Source: Azospirillum brasilense
GTDB lineage: Bacteria; Pseudomonadota; Alphaproteobacteria; Azospirillales; Azospirillaceae
Length of the DNA: 64,000 bases
Assembly (NCBI RefSeq): GCF_003349955.1
Contig: NZ_QLKQ01000032.1
Location: forward strand, 1 to 64,000
Direction: 5' to 3'
The notes beneath the pieces are model-generated. The model searched no databases. It saw nothing but the letters and a program-made list of their open reading frames with translations, and was not told the origin of the DNA. A program made the translations under genes and the position numbers. Below, piece by piece: positions 1 through 64,000 of this stretch; position 1 is the first letter of the stretch, and each line of letters opens with the position of its first letter.

Positions 1-95
1 AAACTGACCTTGCGCTCTGAAGCACAACGTCAATAGTCTCGTCAGACAGGACCTAGTGCCGTTTCACTAAAGTGACAGTTTGGTTCCGTGAGACC
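1..95. other. Left edge, no gene seen
   Basis: These 95 bases lie downstream of the parB stop. No coding region is supported. The only visible structure is a short inverted repeat, TCACT-aa-AGTGA, at 64-75. It is too short and has no T-run, so it cannot be called a terminator. Confidence 0.5.
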
Positions 96-1013
96 CTACT
101 CGCCACCGAGGCGCCTCAGCACGTCGTCGAGCTGGTCCAGCGTCTGGTAATGGATGGTGATGGAGCCGCCCTTGCCCTGGGGTGTGATGGCGACCTTCAA
201 CCCAATGCGGGCGGAGATCTCCTCCTCCAGGTTCACCAGATCGACGTCCTTGAGCGTCGGATCGGTGGCGGCGCCGCCCCGCCCTCCGCCGGCCTTCTTG
301 GCCTTGACCGGCGCGCTGCCGCGCATCAGGTCCTCGGTCTGGCGGACGTTCAGGCCGCGCTTGACCACCTCGCGCGCCACCGACACCGGGTCGGCGGAGG
401 TGAGCAGGGCGCGGGCGTGGCCGGCGCTGAGCGCCCCGTCCTGCACCATGCCCTTGACCGGGTCGGGCAGGGCGAGCAGACGCATCATGTTGGCGACGTG
501 GCTGCGGCTCTTGCCAACCGAGCGCGCCAGATCCTCCTGCGTGTGCTCGAACTCCTCCATCAGCCGCTTGTAGCCCTCGGCCTCTTCGAGCGGCGTCAGA
601 TCCTGGCGCTGAATGTTCTCGATCAGCGCGATTTCCAGCGCTTCGCGATCCGACAGCTCGCGGATGACGACCGGCACCTCGTGCAGGCCGGCGATCTGGG
701 CAGCGCGCCAGCGACGCTCGCCGGCAATCAGCTCGTAAGAGTTGGTCGTCTCCGAATCCCGGCGAACGAGCAGGGGCTGAAGGATGCCCTTGTCGCGGAT
801 CGACTCGACCAGCCCCTGCAGCGCCTCGTCGTCGAAGGTGCGGCGCGGCTGGTACTTGCCGGGATGGATGAACTCAATGGGCACCTGCTTGGACTGGCGC
901 ACCTTGTCGAGCGCGGAGTAGTCCTCGGCCGCCTCGCCGAACAGGGCGGACAGGCCACGGCCCAGGCTGGCGCGGCGGGCACCGCCGTCCGAACGTTTGG
1001 TATCCTCCATCAC
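96..1013 (-). CDS. parB: Chromosome-partitioning protein ParB
   Basis: ParB is the centromere-binding CTPase that loads at parS and spreads as a DNA clamp to segregate the origin. The 305-residue product has the family layout. A basic N-terminus (RRASLGRGLSALFG) is followed by the CTP-binding motif GERRWRA at about residues 98-104, the ENIQRQDLT motif at 132-140, a helix-turn-helix at about 158-180, and a C-terminal dimerisation domain. Its start overlaps the parA stop: GTG at 1013 or ATG at 1010, with the parA TGA at 1012-1010. The two genes therefore form a translationally coupled parAB operon. Three canonical parS cores lie within 12 kb (2413, 4395, 11808), which supports a chromosomal rather than plasmid ParB. 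Confidence 0.97.
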   Translation of the reverse strand: MMEDTKRSDGGARRASLGRGLSALFGEAAEDYSALDKVRQSKQVPIEFIHPGKYQPRRTFDDEALQGLVESIRDKGILQPLLVRRDSETTNSYELIAGERRWRAAQIAGLHEVPVVIRELSDREALEIALIENIQRQDLTPLEEAEGYKRLMEEFEHTQEDLARSVGKSRSHVANMMRLLALPDPVKGMVQDGALSAGHARALLTSADPVSVAREVVKRGLNVRQTEDLMRGSAPVKAKKAGGGRGGAATDPTLKDVDLVNLEEEISARIGLKVAITPQGKGGSITIHYQTLDQLDDVLRRLGGE

Positions 1014-1804
1014 GCGCTCAGCCTCTTCTCACGGCGCAGCACCTCGCCCGCCAGATGGATGTATGCCTGCGACCCGGGGCAGCGCATGTCGTAGATCAGC
1101 ACCGGCTTGCCGTGGGACGGCGCCTCCGAGACCTTCACGTTCCGCGGGATGACGGTGTCGTAGACCTTCTCTCCGAAGAAGCCGCGCACGTCGGCGGCCA
1201 CCATGTCGGACAGGTTGTTGCGCTTGTCGAACATGGTCAGCACGACGCCATGGATGTCCAGATCGGGGTTGAAGGCGCGCTTCACCCGCTCGATGGTGCG
1301 GACAAGGTGACTGAGGCCCTCCAGCGCGTAGAACTCGCACTGCAGCGGCACCATCACGGCGTGGGACGCGACCAGCGCGTTCAGCGTCAGCAGGCCGAGC
1401 GCCGGCGGGCAGTCGATCAGCACGTAGTCGTATTCCAACGCGCTCTTGTCGACCGCCTCGCGCAGCCGGAACTCGCGCCGCTCGGAGGTGACCAGCTCGA
1501 CCTCGGCGCCGGACAGATCGACGGAGGAGGTGATGATCGACAGGTTCGGCACCGTCGACACCGTCGCGGCGTCCTCCAGCGGCATGCCGTCGAACAGCAC
1601 GTCGTAGATGCCGACACGACGCTCGGCGCGCGGGATGCCGAGGCCGGTGGAGGCGTTGCCCTGGGGATCGAGATCGATCACCAGGACGCGCTTGCCGATG
1701 GCGGCCAGAGCGGTTGCCAGATTGATGGTGGTCGTGGTCTTGCCCACGCCGCCTTTCTGATTGGCAATCGATATGACGCGAGCGGAAGGAAAAGCGGAGG
1801 GCAT
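1010..1804 (-). CDS. parA: Chromosome-partitioning ATPase ParA (Soj)
   Basis: This deviant Walker ATPase acts with ParB to move origins. The N-terminus carries ISIANQKGGVGKTTT, with the signature lysine K17 and the P-loop lysine K22, and then DLDPQGNAS and a VLIDCPPAL Walker B. The product is 264 residues from ATG 1804. The reading frame stays open to 1873, but the extra residues are not family-like. ATG 1804 puts the Walker motif at the usual distance from the N-terminus. The gene lies 49 bases after rsmG and overlaps parB, continuing the mnmG-rsmG-parA-parB order common in alphaproteobacteria. Confidence 0.96.
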   Translation of the reverse strand: MPSAFPSARVISIANQKGGVGKTTTTINLATALAAIGKRVLVIDLDPQGNASTGLGIPRAERRVGIYDVLFDGMPLEDAATVSTVPNLSIITSSVDLSGAEVELVTSERREFRLREAVDKSALEYDYVLIDCPPALGLLTLNALVASHAVMVPLQCEFYALEGLSHLVRTIERVKRAFNPDLDIHGVVLTMFDKRNNLSDMVAADVRGFFGEKVYDTVIPRNVKVSEAPSHGKPVLIYDMRCPGSQAYIHLAGEVLRREKRLSA

Positions 1805-1853
1805 GTCAGCCTCGCGGGAAGCGTCGGAGCGGGAATGCATCAGGGTCGCGGTC

Positions 1854-2468
1854 TTAGACACGGGCGATACCACTCACACGCAGGATGGTTCCGGTGGGGT
1901 CGGTGCGGCTGTCGAAGCGCTCGACCCGCATCTTCCAATATTTGGTGGTATCGGTCAATTCGTCCGCCACATTTTGCCCCTTGGGAAACAGTGCCGCACC
2001 CCGGTCCTGGACAAAGGGATGGGCCCAGCTCAGCAGGTCGTTCAGCGGCGCGAGAGCGCGGGCCGTCACCACGTCGGCGGCGATCGGCGGCACCGCCTCG
2101 ATCCGCTTGTTGTGCACGGTGACCGACGCTCCGGCGACCCGCGCCGCCTCGCGCAGGAAGGCGCATTTGCGGGAGTCGCTTTCCACCAGATGCACCTCCG
2201 GCACGCCCAGGATGGCGAGGACGAGGCCGGGGAAGCCGGCCCCGCTGCCGAGATCGACCAGCACCCGAGTGCCGTCGGGCAGCAGCGGGAACAGCTGGGC
2301 GGAGTCGAGGAAGTGGCGGCGCCAGGCGTCGGGCAGAGTGGAGGGGCCGACGAGGTTGATCTTCGGCTGCCACTTGCGCAGCGTTGCCTCGTAGGCGGCA
2401 AGGCGGTCCAGCGTTTCACGTGAAACACCGGTCTCCGCCTGGAAGGCCGCGGCATCGAACAGGCTCAT
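1854..2468 (-). CDS. rsmG: 16S rRNA (guanine-527-N7) methyltransferase RsmG
   Basis: RsmG (GidB) uses SAM to methylate G527 of 16S rRNA. The 204-residue protein has the SAM-binding motif VDLGSGAGFPG at about 71-81 and an NLVG motif at 38-41. The start codon overlaps the mnmG stop by one base (TGATG). Near the N-terminus the peptide VSRET (about residues 15-19) is encoded by the parS core at 2413-2426, so the centromere site is embedded in the coding sequence. Confidence 0.96.
   Translation of the reverse strand: MSLFDAAAFQAETGVSRETLDRLAAYEATLRKWQPKINLVGPSTLPDAWRRHFLDSAQLFPLLPDGTRVLVDLGSGAGFPGLVLAILGVPEVHLVESDSRKCAFLREAARVAGASVTVHNKRIEAVPPIAADVVTARALAPLNDLLSWAHPFVQDRGAALFPKGQNVADELTDTTKYWKMRVERFDSRTDPTGTILRVSGIARV
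2413..2426. other. parS: parS site inside rsmG
   Basis: The sequence GTTTCACGTGAAAC is a perfect 14-base palindrome. The flanking bases give 15 of 16 matches to the consensus TGTTTCACGTGAAACA. It lies 1.4 kb from parB and is the expected ParB loading site. It is read in rsmG as VSRET. Confidence 0.93.
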
Positions 2469-4336
2469 CAGACGGCCACCTTCATATCGCGCCGTTTCAC
2501 GTGGCGGAGCAGGGCGACCAGCGCCGCCGGGGTCATGCCGGGAATGCGGGCCGCCGCGCCCAGGGTCGCCGGACGGGCTTGCCGCAGCTTCTGCCGAATT
2601 TCCGCTGACAGGCTGCCGATGCTGTCGGGGTCCAGATCATCGGGAAGCTCAAGCGCCTCGTCCTTGCGGAAGGCACGGATGTCAGCCTCCTGCCGGTCGA
2701 GATAGCCGGCGTATTTGCCGTCGATCTCCAGCTGCTCGACAACATCGGCGGGGATCGCCGCCAGCTCCGGCCACAGCCGGGCGAGGGTGGCGAGGTCGAG
2801 GTCCGGGTAGCGCAGCAGATCGGCGGCGGTCCGGCGCACCCCGTCCTGGTTGACCGCTATGCCCTGCCGCTGCAGCTCCGCCGGGGTGGCCTGGAGGGCG
2901 CGCACCAGAGCGCGACCGGCGGACAGCGCCTCGGCCTTCGCCGTGAAGGCGTCGCGCCGCGCCGACCCGACGCAACCAATCGCCAGCCCCTTCGCCGTCA
3001 GCCGCTGGTCGGCGTTGTCGGCGCGTAGGATCAGCCGATACTCGGCACGCGAGGTGAACATGCGGTAGGGCTCGTTGGTGCCCCGGGTGATCAGGTCATC
3101 GACCAGAACCCCGATGTAGGCGTCGGCGCGGTCGAGCACGAAGCCCTCCGCCGAGCCGCCGGCCAGCAGGGCGGCGTTGATGCCGGCCATCAGGCCCTGC
3201 GCCGCCGCTTCCTCGTAGCCGGTGGTGCCGTTGATCTGACCGGCGAAGAACAGGCCGGGGGCCCGGCGGGTCTCCAGCGTCGGCTTCAGCTCACGCGGGT
3301 CCACGAAGTCGTACTCAATGGCGTAGCCGGGGCGGATCATCACCGCGCGTTCCAGCCCCGGCATCGTCTTCAGGAAGCCGAGCTGGACGTCGCGCGGCAG
3401 GGAGGTCGAGATGCCGTTCGGATAGACCGTGTCGTCGTCCAACCCCTCCGGCTCCAGGAAGATCTGGTGGCGCTCCTTGTCGGCGAAGCGGACGACCTTG
3501 TCTTCGATGGACGGGCAGTAGCGCGGGCCGGTGCTCTGGATCTGGCCGGAATACATCGGCGCGCGGTGGAGGTTGCCGCGAATCAGCGCGTGCATCTCCA
3601 GCGTCGTCCAGGTGATCGCGCAGTCGATCTGCGGCGTGTCGATACGGTCGGTCAGGTAGGAGAAGGGCGGGGGCGGCGTGTCGCCCGGCTGCTTCTCCAG
3701 AGCGGCCCAATCGATGGTCTTGCCGTCGAGACGCGGCGGGGTGCCGGTCTTCAGCCGGCCGAGCGGAAAGCCGAGACGCGCCAACGTGTCGGACAGGCCG
3801 ATGGACGGCGCCTCGCCGACGCGACCCGCCGGGGTGGTTTCCTCACCGATGTGGATCAGGCCGCGCAGGAAGGTGCCGGTGGTCAGCACCACGCTTCCCG
3901 CCGCGAGGGTCTCGCCGGAACCGGTCACCACGCCGGTGACCCGCCCATCCTCGCCAATGGTAAGGTCCTCGGCGCCACCGGCCTCGATGGACAGGTTCGC
4001 TTGTTCCGCGAGGATCGCCTGCACAGCCTGCCGGTAGAGCTTGCGGTCGGCCTGGGCGCGCGGGCCGCGGACGGCCGGTCCCTTGCTGCGGTTCAGGATG
4101 CGGAATTGGATGCCGCCGCGGTCGATGGCGCGGGCCATGACGCCGTCGAGCGCGTCGATCTCGCGCACCAGATGCCCTTTCGCCAACCCGCCGATGGCCG
4201 GGTTGCAGGACATCTCACCGATGGTGTCCAGCTTGTGGGTGAGCAGCAGGGTGCGCGCACCCATGCGCGCCGCGGCGGCGGCAGCCTCGCAACCGGCGTG
4301 GCCTCCGCCGACAACAATGACGTCGAACGTTCGCAT
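2468..4336 (-). CDS. mnmG: tRNA uridine-5-carboxymethylaminomethyl modification enzyme MnmG
   Basis: MnmG (GidA) is the FAD enzyme that works with MnmE to modify U34 of certain tRNAs. The 622-residue length is normal. The N-terminus has the FAD-binding [10 protein letters not shown] at about 10-19, then SCNPAIGG. The middle has the GTPPRLD and [11 protein letters not shown] motifs, and the C-terminus has the YAGYLDRQ motif. It lies 110 bases after mnmE, and that gap contains the perfect parS site. The stop overlaps the rsmG start. Confidence 0.97.
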
Positions 4337-4394
4337 GGCCGGACCATAGCCGAGTCAGCGCCGGACGCCAAGCGCCGCGACGCAGCACGGCCGG

Positions 4395-4410
4395 TGTTTC
4401 ACGTGAAACA
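4395..4410. other. parS: Perfect parS site between mnmE and mnmG
   Basis: TGTTTCACGTGAAACA matches the 16-base parS consensus at every position. It is the only intergenic full-consensus site in the window and the strongest candidate for primary ParB nucleation. Confidence 0.96.
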
Positions 4411-4446
4411 GGGGGACGCGGCACGTTTGTCACGCCCCCGCTTGGC

Positions 4447-5793
<1,347 letters not shown>

Positions 5794-5812
5794 CGTGCCG
5801 GTTCCGGAACGA

Positions 5813-6172
5813 TCAGCCGACCTGTTCCGGCAGCAATTCTTTTTGTTCCGGCTTCAGCATGAGCCGCTCGACACGGCCGCCACCGATCAGATGCGTCTCC
5901 AGGATCGCGTCCACGTCGGCGAAGGAATGGTAGGTGTACCAGATGCCCTCCGGATAGACGACCAGCACCGGACCCAACTCGCACCGGTCCAGGCAGCCGG
6001 CGGCGTTGATGCGCACACGGCCGTCCAGACCCAGCTCGCGGGCGCGCGCCTTCATATAGTCGCGGAGCTTTTCGGACCCCCGGGCGGCGCAGGAGCCGCG
6101 CTTGTTGCCGTCGGGGCGGCGGTTGGTGCAGGAGAAAACATGGGCTTCGAAATAGGGCTTCGGATCGGTCAC
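5813..6172 (-). CDS. Thioredoxin-like [2Fe-2S] ferredoxin domain protein
   Basis: This small protein (119 residues) resembles the thioredoxin-fold [2Fe-2S] ferredoxins found as NuoE-like domains. Four cysteines are spaced as in that family: HVFSCTNRR and GSCAARG near the N-terminus, then AAGCLDRCELGP. The start is GTG at 6172, overlapping the TGA of the upstream gene by four bases (GTGA), so the two are coupled. The electron-transfer partner is unknown. The frame stays open far upstream (to 8482) only because it is antisense to a GC-rich gene. The GTG start and family alignment set the real boundary. Confidence 0.85.
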   Translation of the reverse strand: MTDPKPYFEAHVFSCTNRRPDGNKRGSCAARGSEKLRDYMKARARELGLDGRVRINAAGCLDRCELGPVLVVYPEGIWYTYHSFADVDAILETHLIGGGRVERLMLKPEQKELLPEQVG

Positions 6173-6420
6173 TTGCGTCCATCCTGTCCCATGGCGGCGG
6201 CCATCTGGGACCAAAACATTTTCTGAAGCTGCTCCATGCCCTGAATTCCCGCCGGCAGCCACGTCTTCATCATCGTCTCCGGGTCCATGGCGAGCAGGGA
6301 GGCCTGCATGCGGTCCTGGATCTCCTGCATCATGGCGTCCTGCATGGGCTTCACGTCGGGAAGACCCAGGAAGTGGCGCGCCTCCTCGGGTGTGCAGTCG
6401 ATGTCGATGGTGATCTTCAT
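6169..6420 (-). CDS. DUF6489-family small protein
   Basis: This 83-residue protein begins MKITIDIDCTPEEARHFLGL, which looks like the DUF6489 family of alphaproteobacteria. Function is unknown. The protein is acidic and then helical, with a methionine-rich tail (WLPAGIQGMEQLQKMFWSQM). It is read just before the [2Fe-2S] protein with a four-base overlap, so the pair is probably one operon. ATG 6420 was chosen over an open upstream extension because conserved-looking sequence begins there. Confidence 0.75.
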   Translation of the reverse strand: MKITIDIDCTPEEARHFLGLPDVKPMQDAMMQEIQDRMQASLLAMDPETMMKTWLPAGIQGMEQLQKMFWSQMAAAMGQDGRK

Positions 6421-6574
6421 GGCCCCATTCCCTTGGAAGGCGCGCGGTGCGCGGGAAATTAAGGGTTGAGCGCCGCTTCGGCTCATGCCCCACTATACAG
6501 ATAGGAAGCCCTGGCGCAACGGCACCGCCGCGCCAGTTTATTCCCAACCACGCCACAGACCGGAAACGCCTGCG

Positions 6575-8589
<2,015 letters not shown>

Positions 8590-8593
<4 letters not shown>

Positions 8594-9120
8594 CCGATAT
8601 GGCGCAGACCCTCAAAAACCCGGCCATCGGCAGCTTGACCGTCGACAGCCCGCTAGGCCTGCTGACCCTGACCAGCGCCGCCGGCGCCATCGTCGCGCTC
8701 GACTGGGGACGGCTGGGCGACGACCGGCCGGACCCGGTTCTGGAGGAGGCGGCGCGCCAGCTCCGCGACTATTTCGCCGGGACGCGGTTGGATTTCGACC
8801 TGCCGCTGTCCCCCCGCGGGACGGCCTTCCGGCAAAAGGTCTGGGCGGCGATGCAAGCCATTCCCTACGGCGGCGTCCTGACCTACGGCGACGTCGCGCG
8901 GCTGCTGGAGACGGCGCCGCGGGCCGTCGGCGGGGCCTGCGGGGCCAACCCGATCCCGGTGATCATCCCCTGCCACCGCATCGTCGGCGGCGGCGGGGCG
9001 CCCGGCGGCTATTCCGGCCTGGGCGGCCTGCGGACCAAGGACTGGCTGCTCCGCCACGAGCGGCGGTACCGGGTGACAGCGGAACAGGCCGGCGATACGC
9101 TGGAGCTTCAGCTTCTATAA
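8590..9120 (+). CDS. ogt: Methylated-DNA--protein-cysteine methyltransferase
   Basis: This suicide enzyme transfers alkyl groups from O6-alkylguanine to its own cysteine. The 176-residue protein has the active-site PCHR at 127-130 (acceptor C128) in [10 protein letters not shown]. It also has the upstream [12 protein letters not shown] helix-turn-helix segment and the [10 protein letters not shown] segment. It overlaps the preceding gene by four bases. A second alkyltransferase, fused to an AraC domain, lies at 48.1-49.0 kb. Confidence 0.94.
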
Positions 9121-9141
9121 GAAGGGAAGGGACCGACCACC

Positions 9142-10116
9142 ATGGTTCACGCGATCCGCATCCACGAGTACGGCGGACCCGAGGCACTGCGCTGGGACGA
9201 GATCGAGGTGGGCGACCCCGGCCCCGGTCAGGTGCGGCTGCGCCAGACGGCCGTCGGGCTGAACTACATCGACACCTATCACCGCTCCGGCGCCTACAAG
9301 CTGCCGCAGCTTCCCGCCATCATCGGGACCGAGGGCGCCGGCGTGGTCGAGGCCGTGGGGCCGGACGTGACGACGCTGAAGCCCGGCGACCGGGTGGGCT
9401 ACGCGCCGCTGATCGGCGCCTACGCCGAATCCCGCCTCGCCCCGGCCGACCGGCTGATCCCGCTGCCGAGCTGGATCGAGGACCGGCAGGCCGCCGCCAT
9501 GCTGCTCCAGGGCATGACCGCGCAATTCCTCCTGCGCTCCACCTACGCGGTGCAGCCGGGCGACACCATCCTGGTCCAGGCCGCCGCGGGCGGCGTCGGC
9601 CAGATCCTCTGCCAGTGGGCGAAGCATCTGGGCGCCACCGTGATCGGCACGGTCAGCAGCGACGAGAAGGCGGAGCTGGCCCGCGCCGCCGGCTGCGACC
9701 ATCCCATCGTCTACACGCGCGAGAACTTCGTGAACCGCGTGAAGGACCTGACGGACGGGCAGGGCGTGCCGGTGGTCTATGACGGCGTCGGCAAGACGAC
9801 CTTCATGGACAGCCTCGACTGCCTGATGCCGCGCGGCTTCATGGTGCTGTTCGGCGCGGCGTCCGGGCCGGTCCCGCCGCTGGATCTCCAGGTGCTGGCG
9901 GCCAAGGGCTCGCTCTACGTCACGCGCCCGACCCTGTTCAGCTATGTGTCCAAGCGCGACGACCTGATGGCCAGCGCCGCCGACCTGTTCGAGGTGGTGC
10001 ACACCGGCGGGGTGACCATCAACGTCGGCCAGACCTTCGCGCTGCGCGACGCGGCCGAAGCCCACCGGGCGCTGGAGTCCCGCGCCACGACCGGCTCCAC
10101 GGTGCTGCTGCCGTAA
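9142..10116 (+). CDS. qor: NADPH:quinone oxidoreductase (zinc-independent MDR family)
   Basis: This 324-residue medium-chain reductase resembles Qor. The N-terminus (AIRIHEYGGPEALRW) is followed by NYIDTYHRSG, TEGAGVV and the Rossmann motif AAAGGVGQILCQWAK. The zinc-binding cysteines and histidines of alcohol dehydrogenases are absent, as expected for quinone reductases. A Shine-Dalgarno-like GAAGGGAAGGG lies upstream of the ATG. The gene ends next to a palindromic repeat that may serve as its terminator. Confidence 0.93.
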   Translation: MVHAIRIHEYGGPEALRWDEIEVGDPGPGQVRLRQTAVGLNYIDTYHRSGAYKLPQLPAIIGTEGAGVVEAVGPDVTTLKPGDRVGYAPLIGAYAESRLAPADRLIPLPSWIEDRQAAAMLLQGMTAQFLLRSTYAVQPGDTILVQAAAGGVGQILCQWAKHLGATVIGTVSSDEKAELARAAGCDHPIVYTRENFVNRVKDLTDGQGVPVVYDGVGKTTFMDSLDCLMPRGFMVLFGAASGPVPPLDLQVLAAKGSLYVTRPTLFSYVSKRDDLMASAADLFEVVHTGGVTINVGQTFALRDAAEAHRALESRATTGSTVLLP

Positions 10117-10156
10117 AGGGAGATGGTAAGTGGTGAGGGGTCCGGCACACGGGCAT

Positions 10157-10194
10157 CCCCCTCACCCTAACCCTCTCCCCAGAGGGGAGAGGGG
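10157..10194. repeat. Palindromic repeat, half unit
   Basis: CCCTCTCCCC-aga-GGGGAGAGGG forms a perfect 10-base-pair stem (10171-10193), preceded by CCCCTCACCCTAAC. The same modules make up the longer elements at 25.4 and 33.5 kb. It sits between the convergent qor and dnaQ stops and is followed by ATTTTA, so it may act as a terminator. Confidence 0.85.
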
Positions 10195-10197
10195 ATT

Positions 10198-10875
10198 TTA
10201 CTCGCTGGCCCAGAGCGGGTTCTTCAGCTTCTTGAGAAGCTCCGCATGGGCCGCCAGCTCCTCCTCGCTCGGCGCGTGGGCGCGCGGGGCGCGGTAGGGG
10301 CGGTCGATGCGGATCGCCGAGGGACCGCCCGTTGCCGGGCCGGAGGCCAGCGCCAGACCGGCCTGACGGCCGCCGCGCAGCTCCAGATACACCTCGGCCA
10401 GAAGCTGGGCGTCGAGAAGCGCGCCGTGGTAGGTGCGGCTGGAATTGTCGACGCCGAAGCGCTTGCAGAGCGCGTCCAGGGTGGCCGGCGCGCCGGGGAA
10501 CTTCTGCCGCGCCATCAGCAGCGTGTCGATGGCCCGGTCCTTCGGCATCACCGGATAGCCGGCGATCCGCATCTCCCAGTTCAGGAAGTGCATGTCGAAG
10601 GCCGCGTTGTGGATCACTAGCGGCGCGTCGCCGATGAAGGCCACGAACTCCGCCACCACGTCGTTGAACAGCGGCTTGTCCGACAGGAACTCCGTCGTCA
10701 GCCCGTGCACCGCCACGGCGTCCGGCGGCACGTCGCGCTCCGGGTTGACGTAGCAGTGGAAGGTCTTGCCGGTGGCGACGTGGTTGTGCAGTTCGACGCA
10801 GCCGATTTCGATCAGCCGGTGCCCTTCCTCGGGCTTGAAGCCGGTCGTTTCCGTATCGAGGACGATCTCACGCAT
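10198..10875 (-). CDS. dnaQ: DNA polymerase III epsilon subunit (proofreading exonuclease)
   Basis: This is the 3'-5' exonuclease of the replicative polymerase, 225 residues. Exo I is LDTETTGF (D7, E9), Exo II lies around HNAAFDMHFLNWE, and Exo III lies around HGALLDAQLLAEVY. The C-terminal tail should bind the alpha subunit. It overlaps the end of coaE by eight bases and closes the ppsR-maf-aroE-coaE-dnaQ chain that begins at the origin. Confidence 0.96.
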   Translation of the reverse strand: MREIVLDTETTGFKPEEGHRLIEIGCVELHNHVATGKTFHCYVNPERDVPPDAVAVHGLTTEFLSDKPLFNDVVAEFVAFIGDAPLVIHNAAFDMHFLNWEMRIAGYPVMPKDRAIDTLLMARQKFPGAPATLDALCKRFGVDNSSRTYHGALLDAQLLAEVYLELRGGRQAGLALASGPATGGPSAIRIDRPYRAPRAHAPSEEELAAHAELLKKLKNPLWASE

Positions 10876-11512
10876 GAACCACCTGTCCGGGCTGGTATCC
10901 CCGCGGCGGCCATTGCCGTCCGCGGCGCCGCTTCACGTCGGCGAGGATGTTGCGCAGCGCCCGCCGGGTGGCCCGCCGTCCGTCGCCGGTGGTGACGACG
11001 TGGTCGGCGCGCCGCCGCTTCTCCGCGTCGGGCATCTGCCGGGCCAGAATAGCGGCGAACTTGTCCGGCGTCATGCCCGGCCGCGCCAGCACCCGTGACT
11101 TCTGCACGAGGAAGGGGGCGGTGACGACCACGCTGCGGTCCACCTTGCGCTCCCCGCCGGTCTCGAACAGCAGGGGGATGTCCAGCACCGCCACGCGGAC
11201 GCGGCGGCGCGCCGCCTGCTTCAGAAAGCGACGCTGTGCCGCCTGCACCGCCGGGTGGAGGATCGCCTCCAGCCGCTTCAGCGCCGCCGGGTTGCCGAAC
11301 ACCGCAGCACCCAGCGCCCGCCGGTCCACCGCACCATCCACCACGACGCCGGGGAAGGCCGCCGCGATGGCCGGCACCGCCGCGCCGTGGCGCCCCAGCA
11401 GGCCGTGCACCACGGCGTCGCTGTCGCAGACCGGCGCGCCCATGCGCTTCAGCATGCGCGCCGCCGTGCTCTTGCCCATGCCGATGGAGCCGGTCAGTCC
11501 CAAGACGATCAT
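10868..11512 (-). CDS. coaE: Dephospho-CoA kinase
   Basis: CoaE catalyses the last step of coenzyme A synthesis. The 214-residue protein starts MIVLGLTGSIGMGKST, a P-loop at about residues 7-16, and has VLDIPLLFETG in the middle. The C-terminus is rich in arginine (DVKRRRGRQWPPRG). It lies ten bases after aroE and overlaps dnaQ. Confidence 0.95.
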   Translation of the reverse strand: MIVLGLTGSIGMGKSTAARMLKRMGAPVCDSDAVVHGLLGRHGAAVPAIAAAFPGVVVDGAVDRRALGAAVFGNPAALKRLEAILHPAVQAAQRRFLKQAARRRVRVAVLDIPLLFETGGERKVDRSVVVTAPFLVQKSRVLARPGMTPDKFAAILARQMPDAEKRRRADHVVTTGDGRRATRRALRNILADVKRRRGRQWPPRGYQPGQVVHA

Positions 11513-11521
11513 CGCGCGCCC

Positions 11522-12361
11522 TCAACCCTGGAGAACGGCCGCCTTCAGCCCCTCGGTCACCTCCGGCTCCCGGCCGAACCAGGCGGCGAAGCCGGGGCGG
11601 GCCTGATGGAGCAGCATGCCGACGCCGTCCACCACCCGGTTGCCGCGCGCCTGCGCGGCGGTCAGAAGCGGGGTCATCAGGGGCGTGTAGACGATGTCGG
11701 TGACGACGGCCGAACCGGGCAGGGCGCGCAAGTCCAGCTCAAGCGGCGGTTGGCCCGCCATGCCCTGGGTCGTCGTGTTCACCACCAGAGTTGCGCCTTC
11801 GAGAAGCGTTTCACGTGAAACCCAATCGGCGGTCTCGATGGCGCCTCCAATATCCGCCGCCAGTTCGTCGGCCCGCGCCCGCGTGCGGTTGACCAGCCAG
11901 ACCCGCGGAGCACCCTCGTCGAGGAGAGAGGCGACCACGGCCCGCGCCGCGCCGCCGGCCCCGATGACCAGCGCCGGCCCGTCCGATGCCTTCCAGCCCG
12001 GGACACCGCTTCTCAGGTTCTCGATGAAACCGAAGCCATCGGTGTTGCGGCCCTCCAGCGTCCCGTCCTCGCCGACCACGATGGTGTTGACAGCACCCAT
12101 CCGCCTGGCGGTGGCGTCCAGCCGATCGACCGTGCGGTAGGCGGCCTCCTTGTGCGGCACCGTGACGTTGCAACCGCGGAAGCCGAGCGCGGGCAGGGCG
12201 CGGATGGCCTGCTCGATGCGGTCGGGCGGCACCGCCAGCGGCACATAGGCGCCGTCGATGCCGTATTGGTCCAGCCAATAGCCGTGCAGCCGGGGCGAGC
12301 GCGAATGGCCGATCGGCCAGCCCATCACACCGGCCAGCTTCGCCTTGCCGCTGATCGTCAT
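11522..12361 (-). CDS. aroE: Shikimate dehydrogenase
   Basis: AroE reduces 3-dehydroshikimate with NADPH in aromatic amino acid synthesis. The 279-residue protein has GWPIGHSRSP near residues 14-23, the catalytic lysine in NVTVPHK (K71), and a Rossmann GAGGAARAV. The start overlaps the maf stop (ATGA). The peptide VSRET in its middle is encoded by the parS core at 11808-11821. Confidence 0.96.
   Translation of the reverse strand: MTISGKAKLAGVMGWPIGHSRSPRLHGYWLDQYGIDGAYVPLAVPPDRIEQAIRALPALGFRGCNVTVPHKEAAYRTVDRLDATARRMGAVNTIVVGEDGTLEGRNTDGFGFIENLRSGVPGWKASDGPALVIGAGGAARAVVASLLDEGAPRVWLVNRTRARADELAADIGGAIETADWVSRETLLEGATLVVNTTTQGMAGQPPLELDLRALPGSAVVTDIVYTPLMTPLLTAAQARGNRVVDGVGMLLHQARPGFAAWFGREPEVTEGLKAAVLQG
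11808..11821. other. parS: parS site inside aroE
   Basis: GTTTCACGTGAAAC, the exact 14-base parS core, lies within aroE and is read as VSRET. It matches 14 of 16 bases of the longer consensus. At 2.0 kb from the predicted origin it is the parS site closest to it. Confidence 0.9.
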
Positions 12362-12966
12362 TCCGCAATCACCCCATGCACCCGCAGGAACCCGAGCAGC
12401 GGCAGCAGCGGCAGCCCGAGGATCGTGAAGAAGTCGCCGTCCACCCGGTGGAAGAGCTGCGCGCCCAAGCCTTCGAGGTGATAGGCGCCGACCGACCCCA
12501 ACACGTCGTCGCCCGCCGCGTTGAGGTAGGATTCCAGAAAGGCGTCGCTGAAGGGGCGCATGGTCAGGCGGGCGCGGTCCACATGGTGCCACAGCCGCTC
12601 GCCGTCGCGGATGACCACGGCGCAGCTGACCAGCCGGTGCGCCTTGCCGCGCAGGTCCTGCAGCTGGGCTCGCGCAGCGTCGCGATCGGCCGGCTTGTCG
12701 AACCAGCGGCCCTCGCACTCCAGCATCTGGTCGGCGCCGATCACCAGGGCGCCCGGATGCTTGCGGGTGACGCGCTGCGCCTTCAGCTCGGCCAAGGCTT
12801 CGGCCACATCCTCGACCGGGGCACCCTCGGCGCGGGCGGCCAGCTTGATCTCCTCCTCGTCCACCGCGGCGGGGGCGAGGGTGACGCGCACCCCGGCGCG
12901 CTCCAGCATCTCCGCCCGGGTGCGGGAACCGGAGGCGAGGACGACGGTGGGAATCGCTCCGCTCAC
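12358..12966 (-). CDS. maf: Maf-family nucleoside triphosphate pyrophosphatase
   Basis: Maf-type house-cleaning pyrophosphatases hydrolyse non-canonical or modified NTPs. The 202-residue protein opens with the family motif VVLASGSRTRAEML and has VIGADQMLECEGRWFDKP. The start is GTG 12966, overlapping the ppsR stop (GTGA), and the stop overlaps the aroE ATG. An upstream extension of the frame is only open because it is antisense-like GC-rich sequence. Confidence 0.94.
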   Translation of the reverse strand: MSGAIPTVVLASGSRTRAEMLERAGVRVTLAPAAVDEEEIKLAARAEGAPVEDVAEALAELKAQRVTRKHPGALVIGADQMLECEGRWFDKPADRDAARAQLQDLRGKAHRLVSCAVVIRDGERLWHHVDRARLTMRPFSDAFLESYLNAAGDDVLGSVGAYHLEGLGAQLFHRVDGDFFTILGLPLLPLLGFLRVHGVIAE

Positions 12967-13811
12967 GTCAGGGGCCCCTCGGGGACGACGCCGGGCAGGC
13001 CGCCGGTCTGGCGGCGGGCGAGCAGCATCATGATCTCCGCCGCCGTCTCCTCGATGGAGCGGCGCGACACGTCGATCACCGGCCAGCCGCGCCGGGTGAA
13101 CATGCGCCGGGCGTCGGTGACCTCGGCGCGCACCACCTCCGGATCGACGTAGGTCGAGGACTCGTTCTGGTTCAGCAGCTTCAGCCGGTTGCGGCGGATC
13201 TGCACCAGACGGTCCGGGTCCTTGGTCAGGCCGACGACCAGCGGCCGGGTCAGCTTCTCGATCTCCGGCGGCATCGGGCAACCGGGGACGATCGGGATGT
13301 TCGCCGCCTTGATGCCACGGTTCGCCAGATAGATGCAGGTCGGCGTCTTCGACGTGCGCGACACGCCCATCAGGATCACGTCGGCCTCGTGCAGATCCCA
13401 GCTCGACTGGCCGTCGTCGTGCGCCAGCGCGAAGTCCATCGCGTCCATGCGCCCGAAATACTCGGCGTCCAAGGCGTGCTGGCGGCCGGGCTGGCGCTGC
13501 GATTCCACGCCGAGGAAGGCGGCCAGCGCGTTGATCAACGGATCGAGCACCGGGATGCAGGGGACCTGCACCTCGCGGCAGAAGTCCTGAAGGCGGCGGC
13601 GCAGCTTCTCGTCCACCAGCGTGAACATGACGAGGCCGCGATTCTCCTGGACGCCCTCCAGAACCATGTCGAGCTGACGCTCGGTCCGCACGAGATTCCA
13701 GAAATGCTCGACCGGGCGAACATCGTCGAACTGGATGACGCAGGCGCGGGCGACGCTGTTGATCGTCTCGCCGGTCGCGTCCGACACAAGATGCAGGTGG
13801 AACTGTCTCAT
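12963..13811 (-). CDS. Pyruvate, phosphate dikinase regulatory protein (PPSR, DUF299)
   Basis: This bifunctional kinase/pyrophosphorylase family regulates PPDK or PEP synthase. The 282-residue protein starts MRQFHLHLVSDATGETI and carries the P-loop-like GVSRTSKT at about 149-156. ATG 13811 matches the family start, although the frame is open to 14255 across the predicted origin. Its position on one side of oriC, opposite hemE, is the classic alphaproteobacterial arrangement (the RP001 homologue). Confidence 0.94.
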   Translation of the reverse strand: MRQFHLHLVSDATGETINSVARACVIQFDDVRPVEHFWNLVRTERQLDMVLEGVQENRGLVMFTLVDEKLRRRLQDFCREVQVPCIPVLDPLINALAAFLGVESQRQPGRQHALDAEYFGRMDAMDFALAHDDGQSSWDLHEADVILMGVSRTSKTPTCIYLANRGIKAANIPIVPGCPMPPEIEKLTRPLVVGLTKDPDRLVQIRRNRLKLLNQNESSTYVDPEVVRAEVTDARRMFTRRGWPVIDVSRRSIEETAAEIMMLLARRQTGGLPGVVPEGPLT

Positions 13812-14226
13812 CCGTCCCCAACGTGTTGTGGAGAACCCGTCCGAATCTGTGGACAACGGGGATCTCCTGGATTCTGTCCCTCGGGGCGGGACTCGTCGCC
13901 CCCGCTGGCGCCCCCTTCGGGACAATCCGCGCGCCCTCTCCGGAACATGGGTACAATGACTCCCGCGGACCATGTTATCCACGGGATTCCCAGGCTTCCC
14001 GGTATAGCATTTCCGCCGTTTCCGGCGAAAGCGTCCGGAGTCGTCCACAGAATCCGATTTTCGTCCACAGCGCGCCGTCCGGCCTGTGGACGATTCGGCG
14101 CAAAGCGGGGATTCCCGTTTTCCACAGGCACCCACCACCCCTTCTTCCTTTCTCTCTTTAAAAAGAATACTGAGTAGAGGGGAGACAACCCGCAGACCCG
14201 ATTCACTCATAGGGGAACGATCCGCC
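13812..14226. other. oriC: Predicted chromosomal origin of replication (oriC)
   Basis: The gap between divergent ppsR and hemE has DnaA-box-like 9-mers (consensus TTATNCACA). They are TTATCCACG at 13975-13983, TTTTCCACA at 14118-14126, TTGTCCACA (minus) at 13848-13856, and three copies of TCGTCCACA at 14041-14049, 14061-14069 and 14085-14093 (minus). A pyrimidine- then A-rich stretch at 14141-14171, next to hemE, could be the unwinding element. No paired TTAA-N7-TTAA (CtrA-type) site was seen. In Caulobacter and Rickettsia oriC lies in this same hemE/RP001 interval. Confidence 0.88.
14141..14171. other. Candidate DNA-unwinding element
   Basis: A run of T/C ending in CTTTAAAAAGAATAC is one of the few low-GC stretches in the first 20 kb. 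It lies just beyond the last DnaA-like box, on the hemE side. The assignment is by composition and position only. Confidence 0.45.
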
Positions 14227-15285
14227 GTGTCCGAGGCCGTGACCAAGATTGCCAAGCCGATGCTCGCCGCCCTCGCCGGCGAGGTGCGTCCGCGCCCGCC
14301 CTTCTGGCTGATGCGCCAGGCCGGCCGTTACCTGCCGGAATATCGGGAATTGCGCGCCAAGGCCGGCAGCTTCCTGGACATGTGCTACAACCCCGACCAC
14401 GCGGTGGAGGTAACCCTGCAACCGCTGCGCCGCTACGACATGGACGCAGCGATTCTGTTCTCCGACATCCTGGTGGTGCCGCACGCCCTGGGCCAGCCGC
14501 TGGCCTTCCTGGAGGGCGAGGGGCCGAAACTGGACCCTGTGAGAAGCGTGGAAGACCTCAAGCGCCTGTCGCGCGATCGCTTCCACGAACGGCTGGAGCC
14601 GGTCTACGAGACCGTCCGCCGCCTCTCCAGCGCGATTCCGGCGCACACCACGCTGATCGGCTTTGCAGGGGCGCCCTGGACCATCGCCTGCTACATGGTC
14701 GAAGGGGCCGGGTCCAAGGAGTACGCGCACGTCAAGCGCTGGGCCTACGGCGATCCCGCCGGATTCGGCGCGCTGATGGATCTGCTGGTCGAGGTGACCG
14801 CCGATTATCTGTGCACCCAGATCGAGGCCGGGGCCGAGGTGGTGCAGCTGTTCGACAGCTGGGCGGGCGTCCTGCCGGCCGGCGAATTCCGCCGCTGGGT
14901 GATCGAGCCGACGCGGCGGATCGTCGATCTCATCAAGGCGCGCCACCCCGCGATTCCGGTCATCGGTTTCCCGCGCGGTGCGGGCCTCTCCTATGAGGAC
15001 TACGTGGTGGGCAGTGGAGTGGATGCGGTCGGGCTCGACACCACCGTCCCGGTGGCTTGGGCGGCCGGGAATCTGCAATCCAAGTTGCCGGTGCAGGGCA
15101 ACCTCGACCCGATCATGCTCGCCGCCGGTGGCGAGGCCCTGCGCACCGCTGCGTCGGAGATTCTGGAGACGCTCGCCGGCAAGCCCTTCGTCTTCAACCT
15201 GGGGCACGGCGTGATCCAGACCACCCCGCCGGACCACGTGGCGGAACTGGCCCGTCTGATCAAGGACTGGCCGAACCGGGGCTGA
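14227..15285 (+). CDS. hemE: Uroporphyrinogen decarboxylase
   Basis: HemE converts uroporphyrinogen III to coproporphyrinogen III in haem synthesis. The 352-residue protein has the signature [16 protein letters not shown] (about 25-40) and GFAGAPWT, plus IGFPRGAG later. The start is GTG 14227, preceded by AGGGGAAC. No ATG start fits the family N-terminus. hemJ follows after 50 bases, probably in the same transcript. The promoter must lie inside the predicted oriC. Confidence 0.96.
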
Positions 15286-15335
15286 GGCACCGCACGGTTT
15301 GAAAAAGCGCGCAACGGGAAGGGAAGGGGATTCCA

Positions 15336-15764
15336 GTGCTTTATCTCTGGGTCAAGGCTCTGCACGTCATCAGCATCATCGCCTGGATGGCCGGGCTTCT
15401 CTATCTGCCGCGGCTGTTCGTCTACCATTGCGAGACGGCACGGGGCTCGGACTCCTCGGAGCGCTTCAAGGTGATGGAGCGCCGCCTGCTGCGCGCCATC
15501 ATGAATCCGGCGATGGGCGCCGCCTACCTGTTCGGAATCGCGATGATCGTGATGGAGCCGGCCTGGATGAAGCAGGGATGGCTGCACGCCAAGCTGCTGT
15601 TCGTCCTGGCGCTGACCGGCACGCACATGATGATGGCGCGCTGGCGCAAGGACTTCGAGGCGGACCGCAACACCCGCCCGCAGCGCTTCTTCCGCATGTG
15701 GAACGAGGCGCCGACCCTGCTGATGATCGGCATCGTCATCTTCGTGATCGTGAAGCCCTTCTGA
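15336..15764 (+). CDS. hemJ: Protoporphyrinogen oxidase HemJ
   Basis: HemJ is the membrane protoporphyrinogen IX oxidase of many alphaproteobacteria (formerly UPF0093). The 142-residue protein has four hydrophobic segments. The conserved N-terminal histidine lies in KALHVISIIAWMAGLLYLPR, and RLLRAIMNPAM is also present. The start is GTG 15336, after GGGAAGGGG. It acts two steps after HemE in the same pathway, which supports a hemE-hemJ operon. Confidence 0.93.
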   Translation: MLYLWVKALHVISIIAWMAGLLYLPRLFVYHCETARGSDSSERFKVMERRLLRAIMNPAMGAAYLFGIAMIVMEPAWMKQGWLHAKLLFVLALTGTHMMMARWRKDFEADRNTRPQRFFRMWNEAPTLLMIGIVIFVIVKPF

Positions 15765-15809
15765 CGGGAAGGGGCAGGGCGATGGCCGGCACGGGCCGGC
15801 CACCGCCCC

Positions 15810-15837
15810 TTGACGTAATAACAAGCGTAATTACATC
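15810..15837 (+). promoter_or_regulatory. Candidate promoter/operator of the AbrB-Doc module
   Basis: TTGACG at 15810-15815 and TACATC at 15832-15837 form a possible promoter with a 16-base spacer. The interval contains GTAAT (15815-15819) and ATTAC (15830-15834) as an inverted repeat, with the palindrome GTAATTAC at 15827-15834. This is a plausible site for autorepression by the AbrB-fold antitoxin. Confidence 0.5.
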
Positions 15838-15864
15838 CTGTGCCGATCCAGCGCGGAGATCGCC

Positions 15865-16089
15865 ATGCACACCACCAAACTGACCAAGGTCGGCAATTCC
15901 ACCGGACTTACCCTGCCGCGCGACGTGCTGGCGGCGGCCGACCTTCAGCGCGGCGACGCGGTGTCCGTCGAGGTGCGCGAGGGCCGCATCGAGATCTCGA
16001 AGACCGACGACGGCTACAACCGCGCCATGGACATCGGCCGGCGCTTCTCCGCGCGCTACCGTCGCACCATGGACATCCTGTCCAAGTAA
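15865..16089 (+). CDS. AbrB/MazE-family antitoxin
   Basis: This 74-residue protein has a SpoVT-AbrB swapped-hairpin domain (TKLTKVGNSTGLTLPRDVL). A short tail (GYNRAMDIGRRFSARYRRTMDIL) probably wraps the toxin. It lies six bases before a Doc-type Fic gene, so it is the antitoxin of a type II module. An inverted repeat upstream may be its operator. Confidence 0.88.
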   Translation: MHTTKLTKVGNSTGLTLPRDVLAAADLQRGDAVSVEVREGRIEISKTDDGYNRAMDIGRRFSARYRRTMDILSK

Positions 16090-16095
16090 GCCGGC

Positions 16096-16539
16096 GTGGA
16101 CCAGCCGACGATCCAGGGACGTCCCTACGTCAACCCGCCGCTCCAGGCGCTGCTCGACCTGCACGGCGAACTGCTGCTGGAACATGGCGGCGCGCCCGGC
16201 ATGCGCGACCTCGGGGCGTTGGAAGCGTCACTGGCTCGTCCCTACCAGCTCATCGCCTATGGTGACGACCGGCTGACCATTTTCGATCTGGCCGCCGCGC
16301 TGTGCGTCAGCGTCTGCCGCAATCACCCCTTCGTGGACGGAAACAAGCGCGCCGCGTTCGTGGCGCTGGGCCTGTGTCTCGGCCTGAACGGCTTCGAACT
16401 GGATGCGGCGGAGCGGGAGGCCGCGGACACCATTCTGGCGCTTGCCGCCGGCAGATTGAGCGAAGAGGCGTTCCGCGACTGGGTCGCCGACCATTGCTAC
16501 GACATCGGCTTCCACGACATGGGCGGCCCGGAATCGTAG
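16096..16539 (+). CDS. doc: Doc-family (Fic) toxin
   Basis: Doc toxins are Fic-fold kinases that phosphorylate EF-Tu and halt translation. The 147-residue protein has the Fic/Doc motif HPFVDGNKRAA at about 77-87, with catalytic H77 and the anion-binding NKR. The start is GTG 16096, just after the antitoxin stop. The gene is intact. It ends convergently with the P-type ATPase, with a six-base gap. Confidence 0.9.
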   Translation: MDQPTIQGRPYVNPPLQALLDLHGELLLEHGGAPGMRDLGALEASLARPYQLIAYGDDRLTIFDLAAALCVSVCRNHPFVDGNKRAAFVALGLCLGLNGFELDAAEREAADTILALAAGRLSEEAFRDWVADHCYDIGFHDMGGPES

Positions 16540-16545
16540 GGGCGG

Positions 16546-19287
16546 TCAGCCCCGCCGCTCCATCACCCGGCGGGTGACCGCCTTCTCCGCCTCCACCGCC
16601 AGGAAGATCGCCAGACCGGCGGCCGTCATGGCCACCCATTGGGTCCAGTCCACCGCCGCCGTGCCGAACAGGCTCTGCAGGGGCGGGGCGTAGGTGAAGG
16701 CGAGCTGGAAGACCAGCATCAGCCCGATGGCGATCCACACCGCGCGGCTGCCGAACAGCCCCCGCCGGTTCAGCACCGGGGCGGTGACCGCCCGGGCGTT
16801 CAGCAGGAAGAAGATCTCCCCCATCACCAGCGCGTTGACGGCCATGGTGCGGGCGACCGGCGTCGGGTCGCCGTGGCCTTCGTGCAGCAGGAAGAAACCG
16901 AAGCTGGTCGCGACCAGAAGCGCCATCACCAGCACCATGCGCCCGATCAGGAAGCCGGGCAGGATCGGCTCGTTCTTGGGGCGGGGCGGGCGCCTCATCA
17001 CCGCGGCTTCCGGCGGCTCGAAGGCCAGCGCCAGGCCCAACGTCACCGCCGTCACCATGTTGACCCAGAGAATCTGGACGGGCGTAATCGGCAGCGTGTA
17101 GCCGGCCAGCACGGCGACCAGGATCACCAGCGCCTGGGCGCCGTTGGTCGGCAGCATGAACAGGATCGTCTTGCGCAGATTGTCGTAGACGGTCCGCCCT
17201 TCCTCCACGGCGTGGGTGATGGAGGCGAAGTTGTCGTCGGCCAGCACCATGCTGGCGGCCTCCTTCGCGGCCTCCGTCCCCTTGCAGCCCATGGCGACGC
17301 CGACGTCGGCGCGCTTCAGAGCGGGGGCGTCGTTCACCCCGTCGCCGGTCATGGCGACCGTGTAGCCCGCCGCCTGAAGCGCGCGGACGAGGCGCAGCTT
17401 GTGCTCCGGCGTGGTGCGGGCGAAGACGTCGGCATCGCGCGCCACGGCGACCAGCGCCGTGTCGTCCAGCCGGTCCAGCTCGGTTCCCGACACCGCGTCG
17501 CCCGACAGATTGAATTGCCGGCCGATGGCCTGGGCGGTGCCGGCGTGGTCGCCGGTGATCATCTTGACGCGGATTCCCGCCGCCTGGCACTCGGCCACCG
17601 CCGCCACCGCCTCCTCGCGCGCCGGGTCGATGAAGCCGCACAGGCCGAGCAGGGTCAGCCCCTCCCGCACGTCGTCCATGTCGAGCACGGTCTGGCCGGG
17701 CAAGGCGGGGCGGGCGGCAAGCGCCAGGACGCGCTGGCCGCCTGCCGCCAGATCCTCCACCCGCGCCAGCCAATGGGCCATGTCCAGCGGCGCGGTGCCG
17801 CCGTCCGCGGCCCGTACGCGCGCACACATGGACAGCACGCGCTCCGGCGCGCCCTTGACGTACAGCAGCCCGTGCCCCTCGTGGTCGTGGTGCAGGGTGG
17901 CCATGTACTTGTGTTCGGATTCGAAGGGGATGACGTCCGTACGCGGGCGACGGACGGCCTCCTCCCGCGCGTCCAGCCCGGCCTTCATGCCGAGCGCCAG
18001 CAGGGCGCCGTCGGTCGGGTCGCCGGCCACCGTCCAGCCCTCCTCGCCCCGCTGAAGCTCGGCGTCGTTGCAGAGCAGGGCGGCGCGGGCCAGCTCGGTC
18101 AGGACGGGATCGGCAGCGGGGTCCAGGGCCTTGCCGTCGCGGCGGAACTCGCCCTCGGGACGGTAACCAGTGCCGGTCACCGCGCAATCGCCCGCCGCGG
18201 TCACCACGGTCTGCACGACAAGCTCGTTGCGGGTCAGCGTGCCTGTCTTGTCGGAGCAGATGATCCCGACCGAACCCAGCGTCTCCACCGCCGGCAGGCG
18301 GCGGATGATGGCGTTGCGCCGGGCCATGCGGGTGACGCCGATGGCCAGCGTGATCGTCATCACCGCGGGCAGCCCTTCCGGAATCGCCGCCACCGCCAGA
18401 CCGACGGCGGCCATGACCATCTCCGGCCAGGGCTCCCCCTGGACCAGCGAACCGTAGAGGAAGGTCAGGGCGGTCAGCGCCAGGATGCCGATGGTCAGCC
18501 AGCGTCCGAAAACGGCCATCTGGGCGAGCAGCGGCGTGGTCAGCTCCTCCACGCCCGCCAGGAGCGTGCCGATGCGCCCCAGCTCCGTCCGGTCCCCCGT
18601 GGCCACCACGACGCCGGTGGCCTGTCCCTGGGCGACCAGCGTGCCGGAATAAGCCATGCCGCCGCGCTCCGCGAGGGGAGCATCCACGGCCACCGCGTCG
18701 GCGCTCTTGGCGACCGGCACGGATTCCCCGGTCAGCGCCGCCTCCTGCACGCGCAGGCCCTTGACGCGGACCAGCCGCAGGTCCGCCGGCACCTTGTCGC
18801 CCGAGGCCAGAATCACGTGGTCGCCGGGCACCAGGTCCTCCGCCGGAACGGTGACCTGATGGCCGCCGCGCAGCACCACCGCCTGCGGCGACAGCATGCT
18901 GCGGATGGCGTCCAGCGCCTGCTCCGCCTTGCCCTCCTGGACATAGCCGATGGCGGCGTTGATCAGCACGACGCCGGCGATCACCGCGGCGTCCACGAAC
19001 TCGCCCAGCAGCACCGTGACGACTCCCGCGCCGATCAGCACGTAGATCAGCAAATTGTCGAACTGCGCCAGGAAGCGCATCAGCGCCGACCGGCGGGGCG
19101 GCGGGGTCAGCCGGTTGGGGCCGTACCGCCGCCGGCGTTCCGCCGCCTCGTCGGGCGTCAGCCCGTCGTCGGGGCTGTCCAGCGCGGCCAAAGCCTGGTC
19201 CGGGGGCTGGGCGTGCCAGGGCAGGGGGGCGGTGGAGGCTTCGGGAGCAACGATGGTTCCGGGTCCGGAACGGTCATGCGGGCTCAT
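16546..19287 (-). CDS. P-type (Ca2+-type, PII) cation-transporting ATPase
   Basis: This 913-residue ATPase pumps cations across the inner membrane. It has an N-terminal cation ATPase domain, TGESVPV (about 186-192) and the PEGLP motif in TM4 (about 303-307, typical of Ca2+/Mn2+ or Na+/H+ pumps). The phosphorylation site is DKTGTLT (D346), followed by [26 protein letters not shown] and C-terminal membrane helices. PEGLP points away from heavy-metal pumps, but the ion cannot be told from sequence. A perfect 16-base direct repeat lies 11-46 bases upstream. Confidence 0.93.
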
Positions 19288-19298
19288 GATGTCAACCT

Positions 19299-19333
19299 AA
19301 CCGTTTCTGTCCTGCCAAACCGTTTCTGTCCTG
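19299..19333. promoter_or_regulatory. Direct repeat upstream of the P-type ATPase
   Basis: AACCGTTTCTGTCCTG occurs twice, at 19299-19314 and 19318-19333, separated by CCA (19-base period). Both copies lie just upstream of the ATPase start at 19287. The spacing of nearly two helical turns suggests paired sites for an unknown regulator. Confidence 0.55.
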
Positions 19334-19680
19334 AACGCCCAGGTCGTGGCCCGGTGGCCTGGATAACAGGGGATGCGGCATCGTGACCCGGATGAGATGA
19401 CCCGGAGGGGGACGCGCAAGAATCCACCCCATTTCCAAGAATTCGCTTTCATTTGACTTGCGGACGGCGTTCCGCTAACCATCTTTCCCACCACGGGGCG
19501 GCAAGCCTCGCGGGCACCCATCCCACATCCGCCGTTCCGTCCCTCCCCAACGATCTGGGCGCGACGTCCGACAGGCATTCCCAGCCTTCAGCGCCGTTCG
19601 ACGCTCAACCGACGCACCCTGCGCCGGCCCGGGACCTCTGGCACTCCCCCTCGCATGACCGATTCCCTTAAGGCACCCCC
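19334..19680 (+). promoter_or_regulatory. rho promoter region and C-rich leader
   Basis: This gap has no supported gene. A candidate promoter has TTGACT at 19453-19458 and TAACC at 19476-19480. That would give a leader of roughly 200 bases. The leader is C-rich and G-poor: 25 C against 10 G in 19511-19560, and 39 C against 17 G in 19601-19680. Unstructured C-rich RNA is what Rho binds, so the leader may carry a rut site for autoregulation. Confidence 0.5.
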
Positions 19681-20937
19681 ATGCATCTCCAAGAGCTGAA
19701 GTGCAAGAGCCCCGCCGAACTGCTGGCGTTCGCGGAGGAACTGCAGATCGAGAACGCCAGCACGCTGCGCAAGCAGGACATGATGTTCGCCATCCTCAAG
19801 CAGTTGGCGGAAAACGATGTTCCGATCTATGGCGACGGCGTGCTCGAGGTTCTTCAGGACGGCTTCGGGTTCCTGCGCTCGCCGGAGGCCAATTATCTTC
19901 CCGGCCCCGACGACATCTACGTCAGCCCCAGCCAAGTGCGCCGCTTCAGCCTGCGCACCGGCGACACGGTCGAGGGGCAGATCCGCGCGCCCAAGGACGG
20001 CGAGCGCTACTTCGCCCTTCTCAAGGTCAACACGATCAACTTCGATGCGCCGGACAAGGTCCGCCACCGCATCAACTTCGACAACCTGACCCCGCTCTAC
20101 CCGGAAGAGCGGCTGCGCATGGAAGTCGACGACCCGACCAAGAAGAACTACACGGGCCGCATCATCGACCTCGTGGCGCCGCTGGGCAAGGGCCAGCGCG
20201 GGCTGATCGTCGCCCCGCCGCGCACCGGCAAGACGGTGATGCTGCAGAACATCGCCCATTCCATCGCGACCAACCACCCGGAAGCCTATCTGATCGTCCT
20301 GCTGATCGACGAGCGTCCGGAAGAGGTGACCGACATGGCCCGCTCCGTGCGGGGCGAGGTCATCAGCTCCACCTTCGACGAGCCGGCGACGCGCCACGTC
20401 CAGGTCGCCGAGATGGTCATCGAGAAGGCCAAGCGGCTGGTCGAGCACAAGCGCGACGTGGTCATCCTGCTGGACTCCATCACCCGTCTGGCCCGCGCCT
20501 ACAACACCGTCGTTCCCTCCTCGGGCAAGGTGCTGACCGGCGGCGTGGACGCCAACGCGCTGCAGCGCCCGAAGCGCTTCTTCGGTGCGGCCCGCAACAT
20601 TGAGGAGGGCGGCTCGCTGACCATCATCGCGACCGCGCTGATCGACACCGGCAGCCGCATGGACGAGGTGATCTTCGAAGAGTTCAAGGGCACCGGCAAC
20701 TCGGAAATCGTGCTGGACCGCAAGCTTTCCGACAAGCGCACCTTCCCGGCCATCGACATCTCCAAGTCGGGCACCCGCAAGGAGGAGCTGCTGGTCGACA
20801 AGGGCACCATCTCGAAGATGTGGATCCTGCGCCGCATCCTGATGCCGATGGGCGTGACCGACGCGGTGGACTTCCTGGTCGACAAGCTGAAGCACACCAA
20901 GTCGAACTCGGAATTCTTCGAGTCCATGAATCAGTAG
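19681..20937 (+). CDS. rho: Transcription termination factor Rho
   Basis: Rho is the hexameric RNA helicase that ends many transcripts. The 418-residue protein has the N-terminal Rho_N domain ([20 protein letters not shown]), the RNA-binding cold-shock fold with GFGFLR (about 61-66), and the Walker A PPRTGKT (about 179-185). It also has the Q-loop region around [23 protein letters not shown]. Length is normal. The ATG follows a weak AAGG Shine-Dalgarno and the long C-rich leader. Confidence 0.98.
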
Positions 20938-20984
20938 TCTGCGGCCATTTTCCCCCATCCGGTCCAAGGGTGGGGGAGGGCACG

Positions 20985-21023
20985 AAAAAAGGCGGGAGGC
21001 CCGATGGAGCCTCCCGCCTTTTT
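20985..21023. terminator. Bidirectional intrinsic terminator between rho and secB
   Basis: AAAAAA is followed by the perfect stem GGCGGGAGGC / GCCTCCCGCC (20991-21000 with 21009-21018, loop of eight) and then TTTTTG. The T-run serves rho on the plus strand, and the A-run becomes a T-run for secB on the minus strand. A second hairpin (TCCCCCA/TGGGGGA, 20951-20977) lies just upstream. Confidence 0.92.
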
Positions 21024-21090
21024 GTTTGTCCGAAACCGATGGCCCGGATCAGAACGGTGCCGTCAGGACCGCGTCATCAGAACGGCGGCA

Positions 21091-21588
21091 TCAGAACGGC
21101 GACTGCGGCGCCTCTTCGGCCTGGGCCTGCTGACCGGCGGTCTGGCGGCGGTACAGGTCGACGAAGTCGATCGGGTTGATCATCAGCGGCGGGAAGCCGC
21201 CGTCCTGGGTGCAGCCGGCGACGATGGCGCGGGCGAACGGGAAGAGCATCCGCGGCGCCTCGATCAGCAGCACCGGGCGGTGATGCTCCTGCGGCAGGCC
21301 GGGAAGCTGGAACAGGCCGCCGTAGGCGACTTCGACCAGGAAGGCGGTCGCCTCGGCCTGCTTGGCCTCGCAATGCAGCTTCAGCACGACCTCGTAGACG
21401 TCCTCGCCCATCGGCTGGACCTGCACGTCCACGCCGATGTTGACCTGCGGCTGCGGCTGGCCGGGCAGCAGGCTCTGCGGGGCGTTGGGGTTCTCGAAGG
21501 ACAGGTCCTTCACATACTGCGCCAGCACATGCATCGGCAGCGACGAGGCGGCTTCCTGATCTTGACCGTTGATCTGCTGATCGGACAT
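21091..21588 (-). CDS. secB: Protein-export chaperone SecB
   Basis: SecB keeps preproteins unfolded and delivers them to SecA. The 165-residue protein has LAQYVKDLSFENPNAPQSL and the typical VLLIEAPRMLFPFARAIV stretch. ATG 21588 follows AGGAG. The longer open frame starting at 21618 lacks family-like sequence. It converges on rho with a shared terminator. In many alphaproteobacteria secB lies next to dnaQ, but here the origin block separates them. Confidence 0.96.
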   Translation of the reverse strand: MSDQQINGQDQEAASSLPMHVLAQYVKDLSFENPNAPQSLLPGQPQPQVNIGVDVQVQPMGEDVYEVVLKLHCEAKQAEATAFLVEVAYGGLFQLPGLPQEHHRPVLLIEAPRMLFPFARAIVAGCTQDGGFPPLMINPIDFVDLYRRQTAGQQAQAEEAPQSPF

Positions 21589-21688
21589 GGACAACTCCTG
21601 GCCGCGGGGCGGCATCACGATGGAAAGGTCTTCAAGACCCGCTGGCTAGCACGGATTTGCTGGCTCCACAAAGTGAAACCGGCGTGTT

Positions 21689-22306
21689 TCACCCGCGGTC
21701 GTTGCGGTGGGGCGAACCGGGCGGCGCCCAGCGGGAGTCGCCCAGCTTCGGCATGTCGTCCGGACCGTCGCGGTCCGCCGGACCGGCGCCTTCCGGGCGG
21801 CCGCCGTCGGGGTCGACCTCCTGGTAATCGACGTCGATCACGCCCGGCGGCGGGCGGTTGCCTGGACCGCCATGGGGGCCGTTCGGATCGCCGGCGTTCC
21901 AGCCCTGGCCGCCTGCCTGACCGCCCATGCGGCCGTGCATCTGGAAGGAGGCAGCACCCTTCATACGGTCGAACAGCCAGCGGCCCAGAGCGTTGCGGAT
22001 CGGGCGCACGAACAGAAGGATTCCGACGACGTCCGTCAGGAATCCGGGGATGATCAGCAGCAGACCGGCGACGACGACACAGAACCCCTCGAACACCGCG
22101 CCGACCGGGCTCTCGCCGCGCTCCGCCGACTGCTGCGCGCGCTTCAGCACGGACAGGCCCTGCCAGCGGATCAGCACGGACCCCAGGATGGCGGACAGGA
22201 TGACCAGCCCGACCGTCGGACCGGCGCCAATCCAGTCGCCGACCTCGATGAAGGTCGCGATTTCCGCGATCGGCAGCAAAAGGAACAACAGCAACAGTGG
22301 ATTCAT
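21689..22306 (-). CDS. fxsA: FxsA-family membrane protein
   Basis: This 205-residue inner-membrane protein has the FxsA fold. The N-terminus MNPLLLLFLLLPIAEIATFIEVGDWIG is followed by further hydrophobic segments (TVGLVILSAILGSVLI, GLLLIIPGFLTDVVGILL). Its long hydrophilic tail is rich in Gly, Pro and Asp. In E. coli FxsA overproduction alleviates phage T7 exclusion. Its normal role is unclear. It is divergent from the Tim44-like gene. Confidence 0.9.
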   Translation of the reverse strand: MNPLLLLFLLLPIAEIATFIEVGDWIGAGPTVGLVILSAILGSVLIRWQGLSVLKRAQQSAERGESPVGAVFEGFCVVVAGLLLIIPGFLTDVVGILLFVRPIRNALGRWLFDRMKGAASFQMHGRMGGQAGGQGWNAGDPNGPHGGPGNRPPPGVIDVDYQEVDPDGGRPEGAGPADRDGPDDMPKLGDSRWAPPGSPHRNDRG

Positions 22307-22549
22307 GGCCGTCCTTGCTCTTTCAACCCCGAGGGCCTATCTACACCAGGGTACGTCACCCGATCTTTGGTTGGAAGAACAGCTCCGGCACGGGTCATCG
22401 GGTGGAATCCTCGGCGGAGAGGGCGAGCTGGGACTTGGTCCCGGCACCGTTCCGGTACACTTAATGCTCACCCGCCGGAGGGTCCAGTAGAGGATCAAGC
22501 GGGGCCGGTGATTTCGGGGCCGGCCTTCAGTCACCCGGAAGGATGGATG

Positions 22550-23224
22550 ATGGGAGATGGGTTTGTGTTCGTCGAGATCCTGATCTTCGCGATGATCGCG
22601 GCGTTTCTCGTGTACCGGCTGCGCAGCGTGCTCGGCCGCCGCACCGGTGAGGAACGTCAGCGGCCGAACCCCTTCACGGCCCGCCCCAACAACCAGCCCG
22701 ACAACGTGGTGGCGATGCCCAACCGCGAGCGGCCCGTGCCGAACGCCGCCCCGTCGCCCGACGAGCCGGTGTCGCTGGCCACCGCGCTGGAACAGATCAA
22801 GGCCGCCGACCCCAGCTTCGACGAGAAGTATTTCCTGCAGGGCGCCCGCGGCGCCTTCCAGATGATCGTGGAGGCCTTCGCCAAGGGCGACACGGCCACG
22901 CTGCGCCCGCTGCTCTCGGACGAGGTCTACGACAACTTCGCCCGCGCGGTGCGCGAGCGCCAAGCGGCCGGCGAGACGCTGGAGACCCGCATCGAGACGA
23001 TCACCGACGCCGACGTGGTGGAGGCCCGCATGGACGGCCGCACCGCCCTGGTCACGGTGAAGTTCGTGTCGGAGCAGATGAACGTCGTGCGCAACAGCGC
23101 TGGCGCCGTGGTGGACGGCGATCCGAACAGCGTGGTCGAGGCCGTGGACGTCTGGACCTTCGCCCGCAACACCCGCGCCGGCGACCCGAACTGGGCGCTC
23201 GTCGAAACCCGCACCCCTCAATGA
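22550..23224 (+). CDS. Tim44/TimA-like membrane-anchored protein
   Basis: This 224-residue protein has one N-terminal membrane segment (FVFVEILIFAMIAAFLVYRL), a disordered Pro/Asn-rich linker and a C-terminal Tim44 domain (FQMIVEAFAKGDTATLRPLLSDEVYDNF). It is the bacterial relative of the mitochondrial import motor subunit. Two ATG codons stand in tandem (22547 and 22550). 22550 is seven bases from GGAAGG and is preferred. mltA follows after 13 bases. Confidence 0.9.
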   Translation: MGDGFVFVEILIFAMIAAFLVYRLRSVLGRRTGEERQRPNPFTARPNNQPDNVVAMPNRERPVPNAAPSPDEPVSLATALEQIKAADPSFDEKYFLQGARGAFQMIVEAFAKGDTATLRPLLSDEVYDNFARAVRERQAAGETLETRIETITDADVVEARMDGRTALVTVKFVSEQMNVVRNSAGAVVDGDPNSVVEAVDVWTFARNTRAGDPNWALVETRTPQ

Positions 23225-23237
23225 CCGATCGGTTCTG

Positions 23238-24443
23238 ATGTTCTCTCTTCCGGTTGTTCGTCTCAGCGCCGCGGCAGTCCTTGCCGCGGCGTTTCTCATT
23301 GGCTGCGAGCGGAAGGAGGAGGAGGCCAAGGCGCCGCCGCCCCCGCCGCCCGAAAAGCTGGTCCTCATCCCCGTCGCCTTCACGGCGCTGCCCGGCTGGA
23401 GCGCCGACCGCGTGGCGGAGGCCGTCCCGGCCTTCCAGCGCTCCTGCGCGAAGGTCAGGGCCCTGGCCGCCGACCGCTCCATCGGCCCCGACGGGGTCGG
23501 CGGCAAGGCGGCGGACTGGCAGGGCCCCTGCGCCGAGCTGGCCAAGCTGCCGCCCGGCGACGACGCGGCGGCACGCGCCTATTTCGAGACGTGGTTCACC
23601 CCCTACGCCGCGGCCAACAACGCCGAGCGGCGCGGCCTCTTCACCGGCTATTACGAGGTCGAGCTGAAAGGCAGCCGGACGCCGGATCCGGCCTTTCCGG
23701 TGCCGCTCTACAAGCGTCCCGCCGATCTGGTGATGGTCGACCTCGGCGAGTTCGCCGACCGCTGGAGGGGCGAGCGCATCGCCGGGCGCGTCACCGCCGG
23801 CCGGCTGAAGCCCTTCGAGGACCGCGCGGCCATCGAGGCCGGGGCGCTCAGCGGCAAGGGGCTGGAGCTGGTCTGGCTGCAGGACCCCATCGCCACCTTC
23901 TTCCTGCACATCCAGGGGTCGGGCCGGGTCAGCTTCCCGGATGGGACCGAGACGCGCGTCGGCTACGCCGCCCAGAACGGCCACAAATACGTCGCCATCG
24001 GGCGGGAGCTGATCGACCGCGGCGCCCTGACGCGCGAGGAGGTGTCGCTCCAGACCATCCGCGCCTGGCTGCAGGCCAACCCCGGCGAGGCCGCGGCGCT
24101 GATGAACAAGAATCCTTCCTACGTCTTCTTCCAGGAGCTGAAGGGGGAGGGGCCGAACGGCGCCCAGAACGTCGCCCTGACGCCGGGGCGGAGCCTCGCC
24201 ATCGATTCCAAGTTCCTGCCCTACGGCGTGCCGGTCTGGCTGGACGCCGAGGACCCGCAGGACGCCCAGACGCGCCTGCGCCGCCTGCTGATCGCCCAGG
24301 ACACTGGCGGGGCCATCCGCGGCCCGGTCCGCGGCGACGTCTTCTGGGGCCACGGTCCGGAGGCGGAGGCCAAGGCCGGCGTGATGAAGAGCGCCGGGGA
24401 GTACTACGTCCTGCTGCCGAAGACCGTCGCTCCGGCGAGCTGA
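23238..24443 (+). CDS. mltA: Membrane-bound lytic murein transglycosylase A
   Basis: MltA cleaves peptidoglycan glycan strands. The 401-residue protein has a lipoprotein signal with lipobox LIGC (C23), a Pro-rich spacer, the MltA domain (RGLFTGYYEVEL) and a C-terminal 3D domain. The putative catalytic aspartate lies in QDTGGAIRGPVRGDVFWG. It is 13 bases after the Tim44-like gene, the same order seen in many alphaproteobacteria. Confidence 0.94.
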   Translation: MFSLPVVRLSAAAVLAAAFLIGCERKEEEAKAPPPPPPEKLVLIPVAFTALPGWSADRVAEAVPAFQRSCAKVRALAADRSIGPDGVGGKAADWQGPCAELAKLPPGDDAAARAYFETWFTPYAAANNAERRGLFTGYYEVELKGSRTPDPAFPVPLYKRPADLVMVDLGEFADRWRGERIAGRVTAGRLKPFEDRAAIEAGALSGKGLELVWLQDPIATFFLHIQGSGRVSFPDGTETRVGYAAQNGHKYVAIGRELIDRGALTREEVSLQTIRAWLQANPGEAAALMNKNPSYVFFQELKGEGPNGAQNVALTPGRSLAIDSKFLPYGVPVWLDAEDPQDAQTRLRRLLIAQDTGGAIRGPVRGDVFWGHGPEAEAKAGVMKSAGEYYVLLPKTVAPAS

Positions 24444-24508
24444 CGGTCGCCTCTTTCCCCCGCCGCCCGTTTCCCCCCGCTGAGGAACCGAAGCGCAGCG
24501 GCTTCGGT

Positions 24509-24549
24509 TGTGTCAACCACCGCCGATAACGGTGGCTTTGGTTGACACA
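24509..24549. repeat. Inverted repeat upstream of the DUF1206 gene
   Basis: GTGTCAACC (24510-24518) pairs with GGTTGACAC (24540-24548), and an inner CCACCG pairs with CGGTGG, interrupted by a three-base bulge (CTTTGGT side). There is no T-run. It could be a weak terminator for mltA or an operator for the next gene. The GTGTCAACC word recurs in the 21-bp repeats at 30.6-30.76 kb. Confidence 0.6.
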
Positions 24550-24564
24550 CGGGGGGAGGGGGCC

Positions 24565-25407
24565 ATGACCCCGCTGCAACGGCAACTCGACAGGCTCAAC
24601 GAAATCGAAGGGCTGGCGCGGCTCGGCTACGCCGCGCGCGGCCTCGTCTATCTGATCGTCGGCTGGTTCGCCGTCACGGCGGCCTATGGCAGCAACCGGC
24701 CGACCGACACCAAGGGCGCGCTGGTCGAGCTGTTCCAGCACCCCTTCGGCTCGGTCCTGCTGGCGCTGACCGCGCTCGGTCTGGCCGGCTACGCGCTGTG
24801 GCGGGTCATGCAGGCGGTGCTGGACGTCGACCATCTCGGAACCTCCCCCAAGGGTCTGGTGGTCCGCGCCGGCTTCATCGTCGCCGGGGTGATCCACGCC
24901 GGTCTGGCGGTCTTCGCCATCAAGCTGCTGGCCGGGCAGGGCGGCGGGCGTGGCGATGGCGAGGCGGCGGCGCACGACTGGACGGCGTGGCTGCTCGCCC
25001 AGCCGATGGGCCGCGTCCTGGTGGCCGCGGTCGGGGCCGCCATCATCGGCACGGCCGTCGCCCACGCCATCAAAGCCTACAAGGCCAGCTTCCGCCGTGA
25101 GCTGGACGCCGACCCGGACACCATGAAGGTGATCTGCCCGATCGGCCGCTTCGGCTTCGCCGCCAAGGGGCTGGTCTTCGCGGTGGTCGGCAGCTTCTTC
25201 CTGGTGGCGGCTTGGCAGTCGGACTCGTCGGAGTCCGGCGGGCTGCTCAAGGCGCTGCAGTTCCTCCAGCAGCAGCCCTACGGCCCCTGGCTGCTCGGGG
25301 TGGTGGCCGCCGGGCTGTTCGCCTTCGGCGCCTTCAGCGTCGTCCAAGCCGTCTACTGCCGCATCGACGGCGAAGCGGCGGAGCGGCAGATCCGCGCCAT
25401 GGTGTGA
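24565..25407 (+). CDS. DUF1206 membrane protein
   Basis: This 280-residue protein is made of three internally similar units, each with two hydrophobic helices. The units begin near LARLGYAARGLVYLIVGWFA, GLVVRAGFIVAGVIHAGLAV and IGRFGFAAKGLVFAVVGSFF. This is the DUF1206 pattern, of unknown function. ATG 24565 follows GGGGGGAGGGGG. Confidence 0.9.
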   Translation: MTPLQRQLDRLNEIEGLARLGYAARGLVYLIVGWFAVTAAYGSNRPTDTKGALVELFQHPFGSVLLALTALGLAGYALWRVMQAVLDVDHLGTSPKGLVVRAGFIVAGVIHAGLAVFAIKLLAGQGGGRGDGEAAAHDWTAWLLAQPMGRVLVAAVGAAIIGTAVAHAIKAYKASFRRELDADPDTMKVICPIGRFGFAAKGLVFAVVGSFFLVAAWQSDSSESGGLLKALQFLQQQPYGPWLLGVVAAGLFAFGAFSVVQAVYCRIDGEAAERQIRAMV

Positions 25408-25443
25408 GCGAAAAGAACCGGACCAAAAGAAAAGGGCGCCGGT

Positions 25444-25568
25444 GAAGTCCCCTCTCCCCTCTGGGGAGAGGGTCAGGGTGAGGGGGTTGCGCTTTTGCCG
25501 GACATACCGTCATCGGCAATCCCCTCACCGCCCGCGTTGCGGGCACCCTCTCCCCAGAGGGGCGAGGG
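25444..25568. repeat. Nested palindromic repeat element, copy B
   Basis: The outer hairpins are CCCTCTCCCC-tct-GGGGAGAGGG (25450-25472) and a matching one at the right end. Inverted arms GGTGAGGGGGTTGC and a diverged GCAATCCCCTCACC lie inside, with a small CCCGCGTTGCGGG hairpin. It sits between the convergent DUF1206 and HIT genes. It is nearly the same as the element at 33.5 kb. Confidence 0.88.
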
Positions 25569-25590
25569 CTACAAGTCCTATCCAGGCCAC

Positions 25591-25606
25591 TGTTTCACGT
25601 GGATCG
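25591..25606. other. Degenerate parS-like half site
   Basis: TGTTTCACGTGGATCG keeps the left half and centre of parS but has lost most of the right half. It lies just downstream of the HIT gene stop. It may be a relic or chance. ParB binding would be expected to be weak. Confidence 0.3.
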
Positions 25607-25623
25607 TCGTGCCTCTTGGGTGA

Positions 25624-25992
25624 TCACCCCTTGGTGATCATCGGACCGAGGCGGCGGCCGGCGAAGACGTGGATGTGCAGGTGCGGAACCTCCTGGTTCG
25701 CGTCCTCGCCGCAGTTGGACAGGATGCGGTAACCGGGCTCGGCGGCGCCGGCGCCGCGCGCCACCTCGCCGACCGCGCGGAACAGGCCGGCGATCTCCGC
25801 TTCGGTCGCGCGGGCGCTGAAATCGTCCATATCGACGTAGGCGCCCTTCGGGATCACCAGGATGTGCGTCGGGGCCTGCGGGTTGATGTCGTGGAAGGCC
25901 AGCGCGTGCTCGGTCTCCAGGACCTTCTTGCACGGGATCTCGCCGCGCAGGATGCGGGCGAAGACGTTGTTCGGATCGTAGGTCTTGGCCAT
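25624..25992 (-). CDS. HIT (histidine triad) nucleotide-binding protein
   Basis: Hint-type proteins hydrolyse purine nucleoside phosphoramidates. The 122-residue protein has the triad HLHIH (H104, H106, H108) in VPHLHIHVFAG, plus HDINPQAPTHILVIPK. It lies 30 bases after hisE. HIT genes next to hisE are frequent in alphaproteobacteria, so it is probably the last gene of the his operon. Confidence 0.94.
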   Translation of the reverse strand: MAKTYDPNNVFARILRGEIPCKKVLETEHALAFHDINPQAPTHILVIPKGAYVDMDDFSARATEAEIAGLFRAVGEVARGAGAAEPGYRILSNCGEDANQEVPHLHIHVFAGRRLGPMITKG

Positions 25993-26022
25993 CGCGTCGT
26001 TTCCCCTTCCGCCTTGCTCTCG

Positions 26023-26379
26023 TTAAGCTTTGCGCGCGTTCTTTTCGGCGATGCCGCTGGTGCCCTCGCGCTGGGCCAGCTTCTCCCAGACCTCGGCGGG
26101 CTCCAGCCCGGCGTCGGCCCACAGCACCATCAGGTGATAGAGCAGGTCCGCCGATTCCGAGGCCATGGCCGCCTTGTCGCCGCGCACCGCCTCGATGACC
26201 GTCTCCACCGCCTCCTCGCCGACCTTCTGGGCGATCTTGGCGGTGCCGCGGTGGAACAGCTTGGCGGTGTAGGAGGTCTCCGGATCGGCGCCCTTGCGCG
26301 CCTGGACGGTGGCGTAGAGCCGGTCCAGCACCGCGGCCGTGGCGGCGGCCCTATCGCCAGATATCGTATCCTCAGCCAT
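26023..26379 (-). CDS. hisE: Phosphoribosyl-ATP pyrophosphatase
   Basis: HisE catalyses step two of histidine synthesis. The 118-residue MazG-like all-helical protein has [18 protein letters not shown], with acidic metal ligands, and [13 protein letters not shown]. It overlaps hisF by eight bases. The hisI cyclohydrolase is not fused and is not in this window. Confidence 0.95.
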
Positions 26380-27157
26380 GCGCGGCCTCCCTCACACGGG
26401 CCGGGCGCACCGGGATGCCGGCGTCGGCGAGCGCCGCCTTGGCCTGCCCGATGGTGTAGGTGCCGAAATGGAAGATGGAGGCCGCCAGCACCGCCGTGGC
26501 GTGGCCCTCGCGGATGCCCTCCACCAGATGGTCCAGCGTGCCGACGCCGCCCGACGCGATGACCGGGATGCGCAGCCCGTCGGCCACCTTGCGGGTCAAG
26601 GCGAGGTCGAAGCCGCTCTTGGTGCCGTCGCGGTCCATCGAGGTCAGCAGGATCTCGCCGGCGCCGTAGGACTCCATGCGCTTGGCCCACTCGATGGCGT
26701 CGATGCCCGTCGCCTTGCGCCCGCCGTGGGTGAAGATCTCCCAGCGGCCGGGCTCGACCTGCTTGGCGTCGATGGCGACGACGATGCACTGCGCGCCGAA
26801 CTTCTCCGCCGCCTCCTGCACGAACTCCGGACGGTGAATGGCCGCGGTGTTGATCGACACCTTGTCGGCGCCGGCCAGCAGCAGCTTGCGGATGTCCTCG
26901 ACCGTGCGCACGCCGCCGCCGACGGTCAGCGGCATGAACACCTGCTCGGCGGTGCGGCGCACCACGTCGTAGATGGTGTCGCGGTTCTCGTGGCTGGCCG
27001 TGATGTCGAGGAAGGTCAGCTCGTCCGCCCCCTCCCGGTCATAGACGCGGGCCTGCTCCACGGGATCGCCGGCGTCGATCAGATCGACGAAGTTGACCCC
27101 CTTGACGACCCGCCCGTCCTTGACGTCCAGGCAGGGGATGACGCGCATCTTGAGCAT
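26372..27157 (-). CDS. hisF: Imidazole glycerol phosphate synthase subunit HisF
   Basis: HisF is the cyclase half of the HisF-HisH complex, a (beta/alpha)8 barrel of 261 residues. It has [16 protein letters not shown] (catalytic Asp about residue 11) and IVVAIDAKQ with the second catalytic Asp, plus the phosphate-binding VIASGGVG. Its ATG overlaps the hisA stop (ATGA). Confidence 0.97.
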
Positions 27158-27906
27158 CAGCCGGCCTTTCCGGTGACAGGGGCGGGGGAGAGCAGGTCGA
27201 GCGCCGTCTTCGGGTCGATGCGCCCGTCGTAGAGCGCGCGGCCGCAGATGACCCCCTGGATGCCGGTGTCCTCCTCTTTCTTCAACGCGATAAGGTCGTC
27301 GATGGAGGAGACGCCGCCCGACGCGATCACCGGGGTGGTCAGGTGGAAGGCGAGGTCGGAGGTCGCCTCGACGTTCACGCCGCCCATGGCGCCGTCGCGG
27401 TTGATGTCGGTGTAGATGATCGCCGCGACGCCGCTGTCTTCGAACTTCAGCGCCAGATCCAGCGCCTTGATGGTCGAGGTCTCGGCCCAGCCGGCGACGG
27501 CCACGTAACCCTCGCGCGCGTCGATGCCGACGGCGACCTTGCCAGGGAACTCCTTGCAGGCTTCACGGACCAGTTCCGGCTCGCGCAGGGCGACGGTGCC
27601 GAGGATGACCCGGCTGACGCCCTTCTCCAGCCACATGCCGATGGTCTTCAGGTCGCGGATGCCGCCGCCCAGCTGCACCGGGATGGTCACGGCGCCCAGG
27701 ATGCTCTCGACCGCCTTGCCGTTGACCGGCTTGCCCTCGAAGGCGCCGTTCAGATCGACCAGATGCAGCCATTCGAAGCCCTGGCTTTCGAACAGGCGGG
27801 CCTGGTCGGCGGGTTCGGTGTTGAAGACGGTCGCCTGGCTCATCTCGCCGCGCAGCAGCCGAACGCAGGCACCGTCTTTGAGGTCGATGGCGGGATAGAT
27901 GATCAT
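27157..27906 (-). CDS. hisA: ProFAR isomerase HisA
   Basis: HisA is the ProFAR (phosphoribosylformimino-AICAR) isomerase, a 249-residue barrel related to HisF. It has [20 protein letters not shown] with the catalytic Asp at residue 8, [20 protein letters not shown] and [12 protein letters not shown] 27906 is preferred. The frame is open further but antisense-like. A GNAT gene separates it from hisH by a few bases on each side. Confidence 0.97.
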
Positions 27907-27920
27907 CGCGGTGTCTCGTC

Positions 27921-28463
27921 CTATGGCGTGTCGTGGAGCGTGTCGGGGGTGAGGTCTTTCACATAGAAATGTCCGGCCAGCCTGTTGCCGTCCACCAGCG
28001 CATAGAAGGGATGCGTGCCCCAGCGGCGGAAGCCGAGGTCCTCGTAGAGGGCGATGGCCGCGGTCTGCGTCTCGCGCACGTCGAGGTTCAGCACGCGGAA
28101 GCCGGAGGCCCGCGCCTCCTCCTCGACCGCCACGGTCAGACGGCGGGCAAGGCCATGGCCGCGTGCCCAGGGGGCGACGAAGCTGGTGGTCAGGGTGGCG
28201 GCGTGGGCCTGCGCCTCGTTGTTGCGGGCCGGCTTGACGAGCTGGGCGGAGCCGGCGATGACGCCGTCCAGCCGGCCGACGAACAGGATGCGCTCCGGAA
28301 CCACCAGAACGCCCTTCCAGTAGCGTTCCATGATCTCGCGGGGGGGCGGCGCCACCCAGCCGAAGCCGCCGCCGGCCTTGACGGCGTCGTCGGCGGCGTC
28401 GCACAGGTCATGCAGGTCGCCCGTCTTCAGCGTGTCGATGCGTTCGACCGTGACGTCGGTCAT
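27921..28463 (-). CDS. GNAT-family N-acetyltransferase inside the his cluster
   Basis: This 180-residue protein has the GNAT acetyl-CoA region ([25 protein letters not shown]) and [27 protein letters not shown]. It lies two bases after hisH and 14 bases before hisA, so it must be co-transcribed. The substrate is unknown and it is not a known histidine pathway enzyme. An unidentified ORF in the Azospirillum brasilense his cluster was reported in early work. Whether it is this one is my recollection only. Confidence 0.88.
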
Positions 28464-28465
28464 CG

Positions 28466-29110
28466 TCAGACCCGCCAGGTCAGGAAGTTGGCGACCAGGG
28501 CGAGCCCGGTCTCCTGGCTCTTTTCCGGGTGGAACTGGGTGCCGACCAGATTGTCGCGCCCGACCACCGCGGCGAAGGGCCCGCCGTAATCGGCGCTGGC
28601 GATCACGTCCTCCGGCCGCTCCACGGCGAAGCGGTAGGAGTGGACGAAATAGGCGTGCGCCCGCTCCGGCAGGCCGGCCAGCACGGGATGCTCCCGGCGC
28701 ACGTCCAGCTCGTTCCAGCCCATGTGCGGGATCTTCAGCGTCGGGTCGGCCGGCTCCAGCTTCACCACCTCGCCCTTGATCCAGCCCAGCCCCTCGGTCA
28801 CGCCGTACTCGCGCCCGCGCTCCGCCATCAGCTGCATGCCGACGCAGATGCCCAGGAAGGGGCGGCCCTTGCCGTGCACCACCTCGTCCAGCGCGTCGAG
28901 CATGCCGGGGACCTCCGACAGGCCGCGCTTGCAGTCGGCGAAGGCGCCCACGCCCGGCAGGACGACGCGGTCGGCCTTGCGCACGGCGTCGGCGTCGGAG
29001 GTCACCAGGACCTGGAAGGAGGCGTGACACCCCGCCGCCGCGCGCTCCAGAGCCTTGGCGGCGGAACGCAGGTTGCCGGAGCCGTAATCGATCAGCGCAA
29101 CGGTTTCCAT
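28466..29110 (-). CDS. hisH: Imidazole glycerol phosphate synthase subunit HisH
   Basis: HisH is the glutamine amidotransferase that feeds ammonia to HisF. The 214-residue class I GATase has nucleophile C89 in FLGICVGMQ and the catalytic H194 and E196 in [12 protein letters not shown] 29110 matches the family N-terminus ([13 protein letters not shown]). Confidence 0.96.
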
Positions 29111-29162
29111 GAAACGAGGACCTTGTGACAGAGCGCCGGCCTTGTGGAAGCCGCCGGTTTTT

Positions 29163-29786
29163 TTAGAGGGAGCCGCCCAGCGTCCCCTTGGTGGAGGGCA
29201 CGGCGTCGCGCTTGCGCGGGTCGATGTCAATCCCGGCCCGCAGCGCGCGGGCAAGCGCCTTGTAGCAGCTTTCCACGATGTGGTGGTTGTTCTCGCCATA
29301 GAGGCATTCGACGTGCAGCGTCACGCCCGCGGCCATGGCGAAGGCCTGGAACCACTCGCGGAACAGCTCGGTGTCCATGTCGCCGATCTTGTCGCGGCTG
29401 AAGGACACCTTCCAGATCAGGTAGGGCCGGTTGGAGAAGTCCAGCGCGACGCGGGTCAGCGTCTCGTCCATCGGGATGTAGGCGTGGCCGTAGCGCTGGA
29501 TGCCCTTGCGGTCGCCCAGCGCCTTCGCCACCGCCTGACCGATGGCGATGCCGCTGTCCTCGGTCGTGTGGTGGGCGTCGATGTGCAGGTCACCCTCCGC
29601 CGCCACCGACAGGTCCATCAGGCTGTGGCGCGACAGCTGCTCCAGCATGTGGTCGAGGAAGCCGACACCGGTCCTGACGTCATAGACGCCGGTGCCGTCC
29701 AGATTCACGGCGACCCGGATCCGGGTTTCGGTGGTGTTCCGCTCGATCGAGGCGCGGCGGACGCCATTGGCAAGGCTCTGGTCCAT
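29163..29786 (-). CDS. hisB: Imidazoleglycerol-phosphate dehydratase (monofunctional)
   Basis: HisB dehydrates imidazoleglycerol phosphate. The 207-residue protein contains only the dehydratase domain, with metal-binding motifs [24 protein letters not shown] and [10 protein letters not shown]. The histidinol-phosphatase domain of the enteric HisB is absent, as in other alphaproteobacteria. It is the first his gene of the leftward cluster. The promoter should lie in 29787-29922, the divergent gap shared with the lipoprotein gene. Confidence 0.96.
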
Positions 29787-29922
29787 GAGTCCGGGTTTTA
29801 TCAGGAAGCGCGCGGGCGCGCCAGTGGCGCAGCCTCCGAAAACGCCTATGACCGTCGGTCGCGATGCCGCATAATGCGTGTGCATGCGTGGTTGTGTGCA
29901 CGCCTGACGCGCATAATGGGAT

Positions 29923-31506
29923 ATGTCACCGGACATGCCGACGACCGGACGCCTTCTCCTGGCCCTCGCCGCCCTTCTGGCGCTGGCCGCCTGCATGGGC
30001 GGGGACCTGCCGCAGACCCGCAAGGCGCCGCCGGTCGCCCGCGGCTCGACGGAGCCGGTCCGCTTCGACGGCCTGTCGCTCGGCTCCATGCGGCGGGGCA
30101 TGGTCACGGGGCGCTATGTCTGGGCGCTGGAGTGCTGGCCGCCCTACGACGACGTCTATTGGACCAGCGGGCGCAGCCTGCACGAGAACTCGACCTTCCA
30201 GGAACGCTTCGCCGAGGTTCTGGCCGACGCCGGCTACGACGTGGCGGGAATCCAGGGCAGCGACTACGAGGCGGAGTTCGACCGCAAGCGCGCCCGCTAC
30301 ATCCTGCGCGGCGACCTGCGCGCGGTGAACAGCGACCTGTGCCGCCGCCGGAGCTGGCTGACGGGGGGCAGCGAGGGGGTGTCGGGCGTCGGCAGCCTGC
30401 GGGTGGATTGGGCGGTCTACGACGCCGTGACGGGGCGGCTGGTCCATCGCGTCACCACCACGGGGGTGGCCCGCAAGGACAGCGGCGTGCCGCAGGGCGA
30501 CGTCCTGCTGATCGAGGAGGCCTTCGGCACGGCGGTGGAGGCGTTGGGCGCCGACCCCGGCTTCCGCGCCGCGGTGTCGCGGGGCGGGGCGATAGCGTCA
30601 AGTGGCCCCGCCATAGTGTCAAGTGGCCGGTGGGGAGTGTCAACCGCCCCGCTGGGAGCGTCAAGTGCGGCCCCGGTAGTGTCAAGTGGGGTGGCAGGAG
30701 TGTCAAGTGCCGCCCCGCATGTGTCAACTGGACCGCCCATAGTGTCAACCGCGGCGGTCGAAACCGCAACGGTCGATCCCGGCGGCGCCTCCGCCGGGCC
30801 GGCGCCATTCCTGGAGGAAACGCGTCCCCCGACCTTGATCCTGCGCATCGCCGACCCGCTCCAGGGCTACGCCGACGATCCCGCCGCCCGCGTGTCCGCC
30901 GCCACGGTTCGCGTCGGGCCGGAGGAGCGCAAGGGCCGGGGGATCGTTCTGGGGGAGCTGGACGGCCAGTCGCTTCTGCTGACGCTCGACGCCGGGCTGG
31001 ACGCCACCGTCACGGTCGCGCCGTCCCGTGGGGTGTCGCTGGACGGAACGGTGACGGCGCGGGATGTCGCGGGCGGAATCGCCCTGGTCCGCGTGCCGGC
31101 CCGGCTGCGCGCGGCCCCGCTGCGTCTGGACGCCCCGGCGGTCAGCGAGCCGGTGACGGCGGTCCAGGGGCGGGGCGACGACACGGCATCCGGCATCCTG
31201 GCGGCGCGGCGCGCCGATCCGCAGGCGGCGCCGGGTGTGGAGGCCACGCTGCTCCAGGCCGACCTGACCGGACCGGACCCGGCGCCGGGCGACCCGCTGG
31301 TGGATGAGGCCGGCAACCTGCTGGGCATTGCCCGTTCCGGCCCGCCGCCGGGTGGCGGGCACGGCCTGTCCGCCTTCGTCCCGGTGACGGAGGCGCTGGC
31401 CCGGCTGGGGGTGGAGGTGACGCAGCTCGCCCCCCGGCCAATTCCATCCCGTGGGACACCGGCCCGTGACGGCAGGCTTGACGGGACCCGCCGTCCCCCC
31501 ACATAG
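29923..31506 (+). CDS. Large lipoprotein with heptad repeats and a degenerate protease-like domain
   Basis: Function is not known. The 527-residue product has a signal peptide with lipobox LAAC (C24). A globular N-terminal region (about 45-220; [35 protein letters not shown]) resembles lipoproteins that assemble at the envelope. A repeat tract follows at 225-280 made of eight heptads of the form [VA]-S-[ST]-[GA]-x-x-x. The C-terminal half (about 300-515) has the beta-rich rhythm of trypsin-like proteases. At the expected GDSGGP position, however, it reads [16 protein letters not shown], so the catalytic serine is missing. The stop codon overlaps a candidate hslVU promoter. Confidence 0.8.
30595..30762. 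repeat. Eight tandem 21-bp repeats within the lipoprotein gene
   Basis: The core GTGTCAAGTGG (variants GCGTCAAGTG, GTGTCAACC) starts at 30595, 30616, 30637, 30658, 30679, 30700, 30721 and 30742, exactly 21 bases apart. The first half of each unit is nearly invariant and the second half varies. The core uses TCA and AGT serine codons, which look unusual beside the TCG/TCC/AGC used in the flanking gene. Confidence 0.93.
31477..31504 (+). promoter_or_regulatory. Candidate heat-shock (RpoH) promoter of hslVU
   Basis: CTTGACG (31477-31483) is followed after 13 bases by CCCCACAT (31497-31504). This resembles the sigma-32 consensus CTTGAAA-N11-16-CCCCATNT. It overlaps the last codons of the lipoprotein gene and lies about 85 bases before hslV. 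hslVU is a classic heat-shock operon. Confidence 0.45.
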
Positions 31507-31590
31507 ACCCGTGTTCCGATGTGCCTATGTCGGCCGGGTTCGCGCCGGGCCGTTCGGGCACGGGCGCCTCTTCCCTAGACCACGGTCCCG

Positions 31591-32139
31591 ATGACTTCCC
31601 ACGATCCCATCCAGTGGCACGGCACCACCATCCTCTCGGTCCGCAAGAACGGGCAGGTGGTCATTGCCGGCGACGGCCAGGTGTCCGTCGGCCAGACGGT
31701 CATGAAATCGAACGCCCGCAAGGTGCGCTGGCTCGCCGGCGGCACGGTGATGGGCGGCTTCGCCGGCGCCACCGCCGACGCGCTGACCCTGTTCGAGCGG
31801 CTGGAGACCAAGCTGGAGAAGCACCCCGGCCAGCTGCTGCGCGCCTGCGTGGAGATGGCCAAGGACTGGCGCACCGACCGCTACCTGCGCCGGCTGGAGG
31901 CCATGATGGCCGTGGCCGACCGCAACGTCAGCCTGATCCTGACCGGCAACGGCGACGTGCTGGAGCCGGAGGACGGCCTCATCGGCATCGGCTCCGGCGG
32001 CGCCTACGCCCTGTCGGCGGCGCGCGCGCTGGTCGACGTCGATGGTCTGGACGCGGAGGCCGTGGCCCGCAAGGCGATGAAGATCGCCGCCGGCATCTGC
32101 GTCTACACCAACGAGAACGTCACGCTCGAAAAGCTCTAA
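31591..32139 (+). CDS. hslV: ATP-dependent protease peptidase subunit HslV
   Basis: HslV is the proteasome-like core of the HslUV protease. The 182-residue protein has the short propeptide [11 protein letters not shown], and cleavage exposes T12 ([10 protein letters not shown]) as the nucleophile. [14 protein letters not shown] and the C-terminal [14 protein letters not shown] fit the family. hslU follows after 22 bases. Confidence 0.97.
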
Positions 32140-32161
32140 CCCTCAGACCGGGTCCCACGCC

Positions 32162-33511
32162 ATGTCCGCCCCCAGCACCGCTCCGAGCATCGCCGCCGCC
32201 ACCGCCGCCTTCAGCCCGCGCGAGATCGTCTCCGAGCTCGACCGCTACATCGTCGGCCAGCACGAGGCCAAGCGCGCGGTCGCCATCGCGCTGCGCAACC
32301 GCTGGCGCCGCCAGCAGCTCCCCGAGGGGCTGCGCGAGGAGGTTCTGCCCAAGAACATCCTGATGATCGGCCCGACCGGCGTCGGCAAGACGGAGATCGC
32401 CCGCCGTCTGGCGAAGCTGGCCCAGGCGCCTTTCCTGAAGGTCGAGGCGACCAAGTTCACCGAGGTCGGCTATGTCGGCCGCGACGTCGAGCAGATCGTC
32501 CGCGACCTGGTGGAGGCCGCCATCGGCCTGACCAAGGAACGGCTGCGCAAGGAAGTGGCCGCCAAGGCCGAGCTGCGCGCCGAGGAGCGCGTGGTCGACG
32601 CCCTGTGTGGCGAGAACGCCAGCCCGGAGACGCGGCAGAAGTTCCGCAAGATGCTGCGCGAGGGCACGCTGAACGACCGCGAGATCGAAATCCAGGTGGC
32701 CGACACCGCCGGCGGCCTGCCGACCTTCGACATCCCCGGCATGCCGGGCGCCCAGATGGGCATGCTCAACCTGAACGACCTCTTCGGCAAGGCGATGGGC
32801 GGGCGCACCAAGTCCCGGCGCATGTCCGTGGCCGAGAGCTACACCGTTCTGATGGCGGAAGAGTCGGACAAGCTGCTGGACCAGGAAAAGGTCGTTTCGG
32901 AAGCGATCCAGGCGGTCGAGCAGAACGGTATTGTCTTCCTCGACGAGATCGACAAGATCTCCGCCCGCTCCGACTACAAGGGCGGCGCCGACGTCAGCCG
33001 CGAGGGTGTGCAGCGCGACCTCCTGCCGCTGATCGAGGGCACGACCGTCAGCACCAAGCATGGTGCTGTGAAGACCGACCACATCCTGTTCATCGCGTCG
33101 GGCGCCTTCCACCTGTCCAAGCCGTCGGACCTGCTGCCGGAGCTGCAGGGCCGCCTGCCGATCCGCGTCGAGCTGAAGGCGCTGGAGCGGGAGGATTTCC
33201 GCCGCATCCTGACCGAGCCGGAAGCCAGCCTGATCAAGCAGTACAAGGCGCTGCTGAAGACCGAGGAGGTCGATCTCGTCTTCACCGACGACGCCATCGA
33301 CGAGCTTGCCCGCCTTGCCACCGAGATCAACGCGACGGTGGAGAACATCGGGGCGCGGCGCCTGCACACTGTCCTGGAACGGCTGCTGGAGGACATCAGC
33401 TTCACCGCCAGCGACAAGGCCGGCCAGACCGTCACCATCGACGCGGAAACCGTCCGCGCCCAGGTCGGCGGCCTCGCCAAGAACGCCGACCTGTCGAAGT
33501 TCATTCTGTAG
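32162..33511 (+). CDS. hslU: ATP-dependent protease ATPase subunit HslU
   Basis: HslU is the AAA+ unfoldase that feeds HslV. The 449-residue protein has Walker [18 protein letters not shown], the pore motif GYVGRD, Walker [11 protein letters not shown] and a C-terminus ending NADLSKFIL, which docks into HslV. It starts with a Ser/Ala/Thr-rich stretch and then [16 protein letters not shown]. Confidence 0.97.
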
Positions 33512-33812
33512 GGCGCGCTGCGGCTATCGCATTGAAGTCCCCTCTCCCCTCTGGGGAGAGGGTTAGGGTGAGGGGGTTGCGCTTGTGCCGGACGTACCGA
33601 CACGCGCAACCCCCTCACCGCCCGCTTCGCGGGCACCCTCTCCCCAGAGGGGAGAGGGTTATGGGAGTCCACCCGCCTTGATCGGCTTTCTTGATCGGCG
33701 GCCCGGCTGGCCTTAGGATGGCCGGCGTCTCACCACGGCAGGATGCGCAGACCAATGGATTTCAACCCGACCGCAACGTCCGTTCGTTTCGTCTTCGGGG
33801 AAATCCGCGTCC
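33512..33812. other. Gap between hslU and the ABC-F gene
   Basis: This 301-base gap has no gene. Its left half is filled by the nested palindromic element (33534-33659). To the right, CTTGATCGG is repeated at 33677-33685 and 33690-33698. No clear promoter for the ABC-F gene was picked out. Confidence 0.5.
33534..33659. repeat. Nested palindromic repeat element, copy C
   Basis: The outer hairpins are built from CCCTCTCCCC-tct-GGGGAGAGGG. The inner inverted arms GGTGAGGGGGTTGCGC and GCGCAACCCCCTCACC are perfect here. A small CCCGCTTCGCGGG hairpin lies in the right arm. This copy is the most symmetrical of the three and could fold end to end. Confidence 0.9.
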
Positions 33813-35400
33813 ATGCCTGCTTCCATCACGCCGCCCGCCATCACTCTGGCGAACCTGTCCTGGTCCACGCCTGACGGGCGTTCCGTCCTATCCGACATCA
33901 GCCTGGGGTTCGGCCTTGAACGGACCGGGCTCGTCGGACGCAACGGCACCGGGAAATCGACTCTTCTCAAGCTGATGACGGGGGCGCTGCGCCCGCAATC
34001 CGGGACCGTGTCCGTCCGCGGCAGCCTGGGAATCCTGAATCAAAACCTGTCGGTGAGACCGGACGACACGGTCGCCGGTCTGTTCGGCGCGGCCGCCATG
34101 CTGGACCTGCTGCGCCGCGCCGAGCGGGGCGACGCGGACGCCGACGCGCTGGCCGAGGTGGATTGGACGCTGGAAGGCCGCATCCGCTCCGCGCTCGGCC
34201 GGGTGGGCCTGGAGGCGGAGCCCGAGACGCCGCTGACCCGGCTGTCGGGCGGGCAGCGCACGCGCGCCGCCCTGGCCGCGGCGATCTTTCCGGAGCCCGA
34301 TGTCCTGCTGCTGGACGAGCCAACCAACGATCTCGACCGCGAGGGGCGGGAGGCGGTCGTCGGGTTGCTGGCCTCCTGGCGGGCCGGGGCGGTGGTGGTC
34401 AGCCACGACCGGGAGCTGCTCGACCGCATGGACGCCATCATCGAGCTGACCACCCTCGGCGCCACCCGCTACGGCGGAAACTGGAGCCAGTACCGCGCCG
34501 CCCGGGCGCTGGCCCTCGACGCCGCCCGCCATGATCTGGCGGACGCCGAGAAACGCGTGGCGGAGGCGGCCCAGACGGCGCAGGCCACCGCCGAACGCAA
34601 GGCGCGCAAGGACCGGGCGGGCCAGCGGAAGGCGGCGAAAGGCGACCTGCCGCGCATCCTCCTCGGCGGCCGGAAGGAGCGCAGCGAGGCCACCGGCGGC
34701 GACAACGCCCGCCGCGCCGCCCAGCGGAAGGCCGACGCGCTCGACGCCGTGGCCGGCGCCCGCGCGCGCATCGAAGTCCTTCAGCCGCTGTCGGTCGTGC
34801 TGCCGCCCACCGGCCTTCCGCCCGGCCGGACCGTGCTGACGCTCGACGCCGTCGCCGCCGGCTACGAAGCGGGACGGCCGGTCGTCCGCGACCTGTCCTT
34901 CACCATCACCGGGCCGGAGCGCGTCGCCGTCACCGGACCCAACGGGTCGGGCAAGACGACCCTGCTGGCGCTCGTCGCCGGCCATCGCGCCCCCTGGTCC
35001 GGGACGGTCCGCGTCGTTGCCGGCGCCGTCACGCTCGACCAGCGGGTGAGCCTTCTCGATCCGTCGGACACGATCCTGGACAATTTCCGGCGCCTCAACC
35101 CGCGGGAAGGGGAGAACGCCTGCCGGGCGTCGCTGGCCCGCTTCATGTTCCGCGCCGACGCCGCCTTGCAGCGCGTGTCGACCCTCAGCGGCGGCCAGAC
35201 GCTGCGCGCCGGCCTCGCCTGCGTCCTCGGCGGCGCCGTTCCTCCGCCCCTGCTGATCCTGGACGAGCCGACCAACCACCTGGACATCGAGTCCATCGAA
35301 GCGGTGGAAGCCGGGCTGCGCGCCTATGACGGGGCGCTGCTGGTGGTCAGCCACGACGAGGCCTTCCTCGACGCCATCGGGCTCACGCGCCGGCTGGACC

Positions 35401-36942
<1,542 letters not shown>

Positions 36943-37103
36943 ACGATAATCCCGTCTGGTCAAGCCTGGATTCGGGGTATCCCGGATCGGATGGTAAGGG
37001 ATTTGACGTGGTGAAAGCGAACGTGAAACGTCCGGTTGCCTATGACGAAGGTGCGACCGATTAACCCACAAGGCAAATCAGGGCGTTACGCGGCTTTCCC
37101 GTC

Positions 37104-37508
37104 CTACCGGCGGCGCGGAGCCGCCCGCCGGCGCACCGCCGCGCCGCCGCGGGCCGGCGCCTCGTCCAGCAGAAGGAGCAGCCGGTCCAGCGTTCCGTCG
37201 TCCAGGTCGTGGATGCGCTCCGCCAGACGGTTCGCCAGCTCGGTCGCCTTCGGGTTCAGTCCGGCGGTGTCCACCGTCACGCGCGGGTGCGACAGGGCGG
37301 CCAGCCGCTCCAGCTCCTCCGCCTCGTCCCAGATGATGCCGAAATAGGCGCAGATCTGCCGGACGAGCTGGGCGGAGGGCTGGCCCCGCTTGCCATGCTC
37401 CAGCGCCGACAGATAGGCCGAGGAGATGTGCAGGTCCGCCGCCATCTGCTTGAGCGTCACGCTCTTGCCCTCGCGCAGGGCGCGGACCCGTTCGCCGAAG
37501 GGTGTCAT
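37104..37508 (-). CDS. XRE-family transcriptional regulator
   Basis: This 134-residue protein has an N-terminal Cro/C1-type helix-turn-helix (RVRALREGKSVTLKQMAADL, then SSAYLSALEHGKRGQPS). A helical middle and a basic C-terminus rich in Arg, Ala and Pro follow. It lies 12 bases after the Smr gene, a pairing common in alphaproteobacteria. Its target is unknown. Confidence 0.9.
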   Translation of the reverse strand: MTPFGERVRALREGKSVTLKQMAADLHISSAYLSALEHGKRGQPSAQLVRQICAYFGIIWDEAEELERLAALSHPRVTVDTAGLNPKATELANRLAERIHDLDDGTLDRLLLLLDEAPARGGAAVRRRAAPRRR

Positions 37509-37520
37509 CGCGGCCCCGTC

Positions 37521-38093
37521 CTACCGATGATGATCGCGCCGCCGTTTGACGAGGACATACAGCGCTCCGTCGCCGCCGTGCCGGGGCTGCGCCGGGCGCA
37601 CCGCCAGCACCATTGGGCGCAGGGCGGCGTCGGCCAGCCAGCGCGGCACCGACTGGCGCAGCACGCCGACCCCGCCGGTGTAGGTGCCCTTGCCGGTGAT
37701 GACCAGCACGCAGCGCCGCCCCTCGTGCCAGGCGCGGCGGACGAAGCCGGACAGGGCGCCGTGGGCCTGGTCCTGGCTCATCCCGTGCAGGTCGATGCGC
37801 CCGTCGATCTCCATCTCGCCGCGCGCGAAGCGGTCGGCGGTGCGGCGGTCGATGTTGTCGAGGTTGCCGACCTTCAGCGGCGGCTGCGACGGACGCCCGC
37901 CCTTCGGCAGGCCGCCGCGCGGCGGCAGGGTGGGGGGTGGCGAGGCGGTGGTGGCGACCGGCTCCGGCTCGCCCGCGGGGGCGGCGGGAGGATCGGGCTC
38001 CGCGATGGTCCGGCCCGGCATCGGCTCCGCGTCGCGCATGGCGATCCGCCACAGCCGCCGTTCCTCGGTGGAGACCGAGCGGCGGCGGCTCAC
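37521..38093 (-). CDS. Smr-domain protein (putative nuclease)
   Basis: This 190-residue protein has a disordered Pro-rich N-terminal half and a C-terminal Smr domain. The family motif is DLHGM (about 101-105), with ITGKGTYTGGVGVLRQ and the terminal basic YVLVKRRRDHH. Smr domains of MutS2 and SMR-only proteins nick DNA or cleave RNA. The natural substrate here is unknown. Confidence 0.92.
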   Translation of the reverse strand: MSRRRSVSTEERRLWRIAMRDAEPMPGRTIAEPDPPAAPAGEPEPVATTASPPPTLPPRGGLPKGGRPSQPPLKVGNLDNIDRRTADRFARGEMEIDGRIDLHGMSQDQAHGALSGFVRRAWHEGRRCVLVITGKGTYTGGVGVLRQSVPRWLADAALRPMVLAVRPAQPRHGGDGALYVLVKRRRDHHR

Positions 38094-38215
38094 GACGGGG
38101 ACCTCGGCGCGGCCCGTCCGGGCGCGCGGGTCGAAGGGCAGGGCGGGTCAAACACGGGTGAACACGGGTTCCGGCACGGACAACGCTCCGATAAACCCTT
38201 GAACACTCAGCCGTG

Positions 38216-38902
38216 TCAATCCTCCACCAGAAGAATGTGGAGGCGCCGCGGCCCGTGGGCGCCCAGCTCGATCCGCATCTCGATGTCGCCGGTCCGCGAT
38301 GGCCCGGTGATGAAGTTGACGGTGCGGGGCAGGGCGCCGTTTGCGCCATCCTCCCCACCGGCGGCGCGCAGCCGGTCCCAGGCGTCCTCCATGGTGCCGA
38401 CGATCTGGCCGCGCCGCAGCACGACGATGTGGGTGTCGGGCAGGAAGTTCAGCGTGGTCGGCCGCTCCGCCCCGGACAGCAGCATCAGCGTCCCGGTTTC
38501 CGCCACCCCGGCGAAGGCGCCGGTCAGCGACGCGCCGTCGCTGTCGCGGGCGCGCCCCTTGGTCACCGTCAGGGTCGGGCGCTGGTCCCAGGGGATGGGG
38601 TCCAGGGCGGCGTCCGGGGCGACGCGGACCTCGGCGGGCAGGTTCAGCCCGGCCAGATAGTCGGCCACCGCCCCCGGCACCTCGGCCATCCCGCCCAGAA
38701 GCTCGACGGTGGCGGACACCTCCGTCGCCATGGCGGCGAACAGCTCGACCTGCTCGTCGTGGGGACGCTGGGCGCGGGCCGGGATCAGGTTGCGCGGGTG
38801 GGTGGCGAGCCTCCGGCGCGCCTCCTCCGATCCCTCGGCGGAGTTCAGCGCCTTGCGGATGCCGCCCAAAATCTGGGCGCGGGCGGAGCCGGTGTCGGCC
38901 AT
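38216..38902 (-). CDS. lutC: LutC/YkgG-family lactate utilisation protein
   Basis: This 228-residue LUD-domain protein is the third part of the LutABC L-lactate oxidation complex. It has TGAFAGVAETGTLML and FLPDTHIVVLRRGQIVGTMEDAW, ending FITGPSRTGDIEMRIELGAHGPRRL. It follows lutB after two bases, so the operon is lutA-lutB-lutC. Confidence 0.92.
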   Translation of the reverse strand: MADTGSARAQILGGIRKALNSAEGSEEARRRLATHPRNLIPARAQRPHDEQVELFAAMATEVSATVELLGGMAEVPGAVADYLAGLNLPAEVRVAPDAALDPIPWDQRPTLTVTKGRARDSDGASLTGAFAGVAETGTLMLLSGAERPTTLNFLPDTHIVVLRRGQIVGTMEDAWDRLRAAGGEDGANGALPRTVNFITGPSRTGDIEMRIELGAHGPRRLHILLVED

Positions 38903-38904
38903 GG

Positions 38905-40341
38905 TCAGCGCGTTCCCTTCTTCTCGGCAGCCTTCTTCTCGGCCCACATCTGCTGGAAGGTCCTGCCCTCCGGCGCCGGCATGTCGCGGTGCTGCGTCCA
39001 GCCTTGGGCCAGTGGCAGGCGGGCGAAGCGTCCCTTGCCGCGGCCCAGCATCCCCAGCGCCCGCGCCGCCATACGGGCGGCGGCGTGGTACAGCGCCGGG
39101 CGCCGGGCGAACCAGCCCCACAGGGCCAGCCCCCGGCGCATGGTGGCGGGCTGGAGATTCTGTTCGAACTCCTTCTCCCGCCAGTGGCGCATCATCTTGG
39201 GCAGGGGGATGCGCATCGGGCAGACCGCCTCGCACCGCCCGCAGAAGGTCGAGGCGTTGGGCAGGTGCCCGGCCTCCTTCACCCCCAGCAGGGCCGGTTG
39301 CATCACCGACCCGATCGGCCCCGGATAGACCCAGCCGTAGGCGTGGCCGCCGACCGAGCCGTAGACCGGGCAGTGGTTCATGCAGGCGCCGCAGCGGATG
39401 CAGCGCAGCACGTCCTGGAACTCGGTGCCGAGCAGCGCCGACCGCCCGTTGTCGAGCAGAACGACGTGGAATTCCTCCGGCCCGTCGAGGTCGCCGGGAC
39501 GGCGCGGCCCGGTGGAGAAGGTGGTGTAGGCCGACGTCTCCTGGCCCGTCGCGGAGCGTGCCAGCAGGCGCAGCACAAGCGCCGCGTCCTCCAGCGTCGG
39601 CACCACCTTGTCGATGGTGGCGATCACCACATGGACGCGCGGCAGGATCTGGGTCAGGTCGCCGTTGCCCTCGTTGGTCACGATGACGGTCGAGCCGGTT
39701 TCCGCCACCATGATGTTGGCGCCGGTGATGCCGACGTCGGCCTGCTGGAACTTGCGGCGCAGCACCTGCCGCGCCTCGGCGATCAGCACCTTGGGCTCGT
39801 CCAGCACGCGGTCCGCCGGCAAGTCGGTGTGGGCCTGGCGGAAGGTGCCCTCCACGTCCGCCTTGGACAGGTGGAAGGCCGGGGCGATGATGTGGCTGGG
39901 CGGCTCGCGGCGGAGCTGGATGATGTATTCGCCGAGATCCGTCTCGATGGGGGTCAGGCCGTTGGCTTCCAAGTAGTCGTTGATCCCGATCTCCTCGGAG
40001 ATCATCGACTTGCCCTTGGTGACGGTCTTCGCCCCGACCTTGCGGCAGATGCCCAGGATGGCGTCGCGCGCCTCCTGGTCGGTGCGGCACCAGTGGACAT
40101 GGCCGCCCTGCTCGGTGACCTTGCCCTCGAAGGCCTCCAGATAGGTGTCGAGGTTGGCCAGGACATGGTTCTTCAGGTCGCGGCCCTGGTCGCGCAGCGC
40201 CTCGAACTCCGGCAGCCGGTCGGCGGCCTGCTTGCGGCGGTTGACGAAACCGGCCGGCGCGATGGCCAGGACCTTCTGAAGCCGCTCGTCGCTCAGCGCC
40301 TTGCGGGCGTTCTCGGGGAAGGCGTGGGTGGTCGGCTGCAT
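38905..40341 (-). CDS. lutB: LutB/LldF-family iron-sulfur protein
   Basis: This 478-residue protein joins a LUD domain (about 60-300; GANIMVAETGSTVIVTNEGN) to a ferredoxin-like region. That region has two 4Fe-4S motifs, CIRCGACMNHCPVYG and FCGRCEAVCPMRIP. It is the electron-transfer subunit of the L-lactate oxidising complex. It lies four bases after lutA. Confidence 0.94.
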   Translation of the reverse strand: MQPTTHAFPENARKALSDERLQKVLAIAPAGFVNRRKQAADRLPEFEALRDQGRDLKNHVLANLDTYLEAFEGKVTEQGGHVHWCRTDQEARDAILGICRKVGAKTVTKGKSMISEEIGINDYLEANGLTPIETDLGEYIIQLRREPPSHIIAPAFHLSKADVEGTFRQAHTDLPADRVLDEPKVLIAEARQVLRRKFQQADVGITGANIMVAETGSTVIVTNEGNGDLTQILPRVHVVIATIDKVVPTLEDAALVLRLLARSATGQETSAYTTFSTGPRRPGDLDGPEEFHVVLLDNGRSALLGTEFQDVLRCIRCGACMNHCPVYGSVGGHAYGWVYPGPIGSVMQPALLGVKEAGHLPNASTFCGRCEAVCPMRIPLPKMMRHWREKEFEQNLQPATMRRGLALWGWFARRPALYHAAARMAARALGMLGRGKGRFARLPLAQGWTQHRDMPAPEGRTFQQMWAEKKAAEKKGTR

Positions 40342-40345
40342 GGCG

Positions 40346-41131
40346 TTATGCCCTCCCGCTTTTTATGGGCTCGCCGATGGGAGGGGTGTCGGTGACGCCG
40401 GCCAGCACCTCCGCGACGTGGCGGACGCGGACGGCGGAGCCCTCGCGCTTCAGCTTGCCGGCCATGTTCAGCAGGCAGCCCATGTCGCCGGCCAGCAGCG
40501 TGTCGGCCTTCGTCTCCTTGATGTCCGCCGTCTTGGCCTCGACCATGCGGTTGGAGATGTCCGGGTACTTGACGCAGAAGGTGCCGCCGAAGCCGCAGCA
40601 GACCTCCGCCCCCGGAAGCTCGTTCAGCGTCAGCCCCTCGACCTTGGCCAGCAGGCGGCGCGGCTGCTCCTTGACGCCCATCTCGCGCAGGCCGGAGCAG
40701 CTGTCGTGGTAGGTGATCGTGCCGTCGTAGCGCGCGCCGGTGTCCGTCACTCCCAGCACGTCGGTCAGGAAGGACACCAGCTCGTGCGTGCGCGCCGACA
40801 GGTGCCGGGCGCGCGCCGCCCAGGCCGGATCGTCGGCCAGAAGCTCCGGGTAATGCTTGCGGATCTGCCCGGCGCAGGAGCCGGAGGGGACGACCACATG
40901 GTCGAACCCCTCGAAGGCGGCGATGGTGCTGCGGGCGAGATCGCGGGCGGTGGCGCGGTCGCCGGCGTTGAAGGCGGGCTGGCCGCAGCAGGTCTGGGAG
41001 GCCGGCACCTCGACCGTGCAGCCGGCGTCCTCCAGCAGCTTCACCGCGGCGAAGCCGACCGTCGGGCGGTAGACATCGACGAGGCAGGTGACGAACAGCC
41101 CCACTCGGGGGGCGGGGCGCGTGTCGGCCAT
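40346..41131 (-). CDS. lutA: LutA/LldE-family Fe-S oxidoreductase subunit
   Basis: This 261-residue protein has the paired cysteine-rich CCG domains of heterodisulfide-reductase-like subunits: QTCCGQPAFNAG and VCCGFGGTFCVKYPDIS, with SGSCAGQIRKHYPE and HDSCSGLREMG. It is first in the lutABC operon. ATG 41131 fits the family, while the longer frame crosses the AT-rich promoter region. No lactate permease or GntR-type regulator lies next to it. Confidence 0.93.
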   Translation of the reverse strand: MADTRPAPRVGLFVTCLVDVYRPTVGFAAVKLLEDAGCTVEVPASQTCCGQPAFNAGDRATARDLARSTIAAFEGFDHVVVPSGSCAGQIRKHYPELLADDPAWAARARHLSARTHELVSFLTDVLGVTDTGARYDGTITYHDSCSGLREMGVKEQPRRLLAKVEGLTLNELPGAEVCCGFGGTFCVKYPDISNRMVEAKTADIKETKADTLLAGDMGCLLNMAGKLKREGSAVRVRHVAEVLAGVTDTPPIGEPIKSGRA

Positions 41132-41472
41132 GATGTCCTTGCGTCTTCCTGGTGCTGATCCCCTGACGGTGGCGACTGTAGGTCCTCCCGCCGGGGATGG
41201 CAACGGGCCGGGCCGGCGGCGTCCGGTCGCGGTGCGCTGCTGGTCGAAGGGTCTCTGCACAACCAAAAGTAATAAAGGTCAAACATACAAAGGGCAAAAC
41301 AAACAATGGGGCGGGCGTGCTTTCTGTTTCAAAAAGATGGAAAACGTTTTTACCAAAATGAAATCTAAATTCACATATCGTCCGTATACGAAATCAGGCC
41401 GACCAATCAGTTCGGTCGTGGGAATCGTCTGGAAGTTGTAGCGAACGTTGTGTGAGGGGGAGGGGCAAGTCC
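41132..41472. promoter_or_regulatory. AT-rich divergent promoter region, lutA / chemoreceptor
   Basis: This 341-base gap contains an unusually A-rich stretch from about 41265 to 41400. In 41341-41400 only 20 of 60 bases are G or C, against a strongly GC-rich background. It probably holds both promoters. No clear operator or gene was recognised. Short open frames here do not look coding. Confidence 0.6.
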
Positions 41473-42786
41473 ATGAGTCTGATGGGATTTTTCCGGGATG
41501 GGTCCAAGGGCGGCAACGGGCGCGGCGCTGAGCTGGCCGAGCTGACCGAAGCGCTCGACCTCTACGGCAACCACGCCGGCGTCGGCCTGTGGGACGCGGT
41601 GTTCCACAACGGCGACCCGGCGCATCCGCAGAGCCGCTGGACCTGGTCCGGCCAGTTCCGCCGTCTGCTCGGCTTCGAGGGCGAGCAGGACTTCCCGAAC
41701 CTGATGACCTCCTGGTCGGACCGTCTCCACCCGGACGACAGCGCCCCGACCTTTGCCGCCTTCGGCGCCTTCCTGGCCGACGCCAGCGGCCGCACGCCCT
41801 TCAACGTGCGCTACCGCGTCAAGATGCGCGACGGCTCCTACCGCTGGTTCCGCGCCATCGGCGGCTGCCGGCGCAACGCGGCCGGCGTGGCGCTGCGCGC
41901 CTGCGGCTCGCTGATCGACGTCCAGGAGGAGGAGGAGATGCGCCAGCGCGCCGGCTCCCTCGCCGCCGACTTCGACGTGAAGGTCAGGAGCGTGGTGCAG
42001 GCGGTGTCCGGCAGCTCGGCCGACATGCAGGGCGTGTCGCGCCAGCTCGGCGCCCTGTCGGAACGGTCGACCCGCCAGAGCGCGGAGGCCGCCGCTGCCA
42101 CCGCCCAGGCGGCGTCCAACGTCCAGGCGGTCGCCGCGGCGGCGGAGCAGCTCTCCGCCTCCATCGGGGAAATCGGCCAGCAGGTCGAGCGGTCGGTCGC
42201 CATCGCCCGCGAGGCGGTGTCGCGCACCGAACAGATCGGCGGCACCGCCGACAGCCTCGCCCAGTCGGCGCAGCTCATCGGCGACGTGGTGAAGCTGATT
42301 CAGGGCATCGCCGGCCAGACCAACCTGCTGGCGCTCAACGCCACCATCGAGGCCGCGCGGGCGGGCGAGGCGGGCAAGGGCTTCGCCGTGGTGGCGAGCG
42401 AGGTGAAGAGTCTCGCCAACCAGACCGCCAAGGCGACCGAGGACATCTCCGCCCAGATCGCCGGCATCCAGGCGGCGACCAACCAGACGATCGGCGCCAT
42501 CCAGGGCATCGGCGAGACGATCCGGTCGATCAACGAGATCTCCACGACCATCGCATCGGCCGTGCAGGAGCAGGCGGCGGCGACCCAGGAGATCTCCAAC
42601 AACGTCGCCCAGGCCGCCCGCGGCACCGACGAGATCGCCCGCAGCATCGAGGCGGTCAGCGTGGCGGCGAACGAGACGGCGCAGGCCTCCACCCTCGTCA
42701 TCCGCTCCTCCTCCGACCTCTCGGGCCAGTCCGACAGCCTGAAGCATCAGGTCGAAACCTTCCTGCAGGCGCTGAAGGCGTCCTGA
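41473..42786 (+). CDS. Soluble PAS-domain methyl-accepting chemotaxis protein
   Basis: This 437-residue chemoreceptor lacks membrane segments. The N-terminal PAS_3-type domain (about 45-155; [44 protein letters not shown]) is followed by a signalling coiled coil. Its tip reads [17 protein letters not shown], then [17 protein letters not shown]. It should sense an internal redox or metabolic signal. ATG 41473 is preferred over 41452. Confidence 0.93.
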
Positions 42787-42845
42787 CGGGCAGCCGGCGC
42801 GGGGAGGGGGATCTCCGCGCCGGTCCCCTATCGGCGTTCCATCGC

Positions 42846-43445
42846 TCAGGCGACCAGACCCACGGCGATCGTGCACATGACGACGCCGATGCCGGTGTCG
42901 AGCGCCCGCCACGCGCCGGGCCGGGCGAAGACGGGCCGCAGCAGGCGCGCCCCATAGCCCAGCGCGAAGAAGAACAGAAGGGACGCGGTCATCGCCCCCA
43001 GCGCGAAGGCGTTCTTGCCTTCGGCGAACTGGGTCGACACCGACCCGACCAGCACCACCGTGTCGAGATAGACGTGCGGGTTCAGCCAGGTCAGCGCCAG
43101 GCAGGTCGCCAGCGTCGCGCCGAGCCCCGCCGGGACCGCCGAAGCCGGGTCCAGCGCGCCGCCCGCCCGCCAGGCCGAGCGGAAGCTGCGCAGCCCGTAG
43201 ACCAGCAGGAAGGCCGCCCCGGCGTAGCGGGTCGCCGTCTCCAGCCAGGGCAGCCAGTGCGCGGCCTGGGCGAAGCCGCCGACCCCGGCCAGGATCAGCA
43301 GGGCGTCCGACACCGCGCAGGTCGCGCAGACGGCCAGCACATGCTCCCCGCGCAGGCCCTGGCGCAGCACGAAGGCGTTCTGCGCGCCGATGGCGACGAT
43401 CAGGCTGAGACCCAGCAGAAGGCCGGGAAGGAAGGCGGTGAGCAT
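42846..43445 (-). CDS. LysE/ArgO-family amino acid exporter
   Basis: This 199-residue protein has about six membrane helices and the LysE-family start GLSLIVAIGAQNAFVLRQG, with LTWLNPHVYLDTVVLVGS. The family exports basic amino acids such as lysine or arginine. It is divergent from an ArgP-like regulator, the pairing seen for argO/argP and lysE/lysG. ATG 43445 follows the ArgO pattern. Confidence 0.93.
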   Translation of the reverse strand: MLTAFLPGLLLGLSLIVAIGAQNAFVLRQGLRGEHVLAVCATCAVSDALLILAGVGGFAQAAHWLPWLETATRYAGAAFLLVYGLRSFRSAWRAGGALDPASAVPAGLGATLATCLALTWLNPHVYLDTVVLVGSVSTQFAEGKNAFALGAMTASLLFFFALGYGARLLRPVFARPGAWRALDTGIGVVMCTIAVGLVA

Positions 43446-43500
43446 GGTGGCCCCATTCGTTGGCGATATCGGTGGCGGAGGCCGTTCCCCTACCATCGCC

Positions 43501-43538
43501 ATCCGGATTAGAATAACTAAACTCCCTTATCCGGATTA
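43501..43538. promoter_or_regulatory. Repeated operator-like sites between lysE and argP
   Basis: ATCCGGATTA occurs at 43501-43510 and 43529-43538, 28 bases apart. Each contains the palindrome ATCCGGAT, and a partial TAATCC follows at 43548-43553. The position in the divergent gap suits binding of the LysR-type regulator. Confidence 0.6.
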
Positions 43539-43552
43539 AGGAACACTAATCC

Positions 43553-44437
43553 ATGCTGGACTATGCCCTGCTCGCCGCGCTGGCCGCGGTGGTCCGCACC
43601 GGCAGTTTCGAGCGGGCGGCGGCGCAGCTCCACGTCACCCCCTCCGCCGTGTCGCAGCGGGTGAAGCTGCTGGAGGAGCGGATGGGGACGATCCTGGTGG
43701 TGCGCGGATCGCCCTGCACCGGCACCCCCGCCGGCTTGCGGCTGAGCCAGCACGCGGAGCGGGTGGCCCTGCTGGAGAGCGAGCTGCGCGACGGGCTTCC
43801 CGGCCTGCCGCAGGATGGGCCGGCGGTGACGGTGCGCATGGCGGTCAACGCCGACAGCCTCGCCACCTGGTTCGTCGCCGCCATGGCCGGGACGCCGGAC
43901 GTGCTGTTCGACCTCGTGCTCGACGATCAGGAGCACAGCGCCGACTGGCTGCGCCGGGGCGAGGTTCTGGCGGCGGTGACGTCCGGCGCCCAGCCGGTGC
44001 AGGGCTGCGACAGCACCCCGCTGGGCGCCTTGCGCTACGTGGCGACGGCCAGCCCCGACTTCCTGCGCCGGCATTTCCCCGATGGGGTGGCGGCGGCGGC
44101 CTTGGCCCGCGCGCCACGCCTGACCTACAACAGCAAGGACCGGCTGCAGACGCAGTGGACCCGGCAGGCTTTCGGGGTGGAGATCGCCTCGCCGACCCAC
44201 TGGATGCCCTCCACCCACGCCTTCGTCGACGCGGCGCTGGCCGGACTCGGCTGGGGGATGAATCCGGAGCCGCTGGTCGCCGACGCCCTGCGCGACGGGC
44301 GGCTGGTGGCGCTGGTGCCGGACCAGCCGCTCGACGTGCCGCTGTTCTGGCAGCGCAGCCGCATCGCCAGCCGCACCCTGGCCGACATCACGCGCTCGGT
44401 GTTGACGACGGCGCGCGCCCAGTTGACGCAAGTGTGA
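43553..44437 (+). CDS. argP: LysR-family regulator, ArgP/IciA type
   Basis: This 294-residue protein has an N-terminal winged helix (LAAVVRTGSFERAAAQLHVT, then PSAVSQRVKLLEERMG) and a periplasmic-binding-like effector domain. RVKLLEERMGTILVVRGSPC is characteristic of ArgP. It should activate the divergent exporter when lysine or arginine is high. Confidence 0.9.
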   Translation: MLDYALLAALAAVVRTGSFERAAAQLHVTPSAVSQRVKLLEERMGTILVVRGSPCTGTPAGLRLSQHAERVALLESELRDGLPGLPQDGPAVTVRMAVNADSLATWFVAAMAGTPDVLFDLVLDDQEHSADWLRRGEVLAAVTSGAQPVQGCDSTPLGALRYVATASPDFLRRHFPDGVAAAALARAPRLTYNSKDRLQTQWTRQAFGVEIASPTHWMPSTHAFVDAALAGLGWGMNPEPLVADALRDGRLVALVPDQPLDVPLFWQRSRIASRTLADITRSVLTTARAQLTQV

Positions 44438-44442
44438 CGCTT

Positions 44443-44564
44443 AAAGCGGATTGCGATCCGCTTTGGACCGCGACTGCGGTCCCGGTCGCACATGCGACCG
44501 GAGCCCGCCGGCGAATGAGGCGATGTGAACCGCTAAAGCGAACGGAAGTTCGCTTTAGCGGTTC
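44443..44564. repeat. Four consecutive perfect hairpins between argP and znuB
   Basis: The stems are AAAGCGGAT-tgcg-ATCCGCTTT (44443-44464), GGACCGC-gact-GCGGTCC (44465-44482), CCGGTCGC-acat-GCGACCGG (44482-44501) and GAACCGCTAAAGCGAAC-ggaa-GTTCGCTTTAGCGGTTC (44527-44564). All four have four-base loops. The first three are back to back. The fourth, with a 17-bp stem, overlaps the znuB stop codon. No T-run follows any of them. Confidence 0.92.
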
Positions 44565-45343
44565 GCCGCCGGCACCATCATGCTGGCCAGGAAGAGGGCG
44601 GCGGCGGCGACCACGATGCTCGGCCCGCCCGGCAGGTCCCAGTTCAGCGAGGAGAGCAGGCCGCCCAGCACCGCGGCGATCCCGAAGACCGAGGCGAGGG
44701 CGGCCATCGCCTCCGGCGTGCGGGAGAAGCGGCGGGCCGCCGCCGCCGGGATGATGAGGAGCGAGGTGATCAGCAGGATGCCGACGATCTTCATCGCCGC
44801 CGCGATGACCAGCGCGATCAGCAGCATGAAGGCCAGCCGCAGCGCCTCCACCGGCATGCCCTCCACCCGCGCCAGATCCTCGTCCACCGTCACCGCCAGC
44901 AGCCGCCGCCACAGCAGCAGCAGCCCGCCCAGCGCCGCCGCCCCGCCGGTGTAGATCCAGGCCAGATCGGCCGTGGTGACGCTCAGGATGTCGCCGAACA
45001 GATAGGCGACCAGATCGACGCGCAGCGTCTCCAGGAAGGCGATGGCGACGAGGCCCAGCGACAGCGACGAATGCGACAGGATGCCCAGCACGGTGTCCGT
45101 GGCCAGCGCGCGGCGCCGCTGCAGCCCGACCAGGGCTAGGGCCAGCGCGACGCAGACCCCGACCACCCCGATCAGCGGGTTGACGCCCAGCAGGAAGCCC
45201 AGAGCCACCCCCAGCAGGGCGGAATGGGCCAGCGTGTCGCCGAAATAGGCCATGCGCCGCCACACCACGAAGGAGCCCAGCGGACCGGCGACCAGCGCGA
45301 TGCCGCAGCCGGCGGCCAGCGCGCGCAGAACGAAATCATCCAT
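44555..45343 (-). CDS. znuB: Zinc ABC transporter permease ZnuB
   Basis: This 262-residue ABC-3 family permease has about eight hydrophobic helices. It starts [20 protein letters not shown] and contains [21 protein letters not shown] and [20 protein letters not shown]. It overlaps the end of znuC by eight bases. Its stop codon lies inside the right arm of the 17-bp hairpin. Confidence 0.95.
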
Positions 45344-46148
45344 GGCAGCAGTCCCCGTCATGGCCGGGCACCACGGCGCCGTCGCTGGCGTGCGCGTGGT
45401 CGTGGTGGTGGACATAGACGGCCAGCGCGTCGGCGTGGCCGCCGAACAGGGCGCGGTATTCCGGGTGGCGCCGCACATCCTCCGGCGCGCCCTGGCAGCA
45501 GACATGGCCGTTCAGGCAGAGCACGCGGTCGGTGCGGGCCATCACCGTGTGCAGGTCGTGGCTGACCAGAAGCACGCCGCAGCCGCGGGTGCGGCGCAGC
45601 GTCTCGATGCGCCCGAACAGCTCGGCCTGCCCATGGACGTCCACCGCCTGATCGGGCTCGTCGAGCACAAGAAGCTCGGGATCGCCGAGCAGGGCGCGGG
45701 CCAGCAGCACCCGCTGCATCTCGCCGCCGGACACCGTCTGCACCGGGCTGGCGGCGAGGTGGGAGACGCCGGCCTCCTCCAGCGCCGCGGTGATGCGCGC
45801 CTCGGTCACCGGGCGCCACAGCGCCAGGAAGCGGCGGACGGTCAGCGGCAGGGTCGCGTCGACCGTCAGGCGCTGCGGCATGTAGCCGATGCGCAGGCCC
45901 CGGCGGCGTTCCACCACTCCGGACGAGGCGCGAACGAGGCCCAGCACGGCGCGCACCAGCGTCGTCTTGCCCGCACCGTTGGGGCCGATCAGCGTGACGA
46001 TCTCGCCGGGCCGCACCTCCAGGTCCACGCGGTCGAGGATCGTCCGCCCGCCCAGCCGCACCGTCAGGCCCTTGGTGTCGACCAGGGGAGGGGCCAGGGC
46101 CGGAATCGGCGAACGGGCCGCATGATGAGCCCCGTGATGGATTGACAT
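45336..46148 (-). CDS. znuC: Zinc ABC transporter ATP-binding protein ZnuC
   Basis: This 270-residue ATPase has Walker [14 protein letters not shown], the signature [15 protein letters not shown] and Walker [13 protein letters not shown]. Histidines near both ends (HHGAHHAA at the N-terminus; HHHDHAH near the C-terminus) are typical of zinc transport genes. The start ATG 46148 lies at the edge of the Zur-like palindrome, leaving no room for a leader. Confidence 0.95.
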
Positions 46149-46163
46149 GTTATGTTATAACGT
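46147..46163. promoter_or_regulatory. Zur-box-like palindrome between znuC and znuA
   Basis: ATGTTATGTTATAACGT contains the perfect inverted repeat GTTAT-gtt-ATAAC with near-symmetric ends. It resembles the Zur operator of alphaproteobacteria (TGTTATAATATAACA-type). It lies between the divergent znuCB and znuA genes and overlaps the first base(s) of the assigned znuC start. Confidence 0.8.
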
Positions 46164-46222
46164 GACATTGCTGAAAACGAAGACAGCTATGCGCCGGAAA
46201 GACCCGGCTGTCCAGTCAGACG

Positions 46223-47212
46223 ATGAGGAACCCACCCATGCGCGCCGCGATGCGTCCCCTGCCGCTCCTTGCCCTTGCCGCCGCCCTTGCCGCCAGCCCG
46301 GCGCTGGCCGAGGCGCCGAAGGTCGTCGCCTCGATCAAGCCGGTCCATTCCCTGGTCGCCGCGGTGATGGAGGGGGTGGCGGAGCCGGCGCTGATCGTGC
46401 GTGGTGCCGCGTCCCCCCACACCTACGCCATGAAGCCGTCGGACGCGAAGGCGCTGGCCGCCGCCGACCTCGTCTTCTGGATCGGGCCGGAGCTGGAGGG
46501 CTTCCTCGACAAGCCGGTGACGGCGAACGCGAAGAAGGCCACCTCCGTCACGCTTCTGGAGGCGCCGGGCGTCACCCTGCTCGACGCCCGCGAGGGCGGC
46601 GCCTGGGAGGCCCACGACCATGGGCATGAGCACACGCACGATCACGACCACAAGCACGACGACAAGCACGCCCATGAGGACGAGCACGACCATGACGAGG
46701 TGAACACCCACATCTGGCTCTCTCCCGCCAACGCCCGCGCCATGGTCGCGGCCATCGCCGAGGCGCTGTCGGCCAAGGACCCGGCCAACGCCGCCGCCTA
46801 CACCGCCAACGCCGAGCGCACCGCCCGCTCCATCGACGCGCTCGACGCGGAGCTGAAGGCGGCGCTGGCCCCGGTGGCCGGCAAGCCCTTCGTCGTCTTC
46901 CACGACGCCTACCAGTATTTCGAGGCGCAGTACGGCCTGAACGGCGTCGGCGCCATCACCGTCAACCCGGAACGCCGCCCCTCGGCCAAGCGGCTGTCGG
47001 AGATCCGCGTCAAGATCGGCGGCCTCGGCGCCGCCTGCGTCTTCGCCGAGCCGCAGTTCGAGCCGGCGCTGGTCAACACCATCGTCGAGGGCACCCCGGC
47101 GAAGAAGGGCGTGCTCGACCCCGAAGGGGCGGACCTGAAGGACGGCCCGGGCCTCTACCCCGCGCTGATGCGCAACATCGCCGCCTCGCTGAAGGAATGC
47201 CTGGGGTCCTGA
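46223..47212 (+). CDS. znuA: Zinc ABC transporter substrate-binding protein ZnuA
   Basis: This periplasmic zinc-binding protein has a signal peptide (LPLLALAAALAASPALA). ASIKPVHSLVAAVM and ASPHTYAMKPSDA supply zinc-ligand histidines. A His/Asp-rich loop lies near residues 132-155 (HDHGHEHTHDHDHKHDDKHA), and THIWLSPANA follows. The length of 329 residues is normal. The zinc-ligand set and His loop point to zinc rather than manganese. Confidence 0.95.
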   Translation: MRNPPMRAAMRPLPLLALAAALAASPALAEAPKVVASIKPVHSLVAAVMEGVAEPALIVRGAASPHTYAMKPSDAKALAAADLVFWIGPELEGFLDKPVTANAKKATSVTLLEAPGVTLLDAREGGAWEAHDHGHEHTHDHDHKHDDKHAHEDEHDHDEVNTHIWLSPANARAMVAAIAEALSAKDPANAAAYTANAERTARSIDALDAELKAALAPVAGKPFVVFHDAYQYFEAQYGLNGVGAITVNPERRPSAKRLSEIRVKIGGLGAACVFAEPQFEPALVNTIVEGTPAKKGVLDPEGADLKDGPGLYPALMRNIAASLKECLGS

Positions 47213-47283
47213 CGCGTCTCGGCGCTTAAGCCCCGCCCCCGGCTGTGCTAGACCCGTGTCGGAATTCTCCCAGGGAGGCAGGC

Positions 47284-48081
47284 ATGAAGATCGGGGTCGT
47301 CGGGTGCGCGGGGCGCATGGGGCAGATGCTGGTGCGCGAGATCGCCGCCACGCCGGGCTGCACGCTGGCCGGCGGCACGGAGCGGGTGGGCGGCCCGGCG
47401 CTCGGCAAGGACATCGGTGTCCTCGCCGGCCTGGAGCCGCTGGGGGTCGTCGCCATCGACGACGCGGCGGCGCTGTTCGCCGAGGCCGACGCGGTGATCG
47501 ACTTCACCAGCCCCGAGGCCAGCGTCCGCCACGCCGCGCTGGCCGCCCAGTCGCAGACGGTGCTGGTCATCGGCACGACCGGCATCGGCCCGGCCCAGCA
47601 GGAGCCCATCGCCCAGGCCGCCACCCACACCCCGATCGTCCAGTCGCCGAACATGTCGCTGGGCGTCAACCTGCTGCTGGCTTTGGTCGAGCAGGTCGGC
47701 CGCGCGCTGGGCGACGACTACGACATCGACATCCTGGAGATGCACCACCGCAACAAGGTGGACGCCCCCTCGGGCACCGCGCTCGGCCTCGGCCGGGCGG
47801 CGGCGGCGGGGCGCGGGGTGGCGCTGGAGGATGTCTGGCAGAAGGTCCGCGACGGCCACACCGGCGTCCGTCCGCGCGGCGAGATCGGCTTCGCCACGCT
47901 GCGCGGCGGTGACGTCATCGGCGACCACACGGTGGTCTTCGCCGCCGAGGGCGAGCGGATCGAACTGACCCACAAGGCGTCGGGCCGCCAGGTCTACGCC
48001 AAGGGCGCGGTCCGCGCGGCGCTGTGGGCCAACGACAAGCAGCCGGGCCTCTACAGCATGAAGGACGTGCTGGGCCTCTGA
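47284..48081 (+). CDS. dapB: 4-hydroxy-tetrahydrodipicolinate reductase
   Basis: DapB is a lysine and diaminopimelate synthesis enzyme. The 265-residue protein starts MKIGVVGCAGRMGQMLV (NAD(P) site) and has HHRNKVDAPSGTALGLG with the catalytic H and K. ATG 47284 follows CAGGGAGGCAGGC. It is followed by a convergent alkyltransferase gene. Confidence 0.96.
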   Translation: MKIGVVGCAGRMGQMLVREIAATPGCTLAGGTERVGGPALGKDIGVLAGLEPLGVVAIDDAAALFAEADAVIDFTSPEASVRHAALAAQSQTVLVIGTTGIGPAQQEPIAQAATHTPIVQSPNMSLGVNLLLALVEQVGRALGDDYDIDILEMHHRNKVDAPSGTALGLGRAAAAGRGVALEDVWQKVRDGHTGVRPRGEIGFATLRGGDVIGDHTVVFAAEGERIELTHKASGRQVYAKGAVRAALWANDKQPGLYSMKDVLGL

Positions 48082-48097
48082 CCGGTCAGGCGGCTCT

Positions 48098-48125
48098 TCA
48101 AGCGGCCGCCCCTCAAGCGGCCGCC
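48098..48125. repeat. Tandem duplication at the dapB/alkyltransferase junction
   Basis: TCAAGCGGCCGCC occurs at 48098-48110 and 48113-48125, a 15-base period. The second copy contains the stop codon of the leftward alkyltransferase gene (48113-48115). The first copy lies just beyond it. Confidence 0.75.
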
Positions 48126-49015
48126 TCGTCCTCCGGCATCGCGTGCCCCTGCTCCCAGGCGAGCAGGGCGCGCTTGCGGGGGATGCCATAGCGGTAGTTG
48201 TGGATGATCCCCGACTTCTGGATCACCCGGTGGCAGGGGATCAGCACGCAGACCGGGTTGCGTCCCACTGCCGCCCCCACCGCCCGCATGGCGGTCGGCT
48301 GGCCGATGGCGCGGGCCACGTCCTCGTAGGACACCACGGCGCCGGAGGGGATGCGCAGCAGCGCCTCCCACACCTTGATCTGGAAATTGGTGCCCTTCAT
48401 CAGCAGGCGCAGAGGCTCGCCGCCTGTAGAACCGTCCTTGGCGGAACCGTCCCAGCGGAAGGCACGGGCGGCGACCGGGCGGGTGGCGTCGGCGTCCTCG
48501 ACCAGACGGGCGGCCGGCCAGGCGGCGGCCATCTCGGCCAGCGCGTCGCGCCCGTCCTCCTCCTCGGCGAAGCTCAGCCAACAGACGCCGCGCTCGGTGG
48601 CGGCGACCAGCGATGGGCCGAAGGGGGTGGGGTGCAGCCCCCAGCGGATGGTCAGCCCGCCGCCCAGCGCCTTGTACTCGCCCGGCGTCATCGCCTCGCA
48701 GGCGACGAACAGGTCGTGCAGCCGCGACGGGCCGGACAGCCCGACGTCCAGCGCCACGTCCAGCACGCTCTGGTTCGCGGCGAGCAGCCGCTTGGCGTTG
48801 TCCAGCGTCAGGAACTGCAGGAAGCGCTTCGGGCTGATTCCCGCCCATTGGGTGAACAGCCGCTGGAAATGGAAGGGGCTCATGCCGGCGACGCCGGCCA
48901 GCTCGTCCAGTCCCGGCTGGTCCTGCCAGTGGTCCACGAGATGACGGATGGCGGCGGCGATGGCGCGGTGGCGCCGCGCATCGACTGGATCTTCGGCGGG
49001 GTTCAGGCACGGCAT
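48113..49015 (-). CDS. AraC-type HTH / methylated-DNA cysteine methyltransferase fusion
   Basis: This 300-residue protein resembles Ada without its N-terminal zinc phosphotriester domain. An AraC helix-turn-helix region (about 28-115; LDELAGVAGMSPFHFQRLFT, DVALDVGLSG) precedes the C-terminal alkyltransferase. That domain has acceptor cysteine PCHR in CVLIPCHRVIQKSG. It probably senses O6-alkylguanine damage, but without the Ada N-terminal cysteines its activation route must differ. ATG 49015 follows GGGAGAG. Confidence 0.93.
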   Translation of the reverse strand: MPCLNPAEDPVDARRHRAIAAAIRHLVDHWQDQPGLDELAGVAGMSPFHFQRLFTQWAGISPKRFLQFLTLDNAKRLLAANQSVLDVALDVGLSGPSRLHDLFVACEAMTPGEYKALGGGLTIRWGLHPTPFGPSLVAATERGVCWLSFAEEEDGRDALAEMAAAWPAARLVEDADATRPVAARAFRWDGSAKDGSTGGEPLRLLMKGTNFQIKVWEALLRIPSGAVVSYEDVARAIGQPTAMRAVGAAVGRNPVCVLIPCHRVIQKSGIIHNYRYGIPRKRALLAWEQGHAMPEDEAAA

Positions 49016-49102
49016 GGCGTTCTCTCCCAGGCTCCATGACCGGCGCAGGATGCGCTGCCGGAGCGGGCCGACCAACCCGTTTCTTGCGCAGTCCTTCGGT
49101 GG

Positions 49103-49621
49103 TCAGGGCACCGGCTCGGGATGGCAAGGAGCGCGGCGCCACAGCGCCAGCGCGCCGCGCAGCGCCTGGGCGAAGTCCGCCCGCTCGTCCGGTGTCAGGA
49201 AGGCGCCGACGGCCACCGACTGCCCGTGCGAGGTGAGGGTCACCCGGCCGCCGTGCCGGGGCGGGCCGTCCAGGGTGACGCGCAGCCAGTTGGGCTGAAG
49301 GCTCCAGCGCCGCTCCGGCTTGTTGCGGGCGACGCGCTGGACGGTCAGGTCGGTGTCGGTCAGGCGCACCCGCTCGTACAGTTGGGCGGCACGGTTGTTG
49401 ACGCGGAAGGCCAGCCACAGGATCACCACGTCCAGCCCGCAGAAGGGCACCACCGGCCACGCCCCGTTGGCGGCGAAAATCCCGGCGATCAGCAGGTTGA
49501 CGAGGATCACCACCCCCATCAGAACCCGGAACCCGTGCCGCCCCAGGCTGCGGTGCGGGTGCAGGATCGCGTCGAAGAAGACGCGGGAAGCCGGGGGCAG
49601 ATCATGACGGGCCATGGTCAT
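49103..49621 (-). CDS. DUF2244 integral membrane protein
   Basis: This 172-residue protein has a tandem of two hydrophobic segments (FRVLMGVVILVNLLIAGIFA and WPVVPFCGLDVVILWLAF) and a soluble beta-rich tail (LTVQRVARNKPERRWSLQPNWLRV). That is the DUF2244 layout, of unknown function. The start is either ATG 49621 or ATG 49615. It is divergent from nth with a 70-base gap. Confidence 0.82.
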   Translation of the reverse strand: MTMARHDLPPASRVFFDAILHPHRSLGRHGFRVLMGVVILVNLLIAGIFAANGAWPVVPFCGLDVVILWLAFRVNNRAAQLYERVRLTDTDLTVQRVARNKPERRWSLQPNWLRVTLDGPPRHGGRVTLTSHGQSVAVGAFLTPDERADFAQALRGALALWRRAPCHPEPVP

Positions 49622-49691
49622 GCACACAAACTGGTGTGGCTTGGGCGCGGGTTCCAGCCGTCCTGTTTGCAAGAACCGCCGAGGTCCCGCT

Positions 49692-50351
49692 ATGCTGCGC
49701 GCCATGAAGCCCGCCGCCGTCCAGGAATTCTTCCGCCGCCTCAGCGCCGCCAACCCGGAGCCGAAGAGCGAGCTGGAATACATCAATCCCTACACCCTGC
49801 TGGTCGCCGTCGTGCTGTCGGCTCAGGCCACCGATGTCGGCGTCAACAAGGCCACCGGTCCGCTCTTCCAGATCGTCACCACGCCGCAGCAGATGGTGGA
49901 ACTGGGGGAGGAGCGGCTGCGCGGCTACATCAAGACCATCGGCCTGTTCAACACCAAGGCCAAGAACGTCATCCGGCTGTCGGAAATCCTGGTCGCCCAG
50001 TATGGCGGCGCGGTGCCGCGCGACCGCGAGGCGCTGGAAACCCTGCCCGGAGTCGGGCGCAAGACCGCCAACGTGGTGCTGAACGTCGCCTTCGGCGAGG
50101 AAACCATCGCGGTGGACACCCACATCTTCCGCGTCGGCAACCGCACCGGCCTCGCCCCCGGCAAGACGCCCGACGCGGTGGAGGCGAAGCTGCTGAAGGT
50201 GGTCCCCAAGGCCTACCGCCGGCACGCCCACCACTGGCTGATCCTGCACGGCCGCTACGTCTGCAAGGCCCGCAAGCCCGACTGCCTCGTCTGCCCGGTC
50301 AGCGATCTGTGCGGCTTCAAGGACAAGGTGCTGCCGGCCGCCGTGGTGTGA
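49692..50351 (+). CDS. nth: Endonuclease III (DNA glycosylase/AP lyase)
   Basis: Nth removes oxidised pyrimidines. The 219-residue protein has the helix-hairpin-helix LPGVGRKTANVVLN, the catalytic aspartate in VDTHIFRVGNR and the 4Fe-4S motif C-x6-C-x2-C-x5-C (CKARKPDCLVCPVSDLC). ATG 49692 or ATG 49704 both fit, and the longer open frame from 49614 does not. Confidence 0.95.
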   Translation: MLRAMKPAAVQEFFRRLSAANPEPKSELEYINPYTLLVAVVLSAQATDVGVNKATGPLFQIVTTPQQMVELGEERLRGYIKTIGLFNTKAKNVIRLSEILVAQYGGAVPRDREALETLPGVGRKTANVVLNVAFGEETIAVDTHIFRVGNRTGLAPGKTPDAVEAKLLKVVPKAYRRHAHHWLILHGRYVCKARKPDCLVCPVSDLCGFKDKVLPAAVV

Positions 50352-50363
50352 GGCACGGCGCGA

Positions 50364-50379
50364 TGTTTCCCGTGAAACG
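50364..50379. other. Degenerate parS-like site after nth
   Basis: TGTTTCCCGTGAAACG matches parS at 14 of 16 bases, and at 13 of 14 core bases. It is intergenic, about 36 kb from the predicted oriC and 46 kb from the parS at 4395. It could be a weak ParB site. Confidence 0.4.
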
Positions 50380-50396
50380 CCCGCGATACCTGGAAA

Positions 50397-50435
50397 ATGA
50401 AAAAGCCCGGCGAGGGGTCGATCCCCGCCGGGCTT
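50397..50435 (-). terminator. Intrinsic terminator of the bactofilin gene
   Basis: The stem AAGCCCGGC / GCCGGGCTT (50403-50411 with 50427-50435) has an inner GGGG/CCCC pair. On the minus strand it is followed by TTTTTCATTTTCC. It lies just beyond the bactofilin stop on that strand and also faces the end of nth. Confidence 0.85.
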
Positions 50436-50461
50436 GCTCGTGAAACCGCGTTTAACGGCGT

Positions 50462-51289
50462 TTAGCCGTCCACCACGATGGGGTCGAGCGCCGTCGACGC
50501 TGAGGCCGGCGCCGCTTCCGCCGGGGCGGCGGGGGCCGCGGCGGGCTTGGCCGGCGGGGTGTACTTGCCGATCTCGCCGTTCAGCAGGGCGCCGGCCTCG
50601 ACCGCCAGTTCGCCGTACTTGATCGAGCCGTTGATCTTGCCGGTGGAGCGCACGGTCAGGCGGCCGCGCACGATGATGTCGCCCTCGAAGCGGCCGCCGA
50701 TGTCGGCCTCGTCGATCTCGACGGCGCCCTTGAACAGGCCGGTTTCGGCGATCTCGATGGACCGGCCGTCGCGCAGCTTGGCCTCCACCGTGCCTTCCAC
50801 GACCAGGATGTCGCAGGACCCGATTTCGCCGTTCAGCGAAATGTCGCGGCCGACGATCAGGCGGCGCTGGTCGCTGGCGAGCGGGGCGGCCGGCGCCGGA
50901 GCGACCGGGGCGGGGGTCGCGGCGGGCGCCGAAGCCGGGGCGCCGTATCCGTCGGGACGGCGCGGCGCGGCACCCGGAAGGTCGACGGTGCGGCGCGGAA
51001 TGTCCGTCGGCTTGTAGCTCGAACCGGGGATCGGGGCGCCGCCCGGCGGCTTCGGGGTGCTCGTGTTCATCTCGGGTCCCTTGGAGGAAATCGGCTCGGG
51101 TTGCGGCGTGCGGGCGGCCGGGGCGGGGCCGGCCGGCGAGGTCGTCGCGGACGGGTTGCTCAGGGAGGCGAGCGGCGACATGGCCGCCGCGGGTTCGGCG
51201 GCGCCCGCCTGCGGTGCGGCCGGGGTGGCCGGGTCGGCGCTTTGGGTCTTCGGCGCACCGACGGGCGGATTCTTTCGTCCGAACAGCAT
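50462..51289 (-). CDS. Bactofilin (polymer-forming cytoskeletal protein)
   Basis: Bactofilins form nucleotide-free filaments that organise cell-wall synthesis, stalks or chromosome ends. The 275-residue protein has a long disordered Pro/Ala-rich N-terminal arm (about 1-130) and a right-handed beta-helix core. The core starts RRLIVGRDISLNGEIGSCD and continues with six-residue turns (VEGTVEAKL, FEGDIIVRG). A Pro/Ala tail follows. The arms are longer than in many bactofilins. Confidence 0.92.
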   Translation of the reverse strand: MLFGRKNPPVGAPKTQSADPATPAAPQAGAAEPAAAMSPLASLSNPSATTSPAGPAPAARTPQPEPISSKGPEMNTSTPKPPGGAPIPGSSYKPTDIPRRTVDLPGAAPRRPDGYGAPASAPAATPAPVAPAPAAPLASDQRRLIVGRDISLNGEIGSCDILVVEGTVEAKLRDGRSIEIAETGLFKGAVEIDEADIGGRFEGDIIVRGRLTVRSTGKINGSIKYGELAVEAGALLNGEIGKYTPPAKPAAAPAAPAEAAPASASTALDPIVVDG

Positions 51290-51476
51290 GAACGTTGATC
51301 CCCAGGTCAGTCAGGTCGTTGGGCAGGTCGTGGAAGTCGGGTGATCGGCGGCGGTGACGCACGACCGGGCCCGACCGACAGCGGCCAAAAGACCACCCCG
51401 CCGGGGTAACACGGTCATCCGGCCGGCCGCAAGTGGGCTTTGGTGCACGGTCGGGGCCGCGCCGCCCGGCGGTCCG

Positions 51477-52169
51477 TCACGCCCCTTCCCGGCGGGGAAG
51501 GCCCGTCATGGACCCCGTCATGGAATGGTAGATGTGGACCATGAAGGCGCTCGCGATCACCGGCACCAGCAGGTTGACGAAAGGAATTGTCGAAAGAAAG
51601 GCAATTACCGCGCCAGCCAAAAATGGTTTCAACGGGCTGGAACGCCGCAGAAACCCCGCCTCCTTCCGTCCCATCCGCCGGATCGCCACCATCTCGAAAT
51701 ATTCGCGGCCGAGAAGATAGCCGTTGGCGGTGTAGAAGATCAGCAGGTTCAACCCCGGCACCATCAGATACAGGGGCAGGGCGAACAGATTGACCAGCAG
51801 GACGATGGCGAAAAAGCGAAGCGCGGTCAGCAGCTCTTCGCCAAGGCCGGTCTGGCGGGGCGGCGGCAACTGGGGATAGTGGCGTCGCTCCACCGCCTGG
51901 ACCACCTCGTCCAGGAAGAAGCTGGACACCATGCCGACCGTGGCGGGAAACAGCACCCAGGCCAGGATCAGGACGGCCAGCCCGCCCAGCACGTCCAGCA
52001 CCCCGTCCACCCAGGCGTAGCCGGTCAGCGCCGTGTGGAACAGCGCCCACCACACTGCCCCGGCCAGCAGGGCGAAGGCGGCGATGGCGGACAGCACGCC
52101 GATCCACACGACGCGGCGGGACGCCGGGTCGGAAAGCTGTCCGATGGCGAGAAGCAGGGCGCGGATCAT
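51477..52169 (-). CDS. EI24/CysZ-like membrane protein
   Basis: This 230-residue protein has several hydrophobic segments (VLSAIAAFALLAGAVWW, VLGGLAVLILAWVLF, PLKPFLAGAVIAFLSTIPFV) and the EI24 pattern LFALPLYLMVPGLNLLIFYTANGYLLGREYF. The family includes the sulfate permease CysZ. No cysteine synthesis gene lies beside it, so the transported solute is uncertain. About 190 bases upstream of the neighbouring bactofilin start hold no gene. Confidence 0.85.
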   Translation of the reverse strand: MIRALLLAIGQLSDPASRRVVWIGVLSAIAAFALLAGAVWWALFHTALTGYAWVDGVLDVLGGLAVLILAWVLFPATVGMVSSFFLDEVVQAVERRHYPQLPPPRQTGLGEELLTALRFFAIVLLVNLFALPLYLMVPGLNLLIFYTANGYLLGREYFEMVAIRRMGRKEAGFLRRSSPLKPFLAGAVIAFLSTIPFVNLLVPVIASAFMVHIYHSMTGSMTGLPRREGA

Positions 52170-52356
52170 ACGGACTCTCTCTGTGGGGCCGTTGCGGTCG
52201 GGCGACGCTTATCTACGACGGCGGGCCGTTCCATTCCAGGGGGCCTTGCGCCGCGCTTGAGATGTGAAGGCGAGCCGCTATACTCGCGCCCGGTTTTCCT
52301 CCACGGTGCCGACACTGTCTTTCCCCGCCTTTTCCCAGAATTTCCAAGGAGCGCCC

Positions 52357-53355
52357 ATGGCCACGGCCGAATTCGACGTCACCGGCATCGGCAACGCCAT
52401 CGTCGACGTGATCGCCCATGCCGACGACGCCTTTCTCACGGCCAACGGCATCGAGAAGGGGGCGATGACGCTGATCGACGCCGCCCGCGCCGAGGAGCTG
52501 TACGGCCGCATGGGCCCGGGCATCGAGGTGTCGGGCGGCTCCGCCGGCAACACCATGGCCGGCATCGCCTCGCTGGGCGGCAAAGGCGCCTACATCGGCA
52601 AGGTCCACGGTGACCAGCTCGGCCAGGTCTTCCGCCACGACATCCGCGCCGCCGGCGTGCATTTCGAGACGGCGGCCGGCCATGGCGGCGCCCCGACGGC
52701 GCGCTGCCTGATCCTGGTGACGCCGGACGCCCAGCGCTCCATGAACACCTTCCTCGGCGCCTGCGTGGAGTTGGGGCCGGAGGACATCGACGAGGCGCTG
52801 ATCGCCAACTCGCAGGTCACCTACCTGGAAGGCTATCTGTGGGACCCGCCCCGCGCCAAGGAGGCCTTCCGCAAGGCCGCCTCCGCCGCCCATGGCGCCG
52901 GGCGCAAGGTGTCGCTCTCCCTGTCCGACAGCTTCTGCGTCCACCGCCACCACGCGGAGTTCCTGGACCTCGTCGAGGGCCATGTCGACATCCTGTTCGC
53001 CAACGAGCATGAGATCACCGCCCTCTACAAGACCGACCGCTTCGAGGACGCGCTGGAGGCGGTGAAGCGCCTCGGCAAGACCGCCGCCTTGACGCGCAGC
53101 GAGAAGGGCGCCGTCATCGTCTCCGGCGGCGAGGTGGTCGAGGTTCCCGCATCCCCGGTCGCCCGCGTGGTCGACACCACGGGGGCCGGCGATCTCTACG
53201 CCGCCGGCTTCCTCTACGGCTACACCCGCGGCATGGCCCCGGCGGTGTGCGGCCGCATCGGCGCGCTGGCCGCGGCGGAGATCATCAGCCATGTCGGCGC
53301 CCGTCCGGACGTCGTGCTGGCCGATCTGCTTAAAGACGCGGGCGTTCCGGCCTAA
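52357..53355 (+). CDS. PfkB-family carbohydrate kinase, adenosine-kinase-like
   Basis: This 332-residue ribokinase-fold protein has GIGNAIVDVIAHADD at the N-terminus, GGSAGNTMAGIASLGG and the catalytic DTTGAGDLYAAGFLYG. It looks closest to the alphaproteobacterial adenosine-kinase-like PfkB proteins. The true substrate may be adenosine, fructose or another nucleoside. ATG 52357 follows AAGGAGCGCCC. Confidence 0.9.
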   Translation: MATAEFDVTGIGNAIVDVIAHADDAFLTANGIEKGAMTLIDAARAEELYGRMGPGIEVSGGSAGNTMAGIASLGGKGAYIGKVHGDQLGQVFRHDIRAAGVHFETAAGHGGAPTARCLILVTPDAQRSMNTFLGACVELGPEDIDEALIANSQVTYLEGYLWDPPRAKEAFRKAASAAHGAGRKVSLSLSDSFCVHRHHAEFLDLVEGHVDILFANEHEITALYKTDRFEDALEAVKRLGKTAALTRSEKGAVIVSGGEVVEVPASPVARVVDTTGAGDLYAAGFLYGYTRGMAPAVCGRIGALAAAEIISHVGARPDVVLADLLKDAGVPA

Positions 53356-53418
53356 TTGCCGGAGCAGCGCCCGTAGGGTATAAGCTGGCGGACCTTCCCG
53401 TCCGCCGGCTCCGCCCCC

Positions 53419-54336
53419 ATGCAAGTCTATCTGCCGATCGCCGAGATGTCGGTCAACGCCCTGCTCGTGCTCGGCATGGGGGGGCTCGTCGGCTTCCTGT
53501 CCGGCATGTTCGGGGTGGGCGGCGGCTTCCTGATGACGCCGCTGCTGATCTTCATCGGCGTGCCGCCCGCCATCGCGGTGGGCACCCAGGCCAACCAGCT
53601 CGTCGCCGCCAGCGTCTCGGGCGTGCTCGCCCACTGGCGGCGCGGCAACGTGGACGTGAAGCTGGGCGTCGTCATGCTGCTGGGCGGCATGGTCGGCACG
53701 GTGGTCGGCGTCTGGATCTTCTCCATCCTGCAGCGGATCGGCCAGATCGACGCGGCGATCACGCTGTCCTACGTCTTCTTCCTCGGCACCATCGGCACGA
53801 TGATGATGGTGGAGGCCAGCCGCGCGCTGATCCGCCGCCGCGCCCCCACCGCCAAGCGGGGCAAGCTGCACCGTCACATGTGGCTGCACGGCCTGCCGTT
53901 GAAGATGCGGTTCCAGCGCTCCAAGCTCTACATCTCCGCCCTGCTGCCGGCCGGGATCGGGGCGGTCGGCGGGATGCTGGTGGCGATCATGGGCATCGGC
54001 GGCGGCTTCATGCTGGTGCCGGCGATGATCTATCTGCTGAACATGCCGACCGGGCTGGTGGCCGGCACCTCGCTGTTCCAGATCATCTTCACCACGGCGA
54101 TGGCGACGCTGCTCCAGGCGGCGACCAACCAGACGGTGGACGTGATGCTGGCGCTGCTGCTGCTGATCGGCGGGGTGGTCGGCGCGCAGTTCGGCACCAA
54201 GGCCGGCGGCCGGCTGCGCGGCGAGCAGGCGCGTCTCCTGCTGGCCTCGCTGGTCGTCGCGGTGGCGCTGAAGCTCGCCTTCGATCTGGTGATGGAACCG
54301 AACGACGTCTTCACCATCTCGACGAGGATGTCGTGA
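53419..54336 (+). CDS. TauE/SafE-family membrane permease
   Basis: This 305-residue permease has about eight helices with the family's repeated GMFGVGGGFLMTPLLIF and IMGIGGGFMLVPAMIYLL. Family members export sulfite, sulfoacetate or related anions, but the substrate here is not known. The stop overlaps the GTG of the next gene (GTGA), a pairing typical of this TauE subgroup. Confidence 0.92.
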   Translation: MQVYLPIAEMSVNALLVLGMGGLVGFLSGMFGVGGGFLMTPLLIFIGVPPAIAVGTQANQLVAASVSGVLAHWRRGNVDVKLGVVMLLGGMVGTVVGVWIFSILQRIGQIDAAITLSYVFFLGTIGTMMMVEASRALIRRRAPTAKRGKLHRHMWLHGLPLKMRFQRSKLYISALLPAGIGAVGGMLVAIMGIGGGFMLVPAMIYLLNMPTGLVAGTSLFQIIFTTAMATLLQAATNQTVDVMLALLLLIGGVVGAQFGTKAGGRLRGEQARLLLASLVVAVALKLAFDLVMEPNDVFTISTRMS

Positions 54337-55112
54337 GCGCTGTCCGCAAGGGCGCCGGGCGGCTGTGGTCCGTCCGGATCGCCGGCGGGGTGGTGGGGCT
54401 TCTGGCGGGGGTGTTCCTCGCCGCCACGGTGTGGGCGCAGCAGCTCGTCGCCGACCTGTCGAGCCACCTGATCGCCATCACCACAGGCTTCACCGGGACC
54501 GAGGTCGTGCTGTTCGGCACCACCGACGGGGCGGGTGACGTCGCCATCGTGGTGACCGGCCCGCGCACCCCGGTCACCGTGCGCCGCAAGGAGCGCATCG
54601 CCGGCATCTGGATCAACGCGCGCAGCGTGCGGTTCGAGCAGGTGCCCGGCTACTACATGGTCGCGACGAACCGCCCGCTGGACCAGTTCGTCGGCCGCCC
54701 GGTTCTGGAACGCCACCAGATCGGCCTGCCGAATCTCCAGCTCGGCCCGCGCGAGCAGCTGGCCCCGGACCAGCTCGCCCTGTTCCGCTCCGCCCTGATC
54801 CGCAACAAGCAGCGGGCCGGGCTCTACGGCATCACGCTGGGGCAGGTGGCCTTTCTCGGCGAGCGGCTGTTCCGGACCAACATCTATTTTCCGGCCAACG
54901 TGCCGACGGGGCTGTACAATGTGGAAGCGCTGCTGATCCGCGACGGCGAGGTGGTCAGCGCCCAGACCACGCCGCTGGTGGTGTCCAAGGTCGGCTTCAG
55001 CGCGGAAATCTACGACTTTGCGCGCAACCAGCCGATGATTTACGGTGTTGCCGCGGTGATTGGCGCCATCGCCGCCGGCTGGCTCGCCGGCGCCATCTTC
55101 CGGAGGGTGTGA
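54333..55112 (+). CDS. TIGR02186-family envelope protein
   Basis: This 259-residue protein has an N-terminal signal or anchor (GGVVGLLAGVFLAATVWA), a beta-rich outer domain (LSSHLIAITTGFTGTEVVLFG) and one C-terminal helix (IYGVAAVIGAIAAGWLAGAIF). This fits TIGR02186, a conserved alphaproteobacterial family of unknown function. It starts at GTG 54333, overlapping the TauE gene, so the two probably act together. Confidence 0.88.
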   Translation: MSAVRKGAGRLWSVRIAGGVVGLLAGVFLAATVWAQQLVADLSSHLIAITTGFTGTEVVLFGTTDGAGDVAIVVTGPRTPVTVRRKERIAGIWINARSVRFEQVPGYYMVATNRPLDQFVGRPVLERHQIGLPNLQLGPREQLAPDQLALFRSALIRNKQRAGLYGITLGQVAFLGERLFRTNIYFPANVPTGLYNVEALLIRDGEVVSAQTTPLVVSKVGFSAEIYDFARNQPMIYGVAAVIGAIAAGWLAGAIFRRV

Positions 55113-55115
55113 CCC

Positions 55116-55661
55116 ATGTCCGATCCGATTGCGACCGATCCGAAGGCCGGGGCGGACGTCACCCCGGAGTCCACGGCCCCGGAGTCCACGGCCAAGCCGC
55201 CGGTCCGCATCTTCCTGGTGGTGGTGGACGAGAGCCCGGAGCTTCAGCTCGCCCTGCGCTACGCCTGTCTGCGCGCCCGCAAGTCAGGGGGCAAGGTGGC
55301 GCTGCTCTACGTCATCGAGCCGGGCGAGGTGCAGCAGTGGCTGGCCCTGGAAAACCTGATGCGCGAGGAGCAGCGCGCGGAGGCGGAGCAGAAGCTGCAG
55401 AAGCTGGCGCGCGACGTGAACCGCCTGACCGGCACCCTGCCGGCCCTGTACGTGCGCGAGGGCAACCGCCGCGACGAGGTGCTGGCCCTGATCGACGAGG
55501 AGCCGAGCATCTCCATCCTCGTGCTGGCCGCCGGCATCGAACCGGAAGGGCCGGGGCCGCTGATCTCCTATTTCACCAACCGCGGCCTCGCGAAGATGCG
55601 CATTCCGCTGACCATCGTGCCGGGCGGCATCGGCATCGACGCGCTGGACGCCATCACGTAA
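55116..55661 (+). CDS. Universal stress protein (UspA fold)
   Basis: This 181-residue protein has a single Usp domain (RIFLVVVDESPELQLALRYAC, VALLYVIEPGEVQQWLAL) after a Thr/Pro/Ser-rich N-terminal extension with a repeated PESTA. The C-terminal nucleotide motif is not the usual G-2x-G-9x-GS, so ATP binding is doubtful. It is three bases after the TIGR02186 gene and probably in the same operon. Confidence 0.88.
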   Translation: MSDPIATDPKAGADVTPESTAPESTAKPPVRIFLVVVDESPELQLALRYACLRARKSGGKVALLYVIEPGEVQQWLALENLMREEQRAEAEQKLQKLARDVNRLTGTLPALYVREGNRRDEVLALIDEEPSISILVLAAGIEPEGPGPLISYFTNRGLAKMRIPLTIVPGGIGIDALDAIT

Positions 55662-55665
55662 GGCA

Positions 55666-57132
55666 TCAGCGGCCGTAAAGCGCGGTCAGGCTGCGCTGGT
55701 CGATGTCGGACCGGTCGTCGGTCAGCACCGGGTGCCCGGCCAGTTCGGCGGGTGCCAGCGTCTCCAGGATGCGCGAGGCCGCGTACGTCGCACCCGGCGG
55801 AGCGGCGCGCAGGCGTACGCTCAGCTCCTCCAGCGTACGCGCCTCCTTCGTGGCGATCAGCAGGTAATTCCCGCGCCCGGCGTCGGCGACGTACACCGAC
55901 GGGAAGACCGCGCCTTGCGTCGCCGCCAGCGGCCCGACCAGGGCGTCGCGGTCCATGGGGGAGGCGACGTTCATGACCAGCACGCCGCCCGGCGCCACCC
56001 GCCGCTCCACCGCCGCGAAGAACTCCCTGGTCGCCGTGAAGAAGGGGATCAGCGCGGTCGAGTAGAGGTCGACGATCACCACGTCGTGCTGCTCCGGCGA
56101 CCGCTCGACGTGGCGGCGGGCGTCCTCCACGGCGACGCGCACCTCCGGCCGCAGGCCGAACCACTCCCGCGCCACCTCGACCACCGCGGGGTCCAGCTCC
56201 ACCCCCAGGATGTCGGCACCGGGCCAGCGGTCGAGGATTTCCTTGGCGGCGGCCCCGCCGGCCAGCCCCAGCACCAGGACGCGCGTGCCGTTGCCCAGGG
56301 CCGGGACGGCGGCGAACAGGTCGTAATAGAGGCCGGTCGGGCCGCCATCCTTGCGCAGCCGGGACTGGGTGGCCCAGGCCACGTTCAAATGCAGGCGGAT
56401 CTGCTCGGCGTCCTCCTGCACCATGATCGTGTTGTGCGGCGTCTCGCGGTAGAGGGCGAAGCCCTGGCCCTCGCCATGGCCGGCGGCCCAGGCCAGGGGA
56501 ACCGCCAGGGCCGCGGCGGCGGCCACCCGTTTCCCACCCGGAACGAACAGGCCGGCGAGCGCCGGCAGGACCGCCGCCAGGGCGTAGCCCGCCGACACCC
56601 CGACCTGCGGGATGGCGTAGAAGGAGGCGAAGAAGGTGCCGCCGATGCTGCCCAGCGTGCCGACCGCGTAGATCCGCCCCGCCGCCGCCGCACCGGTCAG
56701 GCTGCTCAGGCCCGCGCAGATCGGCGACACCATGGCCAGCGCGAAGGACGGCAGCCCGAGGATCAGCGCCGCCCCGACGACAGACCCCTCGACCGCGTTG
56801 AAGCGGCCCGCGGCGTCGGCGAGCATCGGCTTGCCCAGCCAGGGCGTCAGCGCCGCCGCGGCGACCCCCGCCAGCAGGGCGGCGCGCAGCGCCGGCACCG
56901 CCTTCGGCCCGTCGCCGAGCTGACCGCCGGTCCAGTAGCCGGCGGCCATGAAGGTCATCACCACGCCGATGACGGCGCCCCACTGATAGACCGAATAGCC
57001 GAAATGCGGCGCCATCAGCCGCCCGCCGAGGATTTCCATCATCATCAGCGACCAGCCCGCGGAAAAGGCAGCCGCGGCCAGCGCGAAGGAGCGGAGGGAC
57101 GGGCGGGCGGGGGAGGGCTCGGAGCCGATCAA
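55666..57132 (-). CDS. Membrane-fused spermidine-synthase-like protein
   Basis: This 488-residue protein joins about six membrane helices (about 1-200; SFALAAAAFSAGWSLMMMEI) to a spermidine-synthase-like Rossmann domain. That domain has VLVLGLAGGAAAKEIL, ILGVELDPAVVEVA and DVVIVDLYSTALIPFF. The polyamine-site residues are not clearly conserved. It may methylate or aminopropylate another substrate. Confidence 0.88.
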   Translation of the reverse strand: MIGSEPSPARPSLRSFALAAAAFSAGWSLMMMEILGGRLMAPHFGYSVYQWGAVIGVVMTFMAAGYWTGGQLGDGPKAVPALRAALLAGVAAAALTPWLGKPMLADAAGRFNAVEGSVVGAALILGLPSFALAMVSPICAGLSSLTGAAAAGRIYAVGTLGSIGGTFFASFYAIPQVGVSAGYALAAVLPALAGLFVPGGKRVAAAAALAVPLAWAAGHGEGQGFALYRETPHNTIMVQEDAEQIRLHLNVAWATQSRLRKDGGPTGLYYDLFAAVPALGNGTRVLVLGLAGGAAAKEILDRWPGADILGVELDPAVVEVAREWFGLRPEVRVAVEDARRHVERSPEQHDVVIVDLYSTALIPFFTATREFFAAVERRVAPGGVLVMNVASPMDRDALVGPLAATQGAVFPSVYVADAGRGNYLLIATKEARTLEELSVRLRAAPPGATYAASRILETLAPAELAGHPVLTDDRSDIDQRSLTALYGR

Positions 57133-57178
57133 GGCCGGCGGCCGGGGGCTCGTTGCAGCGCCCTGTTCATCAGTCCCA

Positions 57179-58438
57179 TCATAAGTCCGTGTGTTCTCCC
57201 TTCAAGCCATAGACCTCGATCGGGTCGTTCAGTCCCTTCACCGGATGCCAGCCCACCGAGACGAGGCGGCTGGCGCAGGCCTCGGCCACCTCGGCGGAGG
57301 TCAGGACGTTGCGGTCCAGCCGGCTGCACAGACCCTCGATCCGGCTGACCAGATTGACCGCCGGGCCGATGACGGTGAAGTCCAGCCGGTTGGCGGAGCC
57401 GATGTTGCCGTACATGACCTCGCCCATGTGCAGCGCGATGCCGCAGCGCAGGGTCGGCTGGCCCCAGGCGGAGCGTTCGGCGTTGCGGGCGGCCATGTCG
57501 GTCAGCGCCTCCTGCGCGGCGTCCAGCGCCTTGGTGCAGGCGGCGGCCCCGGTCGGGTCGCTCTCCTCCAGCGGGAAGATGGCCAGCATGGCGTCGCCGA
57601 TGAATTTCATGATCTCGCCGCCGCGGCTCTCCACGGCGCCGCCCATGATCTCGAAATAGCCGTTCAGCAGGGCGATCAGCTCCTCGCGCGGCAGCCGGTC
57701 GGCCAGCGAGGTGAAGCCGCGCAGGTCGCAGTACCACAGCACCGCGCGGACGTTGGCGCCGGTCCCACGGCGGATGTCGCCGGACAGGATGCGCGCGCCG
57801 GTGCGGTGGCCGACATAGGTGTCCAGCACCGTCGTCGCCAGCCGCCGCAGGGCCAGCGTCTCCAGCACCGCGCCCAGCGCCGGCAACACCGCGTCGACCA
57901 GCGCCAGATCGGCGGTGGAGAAGCCGCCGGGCCGGTCGGTGGTGAAGCTCAGCACGTTGCGCCGCCCCCCGGCGAACAGCACGGTCATGGCGACATAGTC
58001 GGTCGCCCCCTGCGCTTTCAGCTCGGCGAAGACCGGGTATGGGTAGGGCGGCTCCATCTGCTCCAGCCGGTAGCGCAGGCCGTCGGCCCCGTCCTCGATC
58101 AGGGTGGCGAAGGGGCTGGTCAGATATTCGTCGCTGGTCTCGGTGCCGTGGGCGCGGGTGGCGATCTCCACCTGCTCGGCGTTGCGGCGCCAGAAAAAGG
58201 CGATGGTGCGGATCTGCGGGTGCAGCAGGGGCAGGGCGCAGACCGCGCGCAGAAGCGGGACGCCGGACGCCATCAGGCGCCGGCAGAAGCGGTCCATCAT
58301 CGGCTCGAAGCCGGGCGCGTGCCGGCCTTCGAGCAACAGCCATTCGACGACCTCCCGCGCGGCGTCGTCGATGGATGGGGCCCCAGGGATGGCCGCGGGA
58401 GTTGCCGGTGCGGTGGCGACGGGCGGTGCCATGCTCAC
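57179..58438 (-). CDS. Adenylate/guanylate cyclase, class III
   Basis: This 419-residue protein has an N-terminal helical/sensor region of uncertain fold (about 1-200) and a C-terminal class III cyclase domain. The metal aspartates lie in WYCDLRGFTSLAD and IGDAMLAIF, and the transition-state residues N and R lie in NLVSRIE. It should make cAMP or cGMP. No membrane helix is evident. Confidence 0.92.
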   Translation of the reverse strand: MSMAPPVATAPATPAAIPGAPSIDDAAREVVEWLLLEGRHAPGFEPMMDRFCRRLMASGVPLLRAVCALPLLHPQIRTIAFFWRRNAEQVEIATRAHGTETSDEYLTSPFATLIEDGADGLRYRLEQMEPPYPYPVFAELKAQGATDYVAMTVLFAGGRRNVLSFTTDRPGGFSTADLALVDAVLPALGAVLETLALRRLATTVLDTYVGHRTGARILSGDIRRGTGANVRAVLWYCDLRGFTSLADRLPREELIALLNGYFEIMGGAVESRGGEIMKFIGDAMLAIFPLEESDPTGAAACTKALDAAQEALTDMAARNAERSAWGQPTLRCGIALHMGEVMYGNIGSANRLDFTVIGPAVNLVSRIEGLCSRLDRNVLTSAEVAEACASRLVSVGWHPVKGLNDPIEVYGLKGEHTDL

Positions 58439-58540
58439 GGATCGATAACCATAAAGATGCGATGCTTGATCTGTCGGCGGATTCTGCCCAAGTTTCGCCT
58501 ACGCCGCCAGTGTTGTTCGGCGCCGATGGAGGATATCACC

Positions 58541-59095
58541 ATGTTCATTCAGACCGAGCAGACGCCCAACCCGGCGACTCTCAAGTTCCTGCCGGGGCGT
58601 GACGTGCTCGGACGCGGCACCGCGGACTTCCCGTCCCGCGATGGCGCCGCCGCTTCGCCGCTGGCCCAGCGGCTGTTCGAGATCGACGGGGTCCAGGGCG
58701 TGTTCCTGGGCGCCGACTTCGTGACCATCACCAAGGCCGGCGACAAGGAGTGGTTCCTGCTGAAGCCGTCGATCCTCGGCGTCATCATGGAGCATTTCAC
58801 CGCCAACCGCCCGGTGCTTCTGGAAGAGACGGCCGGCGACGGCCACGCCGCCAGCGCGGACGACGACGAGATCGTCACCCAGATCAAGGAACTGCTGGAC
58901 ACCCGCGTGCGCCCGGCGGTGGCCCAGGACGGCGGCGACATCACCTTCTACGGCTTCGAAGAAGGCGTGGTGTATCTGGAGATGAAGGGGGCCTGCTCCG
59001 GCTGCCCCAGCTCCACCGCCACGCTGAAGGCCGGCATCGAGAACATGCTGCGCCACTACATCCCCGAGGTGGTCGAGGTCCGCGCCGTCCGCTGA
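58541..59095 (+). CDS. NfuA-type Fe-S cluster carrier protein
   Basis: This 184-residue protein has an Nfu N-terminal domain (TEQTPNPATLKFLPGRDVLG) and a NifU-like C-terminal domain with the cluster motif CSGCPSS (C-x2-C). It delivers Fe-S clusters to client enzymes. ATG 58541 is eight bases from GGAGG. An upstream in-frame ATG at 58526 contains that Shine-Dalgarno and is less likely. Confidence 0.94.
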   Translation: MFIQTEQTPNPATLKFLPGRDVLGRGTADFPSRDGAAASPLAQRLFEIDGVQGVFLGADFVTITKAGDKEWFLLKPSILGVIMEHFTANRPVLLEETAGDGHAASADDDEIVTQIKELLDTRVRPAVAQDGGDITFYGFEEGVVYLEMKGACSGCPSSTATLKAGIENMLRHYIPEVVEVRAVR

Positions 59096-59158
59096 CGGCA
59101 TCCACCGGACGGGCGTGGCCGGCACCGGCCGCGCCCGCCGGCGTGTCTCTCCACTTGT

Positions 59159-60214
59159 TTATTCCGGAACGACGAACTGCATGCCCAGCCAGCGCCAGCG
59201 CCCCTCGGGGGCGGGCAGGGTGCAGTTCACGCGCGTGCGGCCCGGCGGGAAGGGGTCGCGGATGCGCACTTCCACCCGGTCCTCCGTCACGCGCTCCAGC
59301 GCCGTCCGGCCCTGGCCGGCGGCGAAGCAGGCCAGCCGCGCGATGTCGCCGATCTCGTCCGACACGGTGAAGCCGATCGAGGGCGGGTTGACGGTCAGCA
59401 GCGGATCGTCGGGCGTCAGGTCGGTCACCGGCAGCGGCAGCGCGTTGGCGGCCAGCCGGAAGCGGTCGACGCTGCCGAAACTCTCGTTCATCACGAAGCG
59501 GGGCAGGGTCGCCCGGTCGGCCTGCGGGTGCAGGACGCCGGACTGCTGGCCGAAGGCGGCGGCGAAGCCCTGCTCCGTCACGATGGTCCGCACCGCCGAC
59601 GACACCTCGCCCTGCGGGTAGGCGAACAGGGTGGGGCGCTGGCCGGTCTCCGCCTGCAGCCGGTCGGCCATGCGGCGCAGCTCCGCCTTCACCTCGTCGG
59701 CGGGGCGGGACACCAGCGACTGGGTGGAGGCGCCGAGCCCGCCGAGCGTGACCCCGGCGGCGGCGAGCTGCCGCACCTCCGCCCAGGTCATGTGGGCGGG
59801 CGACCCGCGGTCGATGGCGTCGGTCGCCACGAACAGGGTGAAGGGAAGACCCGCCGCCTTCAGCCGCGGCCACGCCTCGCGGTAGGCGGAGCGGCTGGCC
59901 TCGTCGATGGTGATCGCCACCGCCCGGTCGGGCAGCGGCGCGCCGCTGCGCAGCGCCTCCAGGATGCGGGGCAGGGGCAGCACCTGATAGTCGCCGTCCT
60001 GAAGCTCGTCCAGATGGGCTTCGAACTGGTCGATCCGGATGCTGATGGACGGGGTCTGGTCCTCGCCGAACCGGTCGTAGGCGAAGACGACGGCGGTGTT
60101 CGCGGTTCCGTCTCCAGCAACGGCGGGCGCCGCAACGCCGGGGCTTCCCGCCAGGGCCTGGAAGGCCCAGGCGGCGGCCACGGCGAAGAGGGTGGCGGCG
60201 CGGCGGAACGGCAT
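59159..60214 (-). CDS. Polysaccharide deacetylase-like protein with lost metal motif
   Basis: This 351-residue exported protein (signal peptide ATLFAVAAAWAFQALAGS) has a NodB-like barrel (AVAITIDEASRSAYREAWPRL, FTLFVATDAI). The metal motifs differ from active enzymes. TFDDG is TIDEA, and the usual H-[ST]-x-x-H segment reads GASTQSLVS with no histidine. It may bind rather than cleave glycans. The C-terminal part (about 245-351) is beta-rich and unassigned. Confidence 0.78.
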   Translation of the reverse strand: MPFRRAATLFAVAAAWAFQALAGSPGVAAPAVAGDGTANTAVVFAYDRFGEDQTPSISIRIDQFEAHLDELQDGDYQVLPLPRILEALRSGAPLPDRAVAITIDEASRSAYREAWPRLKAAGLPFTLFVATDAIDRGSPAHMTWAEVRQLAAAGVTLGGLGASTQSLVSRPADEVKAELRRMADRLQAETGQRPTLFAYPQGEVSSAVRTIVTEQGFAAAFGQQSGVLHPQADRATLPRFVMNESFGSVDRFRLAANALPLPVTDLTPDDPLLTVNPPSIGFTVSDEIGDIARLACFAAGQGRTALERVTEDRVEVRIRDPFPPGRTRVNCTLPAPEGRWRWLGMQFVVPE

Positions 60215-60388
60215 GGCGGCCTGTCGTGGGTCCGGAACGGTCGCGCGGCCGGATGAAGGGTCCGGGCTGCGCCACGGCTGATGTGGCACAGGCACGCTGC
60301 CGGGAACAAGTCCGCAACACATACGCCGCGCTTCGCGCGCTTTCGTGATGCAGCCTTGCAACAACCCCTCGGACAGCAGGCCTTTTGA

Positions 60389-60940
60389 TCAGCCCATCAT
60401 CAGCCCGCCCAGGGCCGTGTCGGTCAGCAGGGGGTAGCGCCGCTCGTCCGGGAGTTGATAGTGCCACCACTCGCAGCCGTAATGCCGCCAGCCCGCCGCC
60501 GTCATGACGCCGAGAAGGGCGGCGCGGTTGCGCTGCTGCTCCGTGGTCAGGTCGGTGCGGCCATGGTGCGACTGTTCGGTCATGTCGTCGAAGCCGGTGC
60601 CCATGTCCAGCGGGTGCCCGGCCCCGTCGGCCAGCGTCAGGTCCACCGCGATCCCCCGGGAATGGGTGGAGCCGCCCGACGGGTCGGCGATGTAGGACGG
60701 ATCGGGCAGCGCCCGCCACAAGGCCCATTGCGCCTCGACCGGGCGGAAGGCATCGTACAGCCGCAACCGGCAGCCGATGCCGCGCGCCAGCCGGATCGCC
60801 GCGCGCAGCGCCGTCGCCGCGTCGGGGTGCAGCAGGCAATGCGGATGCCGGTAGATGGGCAGCCCGGTCAGGTTGTCCGGCGTGGCGTACAGCAGGTCGA
60901 TGTCGACGTCGAAGTCCGGTGGTGCGATGGGTGTGAGCAT
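60389..60940 (-). CDS. D-alanyl-D-alanine dipeptidase (VanX/DdpX-like)
   Basis: This 183-residue zinc peptidase has the VanX-type motifs YDAFRP (R66), STHSRGIAVDL (zinc ligands H93 and D100) and EWWHY (catalytic E157, ligand H160). It should cleave D-Ala-D-Ala or related dipeptides from wall turnover. A resistance role is not implied, because no VanHA partners are nearby. It has no signal peptide and is likely cytoplasmic. Confidence 0.92.
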   Translation of the reverse strand: MLTPIAPPDFDVDIDLLYATPDNLTGLPIYRHPHCLLHPDAATALRAAIRLARGIGCRLRLYDAFRPVEAQWALWRALPDPSYIADPSGGSTHSRGIAVDLTLADGAGHPLDMGTGFDDMTEQSHHGRTDLTTEQQRNRAALLGVMTAAGWRHYGCEWWHYQLPDERRYPLLTDTALGGLMMG

Positions 60941-61041
60941 GATCCATGCCGTCAGGGAAGGTCGGGGCTGTCTATCACGCTCTTGACCCAGGCTTGAAGT
61001 GGGGCTTTGAAGATGGCGGATCCGACGACGCGTGTGAGGCG

Positions 61042-61716
61042 ATGAGAGTTCTGGGACTGGACACGGCGACCTCCGGCTGTTCGGCCGCGCTGTGGGACGA
61101 CGGCGCCGTCACCGTGCGGCGGCGCGAGCCGATGGCGCGTGGGCAGGCGGAAGCGCTGGTGCCCCTGGCGCATGCGGTGATGACGGAGGCCGGCTGCGCC
61201 TTCGACGCGCTGGACCGCATCGCCGTGACCGTCGGGCCGGGGGCCTTCACCGGGCTGCGCATCGCCCTGGCGGCGGCGCGCGGCTTCGCCCTGGCCGCCG
61301 GGCTGCCGGTGGTCGGAATCACCAGCTTCGACGCGGTCGCTCATGGGTTGCCGGACGCGGAGCGGGACGGCCGCGCGGTGCTGGTCGCCGTGGACTCCCG
61401 CCGCACCGAGCCGTTCCTGCACCTCTTCCACCCGGACCTGACGCCGTTCGGCGAACCGGCGATGCTGGAGCCCGCCGCGGTGCCGGGCTGGCTGGACGGG
61501 CTGCTGCCCGCAGGCCCGCTCCTGGTGGCCGGCGACGGGGCCGGCCCGTTGCGCCCGCTCCTGGACGGGCGTGCCGACACCGTTTTCGCCGCCGGGCCGG
61601 GCACGCCCGACGCCGCCGTGGTCGCCGCCCTGGGCGCCCGGCGGGAGGTCGGTCTGCCGGCCCAGCCCTTCTACCTGCGCCCGCCCGACGTCTCCCTGCC
61701 GCGGAAGACGGCATGA
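61042..61716 (+). CDS. tsaB: tRNA t6A modification protein TsaB
   Basis: TsaB (YeaZ) is the scaffold of the complex that makes N6-threonylcarbamoyladenosine at tRNA position 37. The 224-residue ASKHA-fold protein has MRVLGLDTATSGCSAALWDD and VGPGAFTGLRIALAAARG. The stop overlaps the rimI start (ATGA). Confidence 0.95.
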   Translation: MRVLGLDTATSGCSAALWDDGAVTVRRREPMARGQAEALVPLAHAVMTEAGCAFDALDRIAVTVGPGAFTGLRIALAAARGFALAAGLPVVGITSFDAVAHGLPDAERDGRAVLVAVDSRRTEPFLHLFHPDLTPFGEPAMLEPAAVPGWLDGLLPAGPLLVAGDGAGPLRPLLDGRADTVFAAGPGTPDAAVVAALGARREVGLPAQPFYLRPPDVSLPRKTA

Positions 61717-62210
61717 CGGCGCTTGCGTCCGGGACGTCCCGTCCGGTCCGTCTTCAAACCGCCGGCCTCGCCGACGCCGCGGTGATCGCGGCCCTGCAGC
61801 AGGTCTGCTTTCCCGACGATCCCTGGAGCGGCGAGGCGGTCGCCAGCCTGATCGGCCAGCCCGGCTTCTTCGCCGCGCTGGCCTTGCGGGAGGGCGCGGA
61901 GGGCGACGATCCGGTCGGCTTCCTGCTGGCGCGGGTGGCCGCGGAGGATGGCGAGATCATCGCCGTCGGCGTCCGGGCCGACGCGCGGGGGCAGGGCACC
62001 GGGCGGCGGCTGGTCGCGGTGGCGCTGGACGGCGCCCGGGCGCTGGGCGCCACGGCGCTGTTCCTTGAAGTCGCCGAAGACAATGGTATGGCGCAATCCC
62101 TGTATAAATCTTGTGGCTTCTTTGCCGTGGGCCGTCGTCCCGGCTATTACCGCAGGGCGGACGGAAGGGTTGCCGCCCTGGTGTTGCGGTATTCGTACAC
62201 CGACAATTAA
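61713..62210 (+). CDS. rimI: Ribosomal protein S18 alanine N-acetyltransferase RimI
   Basis: This 165-residue GNAT protein has the acetyl-CoA loop VRADARGQGTGRRLV and ALFLEVAEDNGMAQSLYKSCGF. It is coupled to tsaB, the usual order. It ends three bases before the convergent TusA-like gene. Confidence 0.92.
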   Translation: MTALASGTSRPVRLQTAGLADAAVIAALQQVCFPDDPWSGEAVASLIGQPGFFAALALREGAEGDDPVGFLLARVAAEDGEIIAVGVRADARGQGTGRRLVAVALDGARALGATALFLEVAEDNGMAQSLYKSCGFFAVGRRPGYYRRADGRVAALVLRYSYTDN

Positions 62211-62213
62211 ACC

Positions 62214-62468
62214 TTAACCTTTCTGAACCCACAAACGGTGCACCCCGTCCGGCTCATCCGGATTTTCGGGCGTCACGGCGAGAATGGAGTGACCCAGTTC
62301 GGCTAAGGATCGGGGTACATTCTCCAAGGGTTCGCCAGCGTTCAGCCGGACTTCAAGCGTCTGCCCGGCCGCCATGCGCTCCACCGACAACTTGGTCTTG
62401 ACGAAGGTTAACGGGCACACCTCGCTGGTGATGTCCAAAAACAAATCCGGAGATTTTTTTTCGTACAC
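62214..62468 (-). CDS. TusA-family sulfur carrier protein
   Basis: This 84-residue protein has the TusA core (DITSEVCPLTFVKTKLSVER), with the sulfur-accepting cysteine in CPLTF. The start is uncertain. GTG 62468 is close to GAGGAAG, while GTG 62504 gives a 96-residue form. An A8 run (T8 on the plus strand, 62454-62461) lies at codons 2-5 and could allow slippage. Confidence 0.85.
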   Translation of the reverse strand: MYEKKSPDLFLDITSEVCPLTFVKTKLSVERMAAGQTLEVRLNAGEPLENVPRSLAELGHSILAVTPENPDEPDGVHRLWVQKG

Positions 62469-62559
62469 TGCTTCCTCTTTAAGAGCAAAGGATGGATATT
62501 GCACGCGGCCACAAACCTCTTTATATGGAGAGGAACGCCAAGCTGCGGAGCAAGCTTAC

Positions 62560-62976
62560 ATGAGCAATGGTAACCCTTCCAACGCGCTGTTGTCTCTGAC
62601 CACGGAGATCGTGGCGGCGCATGTCTCGAACAATACAGTCGCTCTCGGCGATCTTCCGACGCTGATTGAGCAGGTGTACAAGTCACTCGCGAATGTCGGG
62701 ACCGAGCCGGTTGCGACTGAGGAGCGTCCGCAGCCCGCGGTGCCCATCAAGAAGTCCGTCACTCCCGACTACATTGTATGCCTGGAGGATGGCAAGAAGC
62801 TGAAGATGCTGAAGCGCCATCTGAAGACGGCCTACGACATGTCGCCCGAGGAATACCGCGACCGCTGGGGCCTGCCGGCCGACTATCCGATGGTCGCCCC
62901 GAACTACGCCCGCCAGCGCAGCTCGCTGGCCAAGCAGATCGGTCTCGGCACCCGCGCCCGCCGCGGCGCGGCCTGA
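62560..62976 (+). CDS. MucR/Ros-family zinc-finger regulator
   Basis: This 138-residue protein has the Ros/MucR layout. A helical N-terminus (LLSLTTEIVAAHVSNNTVAL) is followed by a zinc finger at about 74-92 (CLEDGKKLKMLKRHLKT) and the conserved YPMVAPNYARQRSSLAKQIGLG. C74 and H87 are present. The usual fourth-ligand position is A91 in HLKTAYDM. Such regulators control exopolysaccharide, motility and cell cycle genes. Confidence 0.93.
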   Translation: MSNGNPSNALLSLTTEIVAAHVSNNTVALGDLPTLIEQVYKSLANVGTEPVATEERPQPAVPIKKSVTPDYIVCLEDGKKLKMLKRHLKTAYDMSPEEYRDRWGLPADYPMVAPNYARQRSSLAKQIGLGTRARRGAA

Positions 62977-63287
62977 GGTCCGTACGGGCTTGTGCGTTGG
63001 TGTCCGGCGGACCGCCGCTGTTCGGTCCGCCCCGGAACCCCATCGCCCGCATGTGACCGTTTCTTCCTTCCCGCGCGATCATCGCCGTCCCGCCTTGCCG
63101 CCGTCCCCGTCCGCCGGGGCCGGACCTTGTGGCTTGCCCGGAATCCGGGCTTGCCGGGGACGGGTTCGTCACGTCGCGGTTGACCGGCAACCGGCCATTC
63201 GTGTTATCCCTGTTCCGTGCCCGACCGGGCTCCGGAAGGAGAACCGGCGGTTGCCGCGACCCGAACAACGCCAGCGAAGCGTCGAGT
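62977..63287. other. Gap between mucR and the acyltransferase gene
   Basis: This 311-base gap has no supported gene. A hairpin GGCGGACCG / CGGTCCGCC (63006-63014 with 63023-63031) just after mucR may be a terminator without a T-run. Further on, TTGACC (63181-63186) and TTATCC (63205-63210), 18 bases apart, form a candidate promoter for the next gene. Confidence 0.55.
63181..63210 (+). promoter_or_regulatory. Candidate promoter of the OlsB-like gene
   Basis: TTGACC and TTATCC are 18 bases apart and lie about 80 bases upstream of ATG 63288. The match to the sigma-70 type is moderate, and no transcript data are available. Confidence 0.45.
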
Positions 63288-64000
63288 ATGGCTGATACAG
63301 GCACGGACCAGGGCAGCTCTTCGGATCTGCGCATGGGCTCCCTCGAAGTTCGGCTGGCCGAAAGCGCCGCCGAGATCGACTGGGCCCAGGCGTTGCGCTA
63401 CCGCGTCTTCTACGAGGAGATGTCGGCGGTGCCGTCGCCGGACATGGCCGCGCGCCACCGCGACTTCGACGACTTCGACACCATCTGCGACCATCTGCTG
63501 GTCATCGACCACGCCCGCGGCGACGGCCCGGACTCCGTGGTCGGCACCTACCGGCTGATCCGCCGCCCGGCGGCGGCCAAGGCCGGGCGCTTCTATTCCA
63601 GCGACGAATACGACATCGGGCGCCTGCTCAGCTATCCGGGGGAGATCCTGGAGCTGGGGCGGTCCTGCGTCGACGCCGCCTACCGCACGCGCGGCAGCAG
63701 CATGCAGCTGCTGTGGCGCGGCATCGCGGCCTACGTCTTCCACCACGACATCGCGGTGATGTTCGGCTGCGCCAGCCTGCCGGGCACCGACCCGGTGGCG
63801 ATGGCGGAGCCGCTCGCCTACCTGCATCACTTCCATCTGGCCCCGGAGGATCTGCGCCCGGTGGCGCTGCCGGAACGCTATGTCGGCATGGATCTGATGC
63901 CCCGCGACCAGGTCGACCCGAAGCGCGCGCTGACCGTTCTGCCGCCGCTCATCAAGGGCTATCTGCGGCTGGGCGGCTTCATCGGCGACGGCGCGGTGAT
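63288..64000 (+). CDS. OlsB-like ornithine-acyl-ACP N-acyltransferase, partial
   Basis: OlsB transfers an acyl group to ornithine, the first step of ornithine lipid synthesis. The open frame from ATG 63288 runs past the right edge, leaving about 237 residues. It has AQALRYRVFYEEM, VVGTYRLIRRPAAA, YPGEILELGRSCVDAAYRTR and GCASLPGTDP, all typical of the family. Codon use is normal. The C-terminus and any olsA partner lie outside the window. Confidence 0.85.
   Translation, partial: MADTGTDQGSSSDLRMGSLEVRLAESAAEIDWAQALRYRVFYEEMSAVPSPDMAARHRDFDDFDTICDHLLVIDHARGDGPDSVVGTYRLIRRPAAAKAGRFYSSDEYDIGRLLSYPGEILELGRSCVDAAYRTRGSSMQLLWRGIAAYVFHHDIAVMFGCASLPGTDPVAMAEPLAYLHHFHLAPEDLRPVALPERYVGMDLMPRDQVDPKRALTVLPPLIKGYLRLGGFIGDGAV

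Follow-up and report, generated by a model that had tools for sequence, protein, structure and literature searches.

Where does replication of the main chromosome begin in Azospirillum, and what times its start? The question is raised by a 415-bp gap between the divergent genes ppsR and hemE of Azospirillum brasilense. The gap lies in the 64,000-nucleotide stretch of DNA that was analysed (the window), which is the first part of contig 108 of a 7.14-Mb assembly of 181 contigs. The Azospirillum chromosome has been stated to have an oriC (PMC3899980, in extract), and the main text of an earlier Azospirillum genome paper (PMC3245306) is without the terms origin of replication, oriC, DnaA, GC skew or hemE. 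No title in the literature searched, in which subscription journals were thinly covered, concerned a mapped Azospirillum oriC or GANTC overlapping DnaA boxes. Databases of predicted origins may already list the ppsR-hemE gap. New here are two observations on GANTC, the sequence methylated by the cell-cycle enzyme CcrM: it is overlapped by two of the three TCGTCCACA copies in the gap, and at 13985 and 14038 it is present in all 27 aligned sequences although its middle base varies. The sequence evidence points to the gap as the place where DnaA starts replication of the main chromosome, with a probability of about 0.93.

The DnaA-type boxes between ppsR and hemE

The genes on either side of the gap were identified by profile matches as hemE and ppsR (COG1806) in divergent orientation, the pair of neighbours that characterizes a class of alphaproteobacterial origins, and matches to rho and coaE adjoin the hemE gap in the window. 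The hemE protein was 99% identical to its counterpart in A. brasilense BR 11650. Because hemE and COG1806 flank both the Caulobacter origin Cori and the predicted origin of Rickettsia prowazekii (PMC1914354, in extract), the original prediction was right in naming the flanks as those of the Caulobacter and Rickettsia origins. The gap is also richer in A/T than its surroundings, with 39% A/T (61% GC) vs. approximately 30% A/T across the window. Conservation was assessed in an alignment of 27 rows, the window and 26 Azospirillum loci, many of them close kin. Locus L029, which is from another genus and does not align, was excluded; L271 is probably the same contig as L029. The features of the gap and its flanks are as follows.

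12963..13811, minus strand: ppsR (COG1806/DUF299, kinase-pyrophosphorylase), PF03618, E 1.4e-96
13812..14226, no strand: predicted chromosomal oriC, the divergent ppsR-hemE intergenic gap of 415 bp, with a box cluster conserved in 27 aligned rows
13827..13835, minus strand: DnaA-type box TTCTCCACA, invariant in 27/27 rows
13848..13856, minus strand: DnaA-type box TTGTCCACA, TCCACA core kept in 27/27 rows
13975..13989, plus strand: box TTATCCACG and a GANTC (GATTC, 13985-13989) one base past the box; box invariant in 27/27 rows, GANTC in 27/27
14003..14013, no strand: conserved TATAGCATTTC block, invariant in 27/27 rows
14038..14049, plus strand: composite GAGTCGTCCACA, in which GANTC overlaps box TCGTCCACA (14041-14049) by two bases; GANTC in 27/27 rows, TC[G/A]TCCACA in 27/27
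14061..14069, plus strand: clade-specific box TCGTCCACA, exact in 8/27 rows, TCCACA core in 10/27
14085..14096, minus strand: second composite GAATCGTCCACA (box TCGTCCACA, 14085-14093); TCCACA core in 27/27 rows, GANTC in 14/27
14118..14126, plus strand: box TTTTCCACA, facing the A/T-rich tract; consensus-type TTATCCACA in 16/27 rows
14137..14188, no strand: A/T-rich candidate unwinding region, which holds the invariant CTTCCTTTC (14144-14152)
14227..15285, plus strand: hemE, uroporphyrinogen decarboxylase, PF01208, E 2e-119

Six DnaA-type boxes matching TNNTCCACA were found in the gap, or seven boxes if TTATCCACG is included. This agrees with the earlier count of at least six DnaA-box-like 9-mers, three of them the same variant, TCGTCCACA (14041 plus, 14061 plus and 14085 minus). 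The number expected in 415 bp was 0.035 (Poisson P 2e-12), and none of 5000 dinucleotide shuffles of the gap reached six (maximum 2). Genome-wide, TNNTCCACA occurred 597 times vs. 384 times for a reversed-pattern control, and the six occurrences in the window outside the gap were each solitary within 415 bp. The gap holds the only group of TTNTCCACA in the 7.14 Mb, with three of the 67 copies in the genome; no other pair lies 500 bp or less apart.

The boxes were better conserved than the rest of the alignment. Mean identity of the box columns was 0.93 vs. 0.78 elsewhere (P 0.001 for random placement, 27 rows), and the TCCAC core of six of the seven boxes was retained in all 27 rows; the boxes at 13827 and 13975 were invariant and those at 13848, 14041, 14085 and 14118 retained TCCACA throughout. 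Invariant blocks of at least 8 bases in or near the gap were the box at 13827, GTTATCCACGGGA (13974), TATAGCATTTC (14003) and CTTCCTTTC (14144). The idea that the repeated TCGTCCACA is a lineage-specific, putatively weak box held in part: every one of the 27 rows had TC[G/A]TCCACA at 14041, and 14 had it at 14085, where it overlaps GANTC, but the copy at 14061, exact in 8 rows and with its core in 10, is specific to a clade.

The 40-base windows richest in A/T fell between 14137 and 14188, with 26 A/T each in a gap of 61% GC, confirming the T/A-rich stretch noted beside hemE. A scan of the gap with the sigma-70 consensus gave no good match, and the best match in the gap to the IHF consensus had 2 mismatches. 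A DnaA-trio motif, weak on inspection by eye, is not claimed. The arrangement suggests a series of events in which DnaA would bind the same six boxes each time, some on one strand and some on the other, and the consensus-like box at 14118 would direct it to the A/T-rich tract at 14137-14188, where the strands would open beside hemE.

GANTC sites at the boxes

GANTC occurred 10 times in the gap, vs. 0.56 predicted from the rest of the window (P 5e-10). Shuffles of the gap had a mean of 2.7 and a maximum of 9, and 0 of 5000 reached 10. Eight of the sites were present in 7 to 26 of the 27 rows and two, at 13985 and 14038, in every row. The middle base was T (12 rows) or C (15 rows) at 13985 and G (11), A (13) or T (3) at 14038. 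Five windows in the alignment consisted of two invariant columns, one variable column and two invariant columns, and these two GANTC accounted for two of them (binomial P 1e-4 to 6e-3 by base rate, uncorrected for the relatedness of the rows). Since the C at position 2 of TCGTCCACA is the last base of the overlapping GANTC, a CcrM site accounts for the variant at two of the three places where it occurs.

The association of box and GANTC was followed in a second genus set, overlapping the first, of 30 loci, of which 29 were readable (L262 is without upstream sequence). The plus-strand composite GANTC[N]TCCACA was present in 28 of the 29, the exception being L258 (genome G076), which carries TTATCCACGGGATTC; TTATCCACGGGANTC was likewise present in 28, with L251 the exception. 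A genome search gave hits in 42 Azospirillum genomes and in 37 from other genera, and upstream DNA was read for 34 (L262, with none, included) and 16 of these, respectively. Twenty further loci comprised 4 diverged congeners and 16 loci from 12 other genera of the family. The plus-strand composite was found in three of the diverged congeners (missing in G061) and any composite in 2 of the 16 loci from other genera, and strict TTATCCACGGGANTC was found in none of the 20. TTATCC[AC]C followed by GANTC was detected in 8 of the 20 (2 of the 4 congeners and 6 of the 16 others, the latter in four genera), five genera in all, and the spacer was exactly two bases in all eight, as in the window, where the pattern allowed one to four. 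The composite occurs 8 times in the 7.14-Mb genome, six of them outside the gap (reversed-pattern control, 0), so it does not make an argument from genome-wide rarity, and the case rests on conservation.

One composite outside the gap is paired with another box. At C114:20258-20281 (L232:1759-1782), the GANTC composite TCATCCACA and the box TTATCCACA lie three bases apart with TTATCCCC close by, an arrangement that looks like a piece of the pattern in oriC.

The genome encodes GcrA and a CcrM orthologue. The latter is a 365-aa open frame on contig C35 with CcrM as its closest relative of solved structure (6pbd, matched over residues 10-361, E 5e-154) and with predicted GANTC activity. It has a catalytic domain and a C-terminal RAMA domain, with PF18755 above cut-off; as a control, PF18755 matched in 1 of 14 genomes, that of Caulobacter. 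CcrM would set methyl-adenines beside and inside the boxes, since two boxes overlap GANTC and a third has GANTC at a fixed distance; the overlap is observed, and the methylation and its use are predicted. The position of the boxes on or beside CcrM sites suggests a way of timing replication. DnaA assembly that depends on methylation could limit re-initiation, the role that CtrA has in Caulobacter, and CcrM might thereby take the place of CtrA in gating DnaA. The more specific proposal, that the origin boxes of Azospirillum are built onto CcrM sites (GANTC[G/A]TCCACA and TTATCC[AC]C-N2-GANTC) and that hemimethylation directly alters DnaA assembly, is possible but doubtful.

A slightly better than even chance is given to another explanation, in which the origin is real and the GANTC are bystanders that serve CcrM/GcrA control of the ppsR and hemE promoters or reflect intergenic enrichment, with TCGTCCACA a product of drift in a high-GC genome. 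Most alphaproteobacterial chromosomes are enriched in GANTC between their genes (PMC8116508, in extract), two of the ten sites alone were kept in all rows, and the six extra composite copies elsewhere in the genome also fit a bystander role. GANTC sites are reported in the Caulobacter origin, and replication starts normally in Caulobacter lacking ccrM (PMC3973325, in extract). In Agrobacterium, the repABC origin ori2 responds to CcrM and ori1 does not (PMC11514494, in extract), a difference that argues against CcrM acting directly on DnaA origins in general. Two patterns speak against bystanders: both fully conserved GANTC overlap or directly neighbour a DnaA box, with variation at the free base only, and the spacing between GANTC and the TTATCC[AC]C box is identical in five genera.

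The TATAGCATTTC block is possibly a CcrM/GcrA-type promoter within the origin. TATA[AG]CAT was found in 5 of the 20 further loci (1 of the 4 diverged congeners and loci of two other genera), and TATAGCATT was absent from loci L029-L084 except for the two Azospirillum loci among them. TATA[AG]CATT directly follows a GANTC in two other genera of the family (4 loci).

parS sites, dnaA and the identity of the replicon

The whole 7.14-Mb genome contained five sites with at most one mismatch to GTTTCACGTGAAAC, the parS consensus. All five were on the window's contig and three were exact. The fifth, with one mismatch, is at 67740 of the contig; the other four lie in the window.

2413..2426, no strand: parS-like site GTTTCACGTGAAAC, exact
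4396..4409, no strand: parS-like site GTTTCACGTGAAAC, exact
11808..11821, no strand: parS-like site GTTTCACGTGAAAC, exact, approximately 2 kb from the gap
50365..50378, no strand: parS-like site, one mismatch

Exact sites were present in all 45 genus genomes searched, three in 43 and two in 2. The matches listed gave parS positions for 26 genomes (one in part), 24 of them with a hemE position; the other 19 genomes contributed a count only. For 23 of the 24 genomes, the parS sites among the matches listed shared a contig with hemE and were within 14 kb of it in the direction of ppsR. In the 24th (G057), parS was at 2.5-12 kb of contig C1 with hemE at the opposite end, a layout that would fit a circular record beginning near the gap. 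Of 26 Azospirillum loci, 25 had a parS-like site approximately 2.4-2.6 kb upstream of hemE. The nearby parS that marks the origin class is present here, and ParB bound to the sites approximately 2-12 kb off on the ppsR side would separate the new origins. Together with the box cluster, the neighbouring genes and the conserved cores, the parS sites near hemE support a chromosomal oriC between ppsR and hemE, as originally predicted, and among the independent lines of evidence parS is the strongest.

The single full-length dnaA was on another contig (C131) and had no box cluster, with three scattered NNNTCCACA in the surrounding 4.5 kb. In the relative TSO35-2, dnaA was on the hemE contig, approximately 0.39 Mb away, and the distance is probably approximately 0.1 Mb in A. 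canadense and 0.24 Mb in A. oryzae, for which contig identity was taken from numbering.

DnaA also acts as a transcription regulator, and the boxes could belong to a DnaA-controlled promoter region of hemE and ppsR, with replication starting elsewhere, for example near dnaA. Divergent promoters must sit in the gap, and DnaA-box groups do occur elsewhere, such as upstream of an mraZ-like gene in TSO35-2. This reading is nevertheless very improbable: the genome has no second TTNTCCACA group, the dnaA locus is without a box cluster, all of the genome's parS-like sites are on the window contig (and near hemE in 23 of 24 genomes among the matches listed), and the neighbours are those of Cori (PMC1914354, in extract).

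GC skew, which the original prediction named as a check, was calculated for 2.78 of the 3.07 Mb (91%) of the hemE contig of TSO35-2 and gave no usable signal. The cumulative skew had no V shape and its range was inside the block-flip null (P 0.16). As an origin by GC skew, hemE ranked 71 of 154 positions on this contig, on which plasmid-type features are also present; a k-mer scan preferred other boundaries, and the skew of KOPS-like motifs did not favour hemE. The test is weak because the contig also carries the plasmid-type features. Three exact parS were at 53.9, 61.4 and 63.4 kb of the contig, with hemE at 51.3 kb. It is extremely improbable that the replicon started from this gap is a chromid (secondary replicon) instead of the main chromosome, for although over half of Azospirillum DNA is on extrachromosomal replicons (PMC13342612 and PMC3899980, both in extract) and the skew of the TSO35-2 contig gives no signal for hemE, the genes hemE, rho and coaE lie beside the gap, the biggest replicon alone has a typical oriC in the strains studied while the others have repABC or parAB (PMC3899980, in extract), and dnaA is on the hemE contig in TSO35-2 (0.39 Mb) and probably in two other relatives (0.1 and 0.24 Mb).

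The TSO35-2 contig had several other clusters of sites. Two further DnaA-box groups, equally dense by one pattern, were at 692 kb and 2.152 Mb. The 692-kb cluster (L126:12080-12520) has 5 NNNTCCACA in approximately 116 bp, one of them a GANTC composite. Similar DNA was found in 25 of 45 Azospirillum genomes, with no match in the window's genome, and was off the hemE contig in 21 of the 23 genomes with a hemE position (the exceptions being TSO35-2 and G077); the cluster may serve to titrate DnaA or may belong to the origin of a chromid. The 2.152-Mb group (L199:11865-12148) includes a pair of oppositely oriented TTATCCACA separated by 2 bases, and by eye is upstream of mraZ- and rsmH-like open frames (dcw cluster), where DnaA may control cell-division genes. 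Genes similar to parA and parB and iterons were seen by eye at approximately 1.207-1.210 Mb. At 1.209 Mb (L152:9277-9700), 9 GANTC in 415 bp, the densest in the fetched part of the contig, sit among TGAACTTTGGTGACG repeats beside the ParA/ParB-like frames (by eye), as in a plasmid-type origin. GANTC density was rejected as a universal mark of origins, with 3 GANTC in the TSO35-2 gap and the densest spot on its contig at this plasmid-type origin. Because of the ParA/ParB-like genes and iterons, and because DNA like the 692-kb cluster is off the hemE contig in most genomes, the contig may be a fusion, mixed or a mis-join.

Comparison with known origins

The gap is a member of the known hemE-COG1806 class of origins. 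It resembles Caulobacter Cori in its flanking genes and several DnaA boxes (PMC1914354, in extract) and in having GANTC in the origin (PMC3973325, in extract). The CtrA site TTAA-N7-TTAA was not found in the gap, where the best match had 3 mismatches, in line with the earlier remark that no paired CtrA site is visible, and the gap is therefore not a CtrA-controlled origin of the Cori type. In Caulobacter, as here, parS is a few kb from the origin. Cori has weak boxes, including G-boxes with a T-to-G change that are on or near CtrA sites (PMC4468827, in extract), whereas two of the Azospirillum boxes have C at position 2, overlap GANTC and have no CtrA site. CtrA sites are not universal in the class, as one Wolbachia strain is reported to be without any (PMC1914354, in extract). 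The gap shares hemE and COG1806 flanks with the predicted Rickettsia prowazekii origin, but predictions in that class used DnaA, CtrA and IHF sites (PMC1914354, in extract) and the Azospirillum gap is without a CtrA site or a good IHF site.

Methylation sites are part of other origins as well. In E. coli oriC, adenine-methylation sites are mixed with DnaA sites (Dam/SeqA); the Azospirillum gap likewise has methylation and DnaA sites, but with CcrM/GANTC instead of Dam/GATC. The repABC origins are rich in GANTC (PMC6090056, in extract), and Agrobacterium ori2 is, like the gap, an alphaproteobacterial origin, with timing that is CcrM-dependent there (PMC11514494, in extract). It differs in being RepC-driven, with control via repC and gcrA expression and not via DnaA boxes.

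The predicted origin gives an exact position for the start of replication in a genus widely used to promote plant growth. In it, the question whether methylation by CcrM can have a direct effect on a DnaA-dependent origin in alphaproteobacteria has a test case. In Caulobacter, where tested, CtrA acts at the origin, whereas the Azospirillum origin has no CtrA sites and conserved methylation sites abut its boxes. If the proposed role of methylation is true, Azospirillum would have CcrM-based origin licensing in place of CtrA, convergent with the Dam/SeqA system of E. coli.
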